From the NCBI RefSeq assembly GCF_004104375.1, contig NZ_QOVM01000002.1:496001-560000 (forward strand): DNA of 64,000 nt. The letters are read 5' to 3'. The position numbers and the translations under genes were made by a program. Numbering within the stretch: position 1 is the first letter of the stretch; each line of letters begins with the position of its first letter. Below, piece by piece: positions 1 to 64,000 of this stretch. This DNA is from Leeuwenhoekiella aequorea (GTDB lineage: Bacteria; Bacteroidota; Bacteroidia; Flavobacteriales; Flavobacteriaceae). Below the pieces are notes generated by a model. The model was not told where the DNA came from and did no database searches. It was given only the letters and a program-made list of their open reading frames with translations.

Positions 1-401
1 GGCGTCATTAATGATGCCAAATCTATAGAATCTGCATCATCTTCATAAAATACTTGTAGAATATTGCGCATATCTTTCTCATTAGTAAATGGCTCATCTC
101 CTTGAACATTTACAACGATATCTACATCCAGATCCTTTACAGCTTCAGCAATACGATCGCTTCCACACTGGTGCTCTTCTAGACTCATTATAACTTTACC
201 ACCATACTCACCTATTGTATCAAATATGAGTTTGCTATCTGTTACAACATAAACATCATCAAAAAGTCCCGTCTTTATAGCTGCTTCATAGGTGCGAATA
301 ATAACTGGTTTCCCTTCTAAATCCTTCATTAACTTCCCCGGAAATCGAGATGCCTCGTATCGTGCAGGAATCATAGCTATAACCTTTAACTTTTCTGTCA
401 T
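1..401 (-). CDS. kdsB: 3-deoxy-manno-octulosonate cytidylyltransferase (partial, 3' end outside window)
   Basis: Activates the Kdo sugar with CTP to give CMP-Kdo for the lipopolysaccharide inner core, in the cytoplasm. I translated the minus strand from the ATG at 399-401. The product opens with [23 protein letters not shown], read as two adjoining pieces, [10 protein letters not shown] and [13 protein letters not shown], the nucleotide-binding start of the KdsB family. NVQGDEP, the second conserved nucleotide-sugar motif, follows near residue 98. About 133 codons are visible, roughly half the usual 240-250 residues, and the reading frame is open to the window edge, so this is truncation by the window and not a broken gene. 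It lies 71 bases downstream of the helicase gene on the same strand. Confidence 0.93.
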
Positions 402-472
402 TTTGAATTTATTTGAAAATAGATTGGGGATTAATATCAATTTAAATTGATTGAATTACTCAAATTAGCATT

Positions 473-1906
473 TTAATCTTCAATAAACATATCGTCTTTG
501 AAGCCTATTAGATATAATTTTTTACGAGCTCGAGTTACTGCGGTATATAACCATCGTAAATAATCTTTATCCATCCCATTAGGTAAATACGGCTGTTCAA
601 CCATTATTGTTTCCCATTGTCCACCCTGGGATTTATGACACGTAATCGCGTATGAAAATTTTACCTGTAGGGCATTAAAAAATTTATTATTCTTCACCTT
701 AAGAAAGCGTTTGTATTTAGAAGTTTCATCGGCATAATCTTTCATAACTTCCTGATAAAGCTGATTTCCCTCTTCATAGGACAACGATGGTGTTTCCGAA
801 GTAAGTGTATCAAGGAGTAAGACCGTTTCAAATGGAGCGAGATTAGGATAATCTGTCATTTGTATTTTTACTTCCGCAAAGCGAAAACCATACAGCTCTT
901 TTATACTGAAAATTTCTAAGATTTCTATAATATCACCATTTGCGATAAAGCCTGCATCACTTTTGGTGTCTAACCAAAAGTAATTGTTTTTAACCACCAT
1001 AAAATAATCACCGGGACTTACTTCTTCCTCCTTAAATAATATACGAGAGCGTATCTGTTGATTGTACAGATTTGCACGTTTATTAGATCGTACGATAATA
1101 GCTGTACCTTCATTACCATATTCTTGATATGAATCACTTAAAGAATCCATAATTTCATGACCATCTATAAGACGCACCACATCATCTTGATTACTTAAGC
1201 CAAATCTAAAATCCTCATAGAGTTGGTCATTGAGAAATTCTCTAATACGCGTGGCATTTTTTAAAATACCACTAGTTTCTGCCTGACGCATCACTTCATC
1301 TAGTTCAATACTTAATACTTTTTTATTAAACTGAAGTTCTAAATTTCTCGCGTCCAGTGCCGGACTTAAATCCATTTTTACAGGTGGTAATTGCGCATTA
1401 TCACCTATTAAAAGGAGTTTGCAGTTATGTCCACTATATACATATAACATCAGATCGTCAAGAAGCGAACCATTTTCAAACAATTTTGATTCTGAAACAG
1501 AATCAGAAATCATTGATGCTTCATCCACTATAAAAAGAGCATTGCGGTGTTTATTTTTCTGTAGGGTAAATGACACACCTCCTCCACGCTCTTTCTTGGG
1601 ATAATAAATTTTTCTATGTATAGTTTGAGCAGCTTCATCACTATAGTTAGAAATAACTTTTGCTGCCCTTCCTGTGGGTGCTAATTGAACAAAAGACATT
1701 TTTATTTTCCACAAATTCTTAACAATTGTTCCTATAGCGGTTGTTTTACCGGTACCGGCATATCCTTTTAAGAGATAAATAGTATCATTTTTAGGGTCTA
1801 ATAAAAACTTACTAAGTTGCTGTAAAAGAATATCTTGCTTTAAAGTTGGGGCAAATGGGAAATCTTTAAGAAGTAATTTATAAAATGCTTGATGGTCCAG
1901 CTCCAT
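473..1906 (-). CDS. RecD/Dda-like superfamily 1B DNA helicase (AAA family ATPase)
   Basis: A predicted ATP-dependent DNA helicase of the SF1B group, related to RecD2 and Dda. The Walker A motif GYAGTGKTT is at residues 48-56, Walker B VDEAS near 127-131, a UvrD_C_2-type motif with CHKSQGGQWE near 420, and the helicase motif VI TAVTRARKK at about 455-463. At 477 residues it is much shorter than full RecD and lacks an N-terminal RecBC-binding region, so it probably acts alone in replication fork or repair processing. Flavobacterial genomes usually call it an ATP-dependent exodeoxyribonuclease or helicase, but I see no nuclease domain. It is divergent from the gene at 2022 and upstream of kdsB. 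Confidence 0.85.
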   Translation of the reverse strand: MELDHQAFYKLLLKDFPFAPTLKQDILLQQLSKFLLDPKNDTIYLLKGYAGTGKTTAIGTIVKNLWKIKMSFVQLAPTGRAAKVISNYSDEAAQTIHRKIYYPKKERGGGVSFTLQKNKHRNALFIVDEASMISDSVSESKLFENGSLLDDLMLYVYSGHNCKLLLIGDNAQLPPVKMDLSPALDARNLELQFNKKVLSIELDEVMRQAETSGILKNATRIREFLNDQLYEDFRFGLSNQDDVVRLIDGHEIMDSLSDSYQEYGNEGTAIIVRSNKRANLYNQQIRSRILFKEEEVSPGDYFMVVKNNYFWLDTKSDAGFIANGDIIEILEIFSIKELYGFRFAEVKIQMTDYPNLAPFETVLLLDTLTSETPSLSYEEGNQLYQEVMKDYADETSKYKRFLKVKNNKFFNALQVKFSYAITCHKSQGGQWETIMVEQPYLPNGMDKDYLRWLYTAVTRARKKLYLIGFKDDMFIED

Positions 1907-1977
1907 ACGTATTTATTGATGTTGTAAAGATAGTAATGAATTTTTGGGGATATCCTTTAACGATTAAAAAAAAATTG

Positions 1978-1985
1978 TAGATTTG
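1978..1985 (+). promoter_or_regulatory. Putative Bacteroidota -7 box TAGATTTG
   Basis: TAGATTTG matches the TAnnTTTG element of Bacteroidota primary sigma promoters. Transcription would begin a few bases downstream, around 1990. The TTG at 1983, which could otherwise open the reading frame, lies inside this box, which favours the ATG at 2022 as start. No well spaced -33 TTG is seen. Confidence 0.4.
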
Positions 1986-2021
1986 TCGGTAACCATTATT
2001 AAATCTAAAACCACACATCGA

Positions 2022-2669
2022 ATGAAATTAGTAATTCAGTTATTACTTTGGGTTGTTATCGGAGTATTAGGATATCTGCTTTTTAACTCTGTTTACGGCG
2101 AAGTTAAGTTTAATGACCTTAAAGTTGCACGCTATCAAAAATCTGTTGATAAGCTTAAAGACATTCAAAAAGGACAATTAGCTTTTAAACAAATTAATGG
2201 CAAATTTGCCGGTTCTTTTGATGAACTTGTAAAATTCTTAGATACTGCAGAATTTACACTTACAGAACGTCGTGATACATTAGTACTTGATGAGGAAGCA
2301 ACAAGACGTTACCGAGTAGATACTAGAAAAGAAATTACTATTATAGATACATTAGGTAAAGCGTCTATTAAAGACTCTTTATATCAAGGAACAGATCGTT
2401 ACAAAACGATGATGAATGTTCCGGGTACAGATAAGCAATTTGAAATGGAAGCTGGAACCGTTCTAAAGAATGATGTTCAAATTCCAGTATTTGAAGCTAA
2501 AGTTTCTAAAGACGTTATCTTATTTGATCAACCTAAAGATTACGTTGCTAAAGAAAAGCAAGTTATATCTGTTGAAGGTGTAAATGGAGCATATTTATCT
2601 GTAGGTTCTATGACTGAAGTAAGTACCGCAGGTAACTGGCCTCAAAGTTACGGTGACAGTGAAGATTAA
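2022..2669 (+). CDS. Conserved membrane-anchored hypothetical protein
   Basis: Function not recognised. The protein begins MKLVIQLLLWVVIG, with one N-terminal transmembrane segment of about 20 residues and no other hydrophobic stretch, so most of its roughly 215 residues should lie outside the cytoplasm. A coiled, charged region (KVARYQKSVDKLKDIQKGQ) follows the anchor. The frame is open back to a TTG at 1983, which would add 13 residues, but that codon sits in the putative -7 promoter box, so I place the start at ATG 2022. The 3' end overlaps the next gene by 17 bases, and rsmD follows, suggesting one transcript. I infer an envelope role only from the anchor. Confidence 0.75.
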   Translation: MKLVIQLLLWVVIGVLGYLLFNSVYGEVKFNDLKVARYQKSVDKLKDIQKGQLAFKQINGKFAGSFDELVKFLDTAEFTLTERRDTLVLDEEATRRYRVDTRKEITIIDTLGKASIKDSLYQGTDRYKTMMNVPGTDKQFEMEAGTVLKNDVQIPVFEAKVSKDVILFDQPKDYVAKEKQVISVEGVNGAYLSVGSMTEVSTAGNWPQSYGDSED

Positions 2670-3456
2670 TCCTCTGGTAAATTCAGAACTTAATATATTA
2701 TCCATCCAAGTTAGCTTGGATGGATTTTCGTTTTATATCCATAGTGATAACTCTAACGAACCTATACATGCAGAGCATTTTGCATATAAAAATGTTACAA
2801 CTGCAGAACAGGCTTTAATCGAGATTCAACAGCTATTTGATAATTCTGCAATATTACACAATAGCTTTAGTAACGTATCTGTTGTTTATGCAAACGAATT
2901 ATATACAATCGTTCCCAAACAGTTATTTGACCCTAAAAATCTCACGGATTATTTAAAATTCAATACAAAAATTTTAAAAACAGATTTTATAGTTTATGAT
3001 GAATTAGAAAGTCTAGATCTTATTAATATTTATGTACCCTATACAAATATTAACAACTTCTTTTTTGATCATTTTGGCACCTTTACCTATTACCACAGTC
3101 AGTCTATATTAATTAAAAATATACTTGAGGATTCTACAGTAACTGCAGAACCACAGGTCTACATTCAAGTAGGTCTCAAAACCTTTGATCTATTAATTTA
3201 TGAAGGTAAGAGCTTGCTTTTGAGTAATCAATTTAAGTATACTACAGATGCCGATTTTGTTTATTACATTCTTTTTTGTCTTGAACAGCTGGCATTGAAC
3301 CCAGAAGAAATCAAAGTTAATTTTAAAGGTTTTATCGATACAGAGGATTCTAAATATCAATTAATCTATGCGTATGTTAGAAACGTGGAGATCGTAGAGA
3401 CTGTAGAAGAAAATCAGTTAAATTATTCTTACTTGAAATACAACCTTAACTTATGA
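2653..3456 (+). CDS. DUF3822 family protein
   Basis: A 267-residue member of DUF3822, a family characteristic of Bacteroidota and regularly found just upstream of rsmD. Its function is unknown. The fold resembles the actin/ASKHA group in published family descriptions, but I cannot show that from the sequence alone. There is no signal peptide or membrane helix. The start is GTG at 2653, inside the end of the preceding gene. The stop TGA overlaps the rsmD ATG (ATGA, 4 bases), which indicates translational coupling. GTG at 2659 is an alternative start. Confidence 0.8.
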   Translation: MTVKINPLVNSELNILSIQVSLDGFSFYIHSDNSNEPIHAEHFAYKNVTTAEQALIEIQQLFDNSAILHNSFSNVSVVYANELYTIVPKQLFDPKNLTDYLKFNTKILKTDFIVYDELESLDLINIYVPYTNINNFFFDHFGTFTYYHSQSILIKNILEDSTVTAEPQVYIQVGLKTFDLLIYEGKSLLLSNQFKYTTDADFVYYILFCLEQLALNPEEIKVNFKGFIDTEDSKYQLIYAYVRNVEIVETVEENQLNYSYLKYNLNL

Positions 3457-3989
3457 GAATTATAAGCGGCACCTATAAAGGAAGACGTATTAGCGCACCA
3501 AAAAAATTACCGGTTAGACCTACAACAGATATGTCTAAGGAGTCGTTATTTAATATTTTACGTAATAGATATAGCTTAACACGAGTTACTGTTTTAGATC
3601 TTTTTTCTGGTACAGGAAATATAAGCTATGAATTTGCTTCCCGGGGTGCAGAAGCTGTTACTGCAGTTGATGGAAATGCCGGTTGCGCAAAATTTATTCA
3701 AGAGACAGCCAACGAATTTGAAATGAATATTAATGTCATTAAATCTGACGTTTACAGCTACCTCGCACGTGAAAGCAATAAATATGATATCATATTTGCC
3801 GATCCTCCATATGACTTTGAAACCGATCAATTTACCAAGATCGTTGATTATGTGATGGATAATGAACTACTATTGCCAGATGGATGTTTGATTATAGAAC
3901 ACAGTAAAAATACCAATCTAGAAGATCACCCAACTTTTTTTGAAATCAGAAAATATGGCGGAAGCGCATTCAGCTTTTTTTCTAAATAA
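3453..3989 (+). CDS. rsmD: 16S rRNA (guanine(966)-N(2))-methyltransferase
   Basis: Methylates N2 of G966 in 16S rRNA using S-adenosylmethionine. The protein starts MRIISGTYKGRRI, the RsmD signature, followed by VRPTTDMSKESLFNIL. The SAM-binding motif DLFSGTGN lies near residues 48-55, and the catalytic DPPYDF motif of N-methyltransferases is near 113-118. At 178 residues it has normal length. Its ATG overlaps the stop of the DUF3822 gene by four bases, so the two are likely made from one transcript. Confidence 0.95.
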   Translation: MRIISGTYKGRRISAPKKLPVRPTTDMSKESLFNILRNRYSLTRVTVLDLFSGTGNISYEFASRGAEAVTAVDGNAGCAKFIQETANEFEMNINVIKSDVYSYLARESNKYDIIFADPPYDFETDQFTKIVDYVMDNELLLPDGCLIIEHSKNTNLEDHPTFFEIRKYGGSAFSFFSK

Positions 3990-4044
3990 TTAAAACGATT
4001 AGCCAGTAATCAATTTAAAAATAGAATTGTTTTTGAGAAAATAA

Positions 4045-4368
4045 AAAAAGCAGACCTATAAGCCGGGTTCTGTTCTTATTGCAAGCAATAATACCTTATC
4101 ATTTATCTAGACAAACAATTACTTGTTTGTTCTATCTGCCTACCCTCCGGCATCGCACGAGACGCACTTAATTGCCGGTTTACATGGCATTGCACCGCAT
4201 AGAGTTTACCTGGTTTCACTACAGCATTACCTGTACATACTTTCTGTTGCACTAGTCCTTAAATTAATAATTGCTTATTAATCTAGACGGCCGTTAGCCG
4301 CTATGCTTCCCTATGGTGTCCGGACTTTCCTCCCTATAAAAATAGAGCGATAAGGCGGTCTGCTTTGA
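4045..4368 (-). ncRNA. rnpB: RNase P RNA (bacterial class A)
   Basis: The catalytic RNA of ribonuclease P, which trims tRNA 5' ends. Read on the minus strand, the 5' part contains AGGAAAGTCCGGACACC (complement near 4317-4333) and the 3' part contains ACAGAACCCGGCTTA (near 4058-4072), the two universally conserved core segments. Helix P1 is visible: AAAGCAGACC at 4357-4366 (minus strand) pairs with the complement of 4047-4056. The run of A on the plus strand at 4043-4049 gives a U-rich 3' end. Boundaries are good to a few bases. Confidence 0.95.
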
Positions 4369-4370
4369 CG

Positions 4371-4378
4371 CAAAAATA
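4371..4378 (-). promoter_or_regulatory. -7 box of rnpB (TATTTTTG on the minus strand)
   Basis: TATTTTTG on the minus strand fits TAnnTTTG exactly. It ends about five bases before the P1 helix of RNase P RNA, where the transcript should begin. A -33 TTG at normal distance is not evident. Confidence 0.55.
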
Positions 4379-4488
4379 CACTTTTATACTGAAGTAAATT
4401 TGTTTAATAGGGTTTCAAAAAATGTTTATTGTTAATAAGAAAATTGCAAAAAAGACAATTGTGTAGGGCGTATTGAATTCACTATTTT

Positions 4489-4496
4489 TATCTTTG
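4489..4496 (+). promoter_or_regulatory. Putative -7 box of dnaX (TATCTTTG)
   Basis: TATCTTTG matches TAnnTTTG and lies about 50 bases upstream of the GTG start of dnaX. The nearest TTG triplets upstream are not at the usual 17-23 base spacing. Confidence 0.45.
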
Positions 4497-4545
4497 GGCA
4501 TCTAAAATCCGAAAACTACTTTCGGTGAAAAATTAAAATAAATCT

Positions 4546-5637
4546 GTGGAGCAATTCATCGTATCAGCCAGAAAATATAGACCTGCGACCTTTAAGGATG
4601 TTGTGGGGCAACAGGCTATTACAAATACGTTAGAAAATGCAATTGCAAATAATCATCTTGCTCAGGCACTATTATTTACAGGGCCCCGAGGTGTAGGTAA
4701 AACCACGTGCGCGCGTATTCTGGCCAAGAAGATTAATCAGGAAGCAGATGAAGTTGTTGATGAAAATGAAGATTACGCTTTTAACATATTTGAGTTAGAT
4801 GCTGCTTCTAATAATTCGGTAGATGATATACGTAATTTAATTGATCAGGTACGTATAGCTCCGCAAGTAGGTCAATACAAGGTTTATATTATTGATGAGG
4901 TACATATGCTCTCTTCCGCAGCATTTAATGCCTTTCTCAAAACACTAGAAGAGCCGCCTAAACATGCTATCTTCATATTAGCAACAACAGAAAAGCATAA
5001 AATTATTCCTACTATACTCTCAAGATGTCAAATATTTGACTTTAAGAGAATTACAGTTAAGGATATACGTGAGCATCTAGCAGATATTGCAAAACTTGAA
5101 CATATTACTGCAGATGAAGAAGCACTTCATATAATTGCTCAAAAAGCAGATGGTGCCTTAAGAGATGCATTATCAACCTTTGATAGGGTGGTAAGTTTTT
5201 GCGGTAATAATCTTACTCGAGCAGCAGTAACCGAAAATCTAAATGTTCTTGATTACGATACCTATTTTGAGACTACAGATTTAATTTTATCTAATAATAT
5301 TCCGCAGTTGCTTCTCAATTTTAATGAGATTCTTGCAAGAGGCTTTGACGGTCATCACTTTATTGCAGGGCTTGCTTCTCACTATAGAGATTTAATGGTG
5401 TGTAAAAACCCAGCTACAATCGCTTTACTTGAAGTGGGGGATCAAACAAAAAATCGGTATCACGAGCAAGCTGAGAAAGCTGATTTTGATTTCTTGATGC
5501 CTGCACTTGAAAAGGCTAATGAATGTGATTTAAAGTATCGCACAAGTCGTAATCCGCGATTACTAGTTGAAATTTGTCTTATGCAAATGGCCTCTATCAC
5601 TTTTGATGGAGAAAAAAAAAAGCTTCTGACTTTATAA
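4546..5637 (+). CDS. dnaX: DNA polymerase III subunit gamma/tau, zero-frame (short, gamma-like) product
   Basis: The ATPase subunit of the replisome clamp loader. It starts at GTG 4546 with MEQFIVSARKYRP, the usual beginning in flavobacteria. Walker A GPRGVGKTT is near residues 45-53, followed by the Walker B/DExx IIDEVHMLSS, the SRC arginine-finger motif SRCQIFDF, and clamp-loader domains II and III to about residue 355. The Cys cluster that binds zinc in E. coli DnaX is absent. The zero frame ends five codons after a run of ten A (GEKKKLLTL then stop), removing the tau C-terminal region. That region continues uninterrupted in the -1 frame to 6287. A -1 slip would make a protein of about 580 residues, the normal family length. 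Confidence 0.9.
   Translation: MEQFIVSARKYRPATFKDVVGQQAITNTLENAIANNHLAQALLFTGPRGVGKTTCARILAKKINQEADEVVDENEDYAFNIFELDAASNNSVDDIRNLIDQVRIAPQVGQYKVYIIDEVHMLSSAAFNAFLKTLEEPPKHAIFILATTEKHKIIPTILSRCQIFDFKRITVKDIREHLADIAKLEHITADEEALHIIAQKADGALRDALSTFDRVVSFCGNNLTRAAVTENLNVLDYDTYFETTDLILSNNIPQLLLNFNEILARGFDGHHFIAGLASHYRDLMVCKNPATIALLEVGDQTKNRYHEQAEKADFDFLMPALEKANECDLKYRTSRNPRLLVEICLMQMASITFDGEKKKLLTL
5612..5622 (+). other. Slippery run A10 + G in dnaX (candidate -1 frameshift or transcriptional slippage site)
   Basis: Ten A at 5612-5621 followed by G. In the zero frame the codons are GAA AAA AAA AAG, so the heptamer A AAA AAG, the same as the E. coli dnaX shift site, occupies 5616-5622 in the correct phase. 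A -1 shift joins codon AAA 5619-5621 to GCT 5622, and the frame is then open for 221 codons. I see no convincing stem-loop just downstream, so polymerase slippage on A10 is at least as likely as ribosomal shifting. Confidence 0.65.
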
Positions 5638-6287
5638 TTCCAGCTTCTTATTTTAATACCGAAAATAATAATTCTAAAAATGAACCTTCTGCAGAGAAAC
5701 CAGTAGGTTCTTCGGTAGTTTCTTCTACATCTTCAGAAACGATTGCGCATAAAAAAGAAGAAAAAGCAACAAATAAACCTGAATCACAACCTCCTATAAG
5801 TTCACCCACTGTACAAACACCTGTGGGCGGCTATATCTCCAGTCTTTCAGTTAAAGGTTTAAAGCGTAAAAAAGAGATCCTTGAGCGCAAAACAGTAAAA
5901 GAAGTTGATATAAGCCAATTACCGAAAGAGCCATTTACTGAAAATGCATTACTCGCAACCTGGAAGGAATATGTTTCCAAATTGCAAAAAAGAGGAGAGA
6001 AAATTTTAGCTTCGAATTTAGAAACAGATACACCTACCTTAAAAGGCACGGTAATACATTTAGAATTTCCGAATGAAACCATGCGTGTCGAGCTAGAACG
6101 TGCCCAGCATAATTTATTAGAGTTTTTAAAGCGAAAACTTAATAATTATGACATTACTATAGAAATCACAGTTAATGAAGCTGCAGAACGTCGTTACGCT
6201 TATACAACTCGTGAAAAATATGAGAAGCTGAAAGAAAAAAATCCCGATTTAGAAATTTTACGAACCACTTTTGATCTTGATATATAA
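5622..6287 (+). CDS. dnaX: DNA polymerase III tau-specific C-terminal region (-1 frame of dnaX)
   Basis: This frame has no stop from the A run to TAA at 6285-6287. It begins with a low-complexity linker rich in Ser, Thr, Pro, Glu and Lys (about residues 1-65), then a folded domain with LPKEPFTENALLATWKEYV and ending TTFDLDI. In related flavobacteria the same sequence forms the C-terminus of a single continuous gamma/tau protein; by analogy with E. coli tau it would contact the replicative helicase and polymerase. An independent start (GTG 5823) exists but would leave the linker untranslated, so I regard this as the second part of dnaX. The stop overlaps the miaE ATG by one base. Confidence 0.8.
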   Translation, partial: ASDFIIPASYFNTENNNSKNEPSAEKPVGSSVVSSTSSETIAHKKEEKATNKPESQPPISSPTVQTPVGGYISSLSVKGLKRKKEILERKTVKEVDISQLPKEPFTENALLATWKEYVSKLQKRGEKILASNLETDTPTLKGTVIHLEFPNETMRVELERAQHNLLEFLKRKLNNYDITIEITVNEAAERRYAYTTREKYEKLKEKNPDLEILRTTFDLDI

Positions 6288-6868
6288 TGCTAGGCCTTAA
6301 ACTTCCCACAGACCCACGATGGGTAAATATTGTAGAGATGAATATTGATGATATACTATCTGATCACGCCTTTTGTGAGCAAAAAGCTGCATCAACTGCA
6401 ATATCACTCATCGTCTCTTTTCCTGAATATACTGAGCTCGTTCAAGAAATGATTGCTTTAGTAAAAGAAGAAATAAGTCACTTTAAGCTAGTTCACGACA
6501 AAATTATCGCAAGAGGTAATGCTTTAGGTTATGACAGAAAAGATGATTATGTAAATAAACTACTTAAGTTTTTTCCTAAGGGCGGTAGTCGCACCACACA
6601 GCTTGTTCACCGGTTGCTTTACGCTGCTTTAATTGAAGCACGTAGTTGTGAACGATTCAGACTTTTATCACAAGAATTAAAGGATGAAGAATTACGCATT
6701 TTCTATCATAATCTGATGGTAAGTGAGGCGAACCATTACACGATGTTTTTAGGCTTTGCCCGTAAATATGGTGATGAGACAGAAGTAAATGAAAAATGGC
6801 AGAGTCTCTTAGATTTTGAAGCTGAAATTATGAAAGATCTCAGCAAACAGCAAAGCATACACGGCTAG
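6287..6868 (+). CDS. miaE: tRNA-(ms(2)io(6)A) hydroxylase
   Basis: A ferritin-like di-iron monooxygenase that hydroxylates the isopentenyl side chain of ms2i6A at tRNA position 37. The 193-residue protein shows the MiaE start (LKLPTDPRWV) and di-iron ligand motifs: EQKAA near residue 31, EEISHF near 61, EARSCERF near 111 and SEANHY near 147. The ATG shares one base with the dnaX stop (TAATG), so the gene depends on the dnaX transcript. A strong bidirectional terminator follows. Confidence 0.9.
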   Translation: MLGLKLPTDPRWVNIVEMNIDDILSDHAFCEQKAASTAISLIVSFPEYTELVQEMIALVKEEISHFKLVHDKIIARGNALGYDRKDDYVNKLLKFFPKGGSRTTQLVHRLLYAALIEARSCERFRLLSQELKDEELRIFYHNLMVSEANHYTMFLGFARKYGDETEVNEKWQSLLDFEAEIMKDLSKQQSIHG

Positions 6869-6880
6869 AAATTTTAAATA

Positions 6881-6912
6881 AAAAAAACCGGTTCTTAAGT
6901 ACCGGTTTTTTT
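6881..6912. terminator. Bidirectional intrinsic terminator
   Basis: A 12-bp stem, AAAAAAACCGGT at 6881-6892 with its complement at 6901-6912, and an 8-base loop. It separates convergent miaE and the barrel gene and has a T run on both strands. Confidence 0.9.
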
Positions 6913-6933
6913 TATTTAAAAGTATGTTGAATA

Positions 6934-7476
6934 CTATAATTTATACGAGGCAGATAAAGTAAAGTATCTGTTTTTTCCTTCTAAGGCAGAACTATTAACA
7001 ACATCTACAAACCCAAAATTATAACGAGCATCTATCGATAGACCATCAATGATTTGGTAGCCAATACCGCCTACAGCAGCTACATCATAATTTTTATACG
7101 CATCACTATTAAATGAATTCCATACTGCCAGACCTAACTGCGGGCCTACGTGCACATTAAATCGTTGTTTATTAAGTTTTAGCAATAGTGGTAATTGAAT
7201 GTAGTCTAATTCTGCGCGTTCAGCATTAGCACTACCAGCTACCGAGTTAGGTTTATTTCCTTGAGCGGAATACAATAATTCTGGTTGAAAATTTAAACTT
7301 CCTGTTAATGGAATTTCAGCAAAAACTCCAGCCATAAAACCATATCGACTTAAAGCATCCTCATAATCACCACTTAGTTCAGATACGTTTAGTCCTAATT
7401 TTGCACCATATCTAACGTTCTGCGCCAAACAAGTAGCTGAAATTGTAAATAAAAATACAAGTAATAATTTTTTCAT
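6934..7476 (-). CDS. Outer membrane beta-barrel protein (porin family)
   Basis: A 180-residue secreted protein with a signal peptide (MKKLLLVFLFTISATCLA, cleaved before QN). The rest alternates short amphipathic strands and turns, opens with YGAKLGLNVSEL, and ends with the aromatic strand YFTLSASYKL. This is the pattern of the outer_membrane_beta-barrel (PorT-like) families of Bacteroidota, and small eight-stranded barrels have this length. The specific cargo or function is unknown. It stands alone between a terminator and the ppx gene. Confidence 0.8.
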   Translation of the reverse strand: MKKLLLVFLFTISATCLAQNVRYGAKLGLNVSELSGDYEDALSRYGFMAGVFAEIPLTGSLNFQPELLYSAQGNKPNSVAGSANAERAELDYIQLPLLLKLNKQRFNVHVGPQLGLAVWNSFNSDAYKNYDVAAVGGIGYQIIDGLSIDARYNFGFVDVVNSSALEGKNRYFTLSASYKL

Positions 7477-7545
7477 AATGAGATTTTAAATTGGTGAAAG
7501 CAAATATTGGGCTTTGCAATATTACTATAATTTTAATTTGATCAC

Positions 7546-8445
7546 CTAAACAACTTGATTTTTATCGTTATACAGCGATTTTATAATGCCGTCTGACAAC
7601 CCAATTTTAGGAACGTGGATATTTTTTGATCTACTCCATTTCATCGCAGATAAATAAATACGGGTAGCAGGTATAATTACATCGGCTCGATCTATATTTA
7701 AACCCAGCTCTGTAATACGCTCTTCATAATTATATGACTGAAGAAATTCATAAAAGCTCACCATATAAAAATACGTTAATGGCTTACCATCTTTTTTTCC
7801 ACTCAGTTTAAATATTTTGTTGATATTTCCGCCAGATCCTATTAAATCAATTTTTGTATGCCCTTTTGTTACTTCCTTAATCCAGGCTTCAACATCTTCC
7901 CAAACAGTATGCCCTACTAAACCTTCTAATAGTCTTACAGTTCCCAGTTTAAAAGATTTAGAAGCCACAACTTCTTTATTGCTATAAAGTGTAAACTCTG
8001 TACTTCCTCCACCAACATCTACATACAAATAAGAGCGATCTGATGAAATCAATGACTGTAAATCTGTATTGGCTATTATAGCTGCTTCATCGTTTCCATC
8101 AATGATATTAATATTCACCCCAGTTTTTTTATAAATATGTTTTACTACAGCTTCGCCATTTTCTGCTTCTCGCATTGCAGAAGTTGCGCAAGCTCTATAA
8201 TCTACCACCTTATGAGACCGCATGAGGAGTTTAAAGGCTTCCATAGTATCTGTCATACGAACAATATTCTCTTCTGATATTTTTTTTGACTTAAACACAT
8301 CTGCTCCTAGACGTATAGGCACACGCACTAAAGAACTTTTTCTAAAAATAGGCTCACGACCCTCTAATTCAATTACATTGGCTACTAATAGACGAATTGC
8401 GTTAGAACCTATATCAATTGCAGCATATTTCTTAAACTGGATCAT
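7546..8445 (-). CDS. ppx: Ppx/GppA family exopolyphosphatase
   Basis: Hydrolyses terminal phosphate from inorganic polyphosphate, or pppGpp in the GppA branch. The ASKHA phosphate motif AAIDIGSNAIRLLVAN is at residues 8-23, and the second motif LYVDVGGGSTEF is near 139-150. Its 299 residues cover only the two ATPase-like domains, without the C-terminal HD domain of long E. coli Ppx. The start lies 3 bases after the ppk1 stop, so synthesis and degradation of polyphosphate are co-transcribed. I favour exopolyphosphatase over GppA because of this context. Confidence 0.88.
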   Translation of the reverse strand: MIQFKKYAAIDIGSNAIRLLVANVIELEGREPIFRKSSLVRVPIRLGADVFKSKKISEENIVRMTDTMEAFKLLMRSHKVVDYRACATSAMREAENGEAVVKHIYKKTGVNINIIDGNDEAAIIANTDLQSLISSDRSYLYVDVGGGSTEFTLYSNKEVVASKSFKLGTVRLLEGLVGHTVWEDVEAWIKEVTKGHTKIDLIGSGGNINKIFKLSGKKDGKPLTYFYMVSFYEFLQSYNYEERITELGLNIDRADVIIPATRIYLSAMKWSRSKNIHVPKIGLSDGIIKSLYNDKNQVV

Positions 8446-8448
8446 AAT

Positions 8449-10533
8449 CTAATTTAACTTGTTTAAATAATAATCATATGTTGCAAACTGTGATCTAAGG
8501 GGTGCCTTATCATTAATGCGATATGCATTATCTTGAGAAGCGGTAATTTCCCGAGCCTTTACATTATCATTCCAGCAAATTGTGAAAGTGTCTATAATTT
8601 CTTTTTTGACATCTTCATCATATATAGGACAAGTTACCTCCACTCTATTATCCAAATTACGAGTCATCCAATCTGATGAAGAAATATAAACTTTCTCCTC
8701 ACCTTCTTCTCCAAAAATTAACACGCGTGGATGTTCTAAAAATTTATCGACAATACTTATTAAATTTATGTTTTCACTCATTCCCTTAACTCCGGGTATT
8801 AAACAACACACTCCGCGTATTATCATATCAATTTTAACGCCCGCTTCACTAGCCGCATATAATTTATCGATTATAGAATAATTAGATATACTATTCAGCT
8901 TTAAACGAATATATCCCTTTTGACCATTTTTCACTTTCTTGATTTCGTTATCTATCAATCGGTAAAAGGTGTTTTTAGCGTAATGCGGAGATATTATCAA
9001 ATGCTGGTAGGTATTGACTATATAATTGGTGTCAAAGAAATTAAACAGCTTACTTAGATCTTTAAGTATTTGCTTATTGGCTGTAAATAGGGTGTAATCT
9101 GTATATATTTTTGCAGTTTTACCGTTGAAGTTTCCAGTGCTTATAAATCCGTAACGCTTCAATCTTCCCGCTTCGAGGCGCTCGATTACACACACTTTGC
9201 TGTGAACTTTTAAACCGGGAACACCAAAAATAAGCTTGATCCCTTCGTCCTGCATTTGATTAGCATATCGCATATTGCTCTCTTCATCAAAACGGGCACG
9301 TAACTCAATCTGTACAGTTACATCCTTACCGTTTTTCGCAGCATTGATTAAGGCACTAGCGACGTGACTTAATTTCGCCAACCGATAAATAGTTATTTTA
9401 ATCGTTTTGACTTTAGGATCTAATGCAGCCTCACGTAAAAATTTAATTACATATGCAAATGTGTGATAAGGTGTATATTGTAAAAAATCCTTTTCAGCCA
9501 CTTTTTTAAACATACTATCATTAAGACTGATATTATTAATAGGTAGAGGCTTTTGGGTAGCATAAAGTAAATCGGTTCGTCCTAGACTAGGGAATCCCAT
9601 ATAATCTTTCCTATTATGATAACGACCTCCTGGAATAATACTGTCTGTATTTTCTATTCCTAATTTTTCAAGTAAAAACTTGAGAGTATCTTGATTAATC
9701 GACTGATCGTGTACAAAACGAACAGGCTCTGCATCTTCCCGACCTTTTACACTTTTGGATAGCTTTTCAATAAAACTTTTACCCAGATCAGACTCTAAAT
9801 CAAGTTCTGCATCTCTGGTTATTTTAATCATATGAGCAGAAATCTCGTCATATTCAAAAATACTGAATACCGATTCCAGATTATAACGTATTAAATCGTC
9901 AAGTATCATTATGTAATCGATACCGTCCACTTGTGGTAAAACAACAAAGCGATCCAATTCACTGGGAATTTCTACCAGCGCGTGCAATGTTTTTTTAGTT
10001 GATGAATTCTTCATCGTTACAGTGAGGTAAGCCTCAAGATCTTGTATACGCGGTAAATCAATACCCTCATTAAGCATAATCGTAACAAGAGCCGGGCTTA
10101 CCTTTTCCATAAAGAATGTCTTTATGAATTCGCTATGCTCCGGAAAATGCACTTCATTTTCTTTAATTATATAGATCCCTTGATCCTTGAGTTTTGAATG
10201 TATATTATGAATTATACTAAGACTCTCCTCCTGTTGTTGAATTACGATGCGTGTAATCTTATCCAGAAGCTCATCTGCAGCATAAACACCTAATGCCTTT
10301 CTACCTTTCTTTCCTGCTTCAACAATGCGTTTAACGGTTGCATAACGCACTTTAAAAAATTCATCAAGGTTATTAGAAAAAATACCTACAAACCTCAAAC
10401 GTTCAATAAGTGGAACCGTCTCATCTGCAGATTCTTGTAAAACCCGTGCATTAAAAGATAACCAGCTAATTTCTCTATTTATATATCTTGATTCATCTGC
10501 CACAAGCGTAGATGTATTTAATTTATTATCCAT
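8449..10533 (-). CDS. ppk1: Polyphosphate kinase 1
   Basis: Makes polyphosphate reversibly from ATP. The 694-residue protein has the N-terminal domain start REISWLSFNARVLQE and FSNNLDEFFKVR, the catalytic phospholipase-D-like half with RARFDEESNMRYA and the phosphorylated His in LKVHSKVCVIER (about residue 440), the GNFNGKTAKIYTDY motif, and a second His in FLEHPR with YISSSDWMTRNLDNR near the C-terminus. Length is normal. It shares one base with sixA upstream and is followed 3 bases later by ppx. Confidence 0.97.
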   Translation of the reverse strand: MDNKLNTSTLVADESRYINREISWLSFNARVLQESADETVPLIERLRFVGIFSNNLDEFFKVRYATVKRIVEAGKKGRKALGVYAADELLDKITRIVIQQQEESLSIIHNIHSKLKDQGIYIIKENEVHFPEHSEFIKTFFMEKVSPALVTIMLNEGIDLPRIQDLEAYLTVTMKNSSTKKTLHALVEIPSELDRFVVLPQVDGIDYIMILDDLIRYNLESVFSIFEYDEISAHMIKITRDAELDLESDLGKSFIEKLSKSVKGREDAEPVRFVHDQSINQDTLKFLLEKLGIENTDSIIPGGRYHNRKDYMGFPSLGRTDLLYATQKPLPINNISLNDSMFKKVAEKDFLQYTPYHTFAYVIKFLREAALDPKVKTIKITIYRLAKLSHVASALINAAKNGKDVTVQIELRARFDEESNMRYANQMQDEGIKLIFGVPGLKVHSKVCVIERLEAGRLKRYGFISTGNFNGKTAKIYTDYTLFTANKQILKDLSKLFNFFDTNYIVNTYQHLIISPHYAKNTFYRLIDNEIKKVKNGQKGYIRLKLNSISNYSIIDKLYAASEAGVKIDMIIRGVCCLIPGVKGMSENINLISIVDKFLEHPRVLIFGEEGEEKVYISSSDWMTRNLDNRVEVTCPIYDEDVKKEIIDTFTICWNDNVKAREITASQDNAYRINDKAPLRSQFATYDYYLNKLN

Positions 10534-11018
10534 TAATTAATATGCTTAGGTTTTACATATAATATTGTTTGCCCTTTTTGAATTTTGCTCCAGTCATCTA
10601 CGTCAAATGTAATAGCCGTAAAAGCTGCTGTAGAAACATTATCTACTTGTTTGTCACCATACTGATTTACCCAATAGGTAAGCGCGTTATTATGACCAAA
10701 GATCATTAGACGATCAATACGATTGTCACATGATTTTATTACAGTATGCAATTTATTTCCGGTGAAATCATAAAGCCGGTTATCCAACTCTAGTTTTTCT
10801 TCGGGTATTCCTAATTCTTTCAAATATAAAACTGCGGTGCTCTTTGCGCGTACAGCATCGCTACTCACAATACGTTGCGGAATCTGAATTTTCTCTCGTA
10901 TATAAACGCCCATCTTTGTTGCATCTTCGAGCCCCTTTTGGTTTAAGGGACGCATATGATCATCAAGATCAAATTCCCAAGACGATTTAGCGTGACGTAT
11001 CAAATAAAGCGTTTTCAT
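10533..11018 (-). CDS. sixA: SixA-like phosphohistidine phosphatase (histidine phosphatase family)
   Basis: Small branch-1 histidine phosphatase, as in SixA, which dephosphorylates phosphohistidine proteins. The catalytic motif LIRHAKSSW lies at residues 5-13, with the second catalytic His in IFGHNNALTYW. I chose ATG 11016-11018, giving MKTLYLIRHAKSSW, the family's usual N-terminus; an ATG seven codons upstream (11039) would overlap the pdxH end. The stop overlaps the ppk1 start (TAATG type). Linkage to ppk1 and ppx suggests a phosphate or phosphohistidine-related role, but the substrate is not known. Confidence 0.85.
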   Translation of the reverse strand: MKTLYLIRHAKSSWEFDLDDHMRPLNQKGLEDATKMGVYIREKIQIPQRIVSSDAVRAKSTAVLYLKELGIPEEKLELDNRLYDFTGNKLHTVIKSCDNRIDRLMIFGHNNALTYWVNQYGDKQVDNVSTAAFTAITFDVDDWSKIQKGQTILYVKPKHIN

Positions 11019-11028
11019 AAAATGTGTT

Positions 11029-11673
11029 TTATGGTGCAAGACGTTCTAACTTCCAATTCACACCCCCCGGCGTATATCGTAATCTGTCGTGAAGTCGGTT
11101 TGATCTTCCTTGCCAAAATTCAAATTCTACAGGCTTTATGACAAAACCTCCCCAAAAATCTGGCTTCGGAATTTCCTTTCCTTCATATTTTGTTTCTAGT
11201 TCTTCAAGCCTTTTTTCCAGGTATCCCCGATCTGCAATTACATCGCTTTGAGGAGAAGTCCAAGCGCCTAATTGACTTCCTCTAGGCCTTGATTGAAAAT
11301 ATGCAGTTGAAACTTCTTCTGAAACTCGCTCGGCTATTCCCTTAATAATTACCTGACGCTCCAGATTCGGCCAAAAAAAAGAAAGACATACGTGTGAATT
11401 ATGAGTTATTGCTTCTCCTTTCTCACTCGTGTAATTGGTATAAAATACAAAACCAGCTTCATCGTAGCTTTTTAAAAGTACTACTCTGCTTTTAGGAAAA
11501 CCATCTACACCTATCGTGGCAACAGTCATTGCATTCACCTCATCAACTCCGGGAGTCTCTTCTACTTCCTTAAACCATTTTTTAAATTGATTATAGGGAT
11601 TCGCATCACTATGCTCCTGAGTTAACGTATTCTTTTCATAAGATTTTCTGTAACCGCCTAAATCTTCTGCCAT
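11029..11673 (-). CDS. pdxH: Pyridoxine/pyridoxamine 5'-phosphate oxidase
   Basis: An FMN enzyme that makes pyridoxal 5'-phosphate from PNP or PMP. The 214 residues include the FMN-binding block SRVVLLKSYDEAGFVFYTNY, the substrate block RPRGSQLGAWTSPQS, and the C-terminal EFWQGRSNRLHDR and WKLERLAP signatures of PdxH. Length and order are typical. It is the first gene of a cluster with sixA, ppk1 and ppx. A pair of 9-base direct repeats lies upstream. Confidence 0.96.
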   Translation of the reverse strand: MAEDLGGYRKSYEKNTLTQEHSDANPYNQFKKWFKEVEETPGVDEVNAMTVATIGVDGFPKSRVVLLKSYDEAGFVFYTNYTSEKGEAITHNSHVCLSFFWPNLERQVIIKGIAERVSEEVSTAYFQSRPRGSQLGAWTSPQSDVIADRGYLEKRLEELETKYEGKEIPKPDFWGGFVIKPVEFEFWQGRSNRLHDRLRYTPGGVNWKLERLAP

Positions 11674-11703
11674 ATTATGTTTTTACAGCAATTTACATTA
11701 AAG

Positions 11704-11731
11704 CCTAACAATGTTAAAAGGTCCTAACAAT
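11704..11731. repeat. Direct repeat CCTAACAAT x2 upstream of pdxH
   Basis: CCTAACAAT occurs at 11704-11712 and 11723-11731, 19 bases apart start to start, about 30-60 bases upstream of the pdxH start. The arrangement could be a regulator binding site, though it may be chance. Confidence 0.35.
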
Positions 11732-11766
11732 CTTTTACATTTATTTAAAATGTATCTACTTTAACG

Positions 11767-12687
11767 TTAGTCATCAAGATTTTCAAAATCAAAGACCTTC
11801 CCGTCATCCGCAATTAAAACATTATCAAATTCTAATTTAGCTTCATTAGCAAACAGTGTGAGATCTGGATAGCGGGTACTATAATGACCTAAAATCAAAT
11901 ATTCTACATTAGCTTGTTTAGCCATCAAACCTGCTTGTCTAGCTGTCGAATGCCCCGTAGGTTCTGCTAATTTTGCATGTGCTTCCAGAAAAGTAGATTC
12001 GTGATACATATAACTTGTACCCTGCAATTGTGGGATATTATCTGGTTTATAGACCGTATCACTACAAAAAGCATAACTTTTAGGAGGATCTGGATCAAAT
12101 GTGAGCTGCTCATTGGGTATGACGGTACCATCCTCGAGGATCATGTCTTTACCAGATTTTATTTTTTTATAGTATAAAACATCGATCTCTTTTTTAAGAA
12201 CCGCATTCATATTTAGCTTGCGCTCTCCTGCTTTCTCTTTAAAAAGAAATCCGTTTGTATAAACCCGGTGTTTTAAAGGAATTGTCTCTACGGAAACTTT
12301 ATCGTCTTCATAGATAATTTCAGGTTCTTTAGAAACTAATTCGTGAAAATACAATGGATAATTAGTCCAGCTGTTAGAAAGTTTTAGCTGAAGTGTTATT
12401 GCTTCTTTAATACCTTTAGGACCGTATACGTGGAGTTCTCCTTCTCGATTGAGCAATCTAAATGTTGAAATCAAACCTACTAAACCAAAAAAGTGATCCC
12501 CGTGTAGGTGTGAAATAAAGATGTGCTTGATCTTTGAAAATTTGACTTTATTTCGTCGTAATTCTACTTGTGTTCCCTCTCCACAATCAATAAGAAAAAG
12601 ATGATTTTTTATCTGTAATACTTGTGAAGTGGGATTCGTAAAGGTTCGTGGTGTGGCTGCATAACAACCTAATATGGTAAGCTTCAT
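11767..12687 (-). CDS. rnz: Ribonuclease Z
   Basis: Zinc endonuclease that cleaves tRNA 3' trailers. The metallo-beta-lactamase motif HLHGDH is at residues 60-65 (ISHLHGDHFFGLVGL). The start KLTILGCYAATPR, the CGEGTQ loop near 35-40, YAFCSDT near 205 and GHSTARQAG near 250 are RNase Z features. 306 residues is the normal short-form length. A gap of about 150 bases separates it from the STAS-like gene upstream on the same strand. Confidence 0.95.
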   Translation of the reverse strand: MKLTILGCYAATPRTFTNPTSQVLQIKNHLFLIDCGEGTQVELRRNKVKFSKIKHIFISHLHGDHFFGLVGLISTFRLLNREGELHVYGPKGIKEAITLQLKLSNSWTNYPLYFHELVSKEPEIIYEDDKVSVETIPLKHRVYTNGFLFKEKAGERKLNMNAVLKKEIDVLYYKKIKSGKDMILEDGTVIPNEQLTFDPDPPKSYAFCSDTVYKPDNIPQLQGTSYMYHESTFLEAHAKLAEPTGHSTARQAGLMAKQANVEYLILGHYSTRYPDLTLFANEAKLEFDNVLIADDGKVFDFENLDD

Positions 12688-12838
12688 TAATTATTGCTGA
12701 AAATTATTTAAGCAGAAAGCGCTTAAAACTATTTATAACTAGTAAACAACGGTACATTAACGGTAACCTATTGTATAGCTCGTTAAGTTAAGCTTATTAT
12801 AGTAAAAAGTAATCAGCTTTTATAAAATTAGCTTTTTA

Positions 12839-13174
12839 TTAGAAACCTAAATCCCGTTGAATCTCTTCTAAATCAATTACATCTTTTGCTTCTTCTAATG
12901 TAGGCACTACCATTAATTCTTCTGGTACTCGGTCTATCTGTGAGACTTTGTTTACTAACACAAACGACTTCTGTCCAGCTCTTTGAGCATTAGATATTTT
13001 TAAAAATGTAAGTAATTCTTCTAAAGAAACATTTTCATATTTCAATAAATCGATGACTAGGTTGACATCGGCGTATGCTTTAGGAACAATAAACTCTAAA
13101 AATGAAGCAAATTCTTTTATACCATCTTCCTCATCTGCAAGAATAGTATAGGTATCGTTTTGAGTAATTATCAT
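12839..13174 (-). CDS. STAS-like small protein, often mislabelled ribonuclease Z
   Basis: A 111-residue protein with no membrane helix or signal peptide. Its alternating pattern, with NLVIDLLKYENVSLEELLTFL followed by KSFVLVNK (read as separate elements), resembles the STAS fold of anti-sigma factor antagonists, where a loop after the DL motif carries the regulatory residue. I do not see a clear phosphorylatable DSxG motif. It overlaps pyrB by four bases and lies upstream of rnz; homologues next to rnz are commonly annotated as RNase Z by neighbourhood error. It has no metal-binding histidines and cannot be a nuclease. Confidence 0.6.
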   Translation of the reverse strand: MIITQNDTYTILADEEDGIKEFASFLEFIVPKAYADVNLVIDLLKYENVSLEELLTFLKISNAQRAGQKSFVLVNKVSQIDRVPEELMVVPTLEEAKDVIDLEEIQRDLGF

Positions 13175-14103
13175 TGTTTCTTGATTTTTGAAGCTAGCAA
13201 ATAAATGACTGCCATACGTATAGCAACTCCATTTTCAACTTGATTAAGAATGATAGACTGTCCACTATCAGCAACATCACTCGTAATTTCTACCCCACGG
13301 TTAATAGGTCCCGGATGCATAATTACAATTTCTTTATTTAAAGAATCTAGCAACTCTTTATCTAATCCGTACTGCTGAATATACTCTCGTGTTGAAGGAA
13401 AATAACTAATATCCATTCGTTCATTTTGAACGCGTAGCATATTTGCAACATCACACCATTCTAGAGCTTTTCTAAGATTTAGCTCAACCTCCACGCCTAG
13501 CGATTCAATATACTTAGGCATAAGAGTTTTTGGTCCACAAACTTTAACCTCAGCTCCCTGAAGCTTGAGAGCAAAAATATTAGATAAGGCCACTCTACTG
13601 TGTAGAATGTCACCTACTATAACCACTTTTTTACCACCAACATCTCCTAATCGTTTCTGTATAGAATAACTATCTAACAACGCCTGTGTAGGATGCTCGT
13701 GTGCTCCATCACCCGCATTAACAATACTAGCCTTAATATTTTTTGAAAGAAATACTCCGGCTCCGGGATTAGGATGCCTCATAACAACCATATCTACTTT
13801 CATAGATAATATATTATTAACGGTATCTATTAAGGTTTCACCTTTTTTTACTGAAGATGCTCCTGCAGAAAAATTTATCACATCTGCACTAAGTCGTTTT
13901 TCAGCAAGCTCAAAAGAAAGTTTTGTACGTGTGCTGTTTTCAAAAAACAAATTTGCGATCGTTACATCTCGCAGAGAAGGAACTTTTTTTATAGGACGGT
14001 TAATTATTTCTTTAAAATGATCAGCCGTTTCAAAAATAAGATTGATATCTTCTTTTGTGATATACTTAATCCCCAATAAGTGATCTACACTTAACTCGCT
14101 CAT
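13171..14103 (-). CDS. pyrB: Aspartate carbamoyltransferase catalytic chain
   Basis: Second step of pyrimidine synthesis: carbamoyl phosphate plus aspartate gives carbamoyl aspartate. The carbamoyl phosphate motif FFENSTRTKLSFELA is near residues 52-66, HPTQALLD near 135, and the aspartate-loop motif HPGPINRG near 265. At 310 residues it is full length. There is no pyrI nearby, so it is probably unregulated by nucleotides in the E. coli manner. It follows pyrR by 40 bases and overlaps the STAS-like gene by four. Confidence 0.97.
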   Translation of the reverse strand: MSELSVDHLLGIKYITKEDINLIFETADHFKEIINRPIKKVPSLRDVTIANLFFENSTRTKLSFELAEKRLSADVINFSAGASSVKKGETLIDTVNNILSMKVDMVVMRHPNPGAGVFLSKNIKASIVNAGDGAHEHPTQALLDSYSIQKRLGDVGGKKVVIVGDILHSRVALSNIFALKLQGAEVKVCGPKTLMPKYIESLGVEVELNLRKALEWCDVANMLRVQNERMDISYFPSTREYIQQYGLDKELLDSLNKEIVIMHPGPINRGVEITSDVADSGQSIILNQVENGVAIRMAVIYLLASKIKKQ

Positions 14104-14143
14104 TCTGTAAGGTTAATTTGTGCGATTTTTATCTCCGTTAATT

Positions 14144-14683
14144 TTATTCTTCAATTAGATAGACACTGTCTTCTCCTCCATTCTCAATCCAACTTACTTT
14201 TACTTTTTCACCATTTATAGCATCTACCTGTCGTCCTCTATAATTAGGCTGTATAGGCAAATGTCTGCTAAAGCGGCGATCTATTAGTGTAAGCAGCTCT
14301 ACTTCTCGTGGTCTACCAAAACTTTGAACCGCTGTAAGCGCAGCATTTATACTTCTTCCCGTATAGAGAACATCATCGATAAAAACTACATTCTTATCTT
14401 CGACTACAAAAGTAATTTTAGTTTTATTAGCCTCTAATGGCTTATCCCCTCTTCTAAAATCATCTCTAAAAAATGTGATATCAAGATATCCCATTTTTAT
14501 ATCTGCAATTTTATAATCTTCTTCAAGGAGTTTTTTTATACGTTCTGCTACATAAACACCTCTCGGTTGAATACCTATAAGTACCGTATTTTTAAAATCG
14601 CGGTGATTTTCAATAAGTTGACAAGCTAGTCTATTAAGAATAATATTTACTTCTTTAGAATTAAGTAAGACTTTTTGACTCAT
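14144..14683 (-). CDS. pyrR: Bifunctional pyr operon regulator / uracil phosphoribosyltransferase
   Basis: PyrR-type phosphoribosyltransferase. The PRPP-binding motif VVFIDDVLYTGRSINAAL is near residues 93-110. The N-terminal block IQPRGVYVAERI and the C-terminal DRRFSRHLPIQPNY (the family's DRGHRELPI region) support PyrR over a plain UPRT. In Firmicutes PyrR attenuates pyr mRNA. Here the leader predicted from the -7 box is only about 20 bases and holds no attenuator, so RNA regulation of its own operon is doubtful. It is followed by pyrB. Confidence 0.92.
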   Translation of the reverse strand: MSQKVLLNSKEVNIILNRLACQLIENHRDFKNTVLIGIQPRGVYVAERIKKLLEEDYKIADIKMGYLDITFFRDDFRRGDKPLEANKTKITFVVEDKNVVFIDDVLYTGRSINAALTAVQSFGRPREVELLTLIDRRFSRHLPIQPNYRGRQVDAINGEKVKVSWIENGGEDSVYLIEE

Positions 14684-14709
14684 AGTAGGAGTTACGCTTG
14701 TTTGGTTAG

Positions 14710-14717
14710 CAAAGGTA
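14710..14717 (-). promoter_or_regulatory. -7 box of pyrR (TACCTTTG on the minus strand)
   Basis: TACCTTTG on the minus strand matches TAnnTTTG exactly. It lies 27 bases before the pyrR start. A TTTTG lies 25 bases further upstream, slightly more than the usual -33 spacing. Confidence 0.5.
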
Positions 14718-14754
14718 TCTATTTTTTTTGAACAGAATATTTCAAAATACGCTT

Positions 14755-14895
14755 TTACTTCTTCTTATTCCGACTAAAAAAAGAAAAGCTGAAGGGAATA
14801 GTTAGAAATAGAAAAAAATACTTTCCTGTTAATACACCTATTCCTGTAATTAATAGAGCAATTATATAAATCCAATAGCTAGTATGCCACTTCAT
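14755..14895 (-). CDS. Small membrane protein, 46 residues
   Basis: Not recognised. ATG at 14893-14895 opens a 46-codon frame that begins MKWHTSYWIYIIALLITG, contains two closely spaced hydrophobic segments (about residues 7-22 and 26-40) and ends with a basic tail SRNKKK. The charges suggest a small hairpin membrane protein with a cytoplasmic C-terminus. The start is 3 bases after the stop of the DUF4294 gene, the spacing of a co-translated gene. It is followed by the pyrR promoter. Confidence 0.55.
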   Translation of the reverse strand: MKWHTSYWIYIIALLITGIGVLTGKYFFLFLTIPFSFSFFSRNKKK

Positions 14896-14898
14896 AAT

Positions 14899-15597
14899 CT
14901 ACTTTATACCTTGACTGAGTTTAGGTTTAACCCACTTATTTTTTAATTCTAAGAAATTAATTTTAATTGCAGGATCTTGTGGCTCTAGCACATTAGCTTG
15001 AAAAGAACGCTGAAGAATATCTTCAATTAAATAGTCTTCTTGAACATTCTTAGGATCGTAAATTTCTTTTAAGGAAATATCAAAAAAGCTTGCTGTCGTA
15101 TTCAGGAAAAAGGCTTTTAACCCACTTCTATAATCTTTTATTAACTCAAAAGTTGTAGATCCTGTTTGTCTATACATAAGCTTCACAAGAATTTGACCTT
15201 CGGTACGGGTTAGTTTTTTTAACTGAGCTCCAAACTCATCCTCTACATACCGCTGAATAATCTTTGTATATTTCTTTTTTGCACGCTTGGATTTCATAGA
15301 ATCTAATCGTTCATTAAGCTCTACTAAGCGTTCTCCTGCAAGTTTTGCATAGGGCCATACTTTACGTGTTTTTCTACGTAATATTAAATAGCGTCTACGG
15401 GCATCATTATCATTAAATTTTAAACGCCCCATAACAACTACATCATCTAGAAATATTGCTTTGCGGGCTACACTGTCTCCTTCAACAAAATAATATTCTA
15501 CTGTCGAAGTATCAGTCTCAGTAGTAGTTTCTTCTATAGTCTGTGCACTTAAAATACTACTCAAAAGGAGTATAAAAAGGGATAGTATCTTCTTCAA
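14899..15597 (-). CDS. DUF4294 domain protein, exported
   Basis: A 232-residue protein with a signal peptide (MKKILSLFILLLSSILSA, cleavage before QT). The DUF4294 core follows: DDVVVMGRLKFNDNDARRRY, then RKTRKVWPYAKLAGERLVEL and the LTRTEGQILVKLMYRQTG block. The family is confined to Bacteroidota and has no established function. The protein has no lipobox or further membrane helix, so it should be periplasmic. It is divergent from the M42 peptidase and translationally close to the 46-residue membrane protein. Confidence 0.8.
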   Translation of the reverse strand: MKKILSLFILLLSSILSAQTIEETTTETDTSTVEYYFVEGDSVARKAIFLDDVVVMGRLKFNDNDARRRYLILRRKTRKVWPYAKLAGERLVELNERLDSMKSKRAKKKYTKIIQRYVEDEFGAQLKKLTRTEGQILVKLMYRQTGSTTFELIKDYRSGLKAFFLNTTASFFDISLKEIYDPKNVQEDYLIEDILQRSFQANVLEPQDPAIKINFLELKNKWVKPKLSQGIK

Positions 15598-15706
15598 ATT
15601 TTATTTTTCATTATAATGATCTAAAACTGTTCCAAAAGTAAGCAATCGACCAGATTGCATTGCGAAATTGCTATTAATATTCTTACTTTCGTAGAAAATT
15701 GAACTT

Positions 15707-16792
15707 ATGTCAAAAAGCATTTTAAATAAAGAATCTCTGGATTTTCTTGAATCCTATTTAAATAATGCCGCACCTACCGGTTATGAGTGGGAAGGGCAAA
15801 AAATATGGATGAATTACCTTAAGCCATATGTAGACACGTTTATCACAGATAATTATGGTACTGCCGTAGGTGTTATTAATCCCGATGCTAAATACAAAGT
15901 TGTTATAGAAGGACACGCTGACGAAATTTCTTGGTATGTAAACTTTATAACAGACGACGGACTTATATACGTTATACGTAACGGCGGAAGTGATCATCAA
16001 ATTGCACCTTCTAAACTGGTTAACATTCATACTAAAAATGGTATTGTAAAAGGTGTGTTTGGATGGCCTGCTATTCATACACGAGATAAAAGTGATGAGA
16101 AAGCGCCTAAACTTGATAATATATTTATCGATACAGGTTGCAAAAATAAAGAGGAAGTTGAGAAGTTAGGTGTTCACGTAGGTTGCGTAATTACCTATCC
16201 AGATACCTTTACTATTCTTAATGGAGACAAATTTGTATGTCGTGCACTAGACAATCGTATGGGTGGTTTTATGATCGCTGAAGTAGCTCGTCTTTTAAAA
16301 GAAAATAGTAAAAAGCTTGATTTCGGATTATACATTGTTAATTCGGTACAGGAAGAAATAGGACTACGTGGTGCAGAAATGATTACACATACAATACAAC
16401 CTAACGTGGCTATTGTAACCGATGTAACTCACGATACGACCACACCTATGATAGAAATGAAGACAAACGGCCGAGCAGCAATAGGTGATGGCCCTGTAAT
16501 TTCTTACGCTCCGGCAATACAACAGAAATTACGAGATCTTATAATTGAGACTGCGGAAGAAAAAAATATTCCCTTTCAGCGATCTGCGTGCAGCCGTGCT
16601 ACAGGAACAGATACAGATGCCTTTGCATACAGCAATGGCGGCGTACCTTCAGCATTAATAAGTTTACCACTTCGTTATATGCATACTACTGTAGAAATGG
16701 TTCACCGAGATGATGTTGAGAATGTAATCAAAATGATTTACGAGAGCGTTCTTAAAATTAAAGATGGACAAAGTTTTAGCTATTTTGACTAG
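15707..16792 (+). CDS. M42 family metallopeptidase (glutamyl aminopeptidase-like)
   Basis: A di-zinc aminopeptidase of the M42/TET type, cytoplasmic and usually a dodecamer. The metal ligands are recognisable in order: GHADEIS near residue 67, RALDNRMGG near 180, the catalytic QEEIGLRGAE near 218, TDVTHD near 240, and LRYMHTTVEMV near 327. There is no signal peptide. At 361 residues the length is usual. A weak -7 box (TACTTTCG, 15684-15691) precedes the ATG. A terminator follows at 16819. Confidence 0.92.
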   Translation: MSKSILNKESLDFLESYLNNAAPTGYEWEGQKIWMNYLKPYVDTFITDNYGTAVGVINPDAKYKVVIEGHADEISWYVNFITDDGLIYVIRNGGSDHQIAPSKLVNIHTKNGIVKGVFGWPAIHTRDKSDEKAPKLDNIFIDTGCKNKEEVEKLGVHVGCVITYPDTFTILNGDKFVCRALDNRMGGFMIAEVARLLKENSKKLDFGLYIVNSVQEEIGLRGAEMITHTIQPNVAIVTDVTHDTTTPMIEMKTNGRAAIGDGPVISYAPAIQQKLRDLIIETAEEKNIPFQRSACSRATGTDTDAFAYSNGGVPSALISLPLRYMHTTVEMVHRDDVENVIKMIYESVLKIKDGQSFSYFD

Positions 16793-16818
16793 TTAAAATT
16801 ACCAGTAATTAAAATCTG

Positions 16819-16854
16819 AAATGTTCGGGTGGCAATCGTGTTATCCGAACATTT
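16819..16854 (+). terminator. Intrinsic terminator after M42 peptidase gene
   Basis: A 10-bp stem, AAATGTTCGG at 16819-16828 with CCGAACATTT at 16845-16854, followed by a T run to 16859. Confidence 0.88.
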
Positions 16855-16921
16855 TTTTTGTTTCATTTTTTTTGAATAGATATTTCACATTTTATTAGTA
16901 TAAATCATACAAAATTGCTTC

Positions 16922-16929
16922 TAAATTTG
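16922..16929 (+). promoter_or_regulatory. -7 box of topoisomerase IB gene (TAAATTTG)
   Basis: An exact TAnnTTTG match ending only five bases before ATG 16935. The expected transcription start would be at or next to the start codon, implying a nearly leaderless mRNA. No -33 TTG is seen at normal spacing. Confidence 0.45.
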
Positions 16930-16934
16930 GAATT

Positions 16935-18011
16935 ATGACCATAACAGAATCCAAATTAGAAAAATTACTTAAAAGTCCTGAAGAAGCAGCTCGTATTGCA
17001 GATCTTGTTTATGTAAAAGAGGAACACCTCACTATTTGCAGAAAGAAAAAAGGTAAAGGATTTACGTACTGCAAAGATGATAAAATCATCAAATCTAAGC
17101 CTGTACTTAATCGTATTAATAAACTGGTAATACCTCCAGCCTGGCAAGATGTTCTAATTTCTGAACCATCAAATGGTCACTTGCAAGTTGTAGGTCGCGA
17201 TGATAAAGATCGTAGAGTATATCTGTATCACGAGACTTGGAATAAACTACGTAACGAGACAAAGTTTTTAAAACTTGCCTCGTTTGCTAACATCTTACCT
17301 CAACTGCGTAAGCAGGTAGATAAAGATCTAGATGAGGTGCAAATGACCCAGCGCAAGGTGCTTGCTCTTGTTATACGATTAATGGAAGAAACCCATATAC
17401 GTGTAGGTAACGCTTGCTACGCAAAACGCAATCAAACCTATGGTCTTTCCACACTACGTACTCGACACGTAAAAACTACAGAAAGTGATATTAGATTTGA
17501 ATTTGTAGGAAAAAAGGGAAAAGAGCATAAAATTAAAATCACAGATCCCGAGCTTATAGATCTTGTAAATCAATGTGAAGAAATACCAGGCTGGGATCTA
17601 TTTCAGTTTTATGATGAAGCAGGAGTTAAACATCATATTGACAGTGGTATGGTAAATGACTATATACACGAATTAAGTGGAGACTTATTTTCAGCTAAAG
17701 ACTTTAGAACTTGGGGAGCCACGAAAATCTTTTTTGAGTCGTTGAGAGAAAGTGGTTATGTTTCCGAAGAAAAACAAAATGCTAAGAATATCCTTACTGC
17801 TTATGATGCTGCAGCTAAAGGCTTAGGAAATACCCGCAGTGTTTGTAAAAGCTACTATGTACATCCAGTAATTCCGGAAGCGTATGCAGATGGCTCAATC
17901 ACAACATATTTTGATAAGGTTGATAAAGTAAAACTGAAGCCAAACTCATTTATTTCTAAAACTGAAACTGTTATTACAGAAATGCTGGGAGATTACGAGA
18001 TTAGTTTATAG
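16935..18011 (+). CDS. DNA topoisomerase IB (poxvirus/eukaryotic type)
   Basis: Relaxes supercoils by a 3'-phosphotyrosine single-strand break. The 358-residue protein has the N-terminal domain with LVIPPAWQDVLI and GHLQVVGRDDKDRRVYLYH, then the catalytic domain: the arginine motif THIRVGNACYAKRNQTYGLSTL (read as HIRVGN, then YGLSTL), KDFRTWGAT, and the nucleophile region with KSYYVHP, where Tyr308 is the likely active residue. It matches the compact bacterial TopIB family and lacks the eukaryotic N-terminal extensions. Distribution in bacteria is patchy. It stands alone between the M42 gene and uvrA. Confidence 0.92.
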   Translation: MTITESKLEKLLKSPEEAARIADLVYVKEEHLTICRKKKGKGFTYCKDDKIIKSKPVLNRINKLVIPPAWQDVLISEPSNGHLQVVGRDDKDRRVYLYHETWNKLRNETKFLKLASFANILPQLRKQVDKDLDEVQMTQRKVLALVIRLMEETHIRVGNACYAKRNQTYGLSTLRTRHVKTTESDIRFEFVGKKGKEHKIKITDPELIDLVNQCEEIPGWDLFQFYDEAGVKHHIDSGMVNDYIHELSGDLFSAKDFRTWGATKIFFESLRESGYVSEEKQNAKNILTAYDAAAKGLGNTRSVCKSYYVHPVIPEAYADGSITTYFDKVDKVKLKPNSFISKTETVITEMLGDYEISL

Positions 18012-18177
18012 TTTCTTATTTAATATCTACACGATTTTGAATACTGAGTTTAAAAAATGTAAAGGTCACTACATAACTTTATACACTTCAATTTAAATTG
18101 AAATACTACAGCAATTTATTAGGTTTTTTTTAAGGCTACGACCACCTCCCTTTTTTCAATTTTTGACTCATTTACAG

Positions 18178-18185
18178 TACCTTTG
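18178..18185 (+). promoter_or_regulatory. -7 box of uvrA (TACCTTTG)
   Basis: An exact TAnnTTTG match. Transcription would start near 18190, on top of the TTG at 18191, so the ATG at 18203 is the better start for uvrA. Confidence 0.5.
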
Positions 18186-18202
18186 CACACTTGAAAAAGA
18201 AA

Positions 18203-21034
18203 ATGGCAGAAACACAAGAATACATTGAGGTTTATGGGGCAAGAGCTCATAACTTAAAGAATATAGATGTCCAGATTCCCCGAGAAAAATTAGTCGTTAT
18301 TACAGGACTTTCAGGTAGTGGCAAAAGTTCGCTCGCATTTGATACGATATATGCAGAAGGGCAACGCCGTTATATAGAAACGTTCTCGGCTTATGCACGA
18401 CAATTTTTGGGCGGGCTAGAGCGTCCCGATGTTGACCAAATACAAGGTCTTTCACCCGTAATTGCAATTGAACAAAAAACGACTAGTAAAAGTCCGCGGT
18501 CTACTGTAGGTACCATTACAGAAATTTATGACTTTTTGCGTCTTCTCTTTGCTCGAGCAAGTGATGCGTATAGCTTTGAGACCGGCGAGAAAATGGTTAG
18601 CTATAGTGATGATCAAATTAAAGATCTTATAAAATCTGAATATAATGGTAAGCGAGTAAATGTTCTGGCTCCTGTAATTAGAAGTCGAAAGGGACATTAC
18701 CGCGAACTATTTGAACAAATTGCCAAACAGGGATTTGTTAAAGTTAGAGTGGACGGAGCGGTCAAGGATATCGAGAAAGGAATGAAAATTGACCGGTACA
18801 AGGTGCACGATATTGAGATCGTTATCGACCGGTTAAAAATTGAAGATGATAAGGATCTTGACAAGCGTCTGATGGAAACCATTAATACTGCGATGTATCA
18901 CGGTGAAGATGTGATGATGATTTTAGACCATGATTCTAATGAAGCACGCTATTTTAGCCGAAGCCTTATGTGCCCTACCTCAGGTATATCATATCCGAAT
19001 CCTGAACCTAATAATTTCTCATTTAATTCGCCTAAAGGTGCTTGTCCTAATTGTAATGGGATTGGAGAATTACGCGTAGTAAACATCGATAAAATAATTC
19101 CAGATCCTAAACTTTCAATAAAAGCGGGTGGTCTAGCTCCGCACGGTACTCAAAAAAGTAATTGGATTTTTAAACAACTTGAGATTATTGCGCAACGGTT
19201 CGATTTTAAATTAACAGATCCTATTAGTGCTATTCCAAAAGCGGCTTTAGATATGATTCTCTACGGCGGTAATGAAAAATTCACAGTAGATTCTAAAGCA
19301 CTCGGTGTAAGCCGAAGTTATAAAATAGACTTTGAAGGAGTTGCGAAGTTTATTGAAAGTACTTACGAGAATAATGATTCCGCATCCTTAAAAAGATGGG
19401 CTAAGGAATATATGGAAAAAGTAGAATGTCCGGTTTGTGAAGGCTCACGCTTACGCAAAGAGTCACTTTACTTTAGAGTTCACGGTAAAAATATCGCAGA
19501 GCTTTCAAATATGGACATTCTAGAGCTCGCAGCTTGGTTTAGAAATGTAGAACCTAATCTTTCAGAAAAACAAACCGCTATTGCGACTGAAATTTTAAAA
19601 GAAATTAATGCCAGGCTTCAGTTTCTTGTAGATGTAGGTCTCACGTATTTAAGCCTTAATCGTAGTTCAAAATCATTATCTGGTGGTGAAGCACAACGTA
19701 TACGTCTAGCTACCCAAATAGGATCTCAGCTAGTGGGTGTGCTTTATATTCTTGACGAACCAAGCATAGGTTTGCACCAGCGAGATAATGAGAAGCTAAT
19801 AAATTCGTTAGTTGCTCTTCGTGATTTAGGCAATTCGGTGCTTGTTGTGGAGCACGATAAGGATATGATTGAGCGAGCAGATTATGTTATCGATATAGGT
19901 CCTTTTGCTGGAAAGCACGGAGGCGAAATTATAAGTGAAGGCACACCTAAATCTTTACTTAAACAACATACCTTAACCGCTCAATATATTAATGGTGAGA
20001 AAGAAATAGCTGTACCTGAAAAGCGCAGAAAAGGAAACGGCAAATCAATTGTACTCAAAGGAGCTACTGGTAATAATCTGAAAAATGTGAATGTCACGTT
20101 TCCTTTAGGAAAAATGATTGTTGTTACAGGTGTTTCCGGTAGTGGTAAATCTACACTCATAAACGAGACCTTATATCCTATTATGAATGCGCATTATTTT
20201 AACGGTGTAAAAAAACCGGCGCCATATAAAAGTATCAAAGGTCTTGATGAATGTGATAAAGTAATAGACATTAATCAATCTCCTATAGGCCGTACACCAC
20301 GCTCAAATCCTGCGACATATACAGGAGTTTTTGGAGAAATTCGCAGTCTCTTTGCAAAAATACCCGAATCCCTAATTAGAGGATACAAGCCCGGACGCTT
20401 TAGTTTTAATGTTGCTGGTGGCCGTTGTGAGACTTGTAAAGGTGGTGGTTTACGAGTTATCGAAATGAATTTCTTGCCAGATGTTTACGTAGAATGTGAG
20501 ACATGTCACGGAAAACGTTTCAATAGAGAAACCTTAGAGATTAGATATAAAGGGAAAAGTATTGCTGATGTGCTTGAAATGACGATTGATGAAGCGGTCC
20601 CATTCTTTGAGCATATTCCTAAAATATATCGTAAAGTAAAAACTATACAAGATGTAGGTCTTGGGTATATTTCATTGGGACAGCAATCTACAACCCTATC
20701 TGGTGGAGAGGCACAACGTATTAAACTGGCTACCGAATTATCAAAAAGAGATACCGGTAATACGTTCTACATACTTGATGAACCTACCACAGGATTGCAT
20801 TTTGAAGATGTACGTATTTTAATGGACGTATTAAATCGACTTACCGACAAAGGAAATACAATGCTAATTATTGAACATAATATGGATGTAATAAAACTTG
20901 CAGATCATATTATCGATATAGGATATGAAGGAGGAAAAAATGGAGGCAAACTTGTAGCTAAGGGTACTCCCGAAGAAGTAGCTAAAGATAAAAAGAGTTA
21001 TACAGCTCAGTTTTTGAAGAAAGAGCTAAATTAG
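18203..21034 (+). CDS. uvrA: Excinuclease ABC subunit A
   Basis: Damage-recognition ATPase of nucleotide excision repair. Two ABC modules are present: Walker [14 protein letters not shown] near residue 32 and [13 protein letters not shown] near 646. The signature motifs are [13 protein letters not shown] and [13 protein letters not shown], with [10 protein letters not shown] and [10 protein letters not shown] after them. Two zinc modules are visible, a CPNCNG pair near 285 and CETCKGGG with CETCHGKR near 745-775. With the ATG at 18203 it is 943 residues ([20 protein letters not shown]). The LOG-family gene follows 34 bases downstream on the likely same transcript. Confidence 0.97.
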
Positions 21035-21068
21035 AACACTTCCTAAACAATAAAATCAAACTCTATAT

Positions 21069-21758
21069 ATGAGAAATGAAAACAAGCCTAAGGGCTGGAA
21101 TGAGATTAAAACAAATGATTCTTGGGCCCTATTTAAAATTATGGGCGAATTTGTAAGCGGTTTTGAAAAACTAAGTAGAATAGGACCTTGTGTTTCTATA
21201 TTCGGAAGCGCGCGTACAAAACCAGATCAAAAATATTATAAACTGGCTGTAGATATTGCAGAGAAAATTGTTGATAATGGTTATGGTGTAATTACTGGCG
21301 GAGGTCCCGGAATAATGGAGGCCGGAAACAAAGGTGCTCACTTAGCCGGTGGAACTTCAGTAGGATTAAATATTGACCTTCCCTTTGAACAGCACGATAA
21401 CCCATATATCGATGCAGATAAAAGTATAGACTTCGACTATTTTTTCGTTAGAAAAGTAATGTTTGTAAAATACTCTCAGGGCTTTGTTGTGCTTCCAGGA
21501 GGTTTTGGAACTTTAGATGAATTATTTGAAGCAATCACCCTAATTCAAACCCATAAGATCGATAAGTTTCCTATCATTCTGGTAGGTACCGATTTCTGGA
21601 AAGATCTATTAGCCTGGATACGTACTACCCTACTTGATTCTTTTAAAAATATAAGTGACGCAGACGTAGATTTAATTTATCTGGTAGATACAGCAGATGA
21701 GGTTTTAGAAGTTCTAAATAACTTCTATAACGAATATGAGTTAAGTCCTAATTTTTAA
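21069..21758 (+). CDS. LOG family protein (TIGR00730, cytokinin riboside monophosphate phosphoribohydrolase-like)
   Basis: A Rossmann-fold protein of the LOG/lysine-decarboxylase-like family, which cleaves the base from nucleoside 5'-monophosphates. The phosphate-binding motif GGGPGIMEAGNKGA lies near residues 77-90 and the family's catalytic PGGFGTLDELFE near 140-151. 229 residues fits the longer bacterial type. The annotation lysine decarboxylase is historical and not supported. It lies just after uvrA, and a hairpin terminator follows. Confidence 0.85.
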   Translation: MRNENKPKGWNEIKTNDSWALFKIMGEFVSGFEKLSRIGPCVSIFGSARTKPDQKYYKLAVDIAEKIVDNGYGVITGGGPGIMEAGNKGAHLAGGTSVGLNIDLPFEQHDNPYIDADKSIDFDYFFVRKVMFVKYSQGFVVLPGGFGTLDELFEAITLIQTHKIDKFPIILVGTDFWKDLLAWIRTTLLDSFKNISDADVDLIYLVDTADEVLEVLNNFYNEYELSPNF

Positions 21759-21775
21759 TTTGTAATTAAAAAACC

Positions 21776-21823
21776 AAAAAGACAGCATTTGCGTTAAGTA
21801 TGTACGTACTTAACGCAGTCTTT
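21776..21823 (+). terminator. Hairpin terminator after the LOG gene
   Basis: A perfect 10-bp arm pair, GCGTTAAGTA at 21791-21800 and TACTTAACGC at 21807-21816, around a 6-base loop. Outer AAAAGAC and GTCTTTT can extend the stem past a bulge and supply the T tract. Confidence 0.7.
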
Positions 21824-21875
21824 TAACGCATATTCAATTATCCCCTAATTTGACAATTCCTCAATACATCAACTT

Positions 21876-24707
21876 ATGAAGACGTTTTTAAAAACGCTTC
21901 TATTTACACTCCTTCTACTTCCAATAGCATTGGTAGCACAGAACCGTATAAATATATCTGCACGATTATATGAGGATACAAAAACACTTGTGATCCAGCA
22001 AGAAATTTTCTTCGTAAATACATCTGAAGATTCACTAGAGACGCTTTTCTTTAATGACTGGGCAAATAGTTTTGCTTCAAAACAATCTAAGCTCGCTAAA
22101 CGGTTTGCCGAAAATTACGATCGTAGATTTCATCTAGCATCAACTGAAGCCCGAGGTAGTACTAAAATAAAATCTATTTCTGACTCTCAATATCAATTAT
22201 TAGATTTTAAACGAGTCAAAAAATCTGAAGATATTTTAGAAGTCAAATTAAAAGATGCTCTACCTCCCGGTGAAACGCAACAGATCTTTTTGAATTATGA
22301 AATACATATTCCAGATGCACGGTTTACAGGGTATGGAGCGTTAGATGATGGAGATTTTAATCTTAAATATTGGTTTATAGCTCCAGCTGTTTATGATGGA
22401 AGCTGGCAGTATTATAGCAACAAGAATCTCGACGATCTTTATATGGTCCCTACCGACTTTAGTATTGATATTTCGTTTAAAAAAGATTATTTACTCATAA
22501 ACGAACTCAAGCAGAAACTAAATAAGATTACTGAAAGCTCTGAATACAAAACGGTCCATCTCGAAGGTGATAATAGAAATAATACTACAATATACTTCAG
22601 ACAAAATTCAGATTTTCTAGAAACTGAAACCGATGCGGTTACGGTCATAACTAACATTAGCAACTCAAAAGTTATACCCGAAAGAGAATCATTAATCATC
22701 GATAAAGTTATAGGGTACTTAGATAAAAATCTAGGAGATTACCCGTTTGAGAAACTGGTGATTTCAAATATTGATTACAAAGAAAATCCGGTTTATGGTT
22801 TAAATCAATTACCCGATTTTTTCAGTCCGTTTCCTGAGGATTTTAAATATGAATTAAAAATTTTAAAAACAGCAATTAACAACTACGTTGACCGTACATT
22901 ATTTATAAATCCCAGAAAAGATAAATGGGTCGCAGATGCTGTAAAGATGAATATAATGATGCGGTATATGGATGATTTTTATCCTAAATTAAAAGTACTA
23001 GGAACATTAAATCGTTACTGGATCGCACGGCAATTTAATATCTCAAAATTAGAATTTAATGATCAATATAATTTGCTGTACATGCATATGGCACGTTTAA
23101 ATCTTGATCAGTCTTTAGACACACCTAAAGATTCCTTAATTAAATTTAATGTAAATATTGCAAATGCTTACAAGGCTGCCAGTGGTGTCAACTATCTTTC
23201 AGAATACCTTTCAGACACACTTATAAATAACAGCATTAGGGAATTTTATAATGAAAATCAGTTAAAGCTCACCAATCCCGGTATTCTAGAATCTAAAATA
23301 AAATCCAAGACTACTGAGAACTTAGATTGGTTTTTTAATGATTTTATAAAAACCCGAAAAAATATTGATTTTAAGTTCAATGAAGTCCATAAAAATGGTG
23401 ATTCATTGACTATTCAGCTACGCAATAAAACCGGTATTTTGGTCCCTATTCCAGTATACGGAATGCAGGGCGATTCAATCGTTTCTAAAAGCTGGGTTAA
23501 GGGATTTAAAAAGGAAAAAGAAATTTCTATTTCTGCTGAAAATATAGATCGGGTTGCAATTAATGCAGAAGGATTTGTTCCCGAATACAATAGACGTAAT
23601 AATTACAAAAAAATCAATCCATTTTTAGGTATAAATAAACCTTTTCAATTTAAATTGTTTCAGGACATTGAAGATCCTTCTAAAAATCAGGTATTCTTTA
23701 TGCCGGTAGCAGAATATAATTTCTATGATGGTTTAAAGTTGGGTGCTAAAATGTATAATAAAACCTTATTATCTAAGAATTTTAGTTACAAAATAGAGCC
23801 TCAGTATGGTTTTAAATCAGATAAAGTTACAGGAAGCGCAGGCTTTACATATACTCAAAATTTAGAGGAAGGCAATCTCTTCGCAATACGCTATGGCATG
23901 TCTGGAGCTCTTTCCTCCTATGCGCCAGATGCACTTTATAAAAGATATTCCCCATTTATCACCTTTGCCTTTAGACCCGATGATTTTAGATCAGATAAAC
24001 GCCAGTATCTTACTGTTCGTAACATAAACGTGTATAGAGATGAGTCTAACTTTATAAGCAATGAAGACCCCAATTATAGTGTCTTTAATGTACAATACTC
24101 AAACAATAGTCCTGGAGTGATAAATGCCTTAAGCTGGAACACTGACTTTCAACTAGCTCAAAAATTTAGCAAGCTTTCAATGACCGCAAAATACCGCAAA
24201 GTCTTTTTAAACAACAGACAATTTGATCTGCGGTTTTTTGGTGGGACGTTTCTTTATAACGATACCCGTTCAGACGGGGATTATTTCAGTTTTGCAACAG
24301 ATAGACCTACAGATTATTTATTTAACTATAATTATTATGGACGATCTGAGAGCAGCGGTTTATTTAGTCAGCAATTGATCTTAGCAGAGGGTGGTTTTAA
24401 ATCACAGTTAGATACACCTTTTGGAAATCAGTGGCTAACCTCAATTAACACCAGCACAACGTTATGGAATTTTATTCATGGTTATGTAGATGTAGGTTTG
24501 ATTAAAAATCAGGGAGATCCTGCTCGTTTTTTATACGATAGTGGGATACGTACGGTTTTAGTAGAAGATTACTTTGAGATTTTTCTACCTATTCATTCTT
24601 CAAACGGCTGGGAATTAGGACAAAAGAACTACGATCAAAAGATACGTTTCATTGTAACTTTAGATATAGGCACAATGCTAAGTCTATTTACCCGAAAATG
24701 GTATTAA
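21876..24707 (+). CDS. M1 peptidase-like exported protein with degenerate active site and C-terminal beta-barrel-like region
   Basis: A 943-residue protein with a signal peptide (…LLLLPIALVA, then QN). The first half resembles the N-terminal and gluzincin regions of M1 aminopeptidases: bowl-like beta-sheet start, DARFTGYGALDDGDF, and a catalytic-like region. The exopeptidase GAMEN motif is replaced by PVYGLNQLP near residue 305, and no HExxH zinc motif occurs; the expected place near 355 reads WVADAVKMNIMMRYMDDFY. From about residue 585 the sequence turns into aromatic alternating strands with the pattern of an outer-membrane barrel, ending in RKWY. I infer a surface protein that is not a working peptidase. 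It is monocistronic. Confidence 0.6.
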   Translation: MKTFLKTLLFTLLLLPIALVAQNRINISARLYEDTKTLVIQQEIFFVNTSEDSLETLFFNDWANSFASKQSKLAKRFAENYDRRFHLASTEARGSTKIKSISDSQYQLLDFKRVKKSEDILEVKLKDALPPGETQQIFLNYEIHIPDARFTGYGALDDGDFNLKYWFIAPAVYDGSWQYYSNKNLDDLYMVPTDFSIDISFKKDYLLINELKQKLNKITESSEYKTVHLEGDNRNNTTIYFRQNSDFLETETDAVTVITNISNSKVIPERESLIIDKVIGYLDKNLGDYPFEKLVISNIDYKENPVYGLNQLPDFFSPFPEDFKYELKILKTAINNYVDRTLFINPRKDKWVADAVKMNIMMRYMDDFYPKLKVLGTLNRYWIARQFNISKLEFNDQYNLLYMHMARLNLDQSLDTPKDSLIKFNVNIANAYKAASGVNYLSEYLSDTLINNSIREFYNENQLKLTNPGILESKIKSKTTENLDWFFNDFIKTRKNIDFKFNEVHKNGDSLTIQLRNKTGILVPIPVYGMQGDSIVSKSWVKGFKKEKEISISAENIDRVAINAEGFVPEYNRRNNYKKINPFLGINKPFQFKLFQDIEDPSKNQVFFMPVAEYNFYDGLKLGAKMYNKTLLSKNFSYKIEPQYGFKSDKVTGSAGFTYTQNLEEGNLFAIRYGMSGALSSYAPDALYKRYSPFITFAFRPDDFRSDKRQYLTVRNINVYRDESNFISNEDPNYSVFNVQYSNNSPGVINALSWNTDFQLAQKFSKLSMTAKYRKVFLNNRQFDLRFFGGTFLYNDTRSDGDYFSFATDRPTDYLFNYNYYGRSESSGLFSQQLILAEGGFKSQLDTPFGNQWLTSINTSTTLWNFIHGYVDVGLIKNQGDPARFLYDSGIRTVLVEDYFEIFLPIHSSNGWELGQKNYDQKIRFIVTLDIGTMLSLFTRKWY

Positions 24708-24843
24708 GCGTTTTGAGATATCCGAACGCCTTGGTTATTTAAATAAATTCAGTAAACCCTAATAATTATTGCTGATTATTGAAAGACCCGTAATTAAATG
24801 GGCTTTTATTAAAATATTATCATTTTATTACGAAATTATTGAA

Positions 24844-24874
24844 TTGTGTTTAACGGGTTTTTTCCTTATTTTTG
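24844..24874 (+). promoter_or_regulatory. Bacteroidota promoter TTG-N20-TATTTTTG for the E1 gene
   Basis: TTG at 24844-24846 and TATTTTTG at 24867-24874 are separated by 20 bases, the spacing of the Bacteroidota primary promoter. The box ends 18 bases before the ATG at 24893. Confidence 0.65.
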
Positions 24875-24892
24875 TGAAAATTCATTCAATAT

Positions 24893-27304
24893 ATGCACAC
24901 TCAATCTGAGCCTACTTCTGAAATATCTTTTGAAGATTTTAAAAAAACAGTTCTAGAAGATTATAAAATTGCGGTAACGAGCCGTGAATGCAGCTTACTA
25001 GGTCGAAGAGAAGTTCTAACCGGCAAGGCTAAGTTTGGCATTTTTGGCGATGGTAAAGAAGTACCACAGCTTGCAATGGCAAAAGCTTTTAAGAAAGGTG
25101 ACTGGCGATCGGGTTATTATAGAGATCAAACCTTTATGATGGCAATTGGTGAATTTACGATTGCCAACTTTTTTGCAGGATTGTATGCTCATACGAGTAT
25201 TGAAAATGATCCAATGAGTGCCGGAAAGCAGATGGGAGGCCATTTTGGTACCCATAGCCTTGATGAAAACGGAAAATTAAAAAATCTTCTTGAGCAATAT
25301 AATAGTAGTGCAGACATCTCTCCTACTGCTGGTCAAATGCCAAGATTATTAGGTCTTGCTCAGGCTTCAAAAATTTTTAGGAATGTTTCAGAAACTGAAA
25401 AAACAGGCCTATCAAATGATGGTAATGAAGTTGCCTGGGGTACTATAGGTAATGCCAGCACTTCTGAAGGTATGTTTTTTGAAACCATAAATGCAGCTGG
25501 CGTTTTACAAGTGCCAATGGTTATAAGCGTTTGGGATGACGATTATGGTATTTCAGTACACGCTAAACATCAAACTACTAAAGAAAATATATCTGAAATT
25601 CTGAGTGGATTTCAACGTACAGAGACCGAAAAAGGATATGAAATTCTAAAAGTTAAAGGCTGGGATTATCCAGCACTTATTGAGACTTTTGAGCGTGCTG
25701 GTGAAATTGCCCGTACAGAGCATGTACCTGTTATATTACATGTGACAGAGCTTACACAACCTCAGGGGCATTCAACTTCGGGATCTCACGAACGTTATAA
25801 AAATAGTGACCGTCTTCAATGGGAAAAAGACCACGATTGCAATACAAAAATGCGTGAGTGGATGCTTTCTAATCAAATCGCTACAGAAGAAAAACTTACA
25901 GAGATTGAAAAAGATATTAAACGTAATGTACGCGAAGGTAAACGTAAAGCCTGGGATGCATTTCTTAATCCCATCCGTGAGGAGAAAAAACAGGTAACAA
26001 ATCTTCTAGAATCTTTAATTTCAGAAAGTAGCAACGGACAGTTTATTAAACCTATTTTAAAAGGTTTAGTTGATGAAAAAGATGCTTTAAAGTCTGATTT
26101 ATTAATAGCTGCCCGAAAAGCACTACGATTTGTTTCTAATGAAAATACAGAAACTGTTATTTCATTAAGGAATTGGGTCTCTACTTATATCGAGAATGAA
26201 CAGCCTAACTACAGTAAACATTTATATAGCGCTAATGATACTAAAGCTATAAATATTGAGGAAATTACTCCGGTATATGATGAGAAAGCAAAAGATGTAG
26301 ATGCACGTGTGGTATTGCGTGATAACTTTGATGCAATTTTTAGCAAGTATCCTAACAGTTTAGTTTTTGGAGAAGATGCGGGTACTATAGGTGATGTAAA
26401 CCAAGGTCTCGAAGGACTTCAGGAAAAATATGGCGAATTACGTGTAGCTGATGTAGGTATACGTGAAACAACTATTATTGGCCAAGGAATAGGACTAGCT
26501 TTAAGAGGCTTAAGACCTATTGCAGAAATTCAGTATTTAGATTACATACTATATGCTATATCTACACTTAGTGACGATTTAGCCACTTTACGCTACAGAA
26601 CTCACGGTAAACAAACTGCTCCTGTAATTGTAAGAACTCGTGGTCATCGACTAGAAGGTATATGGCATAGTGGCTCACAAATGGGCTCATTATTAGGATT
26701 ATTGAGAGGTATTTATATTCTTACGCCTAGAAATATGACTAAGGCTGCAGGATTTTACAATACGCTCCTTAAAAGTGATGAACCTGCAGTAGTTGTTGAA
26801 TGTCTTAATGGTTATCGTCTAAAAGAACAACTACCGCTTAATTTAGGTGAATTTACAACGCCCATTGGTCAAGTTGAAGTAGTTAAAGAGGGTACAGATT
26901 TAACCGTTGTTTCTTATGGAAGTACCCTACGTCTGGTAATGCAAGTAGGTAAAGAACTAGAATCGTCTGGTATTAGTATAGAAATTATAGATGCACAATC
27001 TTTATTGCCATTTGATTTAAATCACGATACGGTTAAGAGTATTGCAAAAACAAATCGAATATTAGTTGTTGATGAAGATATGCCAGGAGGCGCATCGGCT
27101 TATTTGATGTCTCAAATACTTGATGAGCAGAAAGCATTTAAATATTTAGACAGCGCACCTCAAACATTAACTGCTAAACCACACAGACCAGCTTACGGTA
27201 CTGATGGCGACTATTTTTCAAAACCATCTCCAGAAGATATTTTTGAAAAAATATATGAAATAATGCGTGAAACTAATCCGCAGAAATATCCTGCAATTAG
27301 ATAA
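24893..27304 (+). CDS. 2-oxoacid dehydrogenase E1, fused alpha and beta subunits
   Basis: Thiamine-diphosphate dehydrogenase component of a branched-chain (or related) 2-oxoacid complex, here as one 803-residue chain. The alpha half (to about residue 400) contains the QMGGHFGTH loop and the thiamine motif IGNASTSEGMFFE with WDDDYGIS. The beta half (from about 460) contains FGEDAGTIGDVNQGL, ADVGIRETTIIGQGIGLA and RTRGHRLEGIWHSGSQMG. Such fusions are common in flavobacteria, where branched-chain oxidation supplies anteiso and iso fatty-acid primers. E2 and E3 are not in the window. The gene converges on the PH-domain gene with 9 bases between stops. Confidence 0.9.
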   Translation: MHTQSEPTSEISFEDFKKTVLEDYKIAVTSRECSLLGRREVLTGKAKFGIFGDGKEVPQLAMAKAFKKGDWRSGYYRDQTFMMAIGEFTIANFFAGLYAHTSIENDPMSAGKQMGGHFGTHSLDENGKLKNLLEQYNSSADISPTAGQMPRLLGLAQASKIFRNVSETEKTGLSNDGNEVAWGTIGNASTSEGMFFETINAAGVLQVPMVISVWDDDYGISVHAKHQTTKENISEILSGFQRTETEKGYEILKVKGWDYPALIETFERAGEIARTEHVPVILHVTELTQPQGHSTSGSHERYKNSDRLQWEKDHDCNTKMREWMLSNQIATEEKLTEIEKDIKRNVREGKRKAWDAFLNPIREEKKQVTNLLESLISESSNGQFIKPILKGLVDEKDALKSDLLIAARKALRFVSNENTETVISLRNWVSTYIENEQPNYSKHLYSANDTKAINIEEITPVYDEKAKDVDARVVLRDNFDAIFSKYPNSLVFGEDAGTIGDVNQGLEGLQEKYGELRVADVGIRETTIIGQGIGLALRGLRPIAEIQYLDYILYAISTLSDDLATLRYRTHGKQTAPVIVRTRGHRLEGIWHSGSQMGSLLGLLRGIYILTPRNMTKAAGFYNTLLKSDEPAVVVECLNGYRLKEQLPLNLGEFTTPIGQVEVVKEGTDLTVVSYGSTLRLVMQVGKELESSGISIEIIDAQSLLPFDLNHDTVKSIAKTNRILVVDEDMPGGASAYLMSQILDEQKAFKYLDSAPQTLTAKPHRPAYGTDGDYFSKPSPEDIFEKIYEIMRETNPQKYPAIR

Positions 27305-27313
27305 AGTTATATG

Positions 27314-28840
27314 CTACATCCAGGGTTGATGATCAATTTCAACCCTGAAGAGCGCATAATTAATTTGTTTTTGTACTTGATGTGAGGTCAGTGGAAAAGT
27401 CAAATCACCTCCTGCTGTATGAAAAGTATAATTGTAAAGATTTCTTTTTTTGTACCAAATAGGTTGATTTACAGTCACTGCTTGTAACTTGAATAATTCA
27501 ATTATTTCGGTTTTTTGATTCCAAACCCCTTTCTTCATAATTACAAATTCCGGAGTTATTTCTAAAGAGAGTGCTCTATACCAAAAATATTGATAAGGTA
27601 TAACGAGTGCCACGTAAATTATTGAAAGTATACTGGTAACTTCAATTAAATAATTAGGCACTATAAAAGATGCTACTACCCCTGTAAGAAGCAATGGCAA
27701 TCCCGCCAGGACAATAAGCCTGAAATATAAATATACTGCAGGTGTAAAAATATATCCAGGCTTGACCTTATAAGTAAAAAGAAACTTCTTTACTTTTTCT
27801 ACCTGAATACGTTCTAAACCAGGAATTCTAATTTTAGTTTTTGTTAGATCATTTTGACTGCTGGCGATTGCTATTTGTATTTCGTGCAGATTTAATCTTT
27901 TCTGAATAGGATTTGTAATAACCCGTAATAACTGAACACGCCTGGGTTTTAAACTAGTCTTTGTATTGGTTTTTAATCCCATTTCTAAATCCAGACTGTC
28001 GCTCGTTTGCTGAAGCTTTAAATCAAAATACTTGATAAATATTTCGATACAGGATATCAGAAGTCCCAAAAAGAAAATGCTTATAAATACAATTGCTGTT
28101 AGTGCAAATAATTCTATAGGTCTGCTATAGACTTCCAGATAACCGCGAACGTTATCTGTATAACCTTCATTTTGTAAAAAATCAAAATCACTAAGCTGTT
28201 GATATACAGAAATGACAAATATTAGGATTAGCCAAACTCCTCTAAAATAATTGCTCGTCAACCCTAATTTTAAAAGCGTTAATGGGGATAATCTATGCTC
28301 CCAGGCATTTGAAGGGTTAGAGATAAATTCTTTAATTTGAACATCATTTCCTCTGGTATCCTCACTATCTACATTTGCTACTTGCATCAAAACTTGCTGC
28401 AAGCTCTTCGCATCATTCTCCCTAAGTGCTTTGATACTTATTTCTTTGCCACTACTCCCTGCTGTGTCGAGAACTAAACTATAAACTCCTATAACGCGCT
28501 GTAATAAAGAACGCTTAAAGTAAACCTGTTGTATTTTATTAAATGGTATGGTTAAGCGTTCGGTACTAAAAACTCCTTTTTGAAGAACAAATTCAGAATT
28601 AGTATAATTAATATGAAACTTAAAACGAAGAAAAGCTACAATGCTATAGATCAACAAAAGCACAATAAAGACTCCTGCCCCTAAAAGGACTTTATTCAGA
28701 ATTTCACCACTAATTCCTTTTATCAGAAAATAAACGAGTGCTGCTCCAAAAGCTCTAACGAACTTATATAACTGGGACAGGAATATTAAAATAACTCCCA
28801 GTTTAGATTGAATTTGTGGTTTAGAGAATGCTTTATTCAT
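27314..28840 (-). CDS. YdbT-like membrane protein with three bacterial PH (bPH2) domains
   Basis: A 508-residue integral membrane protein with several paired hydrophobic segments (near residues 13-70, 190-260, 360-400), each pair followed by a bPH2 (DUF304) domain. These domains are marked by LPFNKIQQVYFKRSLLQR-like and IELFKLQAVTVNQPIWYKKR-like elements. It is the partner of the shorter PH protein just upstream, whose end it overlaps by 8 bases, as ydbS-ydbT pairs do in Bacillus, where the pair affects resistance to bacteriocins. Function here is inferred only. Confidence 0.82.
   Translation of the reverse strand: MNKAFSKPQIQSKLGVILIFLSQLYKFVRAFGAALVYFLIKGISGEILNKVLLGAGVFIVLLLIYSIVAFLRFKFHINYTNSEFVLQKGVFSTERLTIPFNKIQQVYFKRSLLQRVIGVYSLVLDTAGSSGKEISIKALRENDAKSLQQVLMQVANVDSEDTRGNDVQIKEFISNPSNAWEHRLSPLTLLKLGLTSNYFRGVWLILIFVISVYQQLSDFDFLQNEGYTDNVRGYLEVYSRPIELFALTAIVFISIFFLGLLISCIEIFIKYFDLKLQQTSDSLDLEMGLKTNTKTSLKPRRVQLLRVITNPIQKRLNLHEIQIAIASSQNDLTKTKIRIPGLERIQVEKVKKFLFTYKVKPGYIFTPAVYLYFRLIVLAGLPLLLTGVVASFIVPNYLIEVTSILSIIYVALVIPYQYFWYRALSLEITPEFVIMKKGVWNQKTEIIELFKLQAVTVNQPIWYKKRNLYNYTFHTAGGDLTFPLTSHQVQKQINYALFRVEIDHQPWM
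27321..27347. other. Hairpin at the convergent gene junction
   Basis: CAGGGTTGA at 27321-27329 pairs with TCAACCCTG at 27339-27347. It lies inside the last codons of the PH-domain gene, just past the E1 stop. It has no T tract, so it could be a weak terminator or an RNA 3' end stabiliser. Confidence 0.4.
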
Positions 28841-29351
28841 CTATGTCGCTTAGATGATTAGCGACTTTGTTTTTTAATTTTGCTGCAAGCTCTGGCGATA
28901 ATCCGGGAATATCAATATCACTTCCAGAGCCACCAGCTGTAAAAATATTAAGATTAGAAATTTTGAAAAACTTGTCTAGCATACTTTCTGAAGTAGATAT
29001 ATGCTGAATACGATTAAATGGAATAATTGTAATCTTCTCAAATAAAAAGCCACGTTTAAATGCTATATCATGTTCTCTCAAAGCATATCCCATATTTTTC
29101 TGAAACATAAATTGAAAAAAGTATAGTAACCCAATTATTAAAATCACAACTATGCTTAGTCCTAATATTAAGCCACGGACTTCTGTAACTTCACGAAGGA
29201 GGTACAATCCTACAAACATCAAAAGTGATATAATTCCCAAAACAAGAAAAACCTTATACATCCGTTTTATAGACACCGGTGTATAGGTCATTTCTTGATA
29301 TTCTGGTAAGGAATCGATGTCTACCGGAGCGTTTGTAAACTGATTTTCCAT
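28833..29351 (-). CDS. YdbS-like membrane protein with one bacterial PH (bPH2) domain
   Basis: A 172-residue protein with two transmembrane helices near residues 33-50 and 57-76 and a single bPH2 domain after them (ENITIIPFNRIQHIS-like element, then NLNIFTAGGSGSDIDIPGLS). It overlaps the three-domain YdbT-like gene by 8 bases, indicating coupled translation and probably a membrane complex. It lies 55 bases downstream of menB on the same strand. Confidence 0.83.
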   Translation of the reverse strand: MENQFTNAPVDIDSLPEYQEMTYTPVSIKRMYKVFLVLGIISLLMFVGLYLLREVTEVRGLILGLSIVVILIIGLLYFFQFMFQKNMGYALREHDIAFKRGFLFEKITIIPFNRIQHISTSESMLDKFFKISNLNIFTAGGSGSDIDIPGLSPELAAKLKNKVANHLSDIDE

Positions 29352-29406
29352 TTAAAATAAATTTGATGTGTATTCTAAAAATAATAGAACCTGATCAATT
29401 TATCAC

Positions 29407-30246
29407 CTACGGAATCCATTTTTTCTCAAAATTGGGCTTTCTTTTTTCTAAAAATGCATTTCTACCCTCTTTTGCCTCTTCTGTCATATAAGCAAGACGT
29501 GTTGCTTCACCAGCAAAAACTTGTTGTCCTACCATGCCATCATCTGTAAGGTTCATAGCAAATTTGAGCATTTTTATAGAAGTGGGTGATTTTGCTAAAA
29601 TTTCTTGTGCCCATTCAAACGCAGTTGCTTCTAATTCGTCATGCGGAATCACAGCGTTTACCATCCCCATTTCAAAAGCTTCCTGAGCAGAATAATTACG
29701 TCCTAGAAAGAAAATCTCTCTGGCACGTTTTTGTCCTACAATTTTTGCTAAATAAGCAGAACCATAACCACCATCAAAGCTCGTTACATCTGCATCGGTT
29801 TGCTTAAAAATGGCGTGTTCTTTTGATGCTAGTGTAAGATCACAAACAACATGTAAACTATGACCGCCACCTACAGCCCAGCCTGGTACAACTGCTATAA
29901 CAGCCTTAGGCATAAATCGAATGAGCCTTTGAACATCAAGTATATTTAAACGATGATACCCATCATCTCCTACATAGCCTTGATCGCCACGTGCTTTTTG
30001 ATCACCGCCACTGCAAAAACTGTAAATACCATCTCTTGATGAAGGTCCTTCGGCAGAAAGCAGCACTACACCTACAGAAGTATCTTCCTGAGCATTATGA
30101 AATGCATCTAATAATTCTGCAGTTGTTTTAGGTCTAAACGCATTACGCACATCTGGTCTATTAAATGCTATACGCGCTACACCATCAGCCTTTTTATAAG
30201 TAATGTCTTCGTATTCTTTGACCGTTTTCCAATCTGGTTCTTGCAT
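29407..30246 (-). CDS. menB: 1,4-dihydroxy-2-naphthoyl-CoA synthase
   Basis: Ring-closure step of menaquinone synthesis, from O-succinylbenzoyl-CoA. A crotonase-fold protein of 279 residues with the MenB-specific segments FNRPDVRNAFRPKT, FCSGGDQKARG, GWAVGGGHSLHVVCDLT, and TSFDGGYGSAYLA, and a C-terminus RKPNFEKKWIP. The oxyanion loop and the SFDGGYGSAYL block separate MenB from ordinary enoyl-CoA hydratases. It is downstream of the cvfB-like gene by 48 bases; the other men genes lie further upstream on the same strand. Confidence 0.96.
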   Translation of the reverse strand: MQEPDWKTVKEYEDITYKKADGVARIAFNRPDVRNAFRPKTTAELLDAFHNAQEDTSVGVVLLSAEGPSSRDGIYSFCSGGDQKARGDQGYVGDDGYHRLNILDVQRLIRFMPKAVIAVVPGWAVGGGHSLHVVCDLTLASKEHAIFKQTDADVTSFDGGYGSAYLAKIVGQKRAREIFFLGRNYSAQEAFEMGMVNAVIPHDELEATAFEWAQEILAKSPTSIKMLKFAMNLTDDGMVGQQVFAGEATRLAYMTEEAKEGRNAFLEKRKPNFEKKWIP

Positions 30247-30263
30247 GAGATTTATTTTATAAA

Positions 30264-30277
30264 TGCCCTTGGGGGCA
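30264..30277 (-). other. Short stem-loop between cvfB-like gene and menB
   Basis: TGCCC at 30264-30268 pairs with GGGCA at 30273-30277. On the minus strand it is followed by an AT-rich tract, so it could be a weak terminator or attenuator in the leader of menB. Confidence 0.25.
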
Positions 30278-30294
30278 ATACAATCGTGATTTAA

Positions 30295-31134
30295 TTATGC
30301 GTTATTTTTAAGTTCAATTCCTTTTTCTGAAATTGTTATAACGCGGTCTTTATAAAGAGCGCCAATTGCCTTTTTAAATAGTTTCTTACTTATGCCGAAG
30401 TATGCATTAATATCTTCTGGCGAACTTTTATCGTGTACCGGTAAACTACCACCATTACGTTTTAATTCTTCGTATATAAATTCTGCGTTAGGCTCTACAC
30501 TTCTATACCCTTCAGGCTGAAGAAGTATATCAATTTTATGATCTTCGCGTACCCGCTTTACATAACCGGGTAGCCTATCTCCTACTCGAATGTCTTCAAA
30601 AATTGCGTCTTTATGAACTAATCCTTGATATTTCTCATTGATAATTACGTGTGCTCCAAATTCTGAGAAATGTGACACGAGTAAATCAACTTTATCAAAT
30701 TTTTCAACATCAATATCTTCATTTTTTAGAAACGTATTGAATTTTGAAGAACCCACCAGTCGGTTTGATTTCTCATCGAGATACATATAAATAAGATAGG
30801 AACTTCCTTCTCGCATATCTGTCACCTGATTTGAAAAAGGAACAAATAATTCCTTATCAATACCCCAATCTACAAAAGCGCCTATTTTTGAAACTGAAGT
30901 ACATTTAAGGTAAGCAAAACCATTCTTTAAAATATATGGTTTTAACGTCGTAGCAACAGGTCGCTCTTCATTATCTAAATAAACAAAGACCTCAATCTCA
31001 TCCTCAAGCTCAAATCCTTCTGGAGCATACTTTCCGGGTAATAAAACTTCGTTTTCATCTTCATCACGTAGATACAAACCTGGCGCTGTATCGCGATCAA
31101 TTATCATTTTATGGAATTCCCCGAGTGCGAGCAT
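30295..31134 (-). CDS. CvfB-like S1-domain RNA-binding protein
   Basis: A cytoplasmic 279-residue protein matching the CvfB family, with S1-like domains (LYLRDEDENEVLLPGKY, then KIGAFVDWGIDKELFVPFSNQ, then GAHVIINEKYQGLVHKDAI) and a C-terminal winged helix with EDINAYFGISKKLFKKAIGALYKD. In Staphylococcus the family affects expression of virulence factors and binds RNA; here the target is unknown. It lies after a terminator at 31251-31278 and before menB, so the two may share a transcript. Confidence 0.85.
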   Translation of the reverse strand: MLALGEFHKMIIDRDTAPGLYLRDEDENEVLLPGKYAPEGFELEDEIEVFVYLDNEERPVATTLKPYILKNGFAYLKCTSVSKIGAFVDWGIDKELFVPFSNQVTDMREGSSYLIYMYLDEKSNRLVGSSKFNTFLKNEDIDVEKFDKVDLLVSHFSEFGAHVIINEKYQGLVHKDAIFEDIRVGDRLPGYVKRVREDHKIDILLQPEGYRSVEPNAEFIYEELKRNGGSLPVHDKSSPEDINAYFGISKKLFKKAIGALYKDRVITISEKGIELKNNA

Positions 31135-31250
31135 AATCTTATTTTTGTGTTTTCAAAATTAGGAAAGTAATAGTTATTAAAGAACAGTATTGCTAAAGAA
31201 TCGGCTTATTAAAATAGCATTATCAGAATAGGTTGTTGACATAAATAAAA

Positions 31251-31278
31251 AAGTCTGCTAATACAACCATTAGCAGAC
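31251..31278 (-). terminator. Terminator after the DUF2853 gene
   Basis: An 11-bp stem, AGTCTGCTAAT at 31251-31261 with ATTAGCAGACT at 31268-31278. The T run follows on the minus strand. It splits the menaquinone region into two transcription units. Confidence 0.85.
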
Positions 31279-31304
31279 TTTATAGCTATTGAAGAGAAAT
31301 GGGT

Positions 31305-31646
31305 TTATGCGTAAACTTCTTCTTTTCCAAAATGTTTCGTTAGTAGGTAATAAACAACCGCACGGTATTTATTTCGGTTAGATTTACCATAATCATCCAT
31401 TACTTTGTGTAAACCTTCCATTAATTTAGGACTATCCTCAAGACCTAATTTTTTAATAAGAAAATTATTCTTTACAGTTTCTAACTCAGATTCACTACCT
31501 GCAGATACAGTTGAAGAATCTTTATTATAAATTGACGGTCCGCAGCCAATAGTAACTTTTGTTAGCAAATCCATATCCGCTTCGTGGCTTAATTTTTCTT
31601 TTAGATCTGCTGCATATTTAGCGATCATTTCATCCCTTTTACTCAT
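31305..31646 (-). CDS. DUF2853 family protein
   Basis: A small cytoplasmic protein of 113 residues, helical and charged, matching DUF2853 (MSKRDEMIAKYAADLKEKL start; KVTIGCGPSIYNKDSSTVS; YRAVVYYLLTKHFGKEE end). A structure is known for the family but no function. It lies 74 bases downstream of menD and ends at a terminator, so it is the last gene of the menI-menF-menD unit. The association with menaquinone genes may be only positional. Confidence 0.82.
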   Translation of the reverse strand: MSKRDEMIAKYAADLKEKLSHEADMDLLTKVTIGCGPSIYNKDSSTVSAGSESELETVKNNFLIKKLGLEDSPKLMEGLHKVMDDYGKSNRNKYRAVVYYLLTKHFGKEEVYA

Positions 31647-31720
31647 AAGATACTAATGTGTTTAGTTGTTTTTAATTAAGTTTCCTAAATATACATAAAA
31701 ATAGAAACTCTAAATAGACA

Positions 31721-33436
31721 CTATCGGATATAACTAAAGTAACCTAGTAAAATCTGATCATTTAATGTACGTGGTGTTTTAATTTCTAAAAGAGCTGGTT
31801 TATGGGTAGTTGCATAAAATTTATCTTGAACGCTTTGTAATTCGCTTTCTGAACTTGCAACAAAATAATCTAAACCAAACATGGCGCACAAATGAGAAGC
31901 ATCAAGGTCATGTATAGTTTCAAAATAGGTCTCAAAAACCTTTGAAGTTTTATCGCCGGGTAAAATTCTAAAAATACCTCCACCACTATTGTTTATAAGA
32001 ATAATCTTAAAATCGGTAGGTATATAGGAATTCCACAACCCATTACTGTCATAAAAAAAACTGAGGTCACCGGTAATAAGTGTGGTAGGTAATTCGCTCC
32101 CTACTGCAGCACCTACGGCTGTGGATGTACTACCATCTATACCACTAGTACCCCGGTTGCAATATACTTTTAGAGATTTATCTATATCAAAAAGTTGTAC
32201 ATATCGCACGGTAGAACTGTTTCCTAATTGCAGTAAACTATCTGCTCTTAGTCTTGACAGCACCAAGTCAAAGGCTTTAAAATCACACCAGCCCATCTCT
32301 TTTATATAATCTTGGTGCAATGCATCTCTGCGTTCCCGTACTTGAAGCCAATTCTTTTGATAATCACTATCAGGTACTCGAATTCGATTTAAGAATTTTG
32401 ACCAGAAGTAATTTACCGGCACCTTAAAGTGTTTATTTAGGCAAAAGTAAGTGTCATAAGCTTTTTTAGGATCTATATGCCAATGCTCTTCAGGTTGATA
32501 CGTTCTTAGAAAAGCTTTTACTTTCTTAGAAATTATCATTCCTCCTAAAGTAATTAAGATTTCTGGCTGTAAATCTTTAAATCCTTGATCATCCAGCGAA
32601 CCAATAATATTGTCTGTACGGGTAAAGAAGTTAGGATGATGCGTATTAGAAGTAGTTTCAGTAAACACAAGAACACTTGGATCTGATCCTAAAATATCTA
32701 AAAACTGTTGCTCAATAGTATTAGGCTGCAACACACCTATAAGTATCATTTTCCGTTTTGCCTTACTCCATTTTTCAGCAAATGGTTGTAAATGCTCATC
32801 TTGTAAAACAACCGGTTTAGTTTCCTGATCTAAAACGATAGGATCTACCAGTTTTTGAGTGGTTGTGTTATACAGAGGTTCGTAAAAAGGAACATTAATA
32901 TGAACGGGACCTTGATTTACCAATGCTTTATTAAGTGCTTTATTAATCTCCTGCTGATTGTGTTTTGTCACCTCCCGTTGCTTCTGAATTAATTTTGGAT
33001 CGGTTACGATCTCATCAGGCACATATTCAGAATACAAATTTGCAGAATAGAGAATGTGATTTTCAAAGACATTACGCTGTCTTATAGTTTGACCATCACC
33101 TATATCTATACGTTCTATAGGTCTATCTGCAGAAATTACAACCAGTGGAATATCACTATAATACGCCTCTGAAATTGCCGGATAATAATTGAGAACTGCA
33201 CTTCCTGAAGAACAAATTACAGCAACAGGTTCTTGTAACTGTTGGGCAAGACCCAACGCAAAAAAAGCTGCCGAACGCTCATCTACTATACTATAAGTTT
33301 TCATTGCTGGATGTGCTGTAAAACCAATAGTTAATGGAGCATTGCGCGAGCCTGGTGAAATTACAATATGCTTTACTCCTTTCTCAAGACAAAGTAATAC
33401 TACAGATTGTGCGACGGGTATGGTAGAATAATTCAT
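31721..33436 (-). CDS. menD: 2-succinyl-5-enolpyruvyl-6-hydroxy-3-cyclohexene-1-carboxylate synthase
   Basis: Thiamine-diphosphate enzyme that joins 2-oxoglutarate to isochorismate in menaquinone synthesis. The N-terminal block ISPGSRNAPLTIGF is near residues 24-37, the active-site ERSAAFFALG near 53, CSSGSAVLNYYPA near 75, SADRPIERIDIGDGQTIRQ near 103, and the C-terminal thiamine site GNSSTVRY, TGDLSFFYD with NNSGGGIF. At 571 residues it is full length. It follows menF by 30 bases. Confidence 0.96.
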   Translation of the reverse strand: MNYSTIPVAQSVVLLCLEKGVKHIVISPGSRNAPLTIGFTAHPAMKTYSIVDERSAAFFALGLAQQLQEPVAVICSSGSAVLNYYPAISEAYYSDIPLVVISADRPIERIDIGDGQTIRQRNVFENHILYSANLYSEYVPDEIVTDPKLIQKQREVTKHNQQEINKALNKALVNQGPVHINVPFYEPLYNTTTQKLVDPIVLDQETKPVVLQDEHLQPFAEKWSKAKRKMILIGVLQPNTIEQQFLDILGSDPSVLVFTETTSNTHHPNFFTRTDNIIGSLDDQGFKDLQPEILITLGGMIISKKVKAFLRTYQPEEHWHIDPKKAYDTYFCLNKHFKVPVNYFWSKFLNRIRVPDSDYQKNWLQVRERRDALHQDYIKEMGWCDFKAFDLVLSRLRADSLLQLGNSSTVRYVQLFDIDKSLKVYCNRGTSGIDGSTSTAVGAAVGSELPTTLITGDLSFFYDSNGLWNSYIPTDFKIILINNSGGGIFRILPGDKTSKVFETYFETIHDLDASHLCAMFGLDYFVASSESELQSVQDKFYATTHKPALLEIKTPRTLNDQILLGYFSYIR

Positions 33437-33466
33437 TAGATCAAAAATACAATAAAGGCATTATGC

Positions 33467-34582
33467 TTAAAGAATACTTGCAATGGTTTGTGCTTTATTT
33501 ACAGTTTCTTCCCACTCATTTACCGCATTAGAATCCTTAGTAATACCACCTCCAATGTATAAATTAGCTGCTTGATCTTTATATTGCATGCATCTAAGAT
33601 TTACAAAAAGCTGAGTAGATTTTGAAAGGGTTTTATAGGCCAGGTTTTCGACATTACGTCTATTCCTAGGTTTTGATTTGTCTTGGAAAATGTTAAGCTC
33701 ACCTAAGAAACCCGTATAAAATGACCTTGGATAATTCTCGTTATTGAATATGAAATTTTTAGCATCTTCCCGTGGAAAACCACAAACAGCCGGTGTAGGA
33801 TGCAATGCTTTAAGTAGGGATTCTATAGAAACTTCTGCAGTAGAAAAAGTACCTGTAATGCGTGTCCTTAAATGTAATAAATCACCAGCTCTATGATTTT
33901 CTATGCCGTGTCGTTTAAAATTAAGAAGCTTAAAGTTTTCTAGATTAGATACGATCTCTCTCGTGACTAATTCCTGCTCTTCCTGCTCCTTTGCTCCCCA
34001 TATAATATCGCCTGAGCTATAGGGTTGAGTGCCTGCTAGTGCTACCGTCTCAAATGATCTTCCATTAATAGATAGCAAGGATTCTGGTGTAGCTCCCAGC
34101 CACATCCCAACTTTAGGATGATACCATAAATAAACAAATGCCGTAGCATATTTAGATCCTAATCTCTTAAATGTATCCAGCGCATTAAAATCTTGTGTAT
34201 CTATTTTTTGCTTACGCGAAATAACAACCTTCTGAAGATCTGAATGTATTATTCTATCTATTGCTTTTTCAACTAATGCGATATGACTATCCTTTTCAAA
34301 TTCTGAAGCACGAACTGAAGATAGCTGCTTCGTTACAATGGTATCAAAATCAAAATCCTTAGCATAAGTAGGAGATCCGGGTAGGAGAATTGCCTCCTTC
34401 TCTGAATCAAAAGGAGCAAATACAAATCCTTGTTCTTCAAAAGTCCTCGTACGATAAACAGTATTTGTAGATTGAATGAGAATCCCTAATCTATTCTCAT
34501 TAGGAAATTTATAAACTACAAAGGGTAAGTCCTCCTGTAGTTGTTTATTTACTATTGTGAAAATTTCTTCAGTGGTAATCAT
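33467..34582 (-). CDS. menF: Isochorismate synthase
   Basis: Converts chorismate to isochorismate, the entry to menaquinone synthesis. A chorismate-binding enzyme of 371 residues with KVVISRKQKI near 137, GATPESLLS near 175, TVALAGTQP, the LHPTPAVCGFPRE motif near 272, the Mg-binding YTGFLGELNI near 300, and LRCMQ with IGGGIT near the end. Its N-terminus overlaps menI by four bases, and menD follows, so I assign the menaquinone role and not a siderophore role. Confidence 0.92.
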   Translation of the reverse strand: MITTEEIFTIVNKQLQEDLPFVVYKFPNENRLGILIQSTNTVYRTRTFEEQGFVFAPFDSEKEAILLPGSPTYAKDFDFDTIVTKQLSSVRASEFEKDSHIALVEKAIDRIIHSDLQKVVISRKQKIDTQDFNALDTFKRLGSKYATAFVYLWYHPKVGMWLGATPESLLSINGRSFETVALAGTQPYSSGDIIWGAKEQEEQELVTREIVSNLENFKLLNFKRHGIENHRAGDLLHLRTRITGTFSTAEVSIESLLKALHPTPAVCGFPREDAKNFIFNNENYPRSFYTGFLGELNIFQDKSKPRNRRNVENLAYKTLSKSTQLFVNLRCMQYKDQAANLYIGGGITKDSNAVNEWEETVNKAQTIASIL

Positions 34583-35010
34583 ACTGCTTTTTTAGGCAAC
34601 GCTATTGTGGTAAGCTTAACTATTGATATTAACTTATCTTCCTCATTAGTAATACGTATTTCCCAAAGTTGCGTAGTACGTCCTTTATGTAAGAACGTAG
34701 CTCGTGCATACACCATACCTTCAGAAATACTCTTTACATGATTTGCAGAAATTTCAATTCCTCTGATAAAAAAATTAGATTCATCGAGAAAAAACATACT
34801 TGCCGCACTTCCTACACTTTCCGCTAAAGCTACAGAAGCGCCACCATGTAACACTCCATCTGGCTGGTGCACTTTTGAAGTTACAGGCATAGATGCGGTA
34901 AGAAAATCATCTCCAATATCTATAAACTTGATATCAAGCGTTTCCATTAAGGTGTTTCTGCATATCGCATTGCATTTTGCAAGTGCTTGGGCTTTATTTT
35001 TTAATGACAT
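34579..35010 (-). CDS. menI: Hotdog-fold thioesterase (DHNA-CoA thioesterase-like)
   Basis: A 143-residue PaaI-type acyl-CoA thioesterase. The active-site segment HQPDGVLHGGASVALAESVG lies near residues 46-65, with the catalytic acidic residue in ALAESVG. The C-terminal strand block TTQLWEIRITNEEDKLIS is typical. Similar proteins hydrolyse 1,4-dihydroxy-2-naphthoyl-CoA in menaquinone synthesis. Its four-base overlap with menF supports that role; the family alone does not fix the substrate. It is the first gene of the men unit. Confidence 0.82.
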   Translation of the reverse strand: MSLKNKAQALAKCNAICRNTLMETLDIKFIDIGDDFLTASMPVTSKVHQPDGVLHGGASVALAESVGSAASMFFLDESNFFIRGIEISANHVKSISEGMVYARATFLHKGRTTQLWEIRITNEEDKLISIVKLTTIALPKKAV

Positions 35011-35097
35011 AGTGTTGTTGAAATTGAAGTAACTACTGACTTAAAATATTTTATCAAGGAGAATCAGTTACTTTGTAAAGATACTTAAACCTTAATA

Positions 35098-35742
35098 ATG
35101 CACGAAGAAAAAACAGTTTCCTACACCTCCCAAAATACGTACTACACGCTAAATAAACTAGCTGAGAAAACAACCAAAATATGGTTAGTTTGTCACGGTA
35201 TAGGTTATTTAAGTCCTTACTTTTTAGAACACTTTAAAAAACTAGATCCAGAACGCAATTACATTATTGCCCCACAAGCTCCAAGCAAATACTATCAAGA
35301 CAAGCGTTATAAATATATAGGTGCATCTTGGTTTACTCGACTAAATACAGAAATGGAAACACATAATGTCGTAAGATACCTCGACGAAGTTTATAATAAC
35401 GAAATTAAAGAACGTATAAATAAAATTGAATTCATTGCGATGGGATACTCACAAGATGTTTCAGCTATCACAAGATGGCTTGCTAACTCCAAGATTAGTT
35501 GTGATCATCTTATTTTACATTCAGGATCTGTGCCTGAAGAATTTAACGAATCCTCGTTTGCAAAAATGAACTCAACCAAGATTACATTATTATACGGAAT
35601 AAAAGATCCGTATATAAGTGAAAAGAAAATTGAAAACCAACTCAGTTACTTACATTCCGTTTTCAAAAAAGAAATAAACCTAATACCATTTAATGGAGTT
35701 CACGAAGTTCATGAAGAGAGCTTAATTGCACTTTCCGAATAA
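35098..35742 (+). CDS. Alpha/beta hydrolase of the phospholipase/carboxylesterase type, altered nucleophile elbow
   Basis: A 214-residue cytoplasmic esterase-like protein. The oxyanion region LVCHGIGYLSP near residues 30-40, PQAPSKYY and GASWF match the YpfH/carboxylesterase group. The predicted triad is Ser118, Asp170 (YGIKDPY) and His202 (NGVHEVH). The elbow reads GYSQD where the family has GFSQG, an Asp in place of the last glycine. This may alter the turn or activity. It is divergent from the men unit and stands alone. Confidence 0.72.
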   Translation: MHEEKTVSYTSQNTYYTLNKLAEKTTKIWLVCHGIGYLSPYFLEHFKKLDPERNYIIAPQAPSKYYQDKRYKYIGASWFTRLNTEMETHNVVRYLDEVYNNEIKERINKIEFIAMGYSQDVSAITRWLANSKISCDHLILHSGSVPEEFNESSFAKMNSTKITLLYGIKDPYISEKKIENQLSYLHSVFKKEINLIPFNGVHEVHEESLIALSE

Positions 35743-35996
35743 AAGCATTCCGATAAAACAACTACAAGATGTAGGATTTTTCCTAATTTCTAGAATCGTA
35801 AATCCGTAAAAAACACTTTTCATCTGCTAAAAATTAAATTGAAATTAAGCAAAACCTGTATATACAGTTATATTTTACAAGTAAATATCAACTATAATAG
35901 AGTCCAAAATTTATTTTTATGTATTTCAACGAATTTATATGTATTTAAAGGATAAGTGTATGTATATTTACGATGTAGAACACAAAAACAGATAAT

Positions 35997-36728
35997 ATGA
36001 AATCAATTCTTACTTTTATCGCAGTTGCTTTTTTAAGTTTTAATGCTGTAGCTGAAGTTGCTACAACTCAAAAAGAAGCTTTGATTGATTTATTTAACGC
36101 TACAAATGGTTCTGAGTGGAATACTACTTGGGATTTAAATGCTGATGTTTCTACTTGGTATGGTGTTCGAGTAATTAACAACAATGTTGTTGGTCTTAAT
36201 TTAAGTATGAATAACTTAAATGGTGAGTTACCAGAATCACTAGGTAATCTAGAGTCACTAGTAACATTAGAATTGTTTTTTAACAAAATTGAAGGAGCTA
36301 TACCTAATTCAATCGGTAATCTAAAAAACCTAAAAGTTTTAGTTCTTAATGGAAATATGCTTAACGGTAATTTACCTCAATCACTATATAAGCTAACTAA
36401 GCTTGAACAATTAATGTTAACCAGTAATAACCTTACTGGAAGATTAGATAATGAATTATCAAATCTTACTAACCTTAAAGTACTTAACTTATTTGACAAT
36501 AAAATTGATGGAGAGTTTCCACTGGCAGTTTTAAAATTGAATAACTTAAAGGAACTAAACTTATCAAACAATAGTCTTTATGGAGCAGTTCCTAAAGAAT
36601 TGAATAAGATGAAAAATTTAACTTCTATCGCTATTGCTCAAAACAACTTTGATACAAATACAGATGCACTAGCTTACGATACTAACGCAAAAAGTGTAAT
36701 ACAAAATACAATTGCTTCTAACGAATAA
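35997..36728 (+). CDS. Exported leucine-rich repeat protein with plant-type LRRs
   Basis: A 243-residue protein with a signal peptide (MKSILTFIAVAFLSFNAVA). A cap (QKEALIDLFNATNGSEWN, then TTWDLNADVSTWYGV) is followed by about six 23-24-residue repeats, for example LGNLESLVTLELFFNKIEGAIP. The consensus LxxLxxLxLxxNxLxGxIP is that of plant-specific LRRs, as in receptor kinases. The cap resembles the LRRNT-like start of these proteins. There is no membrane anchor or sorting domain, so it is secreted or periplasmic. Role unknown. A terminator follows. Confidence 0.85.
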   Translation: MKSILTFIAVAFLSFNAVAEVATTQKEALIDLFNATNGSEWNTTWDLNADVSTWYGVRVINNNVVGLNLSMNNLNGELPESLGNLESLVTLELFFNKIEGAIPNSIGNLKNLKVLVLNGNMLNGNLPQSLYKLTKLEQLMLTSNNLTGRLDNELSNLTNLKVLNLFDNKIDGEFPLAVLKLNNLKELNLSNNSLYGAVPKELNKMKNLTSIAIAQNNFDTNTDALAYDTNAKSVIQNTIASNE

Positions 36729-36763
36729 ATGATTTCCCCAAATCAGAATTAGTTAAGTTGTTT

Positions 36764-36790
36764 AAAAGATCTGTCATTGACAGATCTTTT
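36764..36790. terminator. Bidirectional terminator
   Basis: AAAAGATCTGTC at 36764-36775 pairs with GACAGATCTTTT at 36779-36790 around a 3-base loop. T runs occur on both sides. It serves the LRR gene and the convergent phospholipase-like gene. Confidence 0.9.
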
Positions 36791-36809
36791 TTTGTTTAGA
36801 AGTTTACGC

Positions 36810-37829
36810 TTACTGTGCTGCTTTTTGCTTATTGATGGGCTTGACAACAAAGGGTGTAAAGAAATCCCAAGTAAGCCCTATAGATACTCTAGAATAACTA
36901 TCTAAAAACCGGTAATTATAGTCGTCATAACCAAAGCTAAAGCGTGCCATTATTCCTAAATCCTTATCCCAAGGATATAAAATTGCACTGGTTTCAGAAC
37001 GATAAATATCGGCGGATGGATGTACATCTGGATGTATAAATATTTTCTGCCCAAGACTGTAACGCATCTCTTTAAAATGTCCGGTAAATTCATATTCAGC
37101 TTCTATTTGATGTCTCCCATAGATTTTAATATCCTCCGGATTGTAGCCCCCAAACTGAAACATTCCCAAGAATCGATTGTGATAAAGCTGATAGGCTACT
37201 GTCAATGAATGCGATCGAGAAGGATAATTATCTTTATCAAAAGTATTTATTCTATAGTTTAGAGCCACTCGAGTAAGATTTGTAGAAAAATTACCAGAAG
37301 ATCTATTTAACAACGCCGCTAAATCTGTGTTGTCGTCAATATCTTCATACAAACTCCTACTCTCTTCGCTGTTATCATCAAACGCTTCGCTAAATGCAGA
37401 TTTACTTTGTCCATTAGAATAATGACCGGTTTCAATTGCTGCAGTTAAAAAATTGTTCCGTTGTGTTTTAATTATTGACTGCCATCCTATAAATGCTTTA
37501 TAAGAAGGTGTTTTTACCGGTTTAGAATTCTCATCATAAATTCTTAAATGAGGTTGGATACTCAGATAAACTGCATCACCAGCGGTTATAGTGTCTCTAT
37601 TTAATGCTTCTCGTATATCGTTATAAATACTATAATAAACGACAGGTTTTGCTTCAAGAAGAATTGTTTCATAGGGATTGTTACCACTACCTGCAGCCAG
37701 AAATGGACGTTCAGATATGGGAAAGTAATTTTTAAAAACACTACGCTCCTCTTTTTGGGCGTGTAAAAGATAGCCACCAAAACTATTAATTAAGGCTACA
37801 TATAAAATGATACGTTTGTGGAAATTCAT
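36810..37829 (-). CDS. Phospholipase A1-like outer membrane barrel protein
   Basis: A 339-residue protein with a signal peptide (to LLHA, then QK) and alternating amphipathic strands. ETGHYSNGQ near residues 133-141 matches the HxSNG active-site segment of OMPLA (PldA), where His and Ser are catalytic. A candidate Asn of the triad is Asn184 in FSTNLTR, but the intervening stretch is about 30 residues longer than in E. coli. The last strand is VSIGLTWDF, with a short Lys-rich tail. I call it phospholipase A1-like with moderate certainty; it could be a barrel of another type. Confidence 0.6.
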   Translation of the reverse strand: MNFHKRIILYVALINSFGGYLLHAQKEERSVFKNYFPISERPFLAAGSGNNPYETILLEAKPVVYYSIYNDIREALNRDTITAGDAVYLSIQPHLRIYDENSKPVKTPSYKAFIGWQSIIKTQRNNFLTAAIETGHYSNGQSKSAFSEAFDDNSEESRSLYEDIDDNTDLAALLNRSSGNFSTNLTRVALNYRINTFDKDNYPSRSHSLTVAYQLYHNRFLGMFQFGGYNPEDIKIYGRHQIEAEYEFTGHFKEMRYSLGQKIFIHPDVHPSADIYRSETSAILYPWDKDLGIMARFSFGYDDYNYRFLDSYSRVSIGLTWDFFTPFVVKPINKQKAAQ

Positions 37830-38044
37830 TGTTGGAGTTTAGGGATTTACAGAATAAATTAAATATCTAATTATTTCACAAAACTACTATCAAGTATCCT
37901 AAAGCTAGCTTCGGAATATAAATATTTTGAAACAAAACAATTAGTGCAGTGTCTTTATGGTATCTTTTATGATCATAATATTCGGTATACATCACTTAAT
38001 GATTATATAATATCTGTATTTTTACCACAAATTTCCACCCTAAT

Positions 38045-38548
38045 ATGAAACATCTATTTTTAGCCTTTTTAGTATTTATAAGTTTGAGTACAGTCTCTGT
38101 AGCCCAAGGAACGGTAGCTCACATAGATATGTCAGAACTTTTAAAGATTATGCCAGAAAGCAAACAGGCAGAGGCAGAAATAAACCGACTGAATCAAGCG
38201 TACAGAGCAGATTTTGAAACCTCGTACAGAGAGTATCAAGCTAAATTTGTAAAATTTGAGGATGAGGCGTCTACATTATCTCCAGAAGAATCTGCAAAAA
38301 GAAAAAGTGATCTTGAACTAATAGAACGCAATCTGGCACAGTCACAACAAAATATAGATAAACAAATTGCAGAAAAAAGAGAATTACTATTTGCTCCTAT
38401 TAGAGAGAAAGCTAAAACTTTGGTGACTAAAATAGCAGACGATCAAGGATTTTTATACGTTCTTGATTCTGCTGCATCTAATGGTCTAATAATGGCCAAG
38501 GGAAAAGATCTAATGCCAGAAGTAAAACGAATCTTAAATATTAAATAG
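38045..38548 (+). CDS. OmpH/Skp family periplasmic chaperone
   Basis: A 167-residue protein with a signal peptide (…STVSVA, then QG). The mature start VAHIDMSELLKIMPE matches OmpH, followed by a long coiled coil (about residues 45-125, rich in Glu, Lys and Gln) and a short strand-like C-terminal part DQGFLYVLDSAASNGLIMA. Skp trimers escort unfolded outer-membrane proteins across the periplasm. The gene is monocistronic, ending at a strong terminator. Confidence 0.9.
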   Translation: MKHLFLAFLVFISLSTVSVAQGTVAHIDMSELLKIMPESKQAEAEINRLNQAYRADFETSYREYQAKFVKFEDEASTLSPEESAKRKSDLELIERNLAQSQQNIDKQIAEKRELLFAPIREKAKTLVTKIADDQGFLYVLDSAASNGLIMAKGKDLMPEVKRILNIK

Positions 38549-38985
38549 TATTTAATGCATTAGACTAGTAACAAAATACCAAAATAAAAAAGCCGCATCT
38601 CCATGATGCGGCTTTTTTTCTGATGTAATCCTTTACGTTGGGATTAATAAATAAATTAAACATTCTTTCTTATTTGGGACAAAAAAGGGAATTTTAAAAA
38701 CATTTAAAAATCACATCAGAATAATTAACATTCTATAGAATACTTACTTTCTATCTCAAATATAACTTCTATAATGTTATAAAACAATAGATGAACGTTG
38801 TTTATCCAATATAATTACGCTTTATCGTCAATTATTTTAACTTTAAGCAAGATTCATAAGATTATACTTAGAAGTTACAGATTCGATAATAATTTTATTT
38901 CAGCCCGATTAAACCTTTTCAGAATATACAAGTCTCATATAATGTAAAAAGGTAATAAGTACAAAACCATTTTAGAATATAAATA
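38549..38985. other. Non-coding stretch of 437 bases
   Basis: Apart from the terminator at 38586-38618, this AT-rich region contains no open frame of note and no structured RNA that I can recognise. It precedes the sigma factor gene and probably holds its promoter, but I see no exact TAnnTTTG box. Confidence 0.5.
38586..38618. terminator. Intrinsic terminator after ompH-like gene
   Basis: A 14-bp stem, AAAAAAGCCGCATC at 38586-38599 with GATGCGGCTTTTTT at 38605-38618 and a 5-base loop. Confidence 0.92.
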
Positions 38986-39504
38986 TTGAGTATCAAAACA
39001 ATAAATCCCGTATCGATCAAATTTGAAGATCTGGTAAGCGAATATAAAGAGCGTTTATATTGGCATATTAGACGTATGGTGATTTCTCATGAGGATGCTG
39101 ATGATGTTTTACAAAACACGTTTATAAAAGTATTTAAAAACTTAAATACTTTTAATGGAGATAGCCAGATATATACTTGGCTTTATAGAATTGCTACAAA
39201 TGAGAGTTTAACATTTATAAAGAAGAGACAACGAACCACTCATTTAAGTAACGAAGATCTGCAAGATAATTTAATTGCAAACTTATCTAGCGACCCTTAT
39301 TTTAATGGTGACGACGCGCAATTAAAGCTTCAAGAGGCCATTAATACACTGCCCGCTAAGCAGAAGCAAGTATTTATTATGAAATACTATGATGAATTAC
39401 AGTACAATGAAATTTCAGAAATTTTAGGCACTTCTGAAGGTGCATTAAAAGCCAATTACCACCACGCGGTAAAAAAAATCACAGATCACGTCACTGGTAA
39501 TTAA
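38986..39504 (+). CDS. ECF-type RNA polymerase sigma factor
   Basis: A 172-residue sigma-70 family protein with region 2 (LYWHIRRMVISHEDADDVLQ, then NTFIKVFKNL and YTWLYRIATNES) and region 4 (LPAKQKQVFIMKYYDELQYNEISEILGTSEGALKANYH, read as LPAKQKQVF and the helix-turn-helix YNEISEILGTSEGAL). The start is TTG at 38986, because no ATG occurs before the conserved region. It is followed by a membrane protein 30 bases downstream and a CpxP-like periplasmic protein, which together look like a sigma/anti-sigma/sensor unit. Confidence 0.9.
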   Translation: MSIKTINPVSIKFEDLVSEYKERLYWHIRRMVISHEDADDVLQNTFIKVFKNLNTFNGDSQIYTWLYRIATNESLTFIKKRQRTTHLSNEDLQDNLIANLSSDPYFNGDDAQLKLQEAINTLPAKQKQVFIMKYYDELQYNEISEILGTSEGALKANYHHAVKKITDHVTGN

Positions 39505-39534
39505 ACCTTTTTAAATATTTAAAGTCTAAAAATT

Positions 39535-40032
39535 ATGGAAATCGATAATAATAATAAAGAACAATTTAATATCCCGAGCGATTACTTCAAATCGTTTGAT
39601 GATAGATTGTTTACTGAACTTAAGTTTCAGGAGCTTTTTCCTAATAAAGTGGATGTCTTTACAGTTCCAGAAAACTACTTTGAAGATGTTAGCCTAAAGA
39701 TTATAGAACAAAATAAACCGCAAGGCAAACTCATATCATATGATTTTAAAATGTTTGCTAAAGCATTTGTAGCACTTGCAGCAGTTGTAGTACTATTATT
39801 TTATGTTATTAACCCGGTAGGCACACCAGAAGATTTTGATTCACTTTCTGTTTCCAGCATTGAGAGCTATTTAATAGATCAAGATCAACTACCCTACTAT
39901 TTTTCTGATGAAGATCTAAGTAATATTGAAGATAACACTTCAATATTTGATCAGCAATTAGATAGTGAAGAGGTGATTTATGACTATATAGATCAAGATA
40001 TCATTGAGACCTCTTGGACTGCAGATCAATAA
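39535..40032 (+). CDS. Single-pass membrane protein, putative anti-sigma partner
   Basis: A 165-residue protein with one transmembrane helix (about residues 92-110, AKAFVALAAVVVLLFYVI). The cytoplasmic side holds two repeats of a short motif, NIPSDYFKSF and TVPENYFEDV; such motifs are frequent in flavobacterial genes placed after ECF sigma factors. The C-terminal side is very acidic (many Asp and Glu) and would be periplasmic. There is no zinc-binding anti-sigma motif. The anti-sigma role is inferred from position and topology. Confidence 0.6.
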   Translation: MEIDNNNKEQFNIPSDYFKSFDDRLFTELKFQELFPNKVDVFTVPENYFEDVSLKIIEQNKPQGKLISYDFKMFAKAFVALAAVVVLLFYVINPVGTPEDFDSLSVSSIESYLIDQDQLPYYFSDEDLSNIEDNTSIFDQQLDSEEVIYDYIDQDIIETSWTADQ

Positions 40033-40047
40033 TTTAAACCCAAAACA

Positions 40048-40485
40048 ATGAAAAATTTAATTATAATATTGGGGTTGTTAATAGGTGTTACATCCTATGC
40101 TCAAAATGACCATCACGAACGTATAAAATCACTTAAAGTATCTTTTTTAACTGAAGAGCTAAATCTTACTCCTTCAGAAGCCGAGAAATTCTGGCCTATT
40201 TATAATATATATGATTCAAAAATGAATGATTTACGTAATCGTGAACGTAGTTTATTCAAACAAAAATACGGTTCTTCAGGATCTAAAAACACGTTTTCAG
40301 AGGGTGAAGCTAATAAGCTTATAGCAGAATATAATGATATTCTTGAAAAGAGATTTGCTTTGGAAAGCAGCTTGATGTCTGACCTCACAAGAAAACTTCC
40401 TGCCTCAAAAATGATGTTTCTTCCTGAAGTGGAACACAAATTTGGCAAGAAATTGTGGGAAGAATACCGTAAAAGAAAAAAGTAA
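40048..40485 (+). CDS. CpxP/Spy-like periplasmic protein (sensor of ECF sigma factor)
   Basis: A 145-residue exported protein with a signal peptide (…GVTSYA, then QN). The mature part is helical, with the segment LNLTPSEAEKFWPIYN near residues 45-60. It resembles the LTxxQ-like motif region of Spy/CpxP proteins that sense misfolded envelope protein, and KLPASKMMFLPEVEHKF near the end. It lies 15 bases after the membrane protein in the sigma-factor unit and ends at a terminator, so I infer that it signals envelope state to the sigma/anti-sigma pair. Confidence 0.75.
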   Translation: MKNLIIILGLLIGVTSYAQNDHHERIKSLKVSFLTEELNLTPSEAEKFWPIYNIYDSKMNDLRNRERSLFKQKYGSSGSKNTFSEGEANKLIAEYNDILEKRFALESSLMSDLTRKLPASKMMFLPEVEHKFGKKLWEEYRKRKK

Positions 40486-40507
40486 GTTAAGTTTTGGTTT
40501 TAGTTTT

Positions 40508-40542
40508 AAAAAGCCTGTTTACATTTTGTAAACAGGCTTTTT
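40508..40542. terminator. Bidirectional terminator
   Basis: A 15-bp stem, AAAAAGCCTGTTTAC at 40508-40522 with GTAAACAGGCTTTTT at 40528-40542. It ends at the stop codon of the convergent lipoprotein gene. Confidence 0.92.
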
Positions 40543-41592
40543 TTATCTTTTAAATTTCAACTTAGAAATTCTATTGGGTCCTGCAGCATATGCTGTTGAG
40601 TCATTTACAAAACGAATGGTAAAAAAACCTTCTTCACTTAGACTTGTCCAGCTTGCACCTTGATCTTTACTATAATCTACACCTTCAAATCCTATAGCTA
40701 ATAATTCCTTGCCGGTAGTGTTAGGTATAAATTGAATACAACTTCTATAACCGGGATTAGCACCATTGGCAATTAAGTTCCACGTTTTGCCACCATCTGT
40801 AGTAAGTGCCTTATTAGCGGTAGTACCATTAGGTTTTGTATAATCACCTCCTATGATTACTCCCAATTTGTCATTATAAAAATCTATTGAATAACCTCCT
40901 GTTGTAGACTTTCCTTGAACGAGCGGCGTTTTATACAACTCCCAGGATTTACCTTTATCACCTGTAAACAGAACATTAGACTCCATTCCTCCGGTTATTA
41001 TCCATGCACTATCTCCATAAACAGCGATATTACTATTACTAGCGGCAAAAGCTGCCTCTCCATCTGCTGCAGTGGGTAGATTTGAGCAGGCTATTTTTGA
41101 CCAACTTTTACCGCCGTCGCGTGTTATAATAATCGAAATGCAAGAATCTGTAGGGTCACCCATTGCAATGCCTTCTTTGTCATTCCAGAAAATCATAGAA
41201 TCATAAAAAGCTTTAGGATGATCTTCGCTGTAAACGAGCTCCATTCCCGAATTGCCTGTTTTATAAAGTAACGCCGGACTAGCAACACTAAGCATAAAGA
41301 AATCTTCTGCGGTATGTGCTACTGCTCTAAAACTTGGCGTGAGACTGTCTTTTTTAAGAATACCCGTATTCCAGGTTTGAGAACTAAAATTATAGAGTCC
41401 GTATTTACCATTCGATCCAGCAAAAGCCAGACTACCATCATTAAGAATATCTATTGCACGTACACTTACAGAATCTGTATACATATCCTCAATTACTACA
41501 CTTTTAATAGGAGATAACGGTTTAGCTTCTTCTGAAGAATCTTTACATCCTGAAACAACTAGGAGTAGTAAAACAATAATATAATATTTCAT
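40543..41592 (-). CDS. YCF48/BNR-repeat lipoprotein
   Basis: A 349-residue lipoprotein (MKYYIIVLLLLVVSGC, lipidated Cys16). The rest is a beta-propeller with BNR/Asp-box repeats: TRDGGKSWSKI near 160, TGDKGKSWELYK near 220, TTDGGKTWNLI near 270, SKDQGASWTSL near 315. Proteins of this sort are often labelled oxidoreductase in flavobacteria, but no cofactor motif is present. YCF48-like propellers serve as assembly or scaffold factors in phototrophs and as sialidase-like folds elsewhere. Outer-membrane attachment is likely; the partner is unknown. Confidence 0.78.
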   Translation of the reverse strand: MKYYIIVLLLLVVSGCKDSSEEAKPLSPIKSVVIEDMYTDSVSVRAIDILNDGSLAFAGSNGKYGLYNFSSQTWNTGILKKDSLTPSFRAVAHTAEDFFMLSVASPALLYKTGNSGMELVYSEDHPKAFYDSMIFWNDKEGIAMGDPTDSCISIIITRDGGKSWSKIACSNLPTAADGEAAFAASNSNIAVYGDSAWIITGGMESNVLFTGDKGKSWELYKTPLVQGKSTTGGYSIDFYNDKLGVIIGGDYTKPNGTTANKALTTDGGKTWNLIANGANPGYRSCIQFIPNTTGKELLAIGFEGVDYSKDQGASWTSLSEEGFFTIRFVNDSTAYAAGPNRISKLKFKR

Positions 41593-41637
41593 ATTTTAAA
41601 ATTTAGGGGAATTTAAAACTATTCGCCTTTAAACCTG

Positions 41638-41645
41638 TACCTTTG
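41638..41645 (+). promoter_or_regulatory. -7 box of the RNA methyltransferase gene (TACCTTTG)
   Basis: An exact TAnnTTTG match. A TTG inside it (41643) is the far 5' edge of the open frame; since it is within the promoter, the ATG at 41670 is the more likely start. Confidence 0.5.
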
Positions 41646-41669
41646 CACCCATTTTTAAACACACTTTTT

Positions 41670-42887
41670 ATGCGTTTACACCGCAACTTGGTTTTTGCCG
41701 TCATTGATGGTCTTATCGAAATTTTTAACGAAGGCAGTTATGCCGATAAAGTTATATCAAAACAATTAAAGCGTGATAAACGCTGGGGATCTCGTGACCG
41801 TAGTTTTGTAGCAGAAACAACCTATGATATTGTTCGCTGGAAACGCCTATATGCAGAAATTGCAGATGTTAGCGAACCTATAGATCGCAAAGATCTATGG
41901 CGCATGTTTGCAGTATGGTGTACTCTTAAAGGAATTAAACTACCAGATTGGCCACAATTTGAAGAAACGCCTACGCGTCGTATTAAAGGTAGATTTGATG
42001 AATTATCAAAAACCAGAAAATTACGAGAGTCTATTCCAGATTGGTTAGATGAGTTAGGAGAGAAAGAATTAGGTGATAAATGGGATGTAGAACTAGCTTC
42101 ATTAAACAAGCAAGCTCCGGTCGTTTTACGTACTAATAAATTAAAAACAGACCTTGATACTTTAAAAGCTGCTTTGGTTGAAGAAGGTCATGAAACTGAA
42201 AACCTGAAAGCATATCCTGATGCTCTTCAGCTACAGGAACGCGGAAATGTATTTGCTACAGAGGCTTTTAAAAATGGCTTATTTGAAGTTCAAGATGCTT
42301 CTTCACAAATGGTTGCTCCTTATCTTGATGTAGAACCGGGAATGCGCGTTATAGACGCTTGTGCCGGTGCAGGTGGAAAAACATTACATCTTGCAGCACA
42401 AATGGATAATAAAGGCCAACTAATAGCTTTAGACATTTATGCTAATAAATTAAAAGAACTGAAACGTAGAGCGCGAAGAGCCGGTGCTCACAATATAGAA
42501 ACCAGAACCATAGACAGTACTAAGGTTATTAAAAAATTGCACAATTCTGCAGATCGTTTGCTTATTGATGCTCCGTGTACAGGACTAGGCGTTTTAAGTA
42601 GAAATCCTGATGCTAAATGGAAACTGCAACCAGACTTCGTAGCTAAAATACAAGAGACTCAGCAAGAACTTTTAGTAGATTATTCTAAAATGGTAAAACC
42701 CGGAGGAAAAATGGTCTATGCTACATGCTCGATTTTACCTTCAGAAAATCAGGAACAAGTAAAGAAATTCTTGAAAACAGATGAAGGAAGAGAATTTAAA
42801 ATAGAAAAACAGAAAACAATTTTATCTAGCGAAAGTGGATATGATGGTTTCTACATGTGCCTAATGGTAAAGAAAGATAAAGCTTAA
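41670..42887 (+). CDS. RsmB/NOP-type 5-methylcytosine RNA methyltransferase
   Basis: SAM-dependent methyltransferase of the Nol1/Nop2/Sun family. The N-terminal part (MRLHRNLVFAVIDGL) resembles the NusB-like region of RsmB. The catalytic domain has the SAM motif DACAGAGGKTLHLA near residue 228, ALDIYANKL, the DAPCTGLGVLSRNPDAKW block with one catalytic Cys, and YATCSILPSEN with the second. The 406-residue length fits RsmB-like proteins. The exact target (16S C967 or another site) cannot be told from sequence. A terminator follows. Confidence 0.88.
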   Translation: MRLHRNLVFAVIDGLIEIFNEGSYADKVISKQLKRDKRWGSRDRSFVAETTYDIVRWKRLYAEIADVSEPIDRKDLWRMFAVWCTLKGIKLPDWPQFEETPTRRIKGRFDELSKTRKLRESIPDWLDELGEKELGDKWDVELASLNKQAPVVLRTNKLKTDLDTLKAALVEEGHETENLKAYPDALQLQERGNVFATEAFKNGLFEVQDASSQMVAPYLDVEPGMRVIDACAGAGGKTLHLAAQMDNKGQLIALDIYANKLKELKRRARRAGAHNIETRTIDSTKVIKKLHNSADRLLIDAPCTGLGVLSRNPDAKWKLQPDFVAKIQETQQELLVDYSKMVKPGGKMVYATCSILPSENQEQVKKFLKTDEGREFKIEKQKTILSSESGYDGFYMCLMVKKDKA

Positions 42888-42910
42888 TTTTAAGCAACGA
42901 TTAAACTTGA

Positions 42911-42940
42911 AAAGCCTCTTAGAAAAATCTAAGAGGCTTT
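42911..42940 (+). terminator. Intrinsic terminator after the methyltransferase gene
   Basis: A 13-bp stem, AAAGCCTCTTAGA at 42911-42923 with TCTAAGAGGCTTT at 42928-42940, then a T run. Confidence 0.9.
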
Positions 42941-43044
42941 TTGTATTTTAATAAAATAGAACGCAAGTAGGTTATCAACATCAATGAGTTAAATTCTGTT
43001 GAATTTCTTTAAAAACTAAGACCGAAGTAAAGAGCAAAAATCAC

Positions 43045-43052
43045 TAAATTTG
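43045..43052 (+). promoter_or_regulatory. -7 box of purL (TAAATTTG)
   Basis: An exact TAnnTTTG match 22 bases upstream of the ATG at 43075. No -33 TTG at usual spacing. Confidence 0.5.
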
Positions 43053-43074
43053 TCGCTTCTTTAGCAAAAGCACT

Positions 43075-46000
43075 ATGATTCATTTTTTCGGTTCACAAGA
43101 AACCAAAATTTTCGCAGTTCAAACCAATAACGAACTTTCACAAGAAGATATAAATAAGCTTAACTGGCTTTTTGGCAATCAGGCTAAAATACAAGCGTCT
43201 ACTTTAGACGCTTTTTTTATTGGTCCACGCGCCACAATGATTACTCCCTGGAGTACTAATGCCGTTGAGATCACCCAGAATATGGGTATTGAAGGCATCA
43301 TACGTATCGAAGAATTTGTTGCTGGCAAGGCTGATTTTGATCCGATGCTCTCTCAGGAATATCTTAAGCTTGATCAAGAAGTATTTACAATAAATATTGA
43401 GCCCGATTCTATCTTACATATTGAAGATATTGCAGCATTTAATGAGCAAGAAGGGCTTTCTTTAAATGAGGAAGAAGTAGCTTATTTAGAAAGTGTAGCA
43501 AAACGTATAGGCCGTCCACTTACAGACTCAGAAGTTTTTGGCTTTAGCCAGGTAAATTCTGAGCATTGCCGTCATAAAATTTTCAACGGTACGTTTGTGA
43601 TTGATGGTGAAGAAATGCCGACTTCACTCTTTAAAATGATACGTAAGACTTCCACAGAAAATCCTAACGAAATTGTTTCTGCTTACAAAGATAATGTTGC
43701 ATTTATAAACGGACCTAAGGCAACACAGTTTGCACCTAAGACAGCTGATAAACCCGATTATTATACCGAAAAAGAATTCGATAGTGTACTTTCACTAAAA
43801 GCCGAAACTCACAACTTCCCTACTACAGTTGAACCTTTTAATGGTGCTGCAACTGGTGCTGGTGGAGAAATTCGGGATCGTCTGGCAGGTGGTCAGGGAT
43901 CATTACCGCTGGCAGGAACTGCAGTTTATATGACTGCATATTCCCGATTAAAGGCAGAATCTCAACGCGATTGGGAAGATGGTATGCCAGAACGAAAATG
44001 GTTGTATCAAACTCCAATTGATATACTTATAAAAGCTTCAAACGGGGCTTCAGACTTCGGAAATAAATTTGGTCAACCCCTTATTGCAGGTTCTGTTTTG
44101 ACTTTTGAACACGAAGAAGGTGGTCGCAAGCTAGGCTACGATAAAGTGATTATGCAAGCCGGTGGAATAGGTTACGGAAAAAAGAATCAAGCTTTAAAAG
44201 AAAAACCGCAAACCGGAGATAAAATTGTAATTCTAGGTGGTGATAACTACCGCATAGGGATGGGTGGTGCTGCAGTTTCTTCAGCAGATACGGGTGCCTT
44301 TAGCTCGGGGATTGAATTAAACGCTATTCAGCGCTCTAATCCTGAAATGCAAAAACGAGCTGCAAATGCTATTCGTGGTATGGTAGAAAGCGATGAAAAT
44401 ACCATTGTTTCTATTCACGATCACGGTGCCGGCGGTCACTTAAACTGTCTTTCTGAACTGGTTGAAGAAACCGGAGGACTGATTGATCTGGATAAACTTC
44501 CTGTAGGTGACCCTACTCTTTCAGCTAAAGAAATTATAGGCAATGAGTCGCAAGAACGTATGGGTCTAGTTATAGGTGCTCAAAATGCTGAAACTTTAAA
44601 ACGTATTGCAGATCGCGAACGTTCTCCTATGTACGAAGTAGGTGATGTGACTGGTGATCATCGCTTTACATTTAAATCTAAAACTACAGGCGAAAAACCT
44701 ATGGATTTAGAAATGAATGATATGTTTGGTAGTTCGCCAAAAACCATAATGACCGATTCAAAAATCAGTAGGGTTTATGATGATGTTTCCTACTCGTTAG
44801 AGAATTTTCACGACTATTTAGAAAATGTATTGCAACTGGAAGCTGTTGCCTGCAAAGACTGGTTAACGAATAAAGTTGATCGTTGTGTAGGTGGACGGGT
44901 TGCAAAACAGCAATGTGTGGGGAGCTTACAAATTCCACTAAATAATGTGGGAGTAATGGCCCTGGATTTTAACTCTAAAAATGGTGTTGCTACGTCAATA
45001 GGTCACTCGCCTGTAAGTGGTTTAATAAACCCCGTTGCAGGAAGTAAAAATAGTATTGCAGAAGCACTTACAAATATTATCTGGGCACCACTTGAAAAAG
45101 GCTTAAAATCGGTTTCACTATCCGCAAACTGGATGTGGCCATGTAATAATGAAGGAGAAGATGCCCGTTTATATGAGGCGGTACAAGCCGTTTCTGAGTT
45201 TGCAATAGACTTGGGCATTAATATTCCTACCGGTAAGGATTCGCTTTCTATGAAGCAGAAATATCCTGATGGTGATGTAATTGCTCCCGGAACCGTTATA
45301 ATATCTGCGGCCGGAACGTGTAGCGATATTAATAGAGTTATTGAACCTGTTCTACAACACGATGAAGGAGCTATCTATTATATAAATTTATCTCAGGATG
45401 ATTTTAAATTAGGAGGATCTAGTTTTGCTCAAATTCAGAACAAAATTGGTACTCAGGCACCTTCAATCTTAGATAATAAAGGATTTGCTAAAGCATTTGA
45501 TGTCATTCAAGATTTAATTAAAAACGATATGATCATTGCTGGTCACGATGTTGCTTCCGGCGGACTTATAACCACTCTTTTAGAATTGTGTTTTGCTGAA
45601 AATAACTTGGGTGCATCAATAGACTTGACTGCTTTTGTAGAGAAAGATTTAATTAAAATTCTTTTTGCTGAAAATGCAGGTATTGTATTTCAGGCAGCTA
45701 AGAATACTGACGTTGAATCTATTTTGACAGAAAATAACATCGCTTTCTTCAATATAGGTACTACAAGTGAAACTGCAGATTTAGAAATTAAAAAGGATTC
45801 TATTGAAATAGGTTTAAATATCTCTTCTTTACGTAGGAAATGGTTTCAGACTTCTTATCTATTAGATCAGCAACAAACCGCAAAAGGTCTGGCAGGTGCA
45901 CGATTTGCAAATTTTGATGTACAACCCTTAACATATAGTTTTCCAAAACAATTCACAGGTATCAAACCTGAAATCGATGCTACTAAACCACGCCCTAAAG

Positions 46001-46737
46001 CAGCAATTTTACGCGAAAAAGGAAGTAACAGTGAACGTGAGATGGCAAATGCTATGTATCTCGCTGGTTTTGATGTAAAAGATGTGCATATGACCGATTT
46101 GATTACCGGTCGTGAAACACTTGAAGATATTCAATTTATAGGTGCTGTGGGTGGTTTCTCAAACTCAGATGTATTAGGATCTGCTAAAGGCTGGGCTGGT
46201 GCATTTTTATACAACGAGAAAGCCAATACTGCTCTTAAGAATTTCTTTGCGCGACCAGATACACTTTCAGTAGGTATTTGTAACGGTTGCCAACTTTTTG
46301 TAGAGCTCGATTTATTAAATCCAGAACATGTGCAAAAACCAGTTATGCAACATAATGACTCTAACAAGCACGAGAGCGGATTTACCAGTGTTACTATTGC
46401 AGAAAATGATTCGGTGATGTTATCTACGCTTTCTGGAGCTACATTGGGCGTATGGATTTCTCATGGTGAAGGAAAATTTAATTTACCACTTGATGAAGAG
46501 AACTATAAAATAGTAGGTAAATACGGGTACGATGCATATCCTGCAAATCCTAACGGAAGTAGCTACAACACGGCAATGATGACTGATAAAACCGGTCGTC
46601 ACTTAGTAACGATGCCACACATAGAACGTTCTATCTTTCAATGGAACTGGGCAAACTATCCTAAAGGTCGCCAAGACGAAGTGAGCCCTTGGATTGAAGC
46701 TTTTGTAAACGCCCGTTTATGGATTGAAAAGCAATAA
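43075..46737 (+). CDS. purL: Phosphoribosylformylglycinamidine synthase, single-chain form
   Basis: Fourth step of purine synthesis: FGAR plus ATP and glutamine gives FGAM. At 1220 residues the protein is the large single-chain type with an N-terminal PurS-like part, two AIRS-like halves, and a glutaminase domain. Motifs: GFSQVNSEHCRHKIFNG near residue 157, AETHNFPTTVEPFNGAATG near 243, HDHGAGGHLN near 446, the second half with GHDVASGGL near 823, and the glutaminase Cys in VGICNGCQLF near 1068 and His in MPHIERSIFQW near 1180. Its terminator at 46761-46795 is the left copy of a duplicated hairpin. Confidence 0.97.
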   Translation: MIHFFGSQETKIFAVQTNNELSQEDINKLNWLFGNQAKIQASTLDAFFIGPRATMITPWSTNAVEITQNMGIEGIIRIEEFVAGKADFDPMLSQEYLKLDQEVFTINIEPDSILHIEDIAAFNEQEGLSLNEEEVAYLESVAKRIGRPLTDSEVFGFSQVNSEHCRHKIFNGTFVIDGEEMPTSLFKMIRKTSTENPNEIVSAYKDNVAFINGPKATQFAPKTADKPDYYTEKEFDSVLSLKAETHNFPTTVEPFNGAATGAGGEIRDRLAGGQGSLPLAGTAVYMTAYSRLKAESQRDWEDGMPERKWLYQTPIDILIKASNGASDFGNKFGQPLIAGSVLTFEHEEGGRKLGYDKVIMQAGGIGYGKKNQALKEKPQTGDKIVILGGDNYRIGMGGAAVSSADTGAFSSGIELNAIQRSNPEMQKRAANAIRGMVESDENTIVSIHDHGAGGHLNCLSELVEETGGLIDLDKLPVGDPTLSAKEIIGNESQERMGLVIGAQNAETLKRIADRERSPMYEVGDVTGDHRFTFKSKTTGEKPMDLEMNDMFGSSPKTIMTDSKISRVYDDVSYSLENFHDYLENVLQLEAVACKDWLTNKVDRCVGGRVAKQQCVGSLQIPLNNVGVMALDFNSKNGVATSIGHSPVSGLINPVAGSKNSIAEALTNIIWAPLEKGLKSVSLSANWMWPCNNEGEDARLYEAVQAVSEFAIDLGINIPTGKDSLSMKQKYPDGDVIAPGTVIISAAGTCSDINRVIEPVLQHDEGAIYYINLSQDDFKLGGSSFAQIQNKIGTQAPSILDNKGFAKAFDVIQDLIKNDMIIAGHDVASGGLITTLLELCFAENNLGASIDLTAFVEKDLIKILFAENAGIVFQAAKNTDVESILTENNIAFFNIGTTSETADLEIKKDSIEIGLNISSLRRKWFQTSYLLDQQQTAKGLAGARFANFDVQPLTYSFPKQFTGIKPEIDATKPRPKAAILREKGSNSEREMANAMYLAGFDVKDVHMTDLITGRETLEDIQFIGAVGGFSNSDVLGSAKGWAGAFLYNEKANTALKNFFARPDTLSVGICNGCQLFVELDLLNPEHVQKPVMQHNDSNKHESGFTSVTIAENDSVMLSTLSGATLGVWISHGEGKFNLPLDEENYKIVGKYGYDAYPANPNGSSYNTAMMTDKTGRHLVTMPHIERSIFQWNWANYPKGRQDEVSPWIEAFVNARLWIEKQ

Positions 46738-46760
46738 CTTGCTTATAATATTTTGATTAA

Positions 46761-46795
46761 AAAAAAGCACAGATTCTTTGAATTTGTGCTTTTTT
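46761..46795 (+). terminator. purL terminator; left copy of a duplicated hairpin
   Basis: A stem of AAAAAAGCACAGATT (46761-46775) with its near complement at 46781-46795 (one G-U pair). The core at 46768-46788 recurs with one mismatch at 50626-50646, on the far side of the accessory island. Confidence 0.9.
46768..46788 (+). repeat. Left 21-nt direct repeat bordering the accessory island
   Basis: CACAGATTCTTTGAAT followed by T and TGTG. The other copy, at 50626-50646, has C in place of that T. Both form the centre of a terminator hairpin. Between the copies lie about 3.8 kb of secreted and broken genes. Confidence 0.7.
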
Positions 46796-46931
46796 TTAAT
46801 TGTAAACTGTAACTATCGTAGCTATTTGTCTGAACAATAAATCTTTTATATTTATAGACTTGAAATTACCATTTACTGTGCTATTTATGTTTTGTGAATT
46901 CTAGATTAAGGAATAAGCAAAAATAAGATCT

Positions 46932-48325
46932 ATGAATACCAAAAGTTATAACAGTTCTATAAAATTATTATGCCATTTTCTTTCTCGCATTTGGGTTATC
47001 AACAAGTTGTCATAAAGAAGAAATAAATGATTCTAACATAAACCAAAAAAACTTTGACCTTTCTGCTTTTGAAAATATTCTTGGAAGAAATGTACGTGTA
47101 ATAATCAATAGTGATCGACTGATGGAAATTGATGGAATAAATTATACTGAATATTTACTAACTAATAATCCTGATAATTTAGTTGAATCTAATATTCATT
47201 ATACTCTACTTGTTCAAGATGGTGATGAGCTAGCAATTAGTAAAATTATAGATATAACATCACCAACAGAGAATTATCGTTTAAGCGAAAAAGACAATAT
47301 AGCCATTATACGTGTTTTTGGAAAAAAAGGAGAAACTCTCAGATCTTATCATTATTCTGATAAAACTTATTTAGAACTTGAAAATGAAAGTGAAATTGCA
47401 CAAACAAATTCGAAAATTTGCAATGGATAGAGGTTATATTTATATCGAAACTGAAAGATGGACAGACTGGTATCACAATAGTGGTAATGGTCTAAGTAAA
47501 ACGCACAGTACTTTCGAGGGTCTTACTAGGGAAGTCATATTCTCAAATACTTCAGGATATAGTTCTTATCAAAGTTATCCAACATTTGAGTACGGGGGTG
47601 GTGCTTATGATTCAAATATTGGTGCCAATTATGATGGAAAATTGAGTTTGGAGGAGCGTACAATTGAAAAGATTACTGAGAGAACTAGTGTCGATAAAAT
47701 TTATAATAATCTTGAAGGGAAAGCTGATTGTGTTTACCAAAAAATGGTTGACAATAAAAACAATATTAATTGGATTCTTGAAAATTTTAATGATGGAGAT
47801 ACTCCTTCTCAATTTAACTTAAAGCTTGTAATGTCAACAACGCTTGGCAATGAAACAAATGCCAGCACTATAAAATCTGGAAATACTTTCATAATTAAAA
47901 TCAATGCAAATACTTTATCTAGCAGAACTACTCTTGGCCTGGCTAGAACTGTAATTCACGAAGGAATCCACGCTAGATTAAGAGAGTTTTTATTTAGAAA
48001 AGGAGGTACGGTTAGTAAAAACGATTTTCCTGGGGTATATGAATACTACCGAATTTATCAGGACAACTGGGATCATCAGCAAATGGCCGATTTTTATAGG
48101 GGTACTATAGCGAAAGGCTTAAAGCAATTTGATAATGGACAACACACAGACCAATTTTATGATGATATGGCGTGGGAAGGTTTAGCGAATATTGTTGACG
48201 CAAATAATAGGCCTAATGAAATTTACACGGAAGCGTGGAAAAAATTAACAGATACTGAACAAAATAGAATTAAGAATACTATTGCAAATGAGAAAAGTAA
48301 TGGAAATAAAACCTGTGTAAAATGA
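46932..48325 (+). pseudogene. Lipoprotein with HExxH motif, interrupted by two frameshifts
   Basis: Three consecutive open segments in three frames appear to be one gene. The first begins at ATG 46932 (MNTKSYNSSIKLL) and shifts in a T4 run near 46975-46978 into a lipobox-containing segment (FGLSTSC). It then runs through 47430, where a stop follows an A4 run at 47413-47416, and continues in the next frame to 48325. Removing one base from each run restores a single protein of roughly 463 residues. The last part carries HEGIH (47957-47971), a zinc-protease-like HExxH, and DHQQM about 35 residues later. An independent start for the last 315 codons exists at 47378. Function unknown; a metallopeptidase role is an inference. 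Confidence 0.55.
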
Positions 48326-48804
48326 GAAAATACATTTTTATAGTTACATCTCTTTTGTTCTTAAGTTCCTATTCTCAGTCTAGGAAGAATATTTATTTTT
48401 TAATTGATAGAAATGATACATTAATCAAAAAACAGATTGCTACTCAAACAAATGAATACGAAGGATATCGAATAATTGATGAGACGAGAATTGTAAAAAC
48501 AAGTAGAAGATCTTTTAGAGAAAAACCAAAAGATAAAGTTTTAAAAAAAGGTGAAATTTGGATTTCAGAGGGTGATGATGTTGAATATGAAACATTTGCT
48601 TCTTATTCATTTTCTTTTAATAGAAAAGTGGATACTATCATCTCAAAAACGTATTTCGATAGTTTGTCAATAATTAAGGACAGGAGAAAATTTTTAGATA
48701 CTATTAAAATAGAAAATATATTTAATTTGAATTACATATTTATTGAACCTAAAAATTGTACCAAATTCATTATGAGACAAGCAGAGATTTTAACCTTTGA
48801 ATAA
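48322..48804 (+). CDS. Exported hypothetical protein
   Basis: Function not recognised. A 160-residue protein with a signal peptide (MRKYIFIVTSLLFLSSYS, then QS). The mature part is polar, with a likely beta-strand pattern (KNIYFLIDRNDTLIKKQ) and NYIFIEPKNCTKFIMRQ near the end. The ATG overlaps the stop of the HExxH gene by four bases, so the two were probably made together. The pair recalls small secreted partner genes next to effector-like lipoproteins, but no family can be named. Confidence 0.65.
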   Translation: MRKYIFIVTSLLFLSSYSQSRKNIYFLIDRNDTLIKKQIATQTNEYEGYRIIDETRIVKTSRRSFREKPKDKVLKKGEIWISEGDDVEYETFASYSFSFNRKVDTIISKTYFDSLSIIKDRRKFLDTIKIENIFNLNYIFIEPKNCTKFIMRQAEILTFE

Positions 48805-48834
48805 TTGCAAGCCATAACAGTTTATAGGAATAGG

Positions 48835-48955
48835 ATGTTCAAAAGTCCTAAACCATATTTACTCTTTTTATTTGTAAGCTGCAATTTCTTTTAGTAAGAA
48901 TCTGGAAAGAAATGGATGTTTATCGGGTATGTTAGTTGTTAAAAAAAAATAAATG
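48835..48955 (+). pseudogene. Remnant of a small lipoprotein gene
   Basis: ATG at 48835 opens a lipoprotein-like signal segment, MFKSPKPYLLFLFVSC, and stops after NFF. Removing one T from the T4 run at 48891-48894 continues the frame through SKNLERNGCLSGMLVV to a stop at 48953. Either a truncated tiny lipoprotein or a decayed 5' end of a longer gene. Confidence 0.35.
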
Positions 48956-49359
48956 AGAAAGCAAATGGAAGCAAGCTGTGTGAATAAGATAATCATTTTA
49001 ATGTTTCTTTTGGCAACACCTTTTTTTTCATACGGTCAAAAAAATCAATATCTGCTCTACGACATTTGTAATAATAGTATTTTTACTAGTGGAGATATAA
49101 AATATTATAATATCGACGATAATCTTTTTGAAATAAACAGATATCAACAAATTGATACAATTTCTAGGGAAGAGTTTGGTAAATTTTACCACAGTTGACA
49201 ACCTATGGGATAAGGGTAAAAAATTGTTTCTTGAAATTAGTATTAAGAAGAATAGAATGTTAGAAACTAAAAATCAAGCCTTTTGAACACATTTTTGTCA
49301 TTGAGAAGCTTCAAAATAATAAATTCAAAAGAACCCGGGTTTGGTGGATAGATTATTAA
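48953..49359 (+). pseudogene. Exported hypothetical protein, frameshifted twice
   Basis: The first segment (48953-49198) encodes a signal peptide (near residues 12-28, ending SYG, then QK) and the segment YLLYDICNNSIFTSGDIKYY. It breaks after REEFGK. A second frame continues with TTVDNLWDKGKKLF to 49286, and a third gives HIFVIEKL and KFKRTRVWWIDY before TAA at 49359. Both joins lie at T4 runs (49184-49187 and 49281-49284), and removing one T at each restores one frame of about 135 residues. The KRTRVWWIDY ending is one I associate with small flavobacterial secreted proteins of unknown function. Confidence 0.5.
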
Positions 49360-49664
49360 TAAACTTTTATAATACTAATGAATTTTAATTTAGCTACCTA
49401 ACACAAAATTGGATCTATTTAATATTAAATAAGCGGAGTGTTCTAACAGAGCCTTTAACAAATAATTTAAATCACTTTACTGTTGGGCATCATTGTTTAT
49501 GTAAAATACCTCTACAAAGAGTATATGGTATAACAACTAAGTCTATCTACCTTTCGACAATAACGGGCCAAGCTGATCCTGATTTCTCAGAACTATTTGA
49601 TGCTTTTATAGAATACAATAGGACTTCTTCTCCTGCCAATCTCAACAAAACTCAACACGAACTG
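49360..49664 (+). other. Stretch without an intact gene, holding the frame upstream of ATG 49665
   Basis: From 49389 the frame of the next entry is open with no ATG until 49665. It encodes a segment (for example NHFTVGHHCLCK) that I do not recognise. This looks like coding sequence of a gene that has lost its start. Confidence 0.4.
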
Positions 49665-49994
49665 ATGAATGATTTCATCTACGAAATGGCTACATCATTA
49701 TCTGCTTATGGAAATGCAGCAGACTATAATTTACCACTATCGTATTGCAAAAAATTATGTTACTCTGGAGATATGCTAGCTTCTGCAAGTTTTGAAAATT
49801 CGTATCCTGAATATGTTAATCCTGCTGATCGGACAAATAATTCCTGGAATAGAAATCCTGAGTTTATAGAAATTCTTTATTCTGTTTTAAGCGAACAAGA
49901 CAACACAACACAAACTTATACTCATCCTGATGCCACAACTTTCACAGCAATACCACAAGGCAAACCTGTTTCATTGGTATTTCCTTGTAATTAG
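49389..49994 (+). pseudogene. C-terminal fragment, paralogue of the HExxH lipoprotein
   Basis: An open frame of 202 codons with no start before ATG 49665. QHELMNDFIYEMATSLSAYG aligns with DHQQMADFYRGTIAKGLKQF of the gene at 46932-48325, and YCKKLCYSGDM aligns with FYDDMAWEGLANI. The conserved His that precedes each is a candidate third metal ligand. The HExxH segment itself is missing upstream, so this fragment cannot be active. It ends FPCN, overlapping the next gene by 65 bases. I infer a degraded second copy of the same family. Confidence 0.5.
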
Positions 49995-50550
49995 TGTATT
50001 TCTAATATTGATCCAGACTTCTTGTGGCTCTGTAAAAAACTCAAAAAATACCAACCTCAATATTAGGTCCTTAATAACTCTGGAGGTAAATTTTCACAAG
50101 GTAGATAATATAAAGTTTATTGATACTTTCTCTAATGATAAAGCATTTGAAACCTACCTGAAGGATAACCTCTTTGAAAAGGAACCAAAATTATCTTATC
50201 CAAATCCATTTTACTCTAAAAGTCAGGCTATAGCTTTGTTCAAAGGATCAAATGGCACTTATCTAATAAATCAACTCAATCAGTCAGATGGTTCTTTAAA
50301 AAAATATTTTCCTGAACAAAAAATAAATTTACTTTTTAAGTATGATAATGGCGAGAATAATCAGAATAGGGATTTTGAATATAAATCAAGTAAACAAATA
50401 AAAATCACAAAACCAGTCATTTCGATGGATGGGAAACTTGCGCTTATTTGGTATAGCACATACTTTGTAGGTGATGGTCATACAGGTATTCATATGTTTC
50501 AAAAAAATGATGGAAAATGGGTACTCTCGAACTTTAGAGAATTGTATTAG
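49930..50550 (+). CDS. Lipoprotein of unknown function
   Basis: A 206-residue protein not recognised by family. After a short polar N-terminus it has a hydrophobic segment (YFLVISVFLILI) and a Cys in QTSCGS, which reads as a lipoprotein signal peptide, though Gln at -3 is unusual. The mature part has strand-rich segments (KPVISMDGKLALIWYSTYF, GDGHTGIHMFQKNDGKWVL), somewhat like a small beta-sandwich. The start ATG 49930 lies within the end of the preceding fragment and is uncertain. It is the last gene of the accessory island. Confidence 0.6.
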   Translation: MPQLSQQYHKANLFHWYFLVISVFLILIQTSCGSVKNSKNTNLNIRSLITLEVNFHKVDNIKFIDTFSNDKAFETYLKDNLFEKEPKLSYPNPFYSKSQAIALFKGSNGTYLINQLNQSDGSLKKYFPEQKINLLFKYDNGENNQNRDFEYKSSKQIKITKPVISMDGKLALIWYSTYFVGDGHTGIHMFQKNDGKWVLSNFRELY

Positions 50551-50617
50551 GCCTAAGATATTTTCAATATAATGTTAAGCAGTAATTGATAATTATAGAT
50601 CTTTAGTTTGTGATAAT

Positions 50618-50654
50618 AAAAAAATCACAGATTCTTTGAATCTGTGATTTTTTT
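50618..50654 (+). terminator. Terminator at the right edge of the island
   Basis: A perfect 17-bp stem: AAAAAAATCACAGATTC at 50618-50634 with its complement at 50638-50654 and a 3-base loop. It is the second copy of the purL terminator core. Confidence 0.92.
50626..50646 (+). repeat. Right 21-nt direct repeat bordering the accessory island
   Basis: CACAGATTCTTTGAAT followed by C and TGTG, in the same orientation as the copy at 46768-46788 with one difference. Confidence 0.7.
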
Positions 50655-50671
50655 TTACCTTATTCATAACG

Positions 50672-50701
50672 AAAAACCCGATGCTATAACCACCGGGTTT
50701 A
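50672..50701 (-). terminator. Terminator of the susC-susD transcript
   Basis: On the minus strand AAACCCG (complement of 50694-50700) pairs with CGGGTTTT (complement of 50673-50680), followed by a short T run. The loop is long, so it is weaker than the others. Confidence 0.6.
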
Positions 50702-50726
50702 AAATTAACTAGGGAGTAAATTATAT

Positions 50727-52355
50727 TTAATTTTGATCAGCTTCATTAATATTTGGATTTGCATCAATTTCAGCTTGAGGAATCTTGAAAATCCAATCAT
50801 CATTAACTGATGGTTTATCCTGCATAAAACCGTCTTGATAAAGAACTGCTGCTGCACCAGAATTTGTTAAGTCTATTCCTTCATCCCAGCGAATATGATC
50901 GGTATAACTAAACCCTTCGCCATAAAGCTCTATGTAACGTTGAAATTTAATTTGCTCCATAAGCTCTGCCTGAGTATTGTATTGATCAATATCAAAAGCA
51001 CTGTCACGAGCACTTCCTAATGCATCTAATGCCGCTTTAGCACCAGTAATATCATTACTCATAGCTTTAGCTTCAGCTTCGATAAGATACATTTCTGCAG
51101 AACGCATATAAATAACATCATCAGGATCTATAGTCCCAGGATTTTTATTTAAAAACTTTACGTGCATATAAGGGTGAGTATTGTGCTGTGGTGTCATCCC
51201 ATATTTTGAAATGATCGCATCAAATGCAGCTTCAAATTCTTCTTCAGTATCATAGTTAGGATCTGATTCAAAACTACCTCCCTGATCATTAGAAGCAGAT
51301 GAATTTGTGTTAGGAGCATCTGGTAAAAATGCTTTCGTTCTATAATCTGTATCAGGAAGCATATCGTACATTTCCTTATTTATTAATTTAGGATTACCTC
51401 TGTTCTGACTTCCGTTGAATGTTGGGGAAATCAGATAAAAGTATGATCTAAAGAACGTAGTTTCCGTAGAAATCACATTACCACCCCAGATAACTTCTGG
51501 TAATTCATTAGTATTAAAACCAGACAACCAGTCTGCTTCATTCATTAATGGATACCCATTACGAGCTAATGCAGCCGAACTTGCAGCTGTAGCCCAGTCC
51601 CCTTTAGATAAAGCAATACGTGCTTTTATACCGTAAGCTGCATTAATGTTTAATTGAGACTTAATTTTTGCACTTCCATTTCCTCTTGGGTCTGCACCTT
51701 CAAAATATGTAATTGCTTGATCTATATCCTTTTCCATTTGAGCATAAACTTCTGCAACTGTAGCACGTGCTTCACTTGTAAATGGAGGCTCTGTAGCAAA
51801 AAGTAAGGGCACACCAGGATCTGTAGCCGGATCACCTATAATATATCCTTTTGCATACGCAGTAACTAAGCGATAGTAAGACCAGGCTCTGTAAGCATAT
51901 GACTGACCTAAAACATCACTCAAATTCTCATCAATCGCAAGTCCGTCTTCCTGAACTTGATTAATGATTGAATTAACACTAGTGATAAAATGATAACGTT
52001 GATACCATAATTGCTCTGAAGTCAATGATGTAGATACATTATGAGAATTCCATTGCAATTCTGATGTCATCCACCCATTTGCTGGTGCAGAGTGAATAAG
52101 ATCACCGGTAAGCACATCTCCTAGTGGTATAAAATAATGCTCCCCTGCTCTACTTGCAGAACCTCCTGGTATTGGAGATTGCGCATACATTTGTCTGTGG
52201 AGTCCATTTAATATTAATCTCATATTTGCCACAGATGATAATGCATCTGCCGCAGATATCGCGTCGGTAGGTTTAGTTTCCAGAAAATCTTCTGAGCAAC
52301 CTAGTGTTGATATCATAACTAATGACAACACTACTATTTTAATTCGTTGTAACAT
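50727..52355 (-). CDS. SusD/RagB family nutrient-binding lipoprotein
   Basis: The surface lipoprotein partner of a SusC-type transporter. It has a lipoprotein signal (SLVMISTLGC, Cys20) followed by SEDFLETKPTDAIS, the SusD start. The tetratricopeptide-rich helical body follows, with SYAYRAWSYYRLVTAYAKGY (a SusD-like block) near residue 170 and YMRSAEMYLIEAEAKA near 415. At 542 residues it is normal. It lies 30 bases after susC. No glycoside hydrolase, sulfatase or regulator lies nearby, so the substrate cannot be inferred. Confidence 0.92.
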   Translation of the reverse strand: MLQRIKIVVLSLVMISTLGCSEDFLETKPTDAISAADALSSVANMRLILNGLHRQMYAQSPIPGGSASRAGEHYFIPLGDVLTGDLIHSAPANGWMTSELQWNSHNVSTSLTSEQLWYQRYHFITSVNSIINQVQEDGLAIDENLSDVLGQSYAYRAWSYYRLVTAYAKGYIIGDPATDPGVPLLFATEPPFTSEARATVAEVYAQMEKDIDQAITYFEGADPRGNGSAKIKSQLNINAAYGIKARIALSKGDWATAASSAALARNGYPLMNEADWLSGFNTNELPEVIWGGNVISTETTFFRSYFYLISPTFNGSQNRGNPKLINKEMYDMLPDTDYRTKAFLPDAPNTNSSASNDQGGSFESDPNYDTEEEFEAAFDAIISKYGMTPQHNTHPYMHVKFLNKNPGTIDPDDVIYMRSAEMYLIEAEAKAMSNDITGAKAALDALGSARDSAFDIDQYNTQAELMEQIKFQRYIELYGEGFSYTDHIRWDEGIDLTNSGAAAVLYQDGFMQDKPSVNDDWIFKIPQAEIDANPNINEADQN

Positions 52356-52385
52356 ATGTGTAAATTTTATTTTCTTGTCGATTAA

Positions 52386-55300
52386 TTAAAATGAAACATT
52401 AACTCCAAAAGAAACTACTCGAGAAGGATTGTAGTCATTACCAGAACCGGTACCTGCAAGGTTGTATTGCGGATTCAAACCATTACGTTCACTATTAAAG
52501 TATAGGTTTTCTCCTGCAACAAACAGACGTAAATTTTCAAAACCTAAACGCTCTGAAATATCTGTATTAAATGTATACGATAGGTTTACATTACGTAGCG
52601 CAACAAATGATGCATCTGTAAGGAAACGAGTAGACTGTGTTTGTACTTGGTTTGAGTTTCCATTTTCTAAACGTGGTACTGAAGTAATATCTCCCGGGTT
52701 TCTCCAAGCATTAAGCGCATCTGGATGATAAGCATCTCCATAATCTCCAGTGTGCATTAAACCTGCATAACCATTATCTAAAATTTTTCCGCCTTGAGAG
52801 AACGTGAATATAAAATCTAAAGCAAGACCTTTATAATTAATTCGGTTTTGGATAGAACCTATTAAATCTGGAATAGATTGTTCACCTACATAAGCTCTAC
52901 CTGCTTCATCCCAATCGTTTGTAGTTGCTTGTGTACCATCTGCATTCAAAACAGGAACACGCTCACCAGCATTAACATCACCTTCATACATATTGTAAAG
53001 AGCATCTCCATTATCTGGATCTACACCGGCATAGTCATATATGTAGAAATCAAATCTAGAACGACCTACTTCCCAACGTTTTGACCCATTCACAAACGGT
53101 GATGGTAAGTCAGTAATTTTATTCTTAAAAGTAGATGCCTGAGCAGTTAAAGACCAGTTTAAATTTTGAGTTCTAATAAGATTTGCTGTTAGAGCTAATT
53201 CAAAACCTTCATTATACATTGTTCCTACGTTTTGAGGAACCTCATTTAAACCATTAGATAATGGAATAGGTAGATTGTATAACAGATCAGAAGAATTCTT
53301 TTTGTAATATTCAAAAGAACCATCTAAGAAATTATTGAATAGACCAAATTCTAACGCTATATCATAGCTCTCGATAGTTTCCCAAGTTAATGCTGAGTTA
53401 CCTATATCTGATAAAAATATCGCAGGATCTCCGGCATTTGAAGTAAGTGAATAACGAGGCTGTGATAAGTAAAAATCTAATAAATCATCATTACCAACTT
53501 CACCATAAGAAGCACGTAATTTTAACTGATTGATAAAATCAACGTTATCCATAAATTTTTCCTGATCTATTCTCCAAGAAGCCCCTACAGAATAGAAAGA
53601 ACCCCAACGTACATCACTGTTAAAAACAGAACTTCCATCACGACGTACAGAACCACTTACATAGTATCTGTTATCATAATTATAATTTAAACGTGCAAAA
53701 TATCCCTCAATTCGTTTGTCTGAACTGTAACCACCTAAACTTACCGGAGTAGAAAAGTTGTCATACTCATATATACCTTCAGCAGTTTGTACTGTTGCAA
53801 GTCCATTATTTTCTGAATAATGACGATCAAAACTTTCGTGACCAAGCGTTAAATCCACATTGTGAACGTCTGCAAATGACTTATTGTATGTTAAAAGTTG
53901 TGTGAAGTTCTCTACTGTTCTTCTAAAACGAGTTTCTCCGTAACGTCCTGTTGGAGCACCATCACCAACTATTGCATTCTCATAACTTTTATTAATATAG
54001 TCTTGAACATCTTGACCGTATGTCAAACGTGCTTTTAAGCCATCTATAATTGTAAATTCTGAATACAAACGCATACCTAAGTTATTGATATCAGTTTGTT
54101 CATCATTAAAAATGGTTTCAGCAATACCATGACGACCTGGATTATATGGTCGAGACTGAATGCCGTACTCTGAATAACCTTCTCCTAAATCAAAAAGACG
54201 ATCTCCATTAGCATCTAATACGTAGTTACCATTAGAATCAACTTGGTATACTGGATATATTGAACCTAGATCTTTAGCCCAATTAAATGCATTCACAATA
54301 CTACCGGTACCTGCACCACCTAAACCACTAGACTTACTAAGAGCAAGGTTAATGCTACCACCAACTGTTAACCACTTAGCCGGAGTAAAATCTCCATTAA
54401 GTCGTGAAGTCAATCGGTTGAAATCACTTTGTATTACATAACCTTCTTCTTTAAGGTGTGATGTAGAGAAAAACACTTGATGATTCTCTCCACCGGCAGA
54501 AACAGAAACCGAATTATTAATACGACTACCTGTTCGTTGTAATGCGTCATACCAGTCTAAACCTTGGTAAACAACTTGTGCATTAGGATTTATTTTTCCA
54601 TCCGTACCTACAATCTGATCGTTAGGAACATTAAAAGGATTGTAACCTAATCTATTGAATATGGAAGCTGAAGCTTGTGCTGCAGGATCTGCAACATTCA
54701 GCGAATTCTTATAAGCTTCCCACATAAGTTCGTAATACTCTCCGGGATTAACCGCATCATAATTAGATACACCCTGATTAACAACACCATATTGAGAAGA
54801 AGCAGTAATACGGGCAGGAACACCTTTTTTACCACTTTTAGTAGTGATAAGAACTACACCATTTGCTGCTCTCGAACCGTAAAGTGCTGTAGAAGCTGCA
54901 TCTTTAAGTACAGTAATAGATTCTATATCGCTCTGGCTAATACTGTTTAAACCACCTTCAAACTGAATACCGTCTACAATGTATAATGGATCTGTACTTC
55001 CATTAAGTGTACCTACACCTCTAATTATTACACTAGGTGAAGAACCTGGCTGTCCTGATGCAGAGATAAATTGAACACCAGTAGTAGACCCTTCAAGAGC
55101 TGCTATAGGAGAAGTTACAACACGCTGCTCAAGATCTTCAGACTTAATAACGCTTGCCGATCCTGTAAATGCCTCTTTAGTAGTTGTACCGTATGCGGTT
55201 ACAATTACTTCTTCTAAAGATTCTGAATCTGCTTGTAATGCTAATGAGAATTGAGTAGCACTCCCAATTTTCTTTCTTAAATTTTTAAAACCTACATAAG

Positions 55301-55523
55301 ATATTACTAGTGTTTCAGTTGAAGAAGCCTCAATACTAAAGTTACCATCAAAATCTGTTTGTGTACCTCTACTCGTGCCTTCAATTATTACCGAAGCACC
55401 AGGCAGAGGTTGGCCATCTTCGGCAGTGGTAATCGTACCACGTACAGTTTTTTGTTGTGCAAAACTTGAGTAAATACCAAGAAATAGCACAAAAAATACG
55501 CTAAGTAGTTTTTTTAATTCCAT
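52386..55523 (-). CDS. SusC/RagA family TonB-linked outer membrane transporter
   Basis: A 1045-residue TonB-dependent transporter. Signal peptide (…YSSFA, then QQ), a carboxypeptidase-regulatory-like domain (near residues 27-110, RGTITTAEDGQPLPGASVII with the GTSRGTQTDFDGNF segment), a TonB plug (EVIVTAYGTTTKEAFTGS, DPLYIVDGIQFEGG, LYGSRAANGVVLITTK) and a long beta-barrel ending VVSFGVNVSF. It imports a substrate captured by the SusD partner through the outer membrane using TonB. The gene has a good promoter upstream and forms a two-gene unit with susD. Confidence 0.95.
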   Translation of the reverse strand: MELKKLLSVFFVLFLGIYSSFAQQKTVRGTITTAEDGQPLPGASVIIEGTSRGTQTDFDGNFSIEASSTETLVISYVGFKNLRKKIGSATQFSLALQADSESLEEVIVTAYGTTTKEAFTGSASVIKSEDLEQRVVTSPIAALEGSTTGVQFISASGQPGSSPSVIIRGVGTLNGSTDPLYIVDGIQFEGGLNSISQSDIESITVLKDAASTALYGSRAANGVVLITTKSGKKGVPARITASSQYGVVNQGVSNYDAVNPGEYYELMWEAYKNSLNVADPAAQASASIFNRLGYNPFNVPNDQIVGTDGKINPNAQVVYQGLDWYDALQRTGSRINNSVSVSAGGENHQVFFSTSHLKEEGYVIQSDFNRLTSRLNGDFTPAKWLTVGGSINLALSKSSGLGGAGTGSIVNAFNWAKDLGSIYPVYQVDSNGNYVLDANGDRLFDLGEGYSEYGIQSRPYNPGRHGIAETIFNDEQTDINNLGMRLYSEFTIIDGLKARLTYGQDVQDYINKSYENAIVGDGAPTGRYGETRFRRTVENFTQLLTYNKSFADVHNVDLTLGHESFDRHYSENNGLATVQTAEGIYEYDNFSTPVSLGGYSSDKRIEGYFARLNYNYDNRYYVSGSVRRDGSSVFNSDVRWGSFYSVGASWRIDQEKFMDNVDFINQLKLRASYGEVGNDDLLDFYLSQPRYSLTSNAGDPAIFLSDIGNSALTWETIESYDIALEFGLFNNFLDGSFEYYKKNSSDLLYNLPIPLSNGLNEVPQNVGTMYNEGFELALTANLIRTQNLNWSLTAQASTFKNKITDLPSPFVNGSKRWEVGRSRFDFYIYDYAGVDPDNGDALYNMYEGDVNAGERVPVLNADGTQATTNDWDEAGRAYVGEQSIPDLIGSIQNRINYKGLALDFIFTFSQGGKILDNGYAGLMHTGDYGDAYHPDALNAWRNPGDITSVPRLENGNSNQVQTQSTRFLTDASFVALRNVNLSYTFNTDISERLGFENLRLFVAGENLYFNSERNGLNPQYNLAGTGSGNDYNPSRVVSFGVNVSF

Positions 55524-55922
55524 ATAAAAGTTTGTTAATGATTTAACGCAAGATTAACAATCATGATCTTTTTCGCAAGTTGTAACTCTATCGGAATACT
55601 AGGTAAAAGAGTGATTTCTTAACGTTTTATAAAGTAATATTTAACATATGATAATCAAGAGAACTCTGATTAATAAAGTGTTAATAAACAATAGAGAGAA
55701 TTGCAAATCTTTCAATTTTAGCTAATTGAAAAATGTTGCATTTTTTGTGATTTAAAATTATTCAAAATAACCTACTGTTGTTTTCTTAACCTTAATGGAA
55801 ATAAATTATCAACCATTTAGTACAAATACCATATTCTTAATACAACGTTGTAATTTTTTATAAAAATTAGAATATAGCTGTCAAAATTGCTATTTTGCAA
55901 GACAAACCCTATTCAATAAGCA
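55524..55922. other. Non-coding stretch of about 400 bases
   Basis: Divergent region between susC and the acyl-CoA ligase gene. It holds the susC promoter (55549-55578) and is otherwise AT-rich without an open frame or RNA that I recognise. A near-match to a -7 box (TATTTTG) lies at 55891-55897, before the ligase gene. Confidence 0.5.
55549..55578 (-). promoter_or_regulatory. Promoter of susC-susD (TTG-N19-TAATCTTG, minus strand)
   Basis: On the minus strand TTG (complement of 55576-55578) and TAATCTTG (complement of 55549-55556) are 19 bases apart, the consensus spacing; the -7 box has one mismatch to TAnnTTTG. It lies 26 bases upstream of the susC start. Confidence 0.6.
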
Positions 55923-57692
55923 ATGGAAATTAAACGTCTTTTCGACTTCCCATACTACCAGCTAGAGAACTACAAATTAGACAATGCACTGGTAACTAAA
56001 TACGACGGCAAGTGGGTCGCTACAACTACCCAATCTTATATTGATCAAGCTAATGCTATTAGTCGAGGCCTTCTCAAATTAGGCGTAAAACCAAATGATA
56101 AAATTGCTGTAATCTCTTCTACAAATCGTACAGAGTGGAACATTATGGACATTGGCATCCTTCAATTAGGTGCTCAAAACGTTCCTGTTTACCCTACTAT
56201 TTCCAAAGAAGAGTATGAATATGTACTCAACCATAGTGAATCTATTTACTGTTTTGTTTCAGATAAAGAAGTTCTTGACAAATTAAATGCGATAAAAGAT
56301 AATGTACCCTCTTTAAAGGGAGTTTATTGCTTTGATTCAATAGCTGGTTGTCAGAGCTGGGAAGAGGTTAAAGAAGAAGATACCCATTTACAAGCTGAAG
56401 TAGAAAAATTAAAAGATGCTGTTCACGAGGATGATTTAGCTACACTTATTTATACATCAGGAACTACAGGTAAACCTAAGGGGGTTATGCTTAGTCATAA
56501 AAATGTTGCCTCAAATGCATTAAATAGTGCAAGTAGATTTCCTATAGTTCCAGGAAAAAGTAAAGCTTTAAGTTTTTTACCTGTCTGCCATATCTACGAG
56601 CGTATGCTTATGTATTTGTATCAGTATTCTGGCGTAAGTATTTATTTTGCAGAAGGGCTTGATACAATAAGTGAAAACTTAAAAGAAATTCAGCCAGAAG
56701 TAATGACCGCAGTACCTCGTCTCCTAGAGAAGGTATATGATAAAATCATTGCTAAGGGTGCTGATTTAACGGGTATTAAAAGGAAACTATTTTTCTGGGC
56801 TGTAGAGCTCGGACTTGAATACGAACCTTATGGCCAAAACGGGTGGTGGTATGAGCAAAAATTAGGAATTGCACGCAAATTGATTTTCAGTAAATGGCAG
56901 GAAGCACTTGGGGGTAATTTAAAAGTAATTGCTTCAGGTAGCGCAGCATTACAGCCGCGGCTAGCACGTGTATTTAATGCTGCAGAAATCGCTGTTATGG
57001 AAGGATATGGTCTTACAGAAACCTCGCCAGTGATATCTGTTAATGATATGAGAGATGAAGGATTCAAAATAGGAACTGTAGGAAAACCTATTCCGGAAAC
57101 AGAAGTGAAAATTGCAGAAGATGGCGAAATTTTAATTAAAGGTCCGCAAGTAATGCTAGGCTATTATAAAGATGCTGAAAAGACCGAGGAGGTTCTTATC
57201 AATGGTTATTTTCATACTGGAGATATAGGAGAGATTGATCACCAAGGATTCTTAAAAATTACAGATCGCAAAAAAGAAATGTTTAAAACAAGCGGTGGTA
57301 AATATGTCGCTCCACAGCTTATTGAGAATATGATGAAGCAATCCCGTTTTATCGAGCATATTATGGTTGTGGGTGAAGGCGAAAAAATGCCTGCAGCTTT
57401 AATTCAACCTAATTTTGAATTTGTTACCGAATGGGCCAAAAAGAAAGGTATTGATATAGGAACAACTAATCAAGATTTAGTTACCAATGCTGATGTAATT
57501 AATCGCATTCAGGAAGACGTTAATCAATATAATGAGCATTTTGGTAAATGGGAACAGATTAAGCGGTTTGAACTTACTCCCGATGAGTGGAGTATAGATT
57601 CTGGCCACCTCACTCCTACTATGAAATTAAAGAGACGTATCGTTAAGCAAATGTATATTGCTCAATACAATAAAATTTACGACCATAAATAA
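55923..57692 (+). CDS. Long-chain fatty acid-CoA ligase (AMP-forming)
   Basis: Activates fatty acids as acyl-CoA at the cost of ATP. The AMP-binding motif LIYTSGTTGKPKGVMLSHKN is near residues 175-194, followed by SFLPVCHIYER, the adenylate motif EGYGLTETSPV near 363, and GYFHTGDIGEIDHQGFLKITDRKKE near 435. At 589 residues it fits the FadD15/ACSL-like group of flavobacteria. A terminator follows at 57700, so it is separate from the downstream beta-oxidation unit but clearly serves the same pathway. Confidence 0.92.
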   Translation: MEIKRLFDFPYYQLENYKLDNALVTKYDGKWVATTTQSYIDQANAISRGLLKLGVKPNDKIAVISSTNRTEWNIMDIGILQLGAQNVPVYPTISKEEYEYVLNHSESIYCFVSDKEVLDKLNAIKDNVPSLKGVYCFDSIAGCQSWEEVKEEDTHLQAEVEKLKDAVHEDDLATLIYTSGTTGKPKGVMLSHKNVASNALNSASRFPIVPGKSKALSFLPVCHIYERMLMYLYQYSGVSIYFAEGLDTISENLKEIQPEVMTAVPRLLEKVYDKIIAKGADLTGIKRKLFFWAVELGLEYEPYGQNGWWYEQKLGIARKLIFSKWQEALGGNLKVIASGSAALQPRLARVFNAAEIAVMEGYGLTETSPVISVNDMRDEGFKIGTVGKPIPETEVKIAEDGEILIKGPQVMLGYYKDAEKTEEVLINGYFHTGDIGEIDHQGFLKITDRKKEMFKTSGGKYVAPQLIENMMKQSRFIEHIMVVGEGEKMPAALIQPNFEFVTEWAKKKGIDIGTTNQDLVTNADVINRIQEDVNQYNEHFGKWEQIKRFELTPDEWSIDSGHLTPTMKLKRRIVKQMYIAQYNKIYDHK

Positions 57693-57699
57693 TTGAAAG

Positions 57700-57719
57700 A
57701 CTCCTTAGAAATAAGGAGT
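57700..57719 (+). terminator. Intrinsic terminator after the acyl-CoA ligase gene
   Basis: ACTCCTTA at 57700-57707 pairs with TAAGGAGT at 57712-57719, followed by a T run to 57725. Confidence 0.85.
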
Positions 57720-57826
57720 TTTTTTATGGATATATAGCTGCAGTAACGAACCAAATGTTAATCTGCTAAAATTTATTCAATTTATTATGCACGCATAGTA
57801 TTATTTTTTTAACTTTACGCAAACGT

Positions 57827-58291
57827 ATGAGTAAAAAAGATATAACAATAGATCACGCGCTTAGAGCAACCTGGCAAGCCATTACAAAAATGTACAATGA
57901 GCAAGCTGCTCAATTAGATAGTACAATGGCTACTGGCTTTGCATTACTAAGTATAGACCCTGAAGAAGGAACACCATCTACAGCCTTAGGTCCAAAAATG
58001 GGAATGGAAGCTACTAGTCTTTCACGTACCTTAAAATCTATGGAAGAACGTGGATTGATCGAAAGAAAACCTAATCCTGCTGATGGTCGCGGCGTATTAA
58101 TTTTTCTTACAGACTTTGGTAGAGAAAACAGAGACTTTAGTAAGGATAGAGTTTTACGCTTTAATGAAGCTATTAGAAATAATATAGACAGTCAAAAAAT
58201 TGATCATTTTTTTGAGGTTGTCCATGTTATCAATGATTTGATTCAAAATAAAAAAATATATAACACATCTGAAACTACTATAAAACAATGA
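57827..58291 (+). CDS. MarR family transcriptional regulator
   Basis: A 154-residue winged-helix regulator. The recognition region GMEATSLSRTLKSMEERGLI and the wing RKPNPADGRGVLIFLTDFG are typical of MarR. Its stop overlaps the ATG of the multifunctional fatty-acid oxidation gene by four bases, so it probably controls the fad unit, perhaps responding to a fatty acyl ligand. A -7-like TAACTTTA lies just upstream of the ATG. Confidence 0.9.
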   Translation: MSKKDITIDHALRATWQAITKMYNEQAAQLDSTMATGFALLSIDPEEGTPSTALGPKMGMEATSLSRTLKSMEERGLIERKPNPADGRGVLIFLTDFGRENRDFSKDRVLRFNEAIRNNIDSQKIDHFFEVVHVINDLIQNKKIYNTSETTIKQ

Positions 58292-60696
58292 GTAAAAGAC
58301 GTATAAACAAAGTTGCAGTTATTGGCTCCGGGATTATGGGAAGTGGTATCGCTTGTCATTTTGCTAATATAGGAGTCGAAGTATTATTGCTCGATATAGT
58401 TCCCAGAGAACTTACCGATAAAGAAAAAGCTAAGGGATTAACTTTAGAGAGTAAAGTGGTACGTAATCGTTTAGTTAACGATCATCTTACAAACTCATTA
58501 AAGTCAAAACCTTCACCTATATACCATCTAGATTTTGCAAAACGCATTACAACAGGTAATATGGAAGATGACATCGCTAAGGTAAAAGATGTAGATTGGA
58601 TTATTGAGGTTGTTATTGAGCGTCTGGATATTAAGAAGCAGGTTTTTGAAAATCTTGATAAACATCGTACTCCGGGAACATTAATTACGTCTAATACATC
58701 AGGTATTCCTATCAAGTTTATGAGTGAAGGACGTAGTGATGATTTTCAAAAGCATTTTTGTGGAACTCATTTCTTTAATCCTGCTCGATATTTAGATCTT
58801 TTTGAAATTATTCCTGGTCCAAAAACAGATCAGGACGTGCTTGATTTTCTTGATTCTTATGGCGAAAAGTTCTTAGGAAAGACAACAGTAGTTGCAAAAG
58901 ATACTCCTGCATTTATAGGTAATCGTGTAGGTACTTTTAGTATTATGAGTCTATTTCATACTGTTGAAGAACTAGGTATGACTGTAGAAGAGGTTGATAA
59001 ACTTACAGGTCCTATTATAGGCAGACCCAAATCTGCCACATTTAGAACTGTAGATGTAGTGGGTCTTGATACACTTGTACATGTTGCTAATGGTATACGT
59101 GACAATGTAAAAGATGATGAGCGCAATGAACTTTTTGCTTTGCCTAATTACATCGACCTGATGAACGATAAAAAATGGCTGGGAAGTAAAACGGGTCAGG
59201 GTTTTTATAAGAAAATAAAAAATGAAGATGGTTCTAGTGAAATTCAGACCCTAGATTTAAATACTATGGAGTATCGTGCAAATAAACGTGCTTCATTTAC
59301 AACTCTTGAGCTTACAAAATCGATCGATAATGTGGCAGATCGTTTTCCAGTACTTGTTAATGGAAAAGATAAAGCAGGTGAATTCTTCCGTAAAAATTTT
59401 GCTGGATTATTCGCTTATGTTCAAAATCGTATTCCAGAAATTACAGACGAACTTTATAAAATTGATGATGCGATGCGTGCTGGTTACGGTTGGGAACACG
59501 GTCCGTTTCAAATTTGGGATGCTGTAGGCGTTGAGAAAGGTATCGAATTGATGAAAGCTGAAGGGTATGAAGTTGCCTCATGGGTTTCAGAAATGGTTTC
59601 ATCTGGTAAAAATTCGTTTTACACCGTTAAGGAAGGAAGTACTTTTTATTATGACATTCCGAAGAAAGAATTTGTCAAAAAACCAGGTCAGGATGGTTTC
59701 ATTATTCTAGATAACATACGAGAGTCAAAACAAGTTTTTAAAAACAGCGGTGTTGTTGTTGAAGATTTAGGTGATGGAATATTAAACGTAGAGTTTAGAT
59801 CAAAAATGAATTCTATAGGTGGTGATGTGTTAGCTGGTTTAAATAAGGCCATCGATATGGCTGAAAAAGATTTTGCGGGTCTTGTAGTTTCAAACCAAGG
59901 GAAAAACTTCTCTGTAGGTGCAAATATCGGAATGATATTTATGATGGCTGTGGAGCAGGAATATGACGAATTAAACGCTGCTGTTAAGTATTTTCAGGAT
60001 ACGTGTATGCGTCTTCGCTACTCTTCTATTCCTACAGTTGTAGCTCCTCACGCAATGACTCTGGGCGGTGGATGTGAAATGACTTTACATGCAGATCGTG
60101 TTGTAGCAGCTGCAGAAAGTTATATAGGTCTTGTAGAATTTGGTGTAGGTGTTATTCCCGGTGGTGGTGGATCTAAAGAAATGGCTTTACGAGCATCAGA
60201 AACCTATCATAAAGATGATGTTGAATTAAATAGACTTCGTGAATATTTCTTAGCAATAGGTATGGCGAAAGTATCTACCTCGGCATATGAGGCTTATGAT
60301 CTTGGTATTTTAAAACCAGGTAAAGATATTGTAGTCGTGAATAAAAACAGACAAATAGCCGCTGCTAAAGAAGTTGCCAAATTTATGGCAGATCAAGGGT
60401 ACACAAAACCAATACCTCGTACTGATATTAAAGTACTCGGTAAACAAGCTTTAGGTGCTTTTTATGTTGGTACAGACCAAATGAATGCAGGTAAATACAT
60501 AAGTGATCACGATAAGAAAATAGCCAATAAATTAGCTTACGTAATGGCTGGTGGTGACCTATCTGAAGCTTCTTATGTAAGTGAACAATATCTTTTAGAT
60601 CTTGAACGTGAAGCCTTTTTAAGTCTTACTGGAGAACGCAAAACTTTAGAGCGTTTACAACATATGATCCAAAAAGGTAAACCGCTGCGTAACTAA
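58288..60696 (+). CDS. 3-hydroxyacyl-CoA dehydrogenase / enoyl-CoA hydratase (FadN/FadJ-like multifunctional enzyme)
   Basis: A two-function beta-oxidation enzyme of 802 residues. The NAD-binding dehydrogenase is N-terminal (VAVIGSGIMGSGIACHFANIG, then TSNTSGIP and GTHFFNPARYLDLFEIIPG), and the crotonase-fold hydratase is C-terminal (GKNFSVGANIG near residue 546 and ALGGGCEMTLHADRV near 590). This order is that of Bacillus FadN, opposite to E. coli FadB. It overlaps the MarR gene by four bases. The thiolase and acyl-CoA dehydrogenase follow. Confidence 0.93.
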   Translation: MSKRRINKVAVIGSGIMGSGIACHFANIGVEVLLLDIVPRELTDKEKAKGLTLESKVVRNRLVNDHLTNSLKSKPSPIYHLDFAKRITTGNMEDDIAKVKDVDWIIEVVIERLDIKKQVFENLDKHRTPGTLITSNTSGIPIKFMSEGRSDDFQKHFCGTHFFNPARYLDLFEIIPGPKTDQDVLDFLDSYGEKFLGKTTVVAKDTPAFIGNRVGTFSIMSLFHTVEELGMTVEEVDKLTGPIIGRPKSATFRTVDVVGLDTLVHVANGIRDNVKDDERNELFALPNYIDLMNDKKWLGSKTGQGFYKKIKNEDGSSEIQTLDLNTMEYRANKRASFTTLELTKSIDNVADRFPVLVNGKDKAGEFFRKNFAGLFAYVQNRIPEITDELYKIDDAMRAGYGWEHGPFQIWDAVGVEKGIELMKAEGYEVASWVSEMVSSGKNSFYTVKEGSTFYYDIPKKEFVKKPGQDGFIILDNIRESKQVFKNSGVVVEDLGDGILNVEFRSKMNSIGGDVLAGLNKAIDMAEKDFAGLVVSNQGKNFSVGANIGMIFMMAVEQEYDELNAAVKYFQDTCMRLRYSSIPTVVAPHAMTLGGGCEMTLHADRVVAAAESYIGLVEFGVGVIPGGGGSKEMALRASETYHKDDVELNRLREYFLAIGMAKVSTSAYEAYDLGILKPGKDIVVVNKNRQIAAAKEVAKFMADQGYTKPIPRTDIKVLGKQALGAFYVGTDQMNAGKYISDHDKKIANKLAYVMAGGDLSEASYVSEQYLLDLEREAFLSLTGERKTLERLQHMIQKGKPLRN

Positions 60697-60853
60697 TCTA
60701 AATCTAAAAAATTAGGTCTAGTTTCTAATGAAATGATTTAACCGCTTATTTGACGAGTTGGTTGAAGTTTAAAAGATGAATTATATACTTATAAAGAAAT
60801 TCAAATAGCCTTAGGATTAAAATTCTAAAGTCTATAATCTAAAATCTATATTA

Positions 60854-62044
60854 ATGAAAACAGCATATATCGTAAAAGCATATAGAACAGCCGTAGGTAA
60901 AGCACCTCGCGGGTTGTTTCGATTTAAGAGACCAGACGAATTAGCAGCAGAGACCATCGAATATATGATGAATGAGCTGCCTAATTTTGATAAGACACGT
61001 ATTGATGATGTAATGGTAGGTAATGCAATGCCAGAGGCAGAACAAGGTCTTAACGTAGGTCGTTTAATTTCTTTAATGGGTTTAAAAATTGAAGATGTTC
61101 CTGGTGTAACTGTAAATCGCTATTGCGCATCTGGTGTTGAAACGATCGCAATGGCATCTGCAAAAATACAAGCAGGTATGGCAGAATGTATTATTGCTGG
61201 TGGTGCAGAGAGTATGAGTTACATCCCAATGGGAGGTTACAAACCTGTGCCAGACTATAAAGTAGCTAAAGCTGGTAATGAAGATTATTATTGGGGAATG
61301 GGGTTAACTGCAGAAGCAGTGGCAAATCAATATAACGTATCTCGAGAAGATCAAGATCAATTTGCCTACAATTCACATCAAAAAGCTTTAAAAGCACAAG
61401 CTGAAGGACGTTTTGATGATCAAATTGTACCTATTGAAGTTGAGCATACCTTTGTAAATGATGCTGGTAAAAAAGAATCGAAGACTTATACCGTAAAGCA
61501 AGACGAAGGCCCTCGTGCCGATACAAAACTTGAAATACTTTCTAAACTTCGTCCCGTTTTTGCTGAAGGTGGTAGTGTAACTGCCGGTAATTCATCCCAA
61601 ATGAGTGATGGTGCTGCATTTGTATTGGTTATGAGTGAAGAAATGGTTAAAGAACTTAACCTTGAGCCTATTGCTCGTATGGTCAATTTTGCTGCAGTAG
61701 GTGTTGAACCTCGCATAATGGGTATTGGACCGGTTAAAGCTATTCCCAAAGCTTTAAAACAAGCAGGTCTAAAACAAAATGACATTAGTCTTATGGAGCT
61801 TAATGAGGCATTTGCTTCGCAATCCTTGGCTGTTATAAGAGAATTAGGACTCAATCCAGATATTGTAAATGTTAATGGAGGTGCAATAGCATTAGGACAT
61901 CCATTAGGTTGTACAGGTGCTAAACTTTCAGTACAACTGTTTGATGAAATGCGTAAGCGTGAAATGAAAGGGAAATATGGGGTGGTAACTATGTGCGTAG
62001 GTACCGGTCAAGGCGCTGCAGGAGTTTACGAGTTTTTAAATTAA
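60854..62044 (+). CDS. fadA: Acetyl-CoA C-acyltransferase (beta-ketothiolase)
   Basis: Cleaves 3-ketoacyl-CoA with CoA to acetyl-CoA and a shortened acyl-CoA. The nucleophilic Cys lies in NRYCASGVETIAMA near residue 91. GNSSQMSDGA, the NEAFASQ block, the His in NGGAIALGHPLGCTGA near 348 and the second Cys in CVGTGQGAAG near 382 complete the thiolase set. 396 residues is normal. It lies in the fad cluster, 157 bases after the multifunctional enzyme. Confidence 0.95.
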   Translation: MKTAYIVKAYRTAVGKAPRGLFRFKRPDELAAETIEYMMNELPNFDKTRIDDVMVGNAMPEAEQGLNVGRLISLMGLKIEDVPGVTVNRYCASGVETIAMASAKIQAGMAECIIAGGAESMSYIPMGGYKPVPDYKVAKAGNEDYYWGMGLTAEAVANQYNVSREDQDQFAYNSHQKALKAQAEGRFDDQIVPIEVEHTFVNDAGKKESKTYTVKQDEGPRADTKLEILSKLRPVFAEGGSVTAGNSSQMSDGAAFVLVMSEEMVKELNLEPIARMVNFAAVGVEPRIMGIGPVKAIPKALKQAGLKQNDISLMELNEAFASQSLAVIRELGLNPDIVNVNGGAIALGHPLGCTGAKLSVQLFDEMRKREMKGKYGVVTMCVGTGQGAAGVYEFLN

Positions 62045-62159
62045 TAATTAACCAAAGGCTATAGATTTTTGTAGTCCCCATAAATAAAATTTATTCATAA
62101 AATATTTTGAGAAGTTGGTTTAATTAAAAGCTAATCTCTCTATTTATATCCTATCAAAA

Positions 62160-63968
62160 ATGGCAGAAACAGCAGACAACAAAGAAATTTTACGTGGTGG
62201 TCAATTTTTAGTTAAAGAAACCGCTTGTGAAGATGTTTTTACTCCTGAAGACTTTAACGAGGAGCAAAAAATGATGAAAGAAACGGTTAAAGAATTCGTT
62301 GACCGAGAGATTGTTCCCCACAGAGAGCGTTTTGAACATAAAGATTATGCACTTACGGAAGAGGTTATGCGTAAGGCTGGTGAACTTGGTCTTTTAGGTA
62401 TAGCTGTTCCTGAAGAATATGATGGTCTTGGGATGGGCTTTGTTTCTACAATGCTTGTTTGCGATTATATTTCTGGAGCAACCGGTTCTATCGCTACCGC
62501 TTTTGGTGCACATACCGGTATCGGTACTATGCCTATTACACTTTACGGTACCGAAGAACAGAAGAAAAAATATGTTCCTAAGTTAGCTACAGGTGAATGG
62601 TTTGGCGCTTATTGTTTAACAGAGCCGGGAGCTGGATCTGACGCTAATAGTGGCAAAACTAAAGCCGAACTTTCTTCAGACGAAAAGACCTATAAGATCA
62701 ATGGTCAGAAAATGTGGATCTCAAATGCAGGTTTTTGTAATGTGTTTATTGTTTTTGCACGTATAGAAGATGATAAAAATATCACTGGATTTATTGTAGA
62801 AAATGATCCTACAAACGGAATCTCACTAGGTGAAGAAGAAAAGAAATTAGGTATTCACTCTTCATCAACACGTCAGGTTTTCTTCAACGATACGGTAGTT
62901 CCGGTAGAAAATATGCTTTCAGGTCGTGGAGAAGGTTTTAAAATTGCGATGAATGCACTTAACGTGGGTCGTATAAAACTTGCTGCAGCTTGTCTTGATG
63001 CTCAACGTCGTGTAATTGATATGGGGGTAAAATATGCTAACGAGCGCGTGCAATTTAAAACGCCTATTGCAAAGTTTGGGGCTATAAAATCTAAGCTTGC
63101 CGAGATGGCAACTAATGCTTATGCTTGTGAAAGTGCTGCTTATAGAGCTGCAAAAAATATAGAAGACCGCATTAGTATACGTATTAGCGAAGGCAATACA
63201 CATCAAGAAGCAGAACTTAAAGGTGTTGAAGAATATGCGATTGAATGTTCTATTTTGAAAGTTGCCGCGTCAGAAGATATGCAGAGTTGTGCAGATGAAG
63301 GGATTCAAATATTCGGAGGAATGGGCTTTAGCGCAGATGCTCCTATGGAAGCTGCCTGGAGAGACGCCCGTATCTCCCGTATCTATGAAGGTACAAATGA
63401 GATTAACCGTATGCTGGCTGTAGGAATGCTTGTTAAAAAAGCTATGAAAGGTCACGTAGATCTTTTAAATCCTGCGATGGCGGTAGGTGAAGAATTGACA
63501 GGAATTCCGTCTTTTGACACCCCAGATTATTCAGAGGTACTTTCAGAAGAAAAAGCGATTGTAGCAAAATTGAAGAAAGTATTTTTAATGGTTGCCGGTA
63601 GTGCAATTCAAAAATATGGACCCGATTTAGAATCTCATCAACAGTTATTAATGGCTGCTTCAGATATTCTAATTGAGATTTACATGGCAGAAAGTACCAT
63701 TCTACGTACCGAAAAGAATGTAAAACGTTTTGGTGAAGACACTCAAAAAGAACAAATCGCTATGGCTCAATTATACCTGTATCACGCAGTTGACACCATT
63801 AATTTAAAAGCAAAAGAAGGTATTGTTTCTTTTGCTGAGGGAGATGAACAACGTATGATGCTTATGGGATTAAAGCGTTTTACAAAGTATCAAAATCAGC
63901 CTAATGTAGTTGCTTTACGCAATCTTATTGCTGAAAAGATAACTTCAGAAAATACATATCCATTCTAG
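62160..63968 (+). CDS. Acyl-CoA dehydrogenase (FadE-like, 602 residues)
   Basis: Flavoenzyme for the first beta-oxidation step, passing electrons to ETF. The FAD/substrate motif CLTEPGAGSDANSGKTKAEL is near residues 155-174 and WISNAGFCNVF near 189. The catalytic Glu is in the C-terminal motif ISRIYEGTNEINRM near 412. The protein extends about 200 residues past the standard 380-residue fold, as in very-long-chain acyl-CoA dehydrogenases and FadE of Bacillus. It is the last gene of the marR-fadN-fadA-fadE set in the window. The stop is at 63966-63968. Confidence 0.94.
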   Translation: MAETADNKEILRGGQFLVKETACEDVFTPEDFNEEQKMMKETVKEFVDREIVPHRERFEHKDYALTEEVMRKAGELGLLGIAVPEEYDGLGMGFVSTMLVCDYISGATGSIATAFGAHTGIGTMPITLYGTEEQKKKYVPKLATGEWFGAYCLTEPGAGSDANSGKTKAELSSDEKTYKINGQKMWISNAGFCNVFIVFARIEDDKNITGFIVENDPTNGISLGEEEKKLGIHSSSTRQVFFNDTVVPVENMLSGRGEGFKIAMNALNVGRIKLAAACLDAQRRVIDMGVKYANERVQFKTPIAKFGAIKSKLAEMATNAYACESAAYRAAKNIEDRISIRISEGNTHQEAELKGVEEYAIECSILKVAASEDMQSCADEGIQIFGGMGFSADAPMEAAWRDARISRIYEGTNEINRMLAVGMLVKKAMKGHVDLLNPAMAVGEELTGIPSFDTPDYSEVLSEEKAIVAKLKKVFLMVAGSAIQKYGPDLESHQQLLMAASDILIEIYMAESTILRTEKNVKRFGEDTQKEQIAMAQLYLYHAVDTINLKAKEGIVSFAEGDEQRMMLMGLKRFTKYQNQPNVVALRNLIAEKITSENTYPF

Positions 63969-64000
63969 CCTTTCACTCCTAAGAAAGACTGAAAAAGACC

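Follow-up and report, generated by a model that had tools for sequence, protein, structure and literature searches.

The dnaX gene of Leeuwenhoekiella aequorea is split into two open reading frames, the second of which lies in the -1 frame, with a run of ten A residues at the junction. Across the family Flavobacteriaceae, codon choice directly upstream of this run favors an RNA hairpin; the hairpin is selected, and its arms covary across the family. Judged from the anatomy and conservation of the site, the dnaX mRNAs are probably spread over the reading frames by programmed, hairpin-assisted transcriptional slippage. The following features were located in the 64,000-nucleotide stretch that we analyzed (the window).

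4546..5637, + strand: dnaX zero-frame open reading frame with a GTG start and profile matches, predicted to yield the short gamma-like form
5592..5611, + strand: predicted RNA hairpin, 8 bp and perfect, from folding, a synonymous-codon test and covariation
5612..5621, + strand: putative slippery A10 run, followed by G at 5622
5622..6287, + strand: C-terminal part specific to tau, 221 codons read in the -1 frame, with its TAA at 6285-6287
5627..5629, + strand: TGA closing the frame entered after loss of one A (or gain of two)
5635..5637, + strand: zero-frame stop TAA, which falls within the tau codons TTT ATA ATT

Across the site, the zero frame reads GAA AAA AAA AAG CTT CTG ACT TTA TAA, with the heptamer A AAA AAG in zero-frame phase, and the frame closed by the TGA stops after 2 codons. 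When the sequence was re-read, an earlier sequence-only reading proved exact in placing ten A's and a G at 5612-5622 with this heptamer in phase, and it was right that the zero frame ends soon after the run. The zero-frame part matches TIGR02397 dnaX_nterm (E 4.4e-117), PRK14971 at profile positions 1-369 (E 3.2e-188) and the Pfam families DNA_pol3_delta2, DNAX_ATPase_lid and DNA_pol3_gamma3. The -1 frame had been said to encode the C-terminus of the family, and its translation indeed matches positions 401-613 of the NCBIfam gamma/tau profile PRK14971 (E 2.9e-22); a Pfam search with this tail gave no match. Both halves score below the whole-protein cut-off of PRK14971 (685 bits), as expected of halves. 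By blastp, the tail aligns with its counterparts in all other family loci where one can be read (178 loci, of which 117 carry it in frame). The short form in the window genome is predicted to end in ...EKKKLLTL, and the tau junction peptide is predicted to be ...EKKKASDFIIPASYF.... With tau in the -1 frame, the polarity is reversed relative to E. coli and Thermus, as had been claimed.

In the sequence TAATG, the TAA of the tau frame and the start codon of the following gene (ATG, 6287) overlap, so translation of the two may be coupled. The following gene is MiaE-like (95 bits and E 5e-27 with the MiaE hydroxylase model, the cut-off being 320). Just upstream of dnaX and divergent from it, RNase P RNA (RF00010, 203.8 bits) is encoded at 4043-4366 on the minus strand.

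The run is rare and is kept in the genus. It is the only run of at least 10 A on either strand of the window, only six G-A10 sites occur in the 3.46-Mb genome, and in shuffled sequence the expected count of the 18-mer GATGGAG-A10-G is 0.00. The closest named relative among the matches listed is Leeuwenhoekiella palythoae, with 93% identity in the best segment. All 13 genus genomes searched have exactly A10, preceded in each by the same 20-base hairpin sequence; the polarity is reversed in 10 of them, with a zero frame of 366-400 aa, and tau is in frame in 3 (596-619 aa). Genus members of opposite polarity have an equal run and differ in a few bases after it. The tau tail of the window shares 60-72% identity with those of other reversed members and 53-68% identity, over 128-226 residues, with those of the in-frame members.

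These comparisons bear on two readings under which the split would not be a working device. One is an error of sequencing or assembly in a homopolymer whose true length is A11, which would put the gene in frame. Homopolymers are prone to error, and four survey loci with A9 (L055, L065, L068 and L131) each look like an undercall of A10, so that A9 cases in single genomes may be errors. For the genus, however, an A11 undercall, which the sequence-only reading had kept as its alternative, is excluded, because the relatives checked for run length all have A10 and the differences in polarity among A10 loci, as between L096 and L093, lie outside the run. We thus consider an error practically ruled out, and the site stands as a conserved event, in keeping with the programmed event proposed in the sequence-only reading. 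The other reading is that the split marks a decayed gene, tau being dispensable, or that the C-terminal part is made as a separate protein by reinitiation, for which a 154-codon GTG open reading frame beginning at 5823 in the tau frame could be invoked. This is very improbable: the tail is conserved within the genus at the identities given above, the run, the hairpin and the stops are all maintained, and in-frame relatives encode one continuous protein.

We surveyed the site in 181 loci of Flavobacteriaceae, a selected sample consisting of the window, 12 genus-mates, the best 28 new loci, 20 stretches, the 80 best named loci and 40 further stretches chosen mostly for lower identity. Fifteen of the 20 stretches were chosen for a short-looking zero frame, and two of these 15 are contig ends. 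Some species are repeated in the sample, which contains 178 distinct upstream 150-mers. Outside the family, 80 loci were hand-picked for spread. Final site calls were taken from tblastn frames. A run of at least 9 A was found at the homologous place in all 181 selected family loci and is exactly A10 in 167; elsewhere upstream in the same genes, the dipeptide KK is encoded by AAAAAA in 72 of 147 cases. The base 3' of the run is G in 89 loci, T in 71 and C in 21. Phase variation by replication slippage is not favored, given the constancy of A10, although single assemblies are blind to variation within populations. Among the non-family loci, 66 carry at least 9 consecutive A's and 3 carry A7; the other 11, including the A6 sites L184 and L190, have no run of 7 or no match. 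With 66 of these 80 loci carrying it, the run is an old feature of the phylum.

The strongest clue to the mechanism is a hairpin immediately 5' of the run, which the sequence-only reading had missed. In the window, it comprises the arm CTCTATCA (5592-5599), the loop CTTT (5600-5603) and the arm TGATGGAG (5604-5611), and the A10 run begins straight after its last base. The segment 5590-5612 folds with -9.3 kcal/mol (z -5.39), a value equaled by none of 200 shuffles. When the 30 nt before each of the six G-A10 sites of the genome were folded, dnaX folded best, with -8.1 kcal/mol compared with 0.0 to -3.2 for the other five. The arrangement resembles that of an intrinsic terminator, where a hairpin likewise abuts the tract, but the dnaX site has A where the terminator has U. 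An antisense terminator was rejected by inspection; on the opposite strand, the T-run comes before the hairpin.

We compared the sequences preceding the run with random synonymous recodings that follow the genes' own codon usage; this null, like those used below for covariation and stops, ignores relatedness. For 126 distinct family 28-mers, the mean minimum free energy is -7.19, compared with -3.23 for the recodings (median z -2.15; p<=0.05 in 63%), whereas 504 other windows of the same genes, taken as a control, give a median z of 0.11 with p<=0.05 in 8%. Of the family sites, 77% have a perfect stem of 6 bp or more no farther than 3 nt from the run (null 26%), and the hairpins of some family loci are weak. 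At A10 sites, the hairpin is somewhat stronger in reversed loci (mean -8.19, 36 distinct) than in in-frame loci (mean -7.13, 79 distinct), in a comparison that ignores relatedness. At 67 distinct non-family sites, the hairpin is near its null (median z -0.48; p<=0.05 in 7%) and the A-run persists. The hairpin is therefore mainly a feature of Flavobacteriaceae, and it appears dispensable to the general scheme, because the run outside the family persists without a selected hairpin; a phylum-wide hairpin is unsupported across these 67 sites. Outside the family, p<=0.05 is reached at 2 of 4 sites of a small group assembled by hand (families f2, f3 and f15) and at 2 of 11 sites of f7, so that the hairpin may fade gradually at the family border. 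In f5, another family of the order, all five loci sampled (L173, L175-L177 and L179) are reversed with A10 or A11, and none has a hairpin beyond its null, so that reversal can evidently exist without the hairpin.

The two arms of the hairpin change together. In a fixed register with a 4-base loop, 71% of cells pair over 100 distinct sequences, compared with 39-50% after one arm is displaced by 1 or 2. We further fixed the place of the 5' arm by a protein motif and that of the 3' arm by the run, each independently of pairing, which covers 177 of the 181 loci, three having been missed by the motif finder and one having too short a loop. With the arms anchored in this way, 76 distinct arm pairs were obtained, in which 68.8% of cells pair (shuffle mean 62%). 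All 8 pairs are present in 103 loci, in 14 different full stems, for example CTCCATTT/AAATGGAG in L032, CTCTGTCC/GGACGGAG in L101 and CTCTATCC/GGATGGAG in four Aquimarina loci. Double changes are seen in 52 cells (shuffles: 25, sd 4), and the covariation score reaches 0.300 (shuffles: 0.193); neither value is reached in any of 500 shuffles. Two of the five measures of this test are unremarkable: double changes affect 5 pairs, a count that 235 of 500 shuffles attain, and the 20 extra pair types are at most marginal (38 of 500). Other registers of the hairpin are found at some loci, e.g. L041, L057 and L249.

A further feature of the site that had gone unnoticed is that both non-tau frames are closed early. 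At 97.7% of 175 distinct family sites, both stop within 8 codons, compared with 22.4% under synonymous recoding; for the 58 sites with the polarity of the window, the figures are 100% and 15%, and for 65 non-family sites they are 81.5% and 27%. For the first isoleucine of the [FYH]II motif, 124 of the 126 family loci with the motif use ATA, which helps to form one of the off-frame stops, while ATA makes up 28% of the Ile codons in the tau region (707/2538). Closure of the third frame favors slippage, because a ribosomal -1 shift needs only one frame closed. In Thermus, where slippage is two-way, both off-frames are closed as well (PMC5009743).

While the run is maintained, the polarity of the gene varies. 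In the family, tau is in frame in 117 loci, needs +1 nt in 59 and needs -1 nt in 3, the remaining 2 being contig ends; as the loci were selected non-randomly, 59 of 181 is not a prevalence. Of the 66 non-family loci with an A-run, 38 are in frame, 24 need +1, 2 need -1 and 2 are uncalled. Among the loci titled Flavobacterium, 26 of the 27 sampled are reversed, the exception being L155. The sequence-only reading had thus recognized a real reversal, but had treated as exceptional what is frequent in both selected samples and was published in 2013 (see below). A quick maximum-likelihood tree was calculated from the N-terminal parts of 121 family DnaX proteins, excluding the site; many of its forks are weakly supported. 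It implies 10 changes of polarity, at least 5 of which are forced by well-supported branches, and without two A9 loci, which are possible miscalls, 8 changes remain among 119 loci that all have A10. Among them, reversal was gained once at the root of the clade of reversed Leeuwenhoekiella (11 rows, 97*), the in-frame state seems to have been regained within Flavobacterium (L155, and L122/L156/L159), and polarity switched within Aquimarina, for example between the sister rows L093 and L096. In the 26 rows inspected, the difference in polarity resides in the bases after the run, except in L145, where an additional base precedes it. Since all 119 loci have A10, polarity has been switched by changes outside the run, and repeated switching with run and hairpin kept is what would be expected if the RNA were already present in all three phases. 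In the same tree, the dnaX genes of metagenome bins titled Sphingobacterium, Rhizobium and Chitinophaga (L115, L132, L156 and L159) group with Flavobacterium, and these titles are probably wrong.

Taken together, the anatomy of the site, its conservation, the codon choice in the hairpin, the covariation, the off-frame stops and the polarity switches suggest the following course of events. When RNA polymerase reaches the end of the ten A's, the RNA-DNA hybrid would consist entirely of rA:dT, and the nascent hairpin would form directly behind it, as a terminator hairpin does relative to the U-tract. The weak hybrid could then realign, yielding mRNAs with more or fewer A's. A faithful A10 mRNA would give the short, gamma-like DnaX ending at 5637, one with one extra A (or two fewer) would give full-length tau, and one with one A fewer would run into the stop at 5629 and give a short form again. 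The lean of the sequence-only reading toward transcriptional slippage is thus retained; its wording of a "-1 shift" reads as ribosomal, and the evidence favors an event at RNA polymerase that adds an A, or loses two. Slippage itself, the hairpin as its driver, its direction and efficiency, and the making of both proteins are all inferred. The direction is where precedents diverge. In the accounts consulted, stem-loop-assisted slippage mostly deletes bases, as in IS630 (PMC5009743) and on T6-T9 runs, where deletions predominate (PMC6260861), and this weighs against the model, because tau here needs +1 (or -2); bacterial RNA polymerase is also reported to slip more readily on T runs than on A runs (PMC6260861). 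In lacZ with 7-11 A, insertions were at least twice as efficient as deletions (PMC6260861). If slippage spreads the mRNAs over the frames, the frame that encodes tau can drift. We tentatively go one step further, to a proposal whose chances we put slightly below even: dnaX of Flavobacteriaceae would be a frame-indifferent gene, in which frequent slippage in effect distributes the mRNA over three phases, selection acts on run and hairpin and on a pair of early stops but has let go of the tau reading frame in the DNA, and this frame drifts repeatedly while both products are kept.

As the main alternative, the ribosome may shift by -1 at A AAA AAG, perhaps with GGAG at 5608-5611 as an internal Shine-Dalgarno (SD) sequence, so that the zero frame would give gamma and a share of the ribosomes would go on to make tau. 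That the shift heptamer of E. coli is in phase in the window speaks against slippage and for this reading; the early stop of the zero frame also fits a ribosomal shift. There are also two order-mates from another family, L184 and L190, with AAAAAAG-TAG followed by strong downstream hairpins (-28.0 and -20.8 kcal/mol), and the -1 frame of L190 continues for 214 codons. By their sequence, both look like reversed ribosomal sites of the E. coli type, a layout that would thus exist in the order and is unlike the A10 type. In the family, in contrast, downstream structure is unselected (176 sites, median z -0.15, p<=0.05 in 10%), and the downstream region of the window has a z of -0.82, in agreement with the earlier statement that no strong stem-loop follows the run. 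The GGAG, itself a piece of the stem, ends 4 nt before the heptamer, compared with about 10 nt in E. coli, and a hairpin ending at that distance would presumably sit within the ribosome. Loci with T or C 3' of the run also retain hairpin and A10, and the third frame is closed as well. Bacteroidia ribosomes fail to recognize SD sequences; the exception is a subpopulation without bS21, which responds to very strong ones (PMC9976891). Among 126 distinct sites, 87 have both an SD-like 4-mer and a stem of at least 6 bp, 10 only the stem, 6 only the SD-like 4-mer and 23 neither; as the two are confounded in 87 sites, an SD role is compatible with the sequence taken alone. On balance, we regard ribosomal frameshifting as unlikely here and transcriptional slippage as the better account.

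A reversed dnaX with ten A's, together with the proposal of slippage, has already been published: Antonov 2013 (PMC3711429) reported 17 two-ORF dnaX genes in 12 genera, of which nine have 10 As, and proposed transcriptional realignment, and the reversed polarity was repeated in a 2016 review (PMC5009743). The dnaX of the window shares with that type the A10 run and a tau that needs a change of frame. In the portions of PMC3711429 available to us, we found no mention of an upstream hairpin at two-ORF dnaX and no description of polarity switching within a family. A literature search of titles and abstract openings, from which subscription papers were mostly absent, returned none on slippage at dnaX of Flavobacteriaceae. 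A covarying upstream hairpin in dnaX and repeated switching of polarity are apparently undescribed in the literature searched.

Other known systems share parts of the arrangement. E. coli dnaX is the same gene with the same heptamer, but its zero frame gives tau and it has a downstream stem-loop and an SD stimulator, whereas no such stem-loop was found here and a role for SD may well be lacking. Thermus thermophilus dnaX has a homopolymeric run, both off-frames closed nearby and two products, which are predicted here (PMC5009743); there, tau is in the zero frame and the run is A9, whereas in the window tau is off-frame and an A10 run has a hairpin abutting it. In the Roseiflexus IS630 element (Penno 2015, via PMC5009743), an inverted repeat is likewise 5'-adjacent to the slippage motif, but the motif is T5C5, one C is lost and the product is a transposase, whereas dnaX is a chromosomal replication gene. 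In IS1447, an A9 run follows a predicted stem-loop and slippage of about 16% occurs in each direction, +1 giving the full protein; IS1447 differs in being a transposable element and in that the predicted stem takes in two of the A's (PMC6211511). Stem-loops were also reported in relatives of IS1447, and we found no covariation test of them in the text of PMC6211511 that was accessible.

If slippage does operate at this site, a chromosomal replication gene would depend on RNA polymerase slippage for its full-length product, with a dedicated nascent-RNA hairpin conserved across a large bacterial family. The site would provide natural covariation evidence for stem-loop-assisted slippage beyond mobile elements, it would explain why dnaX looks frameshifted in genomes of Flavobacterium and Leeuwenhoekiella, and several independent polarity switches would be at hand for comparing the tau:gamma ratio.

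Two of the other G-A10 sites in the window genome also lie near the ends of open reading frames. At L280 (C1 ~397,715-397,725), the run is near the C-terminal end of a 338-codon membrane-protein-like open reading frame and has no abutting hairpin. At L284 (C1 ~775,725-775,735), it is near the end of a long membrane-protein-like open reading frame, whose tail overlaps the start of a glycosyltransferase-like one that is read in a different frame; both were named by eye. The run at L284, too, is abutted by a stem, though a weak one (7 bp, -2.2 kcal/mol), and slippage there could fuse or couple the two open reading frames.
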